NCBI GenBank assembly: GCA_015494035.1
Contig: WGBZ01000029.1
Span: forward strand, 1 to 15,586
Length of the DNA stretch: 15,586 nt
DNA from: Lysobacterales bacterium
GTDB taxonomy: Bacteria > Pseudomonadota > Gammaproteobacteria > Xanthomonadales > Marinicellaceae
Reading direction: 5' to 3'
How positions within the stretch are numbered: position 1 is the first letter of the stretch; each line of letters begins with the position of its first letter. A program made the position numbers and the translations under genes. The notes below the pieces were generated by a model. That model did not search any database and was not told where the DNA came from. It was given only the letters and a program-made list of their open reading frames with translations. Below, in pieces: positions 1-15,586 of this stretch.

Positions 1-24
1 GCGTCAGATGTGTATAAGAGACAG
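1..24 (+). other. Nextera transposase adapter remnant (not genomic)
   Basis: Bases 6-24 read AGATGTGTATAAGAGACAG, the 19-base Tn5 mosaic end used in Nextera libraries. The five bases before it (GCGTC) match the end of the Nextera read-1 tag. Genomic sequence therefore starts at base 25. This is library adapter left at the contig edge and not a natural Tn5 end. Confidence 0.97.
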
Positions 25-96
25 GGCCAGCAAGGCCTGGGAGACGTGGTGACCAATAAAACCGGCCGCGCCGGTAACCAAAACAGTTTTGCTCAT
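25..96 (-). CDS. NAD-dependent sugar epimerase/dehydratase, N-terminal fragment
   Basis: The ATG at base 96 opens a frame of 24 codons that runs into the adapter junction at base 25, so the rest of the gene lies outside the window. The peptide begins MSKTVLVTGAAGFIGHHV. This is the first beta strand and TGxxGxxG dinucleotide-binding loop of an extended short-chain dehydrogenase (GalE-like epimerase fold). The start overlaps the stop of the upstream dehydrogenase in an ATGA, which implies translational coupling in one operon. TviB-type dehydrogenases are commonly paired with a 4-epimerase acting on the uronic acid product (TviC/WbpP-like), and UDP-glucuronate 4-epimerases start very similarly. 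The fragment is too short to choose between these substrates. Confidence 0.85.
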
Positions 97-1379
97 AAGC
101 GATCGTCCACCTTGTCGGCAGGCAGGGCATTCTTGAGATCGAAAACGACACTGTGTGGCTTGCGCCAGCGCTGGATTTTTTCCACTCCCTGCTGCACAAA
201 TTCACGGTGAGGCACAGCCAGCACAATGGCGTCATAGGCCTTGGCTTCGGGTTCACCGGTGAGCGCAAAGCCCAGTTCGTTCCGGGCCTCGTCGGCATCG
301 GCCCAGGGGTCATGCACGTCCACCTGGGCATGGTATTGCTGCAATTCTCGCACCACATCCACCACCCGGGTATTGCGAAGATCGGGGCAGTTCTCCTTAA
401 ACGTCAGACCCAGCACCAGTATGCGCGCGCCCACCACGTGAATCTTGTGCAAGGCGAGCAATTTCAGGAGGCGATCGGCCACATAGGCCGGCATGTCCTG
501 ATTCACGCGCCGGGCGGTGGTGATTAATTGCGGAAAATACCCGGATTCCTGGGCCTTGTGGATCAGGTAATACGGATCCACACCTATGCAGTGACCGCCC
601 ACCAAACCCGGCGTAAAGGGCAGAAAATTCCACTTGGTGGCGGCCGTTTCAATGACGGCGTGGGTATCCAGCCCCAGGTGATGAAACATCTGCGCCAGTT
701 CATTCATAAAGGCAATATTGATATCACGCTGGGTGTTCTCAATGGCCTTGGCCGCCTCGGCCGTCTTGATATCAGGGGCCACATAAACACCTGCGCTCAC
801 CACGGTTTCGTAAATGTCCTTCAGGCGCTGTGCCGTTTCCGGGGTGGAAGCCGCCACCACCTTGGTGATGGTCTGCAAACGGTGTACTTTGTCGCCGGGA
901 TTGATGCGTTCCGGCGAGTAGCCAACGCTAAAGTCCTTGTTCAGGCGCAGTCCACTGCTTTGTTCCAGAATGCTGGCACAGACTTCCTCGGTGGCGCCGG
1001 GATAAACAGTGGATTCATACACCACCACATCGCCGGGCTTGAGCCGTTCGCCGATGGTTTTGGATGCCGCCTGCAAGGGGCCAAGGTCGGGCAGGTTGTT
1101 GGCATCCACCGGCGTCGGCACGGTGATGATATAAACCGTGGCCTCGGCCAGATCAGACAGGTCATCACTCAGGCACAAGCTTCCTGCCTGCTGCAAGGCC
1201 TCGGCAGACACTTCGCCGGTGCGATCCTGCCCCTGGCGCAGTTCTTTCACCCGCTGGCGGTCAATGTCATAGCCCACGGTCGTAAAATGATGCGACAGGC
1301 CGACAGCCAGGGGCAAACCCACGTAGCCCAGACCGATGACGGCAATTTTGGTGTCAGTTTTCGTCTTTGCGTTGTTCAC
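93..1379 (-). CDS. tviB: UDP-N-acetyl-hexosamine 6-dehydrogenase, TviB/WbpA type
   Basis: A cytoplasmic nucleotide-sugar dehydrogenase of the UDP-Glc/GDP-Man dehydrogenase family. It should oxidise C6 of UDP-N-acetylglucosamine (or the galacto form) to the uronic acid with two NAD+, feeding a capsule, O-antigen or exopolysaccharide. Visible motifs are the Rossmann loop GLGYVG (residues 16-21), the acidic residue after the second strand (D38), TVPTPVD (86-92), YESTVYPG (121-128), and the catalytic cysteine in GGHCIGVDPYYL (C264). The C-terminal UDP-binding domain contains LGLTFKENCPDLRNT. I chose the GTG at 1379 because AAAGAGG lies four bases upstream, giving 428 aa, close to the usual family length. 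The frame also has a GTG at 1421 (442 aa), but with no good ribosome site. The stop overlaps the start of the epimerase fragment. TviB versus other N-acetyl-hexosamine dehydrogenases cannot be settled by eye. Confidence 0.93.
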   Translation of the reverse strand: MNNAKTKTDTKIAVIGLGYVGLPLAVGLSHHFTTVGYDIDRQRVKELRQGQDRTGEVSAEALQQAGSLCLSDDLSDLAEATVYIITVPTPVDANNLPDLGPLQAASKTIGERLKPGDVVVYESTVYPGATEEVCASILEQSSGLRLNKDFSVGYSPERINPGDKVHRLQTITKVVAASTPETAQRLKDIYETVVSAGVYVAPDIKTAEAAKAIENTQRDINIAFMNELAQMFHHLGLDTHAVIETAATKWNFLPFTPGLVGGHCIGVDPYYLIHKAQESGYFPQLITTARRVNQDMPAYVADRLLKLLALHKIHVVGARILVLGLTFKENCPDLRNTRVVDVVRELQQYHAQVDVHDPWADADEARNELGFALTGEPEAKAYDAIVLAVPHREFVQQGVEKIQRWRKPHSVVFDLKNALPADKVDDRL

Positions 1380-1469
1380 GGAACCTCTTTGTAATGCCTG
1401 TGGAGTTGCCCGGCCAGCCACAGCAAAACGGGGACTTTGTGTTTAGGAACTGTTGATAAAAAGGCGTTT

Positions 1470-1498
1470 ATTGTGCGTTACCGCGGTCAGGATGGCAA
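1470..1498 (-). promoter_or_regulatory. Possible sigma-70 promoter of the polysaccharide operon
   Basis: Read on the minus strand, TTGCCA (1493-1498) and CACAAT (1470-1475) are separated by 17 bases, about 90 bases before the dehydrogenase start. A terminator (1564-1589) lies just upstream and insulates this operon from the previous gene, so a promoter is expected in this gap. The -10 match is only four of six. Confidence 0.4.
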
Positions 1499-1563
1499 CT
1501 GCCGAAACTCTGATAAGCCTTACTCAGGCAAATACTTACCTTACACCGTCTAACCCGGTGAAT

Positions 1564-1589
1564 AAAAAGCCACCGCAAAGGCAGTGGCT
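1564..1589 (-). terminator. Rho-independent terminator of the lamin-tail-like gene
   Basis: On the minus strand, AGCCAC pairs with GTGGCT (a six-pair stem, then one mismatch and two more GC pairs) and is followed directly by TTTTTATT. It begins about 35 bases after the stop codon of the gene at 1625-3628, the expected place for its terminator. Confidence 0.7.
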
Positions 1590-1624
1590 GGGAAAACGGC
1601 TGGGCAATTGGCCCTGGGCAAAAC

Positions 1625-3628
1625 CTAGTTGGGGCTGGCCAGGTCGCCTCCATGATCGCCATCGCGCGGGTCATCGCCAGATTGTGGACCAATGAAAGGG
1701 TCAACCACCAGCACCGGAATGTAACTCAGGTACTGCGGATCCGGGTCTTTGCGCAACCAGTCGGCCACTTCGGCAAAACAGGCCTGATAGGCCGGCGCCA
1801 CCACGCGCCGCAGCACCACCGAATAACTGCCATCGAGGCGGATGCCAGCCACACGTTGATTGGCTTTGTCCAGTATGGTCTCATCGGCATCCTGATTGGC
1901 CACCACAAATGCCGCGCCGGCAGGTACCTGGCCGGTCAATTCGACCACCTGATCCGGTTGCAGGTCAGCGTCGCGGTAAATTTCCAGCACATAGCGATCG
2001 CGGTTGAAATCAACCGGCTCTTGTGTGGCATTGAAAATCTCCATGGCCTGGTTTTTGTTTTCCCCAATCACCATTTCCGAAAGCAGCAGTTCCTGCGGTG
2101 TTTCCGGGCAGGCATCCAGGCGGTGTTGTCCCAGATCGGCGATATGCAGTTCTGGTTCGACCTGCCACTGCGTGGCGGGCACAAACGGGTCCAGCTCCAG
2201 CCGGTCGCCAAAACACACCACGGGTTTACGCCGCCAGGTGCCCTGATGCAGGGCAGGCGGGGAAGGATTGGCTGATTTTTTCGAGGCGGTGTCATCGCTG
2301 GCGGTTTCATCGCTGGCAGTGTCCACAAGCAGTTCGCCGGCGGAATCCACCACCAGTGCCGGTGTGTCGCCGTGGGCATAATGCTGTTTGAGCCGCAACA
2401 GCCAGGCGTCGTCAGTTTTATCATCGCTGCTCTTTTCAGCCGTGGCCGAAGACGTGCTGTCACTGCCAGTGGTGGCGCGCAAGGTGGCGGCCACTGCGGT
2501 GATGGCGCAGTCACAGTTATTCCAGTCCAGGCGGTTTTTCAGCACCACGGCATCCGCACCGGCAAAATTCAAACCAAAGATCAACTGGTTGGCCTTTGCC
2601 TTGAGCCGTGGATCAGCGGCCAGCGCATTCACCACCACAAACGTGGAACGGGCCGGCACCACGCCTTTCAGATGCAACACCTCGCCCGGCACGGCATAGC
2701 CGTGGAAATAGATTTCCGCATCATAAGGGTCATCAGAAAGACGGATCGCCTCATCGGTGGGGTTATAGAACTCCAGTGCCTGGTTATGGCCTGGCCCTTC
2801 ATAATACTGGGACAGAATCAAACCGCTTGGCCGCTGGCGATCTTCGTCTTCGGAATCCTTTCCCTTGTTATTTTCGCTTTTGTCCCGGCACTGGGCCTGA
2901 TGCTGACCGAGTGAATCCAGATCCGCCAGCGGCATGGCTTGCCATTGCTCGGCGGGGTCAAAATCATCCCGTTCATTGGTATCGCCCCGACATAATTCCG
3001 GTTTACGTACCAGGTTGCTGTCACGGGAACGGATGGCGGGATTTTCTGGCGATACCCACTGGCCCGGTTCGGGCAGCACGCCCACTTCACCAAAACTGTC
3101 GGCCGTGTTGTCCGGGGCATTTTTTGCCGTAATCACCGCCTCGATGACATTCTCAGCCTGTTTCGGAGCCGCTTCCACCGTGGCTTCGATGCCAGCGGCG
3201 GCACAACTGCAAACGTCTCCGACCTTGACCAGCACGCGATGAATTTCCGGACGCAAGCGGCGATTGATGCGGGTTTTGGCCCATAAGCTTTTTGCGTCAC
3301 ACTGGCAGCTGCGCAGGGTGGCAATGGCAGCGGCAATCTCATCGGCCCGCAGCGGTGCCATGCGTGTGCCAGCGCCTGCCACGGCATAGGTGGCATCGCA
3401 ATCATGCCATTCCCGGCTGATGGTTTGCACGGCCTTGACCAGATCCACGTTGGCATCGGTCAATGCCTGCAGCACCTGCACCGGTTGCCAGCCATTATCG
3501 CGCGCCTGATGCACCACTTGGGGCACCGGCACACCGCCTTTCACCTCATCTGCAATAGAGGCCAACTCAGCCGCTGAAGCCACCACGCCGGTGGCTAATA
3601 ACAGCAGGCCATACCAGAATTTTCCCAT
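1625..3628 (-). CDS. Secreted cysteine-rich protein with two lamin-tail-like modules
   Basis: 667 aa from the ATG at 3628, preceded by AGGGAAGGG; an in-frame TTG at 3643 is less likely. Residues 1-20 form a Sec signal peptide (MGKFWYGLLLLATGVVASA, AxA cleavage site). An alpha-helical N-terminal region follows, with cysteine pairs (CQC, CSC). Then a unit occurs twice: a Cys block starting RKPxxC and ending QH then C (about 208 and 467), a lamin-tail-like beta domain (about 270-363 and 514-606), a further cysteine, and a PxLVVD motif (near 425 and 638). The first lamin-tail core, ILSQYYEGPGHNQALEFYNP, resembles the domain fused to secreted nucleases of the ExeM/NucH kind, but no nuclease domain is present. 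The linkers are acidic and Ser/Thr rich. The tail is Asp/Gly rich. Probably periplasmic or extracellular, disulphide-stabilised, role unknown. Transcribed alone, with its own promoter and terminator. Confidence 0.8.
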   Translation of the reverse strand: MGKFWYGLLLLATGVVASAAELASIADEVKGGVPVPQVVHQARDNGWQPVQVLQALTDANVDLVKAVQTISREWHDCDATYAVAGAGTRMAPLRADEIAAAIATLRSCQCDAKSLWAKTRINRRLRPEIHRVLVKVGDVCSCAAAGIEATVEAAPKQAENVIEAVITAKNAPDNTADSFGEVGVLPEPGQWVSPENPAIRSRDSNLVRKPELCRGDTNERDDFDPAEQWQAMPLADLDSLGQHQAQCRDKSENNKGKDSEDEDRQRPSGLILSQYYEGPGHNQALEFYNPTDEAIRLSDDPYDAEIYFHGYAVPGEVLHLKGVVPARSTFVVVNALAADPRLKAKANQLIFGLNFAGADAVVLKNRLDWNNCDCAITAVAATLRATTGSDSTSSATAEKSSDDKTDDAWLLRLKQHYAHGDTPALVVDSAGELLVDTASDETASDDTASKKSANPSPPALHQGTWRRKPVVCFGDRLELDPFVPATQWQVEPELHIADLGQHRLDACPETPQELLLSEMVIGENKNQAMEIFNATQEPVDFNRDRYVLEIYRDADLQPDQVVELTGQVPAGAAFVVANQDADETILDKANQRVAGIRLDGSYSVVLRRVVAPAYQACFAEVADWLRKDPDPQYLSYIPVLVVDPFIGPQSGDDPRDGDHGGDLASPN

Positions 3629-3670
3629 AGTCCCTTCCCTCAAAGGCGATTCGTATTAATTCCCAGCATA

Positions 3671-3700
3671 ATAATACCAGCGCAGCGTCACTAAGTCGAA
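3671..3700 (-). promoter_or_regulatory. Probable promoter (extended -10) for the lamin-tail-like gene
   Basis: On the minus strand TTCGAC (3695-3700), an 18-base spacer, then TGGTATTAT, which is a TG-n extended -10 with TATTAT at 3671-3676. Transcription would start near 3664, leaving a leader of about 35 bases that contains the AGGGAAGGG ribosome site. Confidence 0.45.
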
Positions 3701-3833
3701 CAGCCATACCCATAGGTAACAAAGACGTAACAAACCGTCACATCCTCTATCCCAGCAGAATTCCAGCCGAGTTCCACACCGCTTGACTTAAAATGGGGCT
3801 TGCCCCATTCATCCGGTCAATGACTTGCCTCTC

Positions 3834-5606
3834 ATGCCCCTCATTTCCAGCCATTTTTCATCGGCGCTCCCACAGCAGGAATACCGTTATGGTCCCTGGC
3901 GACTGCGGCTTTTCGGACAGGCTTTTGGCGATCAACATCGCCCTCACCAAGCCTTGTCGGCCGAGCGCCTTTTTAACCGGCTGGGCCTGGGGAGTAAAAA
4001 CCGGCCACCATTGACAGACTTGCTGCTGAACATCCGGCGCGCCTTGGCCACACTGGACGGCGCTTTTATTGCCGTGTTGGAGCACTTGTCGCAGCCTTCG
4101 GCCTGGGTGTTTCAGGATCCGCTGGGTAACTGGCGCGCGCACTGGGTGTGCCTTGACGGAAAACTTTGTCTGGCCGAACGCCCGGCAGGTCTGTTGCCTT
4201 TATTGGCACAAAAAGGCCCCATACGTCTCAAGTCTCAGCGGCTGGCAGAGCACTTTGCCGCCGTGGCTCCGGCAGCCGATGGCGGTTTTTTTGAGGCGCT
4301 GCAGGTGCTGCTGCCCGGTCACGTGCTGAGCGTCACCGCTCACGGCGAAAACGCAGCGCTGTCTGTGTCCACGCACCCCGGTTACCGCCTGCCGGAAGAA
4401 TCCTTGTGGGCCGCGTTTGAGTCCAAAGCCGTTACCGCCTGTGAGAACGAAGAAAACGCCCTGTGGATTCGGCGCCTGCGCACCTGTCTGGGCGACGCGC
4501 TAAATCGCTACACCGGGCAGCCCATCGCGCTCAGCCTCAGTGGCGGGCTGGATTCGGGCCTGCTGGCCGGCTTGCTCACCGCCCACCACAAGGGGACTAA
4601 CGGCTCGCCCCATCCGGGCACTCGATCCGCAACAATCCCACCGGTTGAGGCCATCACCTATCAGTTCCGGGACTTCCCCCAAGCCGATGAAAGCCAGTGG
4701 ACCACCCACTATGCCACTGGCCCCATGGCGCTGAATGCCTTCGATGCTTCTGGCCTGTTACCACTGGATGATCCGTGGCCGGTGTTACCCGATGCGCCCA
4801 CCAGCACCCCCTGGCGTCATATCAAAAACGCGCTCTACCAGCACAGTGTTGCCCGAGGGACGACGCACCTGCTGACTGGCGTCTATGCCGATCACCTGCA
4901 TACCGGGTGGATTTATCACGGCATGGACCGCTGGCGACAATCGCCCCGTCATGCCATCCGTGAGGCCTGGCGCAGTAGTGCAGGCTTAAAGCAGAAACTG
5001 GCGCCGTTTGCATCGGGAAAATGGCGTAAACCCGTAAGCAAACGGGCTTCCTGGTTGCGCCATGAATGGCAAAGGAGGCTGAATCAGACACTCCCCTGGC
5101 CGCCATGGCACAGCAATCACCCACACCCTCAGCAGGCCTTGCTGGCAGCGGGCCTGTATGCGGCGGATTCCGTCTGGCTGGAGGATATTTTTGCCCGTGA
5201 AGCCGGTGTTTCGCTGGGCCATCCCTACCGACACCGGCGCGTGATGGAAACACTCATGCAGGCCCCGGCCTGGGTGCTTGGCAACCGGGGTGATCCAAAA
5301 AAACTCATGCGTCAGGCCACAGCCGGTCTGGTGCCTGAGGCCATTATCAAGCGACGCGAAGGCCGTACCCTGGTGCCCGTATTTGTTGCCGGGGTGCTGG
5401 CAAAACACCAGCAGAAAGTGCGTGATTTACTGAATCGGCAAGACGCCAGCTGGCAAGCATTTGTGCGACCTGAGCGGATCCAGGCGGTGCTGAATTCAGC
5501 GCCTGGGGCGCAACGGGAATCGGACTATGTGGCATTGTGGCAATGCATCAGTTACGAGTTGTGGCGCGAAGCATTAAAAAGCCGCTACGGGACGATTACT
5601 TTCTGA
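3834..5606 (+). CDS. Asparagine synthase-like ATP-dependent amide ligase, no glutaminase Cys
   Basis: 590 aa from the ATG at 3834; an in-frame TTG at 3825 adds three residues, and neither has a clear ribosome site. Residues 1-190 resemble the Ntn-hydrolase half of asparagine synthetase B (ALATLDGAFIAVLEH, then FQDPLGNWRAHW). However, the protein does not begin MCG, so the cysteine needed to release ammonia from glutamine is missing. The second half has the ATP-pyrophosphatase loop SGGLDS (236-241) and the family C-terminal pattern HPYRHRRVMETL ... KLMRQATAGLVPEAIIKRREGR. The acidic motif usually near the acceptor site is altered to TGVYADHLHTG. Cys-less relatives include beta-lactam synthetase and the lasso-peptide cyclase (McjC type), which form an intramolecular amide. 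No precursor peptide, RRE protein or leader protease is encoded nearby, and the genes on both sides are on the opposite strand. The substrate is unknown. Its 3' end overlaps the convergent gene by 11 bases. Confidence 0.8.
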   Translation: MPLISSHFSSALPQQEYRYGPWRLRLFGQAFGDQHRPHQALSAERLFNRLGLGSKNRPPLTDLLLNIRRALATLDGAFIAVLEHLSQPSAWVFQDPLGNWRAHWVCLDGKLCLAERPAGLLPLLAQKGPIRLKSQRLAEHFAAVAPAADGGFFEALQVLLPGHVLSVTAHGENAALSVSTHPGYRLPEESLWAAFESKAVTACENEENALWIRRLRTCLGDALNRYTGQPIALSLSGGLDSGLLAGLLTAHHKGTNGSPHPGTRSATIPPVEAITYQFRDFPQADESQWTTHYATGPMALNAFDASGLLPLDDPWPVLPDAPTSTPWRHIKNALYQHSVARGTTHLLTGVYADHLHTGWIYHGMDRWRQSPRHAIREAWRSSAGLKQKLAPFASGKWRKPVSKRASWLRHEWQRRLNQTLPWPPWHSNHPHPQQALLAAGLYAADSVWLEDIFAREAGVSLGHPYRHRRVMETLMQAPAWVLGNRGDPKKLMRQATAGLVPEAIIKRREGRTLVPVFVAGVLAKHQQKVRDLLNRQDASWQAFVRPERIQAVLNSAPGAQRESDYVALWQCISYELWREALKSRYGTITF

Positions 5607-6234
5607 AAAAGCCCTTGAAAAAGGGACGGTCGTATTTCTCGCTGAGGATTTCATGCAGGCGTTCTTTCAGTGCCTGGGCCTTGCTCTCGGAAACCGTCAG
5701 CTTGATGAAAATACAGCCTGAATCCACGGCATCGGCCAGGGCGGTGGGGCTTTCCTCACTGGCCTGAATTTTGGCGATGAGTTTCTCGCCACCGTGCTCG
5801 CCCATAATGGCCTTAACCACGGCAACCATCTGACCCTTGATGCTTTCTCCCAGCAGTTCCTTGACAGCCTCGGACGTGGGCGGTGATGCCGTTTCGTCAG
5901 CCTGTGGCTCCAGGCCTTCGCCGTCTGGCCCGGTTTCAGCAGCCCTCGTTTCGCCACCATGGGAGGTGGCTTCGGGCACCGGTTGACTGGCGACCTCATG
6001 CTCGCTCATGCCTTCCTTTCGGGCCACCGGTTCGATCAGCCCCTGATCCCACAAATCCCGCAGCAGGCTTTCGGTGTCCCAGCGGCCTGCGCTTTTGGCT
6101 TCAAGCTCGGCCACATTGGAAGCCCCGTCGATCATGATCAGGGCAAAACGGTGGTTATGCTCCAGGCCACGCTGGCGGGTTTTAATTTCGTCCTGGCCTT
6201 CCGCCGTGCGGCGAAAAACAGTCTGTCTGTTCAT
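5596..6234 (-). CDS. Uncharacterised protein, N-terminal winged-helix-like region
   Basis: 212 aa and not a family I can name with certainty. Residues 1-70 (VFRRTAEGQDEIKTRQRGLEH, then LIMIDGASNVAELE ... LLRDLWDQGLIEPV) read like a small winged-helix module of the kind seen in uncharacterised proteobacterial proteins, with a 'DG ... V-EL ... L-QGLIE' pattern. Residues 75-122 are a Pro/Glu/Gly/Ser-rich, probably disordered linker. Residues 124-200 form a helical C-terminal region. The tail is basic and aromatic (FFKGFFRK). There is no signal peptide, so it is probably cytoplasmic. It starts 15 bases after the stop of the upstream membrane-protein gene, indicating co-transcription. It ends inside the last codons of the convergent asparagine-synthase-like gene. 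Confidence 0.75.
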   Translation of the reverse strand: MNRQTVFRRTAEGQDEIKTRQRGLEHNHRFALIMIDGASNVAELEAKSAGRWDTESLLRDLWDQGLIEPVARKEGMSEHEVASQPVPEATSHGGETRAAETGPDGEGLEPQADETASPPTSEAVKELLGESIKGQMVAVVKAIMGEHGGEKLIAKIQASEESPTALADAVDSGCIFIKLTVSESKAQALKERLHEILSEKYDRPFFKGFFRK

Positions 6235-6249
6235 AGTGCGCGCCTGAAC

Positions 6250-6543
6250 TTAACTGGAAAGGGCCTTGATGATGCTGTTGATGAGTTTGATGGTCAGGTA
6301 AACATACAATGCCCCAAACAGGAACACCAGGGCCACTGTCAGGCGCAAGGCGCTTTCAGGCAACATGTCAAAAAATGGCAAAGCCAGGTAGCCAAGGGTA
6401 AACACCACCACCAGAGCGGTGAGGTATTTCCAGTACCGACCCACCACGCCGCCAGAAAACTGGCTGCGCAGGGACAGTACCAGGTAAAGGCAGAAAAGCA
6501 TAAAAACAGCGGCAATAACAAAGAGGATATTCGTCAGGTCCAT
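6250..6543 (-). CDS. Small inner-membrane protein, three predicted helices
   Basis: 97 aa with an ATG at 6543 and GGGGA seven bases upstream. Hydrophobic segments at about 5-25, 38-58 and 65-85 are separated by a short basic loop (RSQFSGGVVGRYWKY) and an LPESALR loop. There is no signal for export beyond the inner membrane and no motif I recognise. It lies 60 bases downstream of the YoaA gene and 15 bases upstream of the 212-aa gene on the same strand, so the last two at least look like a pair. Function unknown. Confidence 0.75.
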   Translation of the reverse strand: MDLTNILFVIAAVFMLFCLYLVLSLRSQFSGGVVGRYWKYLTALVVVFTLGYLALPFFDMLPESALRLTVALVFLFGALYVYLTIKLINSIIKALSS

Positions 6544-6589
6544 GAGTTTTCCCCGTGTGGAATGAATGATTCTTTGTCGGTTCGCGATG

Positions 6590-6598
6590 ATTGTAACA
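6590..6598 (-). promoter_or_regulatory. Possible extended -10 promoter for the 97-aa and 212-aa gene pair
   Basis: Minus strand TGTTACAAT has the TG-n-TACAAT form of an extended -10 (hexamer at 6590-6595), about 50 bases before the start of the 97-aa gene. No good -35 is visible upstream, in the end of yoaA, as is common for extended -10 promoters. Read-through from yoaA is the alternative. Confidence 0.4.
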
Positions 6599-6603
6599 AA
6601 ATA

Positions 6604-8529
6604 TTACGGCCCCTTCACTTTGTCGAAAAATTGACAAACTTCACTGGCCTCACGGGTGATCGGCAATGCCGGCAAAGAGCGTAATAACACCTTGCCATAT
6701 GGCTTGCCAAACAGGCGCGGGTCACACAGCATAAGCACCCCGCGATCGGTGCCGCTGCGAATCAGGCGCCCGGCGCCCTGCTTCAAGGCAATGGCCGCGT
6801 GCGGCAGCTGATATTCGGTAAACGGATTGCCGCCCTGTTCACGGATGTGGCGAATGCGCGCCTGCAACACGGGGTCATCCGGGTGCGCAAACGGCAGGCG
6901 GTCAATAATGACACAGGACAGATTCTCGCCCACCACGTCAATGCCTTCCCAGAAACTGGCCGCACCCAGCAATACCCCATTGCCCGCTTCACGGAACGAT
7001 TGCAGCAAGTGATGGCGTGGCGCATCGCCCTGCACAAACAATGGCCGGTCAGGCAGGCGTTGCTGCAGCACCCGGGCGGCATTGCGCAAGGCAAAGTGAC
7101 TGGTGAAGAGAAAAAACACCCCCCCGGGGCAGGACTCAATCACTGGCAAGGCCGCTTCCAGCACCGCCTGCGGGTAATAACGGTCATTGGGTTCGGGCAG
7201 ACCCGGCGGCGCGTACAGCAGGGCCTGACTGGAATAGTCAAACGGGCTGTCCACCAGCAGCGTCTGTGCGTCATGTAAACCCGTTGCTCGCTTGAAGTGA
7301 TCGAATTTCCGGTTGACGGCCAAAGTGGCCGAGGTCAGCACCCACGCCGCCGGTGTCGACTGGCGAAATTTCTGCAAGGGTTGCGACACATCCAGCGGGG
7401 TCGCATTGAGGGTAAAGCGGTTGGCATGCACCTCGTACCACAACACCGTTTCGGCATCATCGCCACCGAGCCACTGGCCCAGCAGAACACTCAGGTCCTC
7501 GGCACGCTGGTAGACCTTTTCCAGCCCCGGACTGCATGCGGCCAATTGACGCAATGCTTCGGCCAGATTGGCCAGGCCGGCCTGCAACAAGCTCAGGCTT
7601 TCAGCCCGGTCGGGGTGAGACAAAAGGCCTGCCAGCGGGCCGGTGCGGCTGTCGCCATCCTGACACAGGTGATACCGCGCGTTGCGCAAATCCTGCTCAA
7701 ATCGCTCCAGGGCCTCCTCGATGGCATTAAACCCGCCGGACACCTCACCCGCTTCACGTTTGGCGTCTTTAACCAATTCACTGCACTGCCGGTCGCTGAC
7801 AGACTGGCTAAAAAACCGGCTGGCAGTGGCCGGCACCTGGTGGGCTTCGTCCAATACCACCACCTGCGCTGCGGGCAGCAATTCACCAAAGCCGTTTTCT
7901 TTCAACGCCATGTCGGCAAAAAGCAAATGGTGATTAACCACCAGCACGTCGGCTTCCTGCGCCCGCCGGCGCGCGCGCATCACGTAACAGTTGTCGAAAT
8001 CCGGGCATTCACTGCCCAGGCAGTTGTCGGCCGTGGAACGGATGTGCGGCCAAACGGGCGAATTATCCGGCAACCCGGAAAGCTCCATCAGGTCACCATC
8101 GCGTGTGCGGCGCAGCCACGGGTCAATAATGCGCAGACTGGCGGCAAACAACGGATTTTTGCCTTCGGCACTGGCCCGAGCCTGATTCAAACGATAGGTG
8201 CAGGCATAATTACCCCGGCCCTTGAGCAGCCGCATGCGGGGATTGACCCCCAGCAGTCGGGCCACTTGGGGCAAGTCACGCTCAAACAGCTGTTGTTGCA
8301 GGTTCTTGGTGCCGGTGGAAATAATCGCCTTGCGGCCACTTTGCAACACCGGCACCAGGTAGGCAAAGGTTTTGCCAGTGCCGGTGCCGGCCTCGGCCAT
8401 CAGGGTGCTGCCTGCGCTAATGCACCCGGCAATGGCTTCGGCCAGTTCGATCTGGGATTGACGGGGTTGAAAGCGTTCCAGCTTTTGATCGAAGACGCCG
8501 CCTTGGCCCAGGGCCTTGCGCACGCTCAC
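6604..8529 (-). CDS. yoaA: ATP-dependent Fe-S DNA helicase, YoaA/DinG family
   Basis: A 5'-3' superfamily 2 helicase of the XPD/DinG class, involved in DNA repair and replication-fork maintenance. Walker A is AEAGTGTGKTFAYL (K53). Four cysteines of a 4Fe-4S domain lie at C110 (RGNYAC), C170, C175 and C181 (NCLGSECPDFDNC). The DEAH box is at 227-230 (VVVLDEAHQVP). VLTSATL, FWEGIDVVGENLSCVII and motif VI QGAGRLIR (584-591) follow. EAGTGTGKT and the length of 641 aa favour YoaA over the longer DinG. The frame is open to a TTG at 8673, but that would overlap the lipoprotein gene by 100 bases. The GTG at 8529 gives MSVRKALGQGGVFDQKLERFQPRQ, matching where family members begin; a GTG at 8523 is also possible. 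It follows the lipoprotein stop by about 43 bases and is probably in the same transcript. Confidence 0.93.
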   Translation of the reverse strand: MSVRKALGQGGVFDQKLERFQPRQSQIELAEAIAGCISAGSTLMAEAGTGTGKTFAYLVPVLQSGRKAIISTGTKNLQQQLFERDLPQVARLLGVNPRMRLLKGRGNYACTYRLNQARASAEGKNPLFAASLRIIDPWLRRTRDGDLMELSGLPDNSPVWPHIRSTADNCLGSECPDFDNCYVMRARRRAQEADVLVVNHHLLFADMALKENGFGELLPAAQVVVLDEAHQVPATASRFFSQSVSDRQCSELVKDAKREAGEVSGGFNAIEEALERFEQDLRNARYHLCQDGDSRTGPLAGLLSHPDRAESLSLLQAGLANLAEALRQLAACSPGLEKVYQRAEDLSVLLGQWLGGDDAETVLWYEVHANRFTLNATPLDVSQPLQKFRQSTPAAWVLTSATLAVNRKFDHFKRATGLHDAQTLLVDSPFDYSSQALLYAPPGLPEPNDRYYPQAVLEAALPVIESCPGGVFFLFTSHFALRNAARVLQQRLPDRPLFVQGDAPRHHLLQSFREAGNGVLLGAASFWEGIDVVGENLSCVIIDRLPFAHPDDPVLQARIRHIREQGGNPFTEYQLPHAAIALKQGAGRLIRSGTDRGVLMLCDPRLFGKPYGKVLLRSLPALPITREASEVCQFFDKVKGP

Positions 8530-8572
8530 CGGCAGCTGGTCCTGGGCAGACGCACTGACAAGGCCCTGGCCA

Positions 8573-9232
8573 TCAATAGCGGGGCGCGGCACGCAGGCGG
8601 CATTTTTCCATGGCCTGCAAGGCCGCGGCCTGTTGTTCGGACAAGCCTTGCTGCTCGGCCGCCAGCGCCGCAATTTGCCAGCTTTGGGCGCATAACTGAC
8701 CCACCGGAGGGCCGCTGATGGCGGCTTTTCGCGCCCAGGTCAGCGCGTCCCCGTATTGACCCTGGGCCAGGTAGAACTCGGCCAGTTTTTGCATCACCAG
8801 TGGCGAGTCTGGTTGCAAGGTCAGCGCGCGCAACAGCAGCTTGCCCGCTTTGCGAGGCTGATCGTGAGCCTGGGCCATTTCTGCCTGGGTGAGCAGGGAT
8901 TTGATGGCCGGTGGCGTCAAGGGCACCACATGGATCAGGGAGTCTTCGCCCGTGTGTTCATCAACCACCGGCGCGGGCTTGCGCGCCGTCTGTTGACAGG
9001 CACTGATTGCAAGGGCGATTAGCACCGGCCAGAGCAAACGTGAATGGTTAGGGAACCTTTGATTGAATCGTGATACGGTATCTTGTGGCATAAAATCGCC
9101 CATTTCCGCGTTGCAAACCTTCGCAATAGCCTTGCTATTACGTGCGGTTTGCGCCTTGAACTGAACAATTTTACACGCCAATCTGTTCGCGTCAGATTCA
9201 ATCAGGGCTTCCTTAGGCAGGGGCGATTTCAT
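8573..9232 (-). CDS. TPR lipoprotein with a MITE insertion in its signal-peptide region
   Basis: The 219-codon frame begins at ATG 9232. Its hydrophobic stretch and lipobox (LLWPVLIALAISAC, lipid Cys at residue 79) come unusually late, because residues 6-60 are encoded by the repeat element at 9051-9213 plus one TA. Deleting that 165-bp segment gives MKSPLPNHSRLLWPVLIALA then ISAC, a textbook lipoprotein signal, so the ancestral product was probably 164 aa. Today, translation may start at ATG 9091 inside the element (172 aa, lipid Cys at 32), which would leave a usable 18-residue n-region. The mature part holds about two TPR-like helical repeats (QAEMAQAHDQPRKAGKLLLR, then LAEFYLAQGQYGDALTWARK), suggesting a protein-protein adaptor in the periplasm, anchored in a membrane. 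It is followed by yoaA on the same strand. Its partner is unknown. Confidence 0.8.
   Translation of the reverse strand: MKSPLPKEALIESDANRLACKIVQFKAQTARNSKAIAKVCNAEMGDFMPQDTVSRFNQRFPNHSRLLWPVLIALAISACQQTARKPAPVVDEHTGEDSLIHVVPLTPPAIKSLLTQAEMAQAHDQPRKAGKLLLRALTLQPDSPLVMQKLAEFYLAQGQYGDALTWARKAAISGPPVGQLCAQSWQIAALAAEQQGLSEQQAAALQAMEKCRLRAAPRY
9051..9213 (-). mobile_element. MITE-like element, copy 1 (inside the lipoprotein gene)
   Basis: A 163-bp non-autonomous element without its own gene. Read on the minus strand it starts AGGAAGCCCTGATTGAATC, and its other end, reverse-complemented, is GGGAACCTTTGATTGAATC, so the terminal inverted repeats match at 15 of 19 positions. It is flanked by TA at 9049-9050 and TA at 9214-9215, the target duplication expected of IS630/Tc1-type transposases. 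The centre is also palindromic: GCAAACC--GCAC pairs with GTGCGAAGGTTTGC around AATAGC/GCTATT, so the whole element can fold into a long hairpin. About 88% identical to the copy at 13253-13416 (19 differences, hand count). It has no stop codon in the lipoprotein frame. Confidence 0.85.
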
Positions 9233-9240
9233 AAGCGCAA

Positions 9241-9268
9241 ATTATAAACGCTTTATATCCACTGACGA
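9241..9268 (-). promoter_or_regulatory. Strong sigma-70-like promoter of the lipoprotein-yoaA unit
   Basis: A perfect TATAAT on the minus strand (9241-9246) with TCGTCA (9263-9268) 16 bases upstream. The predicted start of transcription, near 9234, is within about two bases of the ATG at 9232. The message would therefore be almost leaderless if that ATG is used, or would carry the MITE as a structured leader if translation begins at 9091. Confidence 0.6.
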
Positions 9269-9278
9269 CGAAGGAAAT

Positions 9279-9367
9279 GCGGCTTTTCCTGACCTGGCAA
9301 GCCGGTAAACAGCCAGCCACGGGGAGTCGATTCAACCACAACCATCCCCTGCACGAACAAAAGCCGC
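9279..9367. repeat. Intergenic inverted repeat with nested stem
   Basis: GCGGCTTTT (9279-9287) is exactly complementary to AAAAGCCGC (9359-9367). Inside the loop, GGGGA (9321-9325) can pair with TCCCC (9345-9349). It fills the gap between the 66-aa gene stop and the lipoprotein promoter. It could be a structured 3' end for the small gene, but there is no T-tract next to it, so a terminator is not clear. Confidence 0.3.
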
Positions 9368-9368
9368 G

Positions 9369-9569
9369 TTACTCAGCCTCTTTCAGCGCCTTGACCAGCA
9401 GTTCCCGTTCCAACACGGCCGAAGCGCGATCGGGGAATCTGAGCGACAGCTTGTCACCAATGAGCTTGATGTTGAACTGAAAGCTGTCGTCGGCGGCCAG
9501 AAAAATGCCGGACAGAAACACCACCTTGTCGAGTACGATGGTGTAATTTTTGATCTGATGTATTTTCAT
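9369..9569 (-). CDS. Small conserved-looking hypothetical protein (66 aa)
   Basis: 66 aa from an ATG at 9569, sequence opening MKIHQIKNYTIVLDKVVFLS. It alternates hydrophobic beta-like stretches (TIVLDKVVFLSGIFLA, then FQFNIKLIGDKLSLRFP) with a charged C-terminal helix (AVLERELLVKALKEA). No signal peptide, membrane helix or cysteine is present, so a small soluble cytoplasmic protein is likely. The pattern looks like a real protein and not a shadow frame; no better frame occupies this stretch. The ribosome site is weak (AAGACTGA). It lies downstream of the terminator at 9652-9695, so it needs its own promoter, which I could not pick out. Function unknown. Confidence 0.6.
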   Translation of the reverse strand: MKIHQIKNYTIVLDKVVFLSGIFLAADDSFQFNIKLIGDKLSLRFPDRASAVLERELLVKALKEAE

Positions 9570-9651
9570 TGAAATCAGTCTTGATAGCGGATCAGGAAAG
9601 CATGTTTCGCTTCGAAAAGCTTGCCCGAATTAAAACGCATTTTGCGGGCAT

Positions 9652-9695
9652 AAAAAAGCCCCGGTGATAAAAGAGGTAAAAAACACCGGGGCTTT
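9652..9695 (-). terminator. Rho-independent terminator
   Basis: A perfect 12-pair stem, AAAGCCCCGGTG (9655-9666) with CACCGGGGCTTT (9684-9695), and a 17-base A-rich loop. Read on the minus strand the stem runs into six consecutive T. It should end transcription coming from the DUF4389 gene, more than 200 bases after that gene's stop. Confidence 0.85.
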
Positions 9696-9911
9696 GCCTG
9701 AACGGGTGAGTCGTGGTTCCTCAATAGTGGCCTTTTCACAACCCTGTGATTGCCCACGTTGGAAGATCGGGCCCTGCGGCCGGTTTCTTCCCTTCCCCCT
9801 GTTCAGTGCGCTGTGGAGGCGAAGCTCCTGTTTCTTCTGGCAGGCAATGGTGGCGAAAGTTCATCCATTTCTGTCATGGCCTGATTCATTGCCAGTGCCT
9901 GCCGCTTTGCA
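9696..9911. other. Non-coding stretch, nothing recognised
   Basis: Together with the terminator and the 80 bases left of it, this makes a gene-free interval of about 340 bases (9570-9911). Open frames crossing it on both strands have no protein-like composition and no ribosome sites. On the minus strand it would be a long 3' untranslated region of the DUF4389 message. Confidence 0.4.
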
Positions 9912-10304
9912 TTACACCGAAGGCGTGGTCGAAGCATTGTCCTTGCCGTGCTTGGATGGGTCTGGCACTGGATGAGGCCAGGACGAAAACGGAAACGGCT
10001 TTTCATCGGTTTGCAAAGCCAGGTAACGCAAAACCTGGGTAATGTACTGACCCACCTCGCTCATAAACCCTTTCAGGTTTTGGTTGGCTTCACCGGTAAA
10101 AATCATAAACCCCCACTGCACCAACATCACGATGGCAAACACCCATATGGCCAGCCAGGCAAAAAACGCCAACAGCAGCGAATGGAGTATGCGGTTCACC
10201 GCTTCGGTGTGAAAGGGGCCTTCGCTGACCGGTTCACAGGCTTTTGCCCCTGAGGCCACGGAATCCGGTGTGGCAGTCGGTTTTTCGGGGGTCTTGTCAT
10301 TCAT
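9912..10304 (-). CDS. DUF4389 family membrane protein
   Basis: 130 aa from the ATG at 10304, with GGAG eight bases upstream. A disordered N-terminus (1-33) is followed by a single long hydrophobic segment (about 39-68, ending WGFMIFTGE), an amphipathic helix (NLKGFMSEVGQYITQVLRYL), and the motif DEKPFPFSSWP (100-110). The FTGEaNqnL ... YitQvLrYL ... eKPFPFSsWP pattern is characteristic of DUF4389 proteins, which are small inner-membrane proteins of unknown role in gammaproteobacteria. The tail after 110 is hydrophilic and low-complexity. It appears to be a single-gene unit ending at the terminator near 9652. Confidence 0.85.
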   Translation of the reverse strand: MNDKTPEKPTATPDSVASGAKACEPVSEGPFHTEAVNRILHSLLLAFFAWLAIWVFAIVMLVQWGFMIFTGEANQNLKGFMSEVGQYITQVLRYLALQTDEKPFPFSSWPHPVPDPSKHGKDNASTTPSV

Positions 10305-10417
10305 GGTCTTTCTCCGAAATCAATGAAGAGTGAAATCAGTGTAGAAAGAACCACAACCGGCCGCCAGTGCCAGAGGTCACCCGTGACTTCAGGCACACAG
10401 CAGCGGCACGAACCGGC

Positions 10418-11368
10418 TTATTCGGGAATGACTTCCACCAGATTGTTACGTGACTGCGCCAGACTGGCGGCCATGGAACCGCCCACAATCAACAGCACGC
10501 CTGCCCAGCCTGTCCACTGGATATGCTCCGGCGCCACCAGCCCCGGGAAAAGAGTGGCCAGCAGATTAATGAAGAAAATCGCCACCACCGGCGAAAGCGC
10601 AATCACCATGCCGGTGCGGGAGGCTTCCCAGTGCTGCAGCGACTCGCTGAACGCACCATAGGCGCCAACGGTATTCAGCCCGGCATACAGCACCGCCCAC
10701 CACTGGCCGGGTGTGAGCTGCATTAGCGCCTGCGGGTGGGCGAATGGCAACAGCAAAAAAGTGGCCAGCAGGTAGATAAAACCCAACATGGTCTGGGGCG
10801 ACAGCTTGCCCAGCAATTTCTTCTGGATTAACGCGTAAATGGCCCAGGCCGCCGCCGCAGCCACCATAATCAACACCCCGGTGCGGTAACGCTCACTGGC
10901 CAGCGATTGCCACTGGTCGCGATAAAAAACCGCCAGCCCCACCACGATGGCGGCAAAACCCAGCTTCTGCAGCAAACTCATGCGTTCCTTGTAGATTACC
11001 ACCCCGCCGATGACCATCAGCAGGGGCGCCATCTGGATCAGCACCTGCGCATTGCCTGGTGTGGTCAGGTGCAGGCTGACCAGATAGCCCACGTAATTGG
11101 CCACCAGCATCACCGCGGCAATCAGCAACAAAACCCAGCCAGGGCGATCCAGTCGATACAGCTCTTTATGCTTTCCGCTGAACAGCAGGTAAAACCAGGT
11201 CAACACCGCCGCCAGGGCAAATCGGAACCAGGTCAGGGTCCAGGCGTCCAGCGCTTCCAGACCCACTTTCAAGGCCACCGGCAAAGTGGCCCAGAACAGC
11301 ATGGCGGCAGCAGCGAGGGCGAAGCCCAACTGCCACTTGCCGGTTAAATGTTTATCGTGTTTGGCCAT
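10418..11368 (-). CDS. EamA-family (DMT superfamily) membrane transporter
   Basis: 316 aa from the ATG at 11368 (MAKHDKHLTGKWQLGF), with GAGAGA eight bases upstream; the frame extends to 11458 but without a better start. It has about ten hydrophobic helices arranged as two EamA repeats. The first contains FWATLPVALKVGLEALDAWT and the end-of-repeat signature ILMVIGGVVIYKERMSLLQKLG-like segment (seen as PLLMVIGGVVIYKERMSLLQ). The second starts near YRTGVLIMVAAAAAWAIYAL and ends ASLAQSRNNLVEVIPE. Family members export amino acids, other metabolites or drugs across the inner membrane; the substrate cannot be predicted here. It is divergent from the repetitive lipoprotein gene at 11525, with a 156-base shared upstream region. 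Confidence 0.9.
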   Translation of the reverse strand: MAKHDKHLTGKWQLGFALAAAAMLFWATLPVALKVGLEALDAWTLTWFRFALAAVLTWFYLLFSGKHKELYRLDRPGWVLLLIAAVMLVANYVGYLVSLHLTTPGNAQVLIQMAPLLMVIGGVVIYKERMSLLQKLGFAAIVVGLAVFYRDQWQSLASERYRTGVLIMVAAAAAWAIYALIQKKLLGKLSPQTMLGFIYLLATFLLLPFAHPQALMQLTPGQWWAVLYAGLNTVGAYGAFSESLQHWEASRTGMVIALSPVVAIFFINLLATLFPGLVAPEHIQWTGWAGVLLIVGGSMAASLAQSRNNLVEVIPE

Positions 11369-11524
11369 GCGGTTTTCTCTCTGTGCCCGGAAAAGCCGCC
11401 TCAGCGGGGACGGCCAAAAGCGGATTTTACTCCCTTGGCAGGCCGCTGGCGATGCCATTCAGCTTTAATTCAGTCACACCGGCATAGGATAGGGGCATCG
11501 AAAACCGTAAACGGCGAGGTTGCC

Positions 11525-13264
11525 ATGAAAAATTTTCTTTTGTTGCTGACTGTTCTCAGCGCCACCAGTTGCGCCCAAAGCACCTATCGCTATGGCGATG
11601 ATTATGGCGACGACTACCGCGACCGGGGCGGCTATGCCCGTTATGAACACCGTTATGGCACCGATAGTTATTACGATGATTATGACGACGACTATTACGA
11701 TGATTATGGCGACGACTATTACGTTGAATATGACGACGACTACGATGGCAGCGGGTACGCAGAAGCGTTCAGCGACATTGACGTTGACTTTAACCTGAGC
11801 CTGAACTGGAACGCCTTTCCCGATCGCTACGGGATCGCCTATGGCGCAGCCATTAACGGCCCCTATCGTTACCCACGGGTGGGATTTTACTACCGGCACA
11901 ACTGGTACCCCAGCGCCTGGTGGGGCAGTTACTCGGCCTTTGATCCCTGGTACAGCGATTACTATTACCGCCACCGCGGTTCCCACCTGTCGCTGAGCTT
12001 CAATTTCTACGACTTTGATGATGACTGGGATGACCCCTGGTTTGATGCCGGCTGGGGTTATGCCCTGGGCTACAACTGGTTCCGCCCGGCCTATGGCTGG
12101 AACCCGTGGCGGCGCCACCACAACCGCTGGTACAGCTCCTGGTACGACCCGTATTACGCCCCGGGCTATGGCGGCTATTATGGTTATGGATACGGTTATG
12201 GGGGCAACCACCACCGCTATGGCAGACACGGCGGCAGTCAGTGGGTGGTTGGCCCACACTTCACGCCAATCTATCGGGGTAGCTACGATAATTACCGTAA
12301 CCACCGCCGCACAGACCACATTGACACGCGCAGCGAAGCGGCACGTCTGGCGGCCCAGCGGCCTTATCGTCACAACAGCGGCTATTCGCATGGCCGCATC
12401 ACCGGCACCACTCAACACAACCGCCGTTACACGCGCCACGACAACCCGCGTAACGTGGCCACGCGCCAGTACAAACGCCCCTATGAACGCCAGCGCAGCA
12501 CCCATAGCACGCACCGTTACGACCGCGTACCAGCCAGCAACCAGCCATTTACCGCCAACCGTGGCACCGTGTCACGACGCCATAACGGCCACCCGGGCAC
12601 TGCTATCTCCAGCAATCGCCTGAACACAAACCGCCACAACAACCGGCTCGGTCACGGCTCGGCAACGCGCTATAACCACACCAGCGGCTACCAGCAGCCG
12701 GCGCACAAACCCCGTGCGACCACTACAGCACGCGCCAAACCGCTGCCAAGGCATACCAACCGGCCTGTCAACCAAACCCGCACCGAAACGCGCCACCGGG
12801 CAACGGGCAGCGAGCCACGCAGGCAACAGAACATGGCCAGAAACAAGCCCCTGATCACCCACATCAATCGCTATCGTTCGCACACACGCCAGCGCCCACA
12901 ACAGCGCAGCAGCAATCACTATCGGCCCCAAAAAGCACCAGCGCACCGGCCAACAGCGGTTCGTCACAGTGCGTATCGCCCGACGCAACAGCACGCACCG
13001 GTACAGCCACGCCGCTTGGCGCCACGTCCGGCTTCACAACGGCCCATCCCCGTCAATCAGCAGCACAGGCAGCGGCCCATGAGTCAGCTGAACTTGCGTC
13101 AGCGGAACATGAATCAGCGGAGTCAGCGCGCTAATGGGGGTTTCTCCCGGCCAGCCCATAAACCGGCATCCCGGCCGGCCCGCCAGGCACCGGCGAGCCA
13201 CTCTGGCACGCACAAAAAGAAGGCCGGAACCCCGGCCCGGGAGCAGCTGCGAGGGAAGCTCTGA
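11525..13264 (+). CDS. Charge-segregated low-complexity lipoprotein or exported protein
   Basis: 579 aa from the ATG at 11525, with GAGG six bases upstream. MKNFLLLLTVLSATSCAQS is a signal peptide with a probable, slightly atypical lipobox (ATSC, Cys16). Three blocks follow. Residues 19-77 are almost all Tyr, Asp, Gly and Glu (YRYGDDYGDDY, DDYDDDYYDDYGDDYY). Residues 78-237 are very rich in Trp, Tyr, Phe and Gly. Residues 239-579 are basic (Arg, His, Lys) with Gln, Asn, Thr and Pro, and contain very few acidic residues. Nothing in it resembles an enzyme. Opposite charges within one chain suggest self-association or binding of polyanions, but this is inference. The last codons (GKL) and the TGA lie inside the repeat element at 13253-13416, so the C-terminus has probably been altered by insertion. 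No homologous family could be named. Confidence 0.75.
   Translation: MKNFLLLLTVLSATSCAQSTYRYGDDYGDDYRDRGGYARYEHRYGTDSYYDDYDDDYYDDYGDDYYVEYDDDYDGSGYAEAFSDIDVDFNLSLNWNAFPDRYGIAYGAAINGPYRYPRVGFYYRHNWYPSAWWGSYSAFDPWYSDYYYRHRGSHLSLSFNFYDFDDDWDDPWFDAGWGYALGYNWFRPAYGWNPWRRHHNRWYSSWYDPYYAPGYGGYYGYGYGYGGNHHRYGRHGGSQWVVGPHFTPIYRGSYDNYRNHRRTDHIDTRSEAARLAAQRPYRHNSGYSHGRITGTTQHNRRYTRHDNPRNVATRQYKRPYERQRSTHSTHRYDRVPASNQPFTANRGTVSRRHNGHPGTAISSNRLNTNRHNNRLGHGSATRYNHTSGYQQPAHKPRATTTARAKPLPRHTNRPVNQTRTETRHRATGSEPRRQQNMARNKPLITHINRYRSHTRQRPQQRSSNHYRPQKAPAHRPTAVRHSAYRPTQQHAPVQPRRLAPRPASQRPIPVNQQHRQRPMSQLNLRQRNMNQRSQRANGGFSRPAHKPASRPARQAPASHSGTHKKKAGTPAREQLRGKL
11675..11743 (+). repeat. Three tandem imperfect 24-bp units encoding Asp/Tyr repeats
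   Basis: Units begin at 11675, 11699 and 11723 and encode DDYDDDYY, DDYGDDYY and VEYDDDY. The first two differ at one base; the third is more divergent. A related unit occurs once at 11597-11617. This suggests recent expansion of the acidic block by slippage or unequal exchange. Confidence 0.75.
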
Positions 13265-13416
13265 TTGAATCTGGCGCGAGCGGATTGAAGTGTAAAATTG
13301 TTCAGTTCAAGGCGCAAACCGCACGTAATAGCCAGGCTAGTGCGAAGGTTTGCAACGTCCGAAATGGACGATTTTACGCCGCAAGATGCCGTGTCACGAC
13401 TCAATCAGAGCTTCCC
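13253..13416 (+). mobile_element. MITE-like element, copy 2 (at the 3' end of the lipoprotein gene)
   Basis: 164 bp. The left end GGGAAGCTCTGATTGAATC and the reverse complement of the right end match at 18 of 19 positions. The core contains TAGCCAGGCTA, a perfect palindrome, nested in GCAAACC/GGTTTGC and GTAAAAT/ATTTTAC inverted repeats, so it can fold along its whole length. A core of 43 bases, from GTGTAAAATTG to GTAATAGC, is identical to copy 1. Flanking dinucleotides are GA and AA, so no clean TA duplication remains. The left end carries the stop codon (TGA 13262-13264) of the preceding gene. It may also act as a terminator-like hairpin. Confidence 0.85.
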
Positions 13417-13504
13417 AAGAGCGCCTTCGCCACTGATTAGCGACCAAGCGGACACTCTGTAGCCATCCGCTGGCCATGCAGTGAGCAGGCCCTGAACCAT
13501 TCAC

Positions 13505-13535
13505 CGCCGCCATCTGTTGTACAATGGCGGCGTTT
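13505..13535 (+). terminator. Hairpin upstream of the M2 peptidase gene, terminator-like
   Basis: CGCCGCCAT (13505-13513) pairs with ATGGCGGCG (13524-13532), with inner TGT/ACA pairs, followed by TTTGCTT. The stem is strong but the T-tract is short. It could end transcripts from the 11525 gene. The loop also contains TACAAT (13520-13525), which could serve as a -10 box, although no -35 is seen at the right distance. Confidence 0.35.
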
Positions 13536-13613
13536 GCTTGCCCCAACCCACAGCATCACTTTCAAAGCAGCAAACGCCCATTTCCACTTGTTTAATTTCC
13601 GGATAATCGACCC

Positions 13614-15461
13614 ATGAAAAAACTCCTGCTCTGCCTCGCGATAGCCGGCCTGCTGCATGGCTGCGCCAGTCAAACCGTCAATTCTCGTCACAACAACACC
13701 GACGCGGCCACAGCCAATACCCGGCACAGCGCGGCACCCACCGCCGAGGACGCCAAAGCCTTTATTCGCGGCGTTGAAGCCGCCCTGGAACCGGCGCTGG
13801 AAAAGTCTGCCCGCACTGCTTGGCTACAAGCCAATTTCATTAATTACGACAGCACCTGGCTGGCGGCCAAGTCCGGTGAGGAAATGACCGCCATGGCCGT
13901 GGCCATGGCCAACGAAGCCAAGAAGTTCAATCATGTGAAGGTGGATCCGGTCACCCGTCGCAAACTGGAAATGATCAAGCTGGGGCTGACCATTCCAGCC
14001 CCTTCGGATGCCAAAAAGAACGCCGAGCTGGCCCAGATAGCCGCGCAACTGACTTCTATGTACGGCACCGGCAAATACTGCAAGGCCGACGGAAAATGCT
14101 ACACCCTGAATGACTTGGAAGCCATCATGACCCATTCCCGCAATCCCGATGAACTGCTGGATGCCTGGGCAGGCTGGCGCACCATTTCTCCGCCCATGCG
14201 GCCCAAATACCAGCGCATGGTGGCCCTGGCCAACGAAGGCGCGCAGGAACTGGGCTATGCCGATACCGGCGCCATGTGGCGTTTGAAGTACGACATGCCA
14301 CCGAATGAATTTTCCGCCGAACTGGATCGACTCTGGACCCAGGTCAAGCCCCTGTATGATGCCCTCCAGTGCCACGTACGGGCCAGGCTCAGCGAACAAT
14401 ACGGCCAGGACGTAGTGGGCACCGACGGCAAAATCCCCGCTCACCTGCTGGGCAATATGTGGGCGCAGTCCTGGAGCAACATTTACGACCTGGTCAAACC
14501 CGAAAACGAAGGCACACCGGTGGATGTCACCGCCTTGCTGGAAAAAAACCACTACGACGCCATTAAAATGGTCAAAACCGGCGAAGGCTTTTTTACCTCG
14601 CTGGGTTTTGAACCCTTGCCGGAAACCTTCTGGCAACGCTCGCTATTCACCAAGCCGCGTGACCGCGAAGTGGTCTGCCATGCCAGCGCCTGGGACCTGG
14701 ACAACAAGGACGACCTGCGCATCAAGATGTGCATCAAGACAGATGAGGAAGACTTCGTCACCATTCATCACGAACTGGGGCACAATTTCTACCAGCGCGC
14801 CTACAAGAACCAGCCCATTATTTTCCGCGAGGGCGCCAACGACGGTTTCCACGAAGCCATCGGCGACACCATCGCCCTGTCCATCACGCCGGAATACCTG
14901 AAAAAAATCGGCCTGCTGGATAAAGTGCCGGAGTCCAACAGCGATCTTGGGATGTTGATGAAAATGGCCCTGGACAAGGTCGCTTTCCTGCCCTTTGGCC
15001 TGATGATCGACCAATGGCGCTGGAAAGTGTTCAACGGCGAGATTTCCCCGAAACAGTACAACGCCGGCTGGTGGGCACTGCGGGAAAAATACCAGGGCGT
15101 CAAACCGCCGTTGCCTCGCAGCGAAAAAGACTTCGACCCCGGCGCCAAATACCACATCCCCGCCAACACGCCTTACACCCGGTATTTCCTGGCCCACATT
15201 CTCGAATTCCAGTTACACCGGGAACTGTGCAAAGCCGCCGGTTTTGCAGGCGAGCTGCACAAATGCAGCATTTTCGGCAGCGCCGAAGCAGGCGACAAAC
15301 TCAAGCGCATGCTGGAACTGGGTGCCTCGCGCCCCTGGCAGGATGCCCTGGAAATCGGCGCCAATTCCCGCGAAATGGACGCCACCGCCATTCTGGATTA
15401 CTTCGCGCCCCTGAAAACCTGGCTGGACGAACAAAACGCCGGGCGCGATTGCGGCTGGTGA
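13614..15461 (+). CDS. M2 family peptidyl-dipeptidase (ACE-like) lipoprotein
   Basis: 615 aa. MKKLLLCLAIAGLLHGC is a lipoprotein signal peptide (lipid Cys17), placing the enzyme in the periplasm on a membrane. It is a zinc dipeptidyl carboxypeptidase of the angiotensin-converting-enzyme family, removing C-terminal dipeptides from oligopeptides. The zinc site is intact: HHELGH with H386, E387 and H390, and the third ligand E414 in REGANDGFHEAIGD, 24 residues on as in ACE. Further ACE hallmarks are FLPFGLMIDQWRW, WWALREKYQGVKPP, and FDPGAKYHIPANTPYTRYF. The last contains the equivalents of the substrate-binding Lys, His and Tyr and the chloride-site Arg (K512, H514, Y521, R523, Y524). It is full length for a single-domain bacterial ACE homologue. 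The ribosome site is weak (GGATAA). Its TGA overlaps the ATG of the next gene by one base (TGATG), so the two are probably co-translated. Confidence 0.95.
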   Translation: MKKLLLCLAIAGLLHGCASQTVNSRHNNTDAATANTRHSAAPTAEDAKAFIRGVEAALEPALEKSARTAWLQANFINYDSTWLAAKSGEEMTAMAVAMANEAKKFNHVKVDPVTRRKLEMIKLGLTIPAPSDAKKNAELAQIAAQLTSMYGTGKYCKADGKCYTLNDLEAIMTHSRNPDELLDAWAGWRTISPPMRPKYQRMVALANEGAQELGYADTGAMWRLKYDMPPNEFSAELDRLWTQVKPLYDALQCHVRARLSEQYGQDVVGTDGKIPAHLLGNMWAQSWSNIYDLVKPENEGTPVDVTALLEKNHYDAIKMVKTGEGFFTSLGFEPLPETFWQRSLFTKPRDREVVCHASAWDLDNKDDLRIKMCIKTDEEDFVTIHHELGHNFYQRAYKNQPIIFREGANDGFHEAIGDTIALSITPEYLKKIGLLDKVPESNSDLGMLMKMALDKVAFLPFGLMIDQWRWKVFNGEISPKQYNAGWWALREKYQGVKPPLPRSEKDFDPGAKYHIPANTPYTRYFLAHILEFQLHRELCKAAGFAGELHKCSIFGSAEAGDKLKRMLELGASRPWQDALEIGANSREMDATAILDYFAPLKTWLDEQNAGRDCGW

Positions 15462-15586
15462 TGGCAACAACGGGCTTTTATTGCCACCACAAAACACCGG
15501 TCGGCACCCTGTTGCTGGCCGGTGATGGCAAAACCTTGTGGCGCATCGCCTTTTCCGATCCGGCTACCGGCCAGCAACAGGGTGCC
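15461..15586 (+). CDS. Methylated-DNA-[protein]-cysteine S-methyltransferase (Ogt type), 5' fragment
   Basis: 42 codons run off the window. The peptide MATTGFYCHHKTPVGTLLLA, then GDGKTLWRIAF, matches the N-terminal ribonuclease-H-like domain of Ogt/MGMT proteins (Y-x-TPvGtLLLAgDg-x-L-x-x-I-x-F), which repair O6-alkylguanine by transferring the alkyl group to a cysteine. The active-site PCHRV motif lies beyond the edge. The start overlaps the peptidase stop by one base. The last seven codons lie in a stretch that is an exact inverted copy of earlier sequence, so the residues after about position 35 may be artefactual. Confidence 0.7.
   Translation, partial: MATTGFYCHHKTPVGTLLLAGDGKTLWRIAFSDPATGQQQGA
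15503..15586. repeat. Perfect 21-bp inverted repeat ending exactly at the window edge
   Basis: GGCACCCTGTTGCTGGCCGG plus one T at 15503-15523 is the exact reverse complement of the last 21 bases (15566-15586), with 42 bases between. Pairing stops at the inner side. The outer arm ends at the last base of the window. This fits a fold-back chimera or an assembly-graph break better than a biological hairpin. Confidence 0.9.

Follow-up and report, generated by a model that had tools for sequence, protein, structure and literature searches.

Rickettsia palindromic elements (RPEs) are reported as small (~150 bp) palindromic repeats found in frame in unrelated Rickettsia genes (PMC10969869), the Coxiella elements QMITE1 and QMITE2 as gammaproteobacterial MITEs that reach ~50 copies per family and strain and at times lie in frame within ORFs (PMC5896051), and IS5 as generating a 4-bp YTAR target duplication (PMC10359306). 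In this study, a MITE was identified near the 5' end of a gammaproteobacterial lipoprotein gene, and the overall evidence suggests, with a probability of about 80%, that this element, which has an IS5-like YTAR target, entered the gene in frame after the lineage split from that of genome G002.

The window (the whole stretch of 15,586 nucleotides analysed here) is contig C29 of the draft assembly G000, which comprises 2,140,903 bases (2.14 Mb) in 386 contigs and is 88% complete. It contains a gene for a lipoprotein of 219 aa with weak TPR matches (positions 8573 to 9232, minus strand), adjoining a YoaA-type helicase gene. Translation of this ORF revealed no stop anywhere, the element included. 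Codons 1 to 61 encode MKSPLP followed by 55 residues derived from a repeat that was found many times across the genome, and the element thus lies between codons 6 and 62. The native start codon ATG (9230 to 9232, minus strand) begins MKSP in both the window and G002, and MKLPTP in protein P0006. The lipoprotein signal, NHSRLLWPVLIALAISAC, which was recognised by the lipobox rule, has a positively charged n-region, a hydrophobic core, and a lipobox (ISAC) whose Cys is residue 79 (codon 8996 to 8998, minus strand) and was retained in all six aligned relatives. The hydrophobic core and lipobox are unaltered by the element and only the n-region is lengthened, so that the description of this case in an earlier note on the sequence, as a transposon rewriting an export signal, was not borne out. 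Downstream of the element, 21 synonymous and 3 nonsynonymous changes separate the gene from that of G002 (dN/dS 0.042, calculated with our own script). This part of the protein is under strong constraint averaged over both lineages, a mean that does not date the constraint to the time after the insertion.

The closest relative, G002, carries an uninterrupted gene for a lipoprotein 98% identical to that of the window, with an open frame of 167 codons vs 222 in the window, i.e., 55 fewer. Its product begins MKSPQP-NHSRLLWPVLIALAISAC, joined exactly at the site where the earlier note had predicted that the flanks would rejoin (MKSP.P-NHSR...ISAC). Alignment of the window with G002 contig C143 (15,892 bases) gave 86% identity over 492 nt for the upstream flank, ending ATGAAATCGCCGCAGCCTAA, and 95% over 652 nt for the downstream flank, resuming at CCTAACC; one CTAA is common to both flanks in C143, with no element between them. 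In a protein search, all five database relatives of the lipoprotein (E<=1e-20, 164-180 aa) lacked the 55 residues, as would be expected from the in-frame insertion and gain of 55 residues that had been proposed from the sequence. The two nearest begin MKSPQP and MKLPTP, and the MK.P.P N-terminus of the window lipoprotein was also found in P0005 and P0006. The simplest reading of the empty site would be a gain in the lineage of the window. Along 15 kb of collinear sequence, two full-length elements were found only in the window, two only in G002, and none in both.

The element belongs to subfamily A and spans 161 bp (GGAAGC...GGTTCC, 9052 to 9212, minus strand). It is flanked by a perfect CTAA duplication, read on the minus strand, at 9213 to 9216 on the side of the start codon and at 9048 to 9051 on the far side. 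The ends are complementary at 81% over 21 nt (terminal inverted repeats), and the whole element as RNA forms a single hairpin (-63.1 kcal/mol, z -6.3). A 4-bp target duplication, mostly YTAR, emerged from 64 of the 70 collected copies, with six dropped for a missing flank or unrecognised ends. The flanking 4-mers agreed at position 1 in 56 of 64 copies (shuffle mean 36.9) and at position 4 in 53 of 64 (shuffle mean 29.6), values that none of 2000 shuffles reached in either case. Positions 2 and 3 agreed in 49 copies each and were matched by 26 and 8 of the 2000 shuffles, respectively, because T and A are nearly fixed there; all four positions agreed in 31 of 64 copies. Since the duplication is 4 bp and not 2, the element is 161 bp long, and 161 + 4 = 165 bp corresponds to 55 codons. 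The earlier values of a TA duplication and a 163-bp element were therefore replaced, and the net gain of 165 bp stood.

Two subfamilies were distinguished, A mostly of 161 bp and B mostly of 158 bp. Sampling of 333,891 of the 2,140,903 bases yielded 48 whole or partial matches, 38 of them near full length, and extrapolation from these 48 matches in 334 kb gives ~300 per genome. The end pattern with at most one mismatch matched 216 times, vs 0 for the reversed control, although both ends of an element may have been counted. The element has no transposase of its own: it measures 161 bp, and the longest open frame of its consensus is 55 codons. With its short length, inverted ends, multiple copies, duplicated target, empty sites, and lack of a transposase, it is a non-autonomous palindromic MITE. 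A subfamily-B element nested within a subfamily-A element was observed at locus L164 (7971-8299). A second subfamily-A copy in the window (13254 to 13415, plus strand), with an imperfect duplication (CGAG/CAAG), lies at the 3' end of the ORF at 11348-13264 (plus strand), supplies its last residues GKL, and is absent there in G002. By eye, the C-terminus of this Tyr/Arg-rich ORF has been replaced, ending ..REQLRGKL in the window and continuing ..REHLKERSRYY in G002. Additionally, a perfect 21-nt inverted repeat (15503-15523 and 15566-15586) ends exactly at the contig end and is possibly an assembly fold-back.

Of the six frames in the consensus of 51 subfamily-A copies, a single one is free of stops, KEALIESGASRLSCKIVQFKAQTARNSKAIAKVCNAEMDDFTPQDAVSRFNQSFP, and this is the frame used in the lipoprotein. 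It was kept open in 21 of the 51 copies, with each other frame open in 0-2; at its codon 14, 23 copies have TGT and 21 have TGA. Selection on the inserted peptide was considered and not supported, as genic and other copies match in their fractions of change. Stepwise counting gave synonymous, nonsynonymous, and stop fractions of 0.30, 0.65, and 0.05 among 37 changes in four genic copies, all with open frames and with both "stops" in doubly changed codons, and of 0.27, 0.64, and 0.09 among 478 changes in the 47 other copies. An open frame of 55 codons can arise by chance; for this reason, and because the changes in the frame look neutral, we do not claim that the element has evolved to code.

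The element was also found in frame, in the same orientation and frame, in at least four further genes, each of which was checked against an element-free relative. With the 55 residues as query, scoring covered 150 of the 427 first-look candidates from G000 and 150 of the 232 from G002, so the list of in-frame cases is a lower bound. GspK, a type II secretion pseudopilin, reads MNLTMRHFPA, the 55 residues, and KQNGMVLVLVLW in G000 and G002, and MNFPVRMYSAKQDGMVLVLVLW in G001; P0004 is a third GspK variant bearing the element. Between G000 and G002, dN/dS was 0.79 (8 changes) in the element segment of gspK and 0.054 in the remainder, and the frame of the element has persisted over these 8 substitutions, too few for significance. 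A protein without a family match, named DsrH/TusB-like by eye, reads WLFA-[55]-NESDV in G000 and WLFANEPDV in G002. A phosphopantetheinyl transferase reads SRLP-[55]-KGLSR in G000 and P0003, and SRLPEGLSR in P0010 and P0011. NadD, normally an essential enzyme, contains two tandem elements in G000, one in P0002, and none in G001; P0001-P0003 have no source label and may be proteins of G000 itself. The nadD product at L252 (G000 C383) also ends in REPLIES, contributed by a third element edge at the C-terminus, and a nadD-like sequence at L283 (G002 C67) is apparently broken into pieces over three frames.

Other open frames at elements were not counted, in G000 (C369, C262, C382, C307, C243, C68, C124, C64, and C270) and likewise in G002 (C31, C72, C133, C74, C25, C100, and C17); on visual inspection, these elements precede a plausible start, or the frame around them does not resemble a gene. 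A DUF4105-like gene (G002 C73) was rejected as a signal-peptide case, since comparison with G000 (L280) suggests a native start downstream of the element.

With the lipoprotein included, two of the five insertions (lipoprotein and GspK) lie within an N-terminal export leader that is normally cut off, although the search set out from the lipoprotein itself, so that an independent count gives one in four. By a rough estimate, such leaders account for only a few percent of all coding sequence. A tentative idea, which we consider rather less probable than its negation, is that a transposon that is translated finds shelter in N-terminal export leaders that can be cleaved, in which the segment may be read through and then discarded, leaving the mature protein untouched. 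The residues of the element would be cut off by signal peptidase II in the lipoprotein and by prepilin peptidase in GspK.

Many copies were observed exactly in the stop codons of genes, e.g., in G000 at L168 (953-2176), L193 (6001-7341), and L190 (1962-4160). Among ORFs of at least 120 codons entering an element, the in-phase TAR of the element serves as the stop at 15 of 22 intact edges, and for 16 of 29 ORFs when damaged edges are included. A predicted stop is touched by 10 of the 48 elements; in comparison, of the 261 YTAR sites that are not genic, 39 are stop sites, and a further 481 YTAR sites are genic. These stop-site and gene/intergenic counts rest on crude gene calls. When the YTAR target holds a stop, the stop (TAA/TAG) is regenerated by the duplication. 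Stop-codon targeting as a special mechanism was rejected, because YTAR specificity together with loss of harmful insertions explains the pattern sufficiently.

Regarding distribution, at least 16 element matches were found in G002, from 13 scored of 172 candidates, together with 81 exact end patterns, and neither element matches nor end patterns were found in G001, which belongs to the same genus and is 99% complete. Matches to the core alone (about model positions 45-124) came from a different genus of the same family (L210-L212, G018 and G012), and near full-length relatives of the element from a genome of another family of the order (L209, G057). An exact end-pattern match was not found in viral contigs, and the only match in plasmids was a 48-base core in three Cupriavidus records, with the lipoprotein unmatched.

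Searches with PF01609 in G000 and with PF05598 in five genomes yielded no autonomous copy with the ends of the element, the draft being 88% complete and ISs often falling in gaps. The PF01609 search of G000 led to L206 and L207. The IS5-type transposase of L206 was rejected as a partner, having its own ends (ATAGTGTCGTCACGA..) and a CTAG duplication that differ from those of the MITE; it consists of two overlapping frames and adjoins what remains of a MITE, about 36 bp. L207 was unmatched by the MITE model and lacks such ends. Three PF05598 matches were obtained in the five genomes, and the two loci inspected (L215 and L217) were both without such ends. The only exact match to the end pattern beyond the genus, in G041, was set aside, as there was no MITE-model match in 6.5 kb and no transposase by eye. 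The YTAR duplication points to IS5-type mobilisation, and the ends of the MITE start with GGAAG, as do those of IS5.

Taken together, the MITE inserted at CTAA in codons 6-7, probably after the lineage parted from G002, and the 165 bp of insertion and duplication met the one stop-free frame of the element, adding 55 residues between the start and the hydrophobic core. Translation from 9232, near the 5' end of the mRNA, through the element is predicted to yield a prolipoprotein whose n-region is much extended. Once exported and lipidated, this precursor would lose the extra segment with the signal peptide before Cys79, and the mature lipoprotein would be unchanged. A promoter-like site (TCGTCA-16-TATAAT, 9241 to 9268, minus strand), found by consensus match, has a -10 box that ends 8 nt before ATG 9232, and the TATAAT is conserved in G002 and G001. 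Usual promoter spacing would put the transcription start at or beside this ATG, and a nearly leaderless mRNA would agree with the lack of a ribosome site at that position (predicted energy +0.6 kcal/mol, worse than the median of -2.9 for random 20-mers). The evidence, to which the MK.P.P beginning of P0005 and P0006 also contributes, leans to ATG 9232, which we regard as the probable start of translation.

The alternative, possible yet distinctly less probable, is that the element has provided a new start. The earlier note had offered 9232 or 9091 and omitted ATG 9103; both internal ATGs (9101 to 9103 and 9089 to 9091, minus strand) are in frame and would place the Cys at residue 36 or 32, respectively. 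The resulting signal would have an ordinary length and an n-region containing three Arg, and it would perhaps be translated from an element-born transcript, with the sequence upstream serving only as leader mRNA. ATG 9103 is kept in 50 of 51 copies, whereas at 9091 most copies have ACG (40 of 51) and few have ATG (6 of 51). Their predicted ribosome-site energies (-3.8 and -4.2 kcal/mol, respectively) are slightly better than the random median but far from the best tenth (10th percentile -6.2), and both lie within the 3' arm of the stable hairpin. A weaker promoter-like site within the element (CTGACG-16-TAAAAT, 9168 to 9195, minus strand), also found by consensus match, has a first hexamer special to the lipoprotein copy (1 of 51, with CTGGCG in 44), but the native start region and -10 box are intact. 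The small remaining probability falls to the absence of any product. The lipoprotein gene would then be en route to a pseudogene, with its frame open by luck and the protein no longer exported or made. By crude gene calls, most sampled copies are either intergenic or at the ends of genes, which means that genic insertions are usually lost, and the neutral appearance of changes in the four genic copies is consistent with decay. It is nevertheless unlikely, given that the frame and promoter region are intact, that synonymous changes greatly outnumber nonsynonymous ones relative to G002, and that the GspK insertion is common to G000 and G002 while the rest of gspK is constrained.

A misplaced high-copy repeat is very improbable, although a draft of 386 contigs with about 300 copies of a 161-bp repeat invites such an assembly artefact and two protein searches returned no second, independent record of the element-bearing lipoprotein, the filled allele being that of this one assembly. 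The two flanks are halves of one gene, synteny with G002 holds around them, the CTAA duplication has no mismatch, and the lipoprotein copy has 13 differences from the consensus within its frame, with a nearest genome match of 94% among those listed.

In comparison with known systems, the MITE resembles the Rickettsia RPEs, likened here by description, as a palindromic repeat lying in frame in several unrelated genes (five here), and differs in its organism group, its 4-bp YTAR duplication, and its one family with two subfamilies vs ten RPE families. The enterobacterial RU-1, RU-2, and RU-3 elements (ERIC-type) are likewise reported as small mobile repeats with open frames fusing to genes; they help to form a signal, whereas the present MITE lengthens the n-region of an existing signal with an unchanged core and has an empty allele in a close relative. 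QMITE1 and QMITE2, as reported, differ in size, in their duplications of 2-3 or 7-11 nt, and in their lower copy number. The YTAR duplication is shared with IS5; unlike IS5, the MITE has no transposase inside. No description of this MITE family was met in the portions of the literature that were searched, although one may exist elsewhere. That small palindromic repeats insert in frame is established, and the family, its target, and the verified gene set appear to be new. The geometry is simple: 161 bp + 4 bp = 55 codons, with a single open frame, and a stop-bearing YTAR restores the stop. Coding palindromes are best known from Rickettsia, and the gammaproteobacterial set of five genes with element-free counterparts described here allows testing of whether proteins tolerate or shed a new 55-residue transposon peptide.
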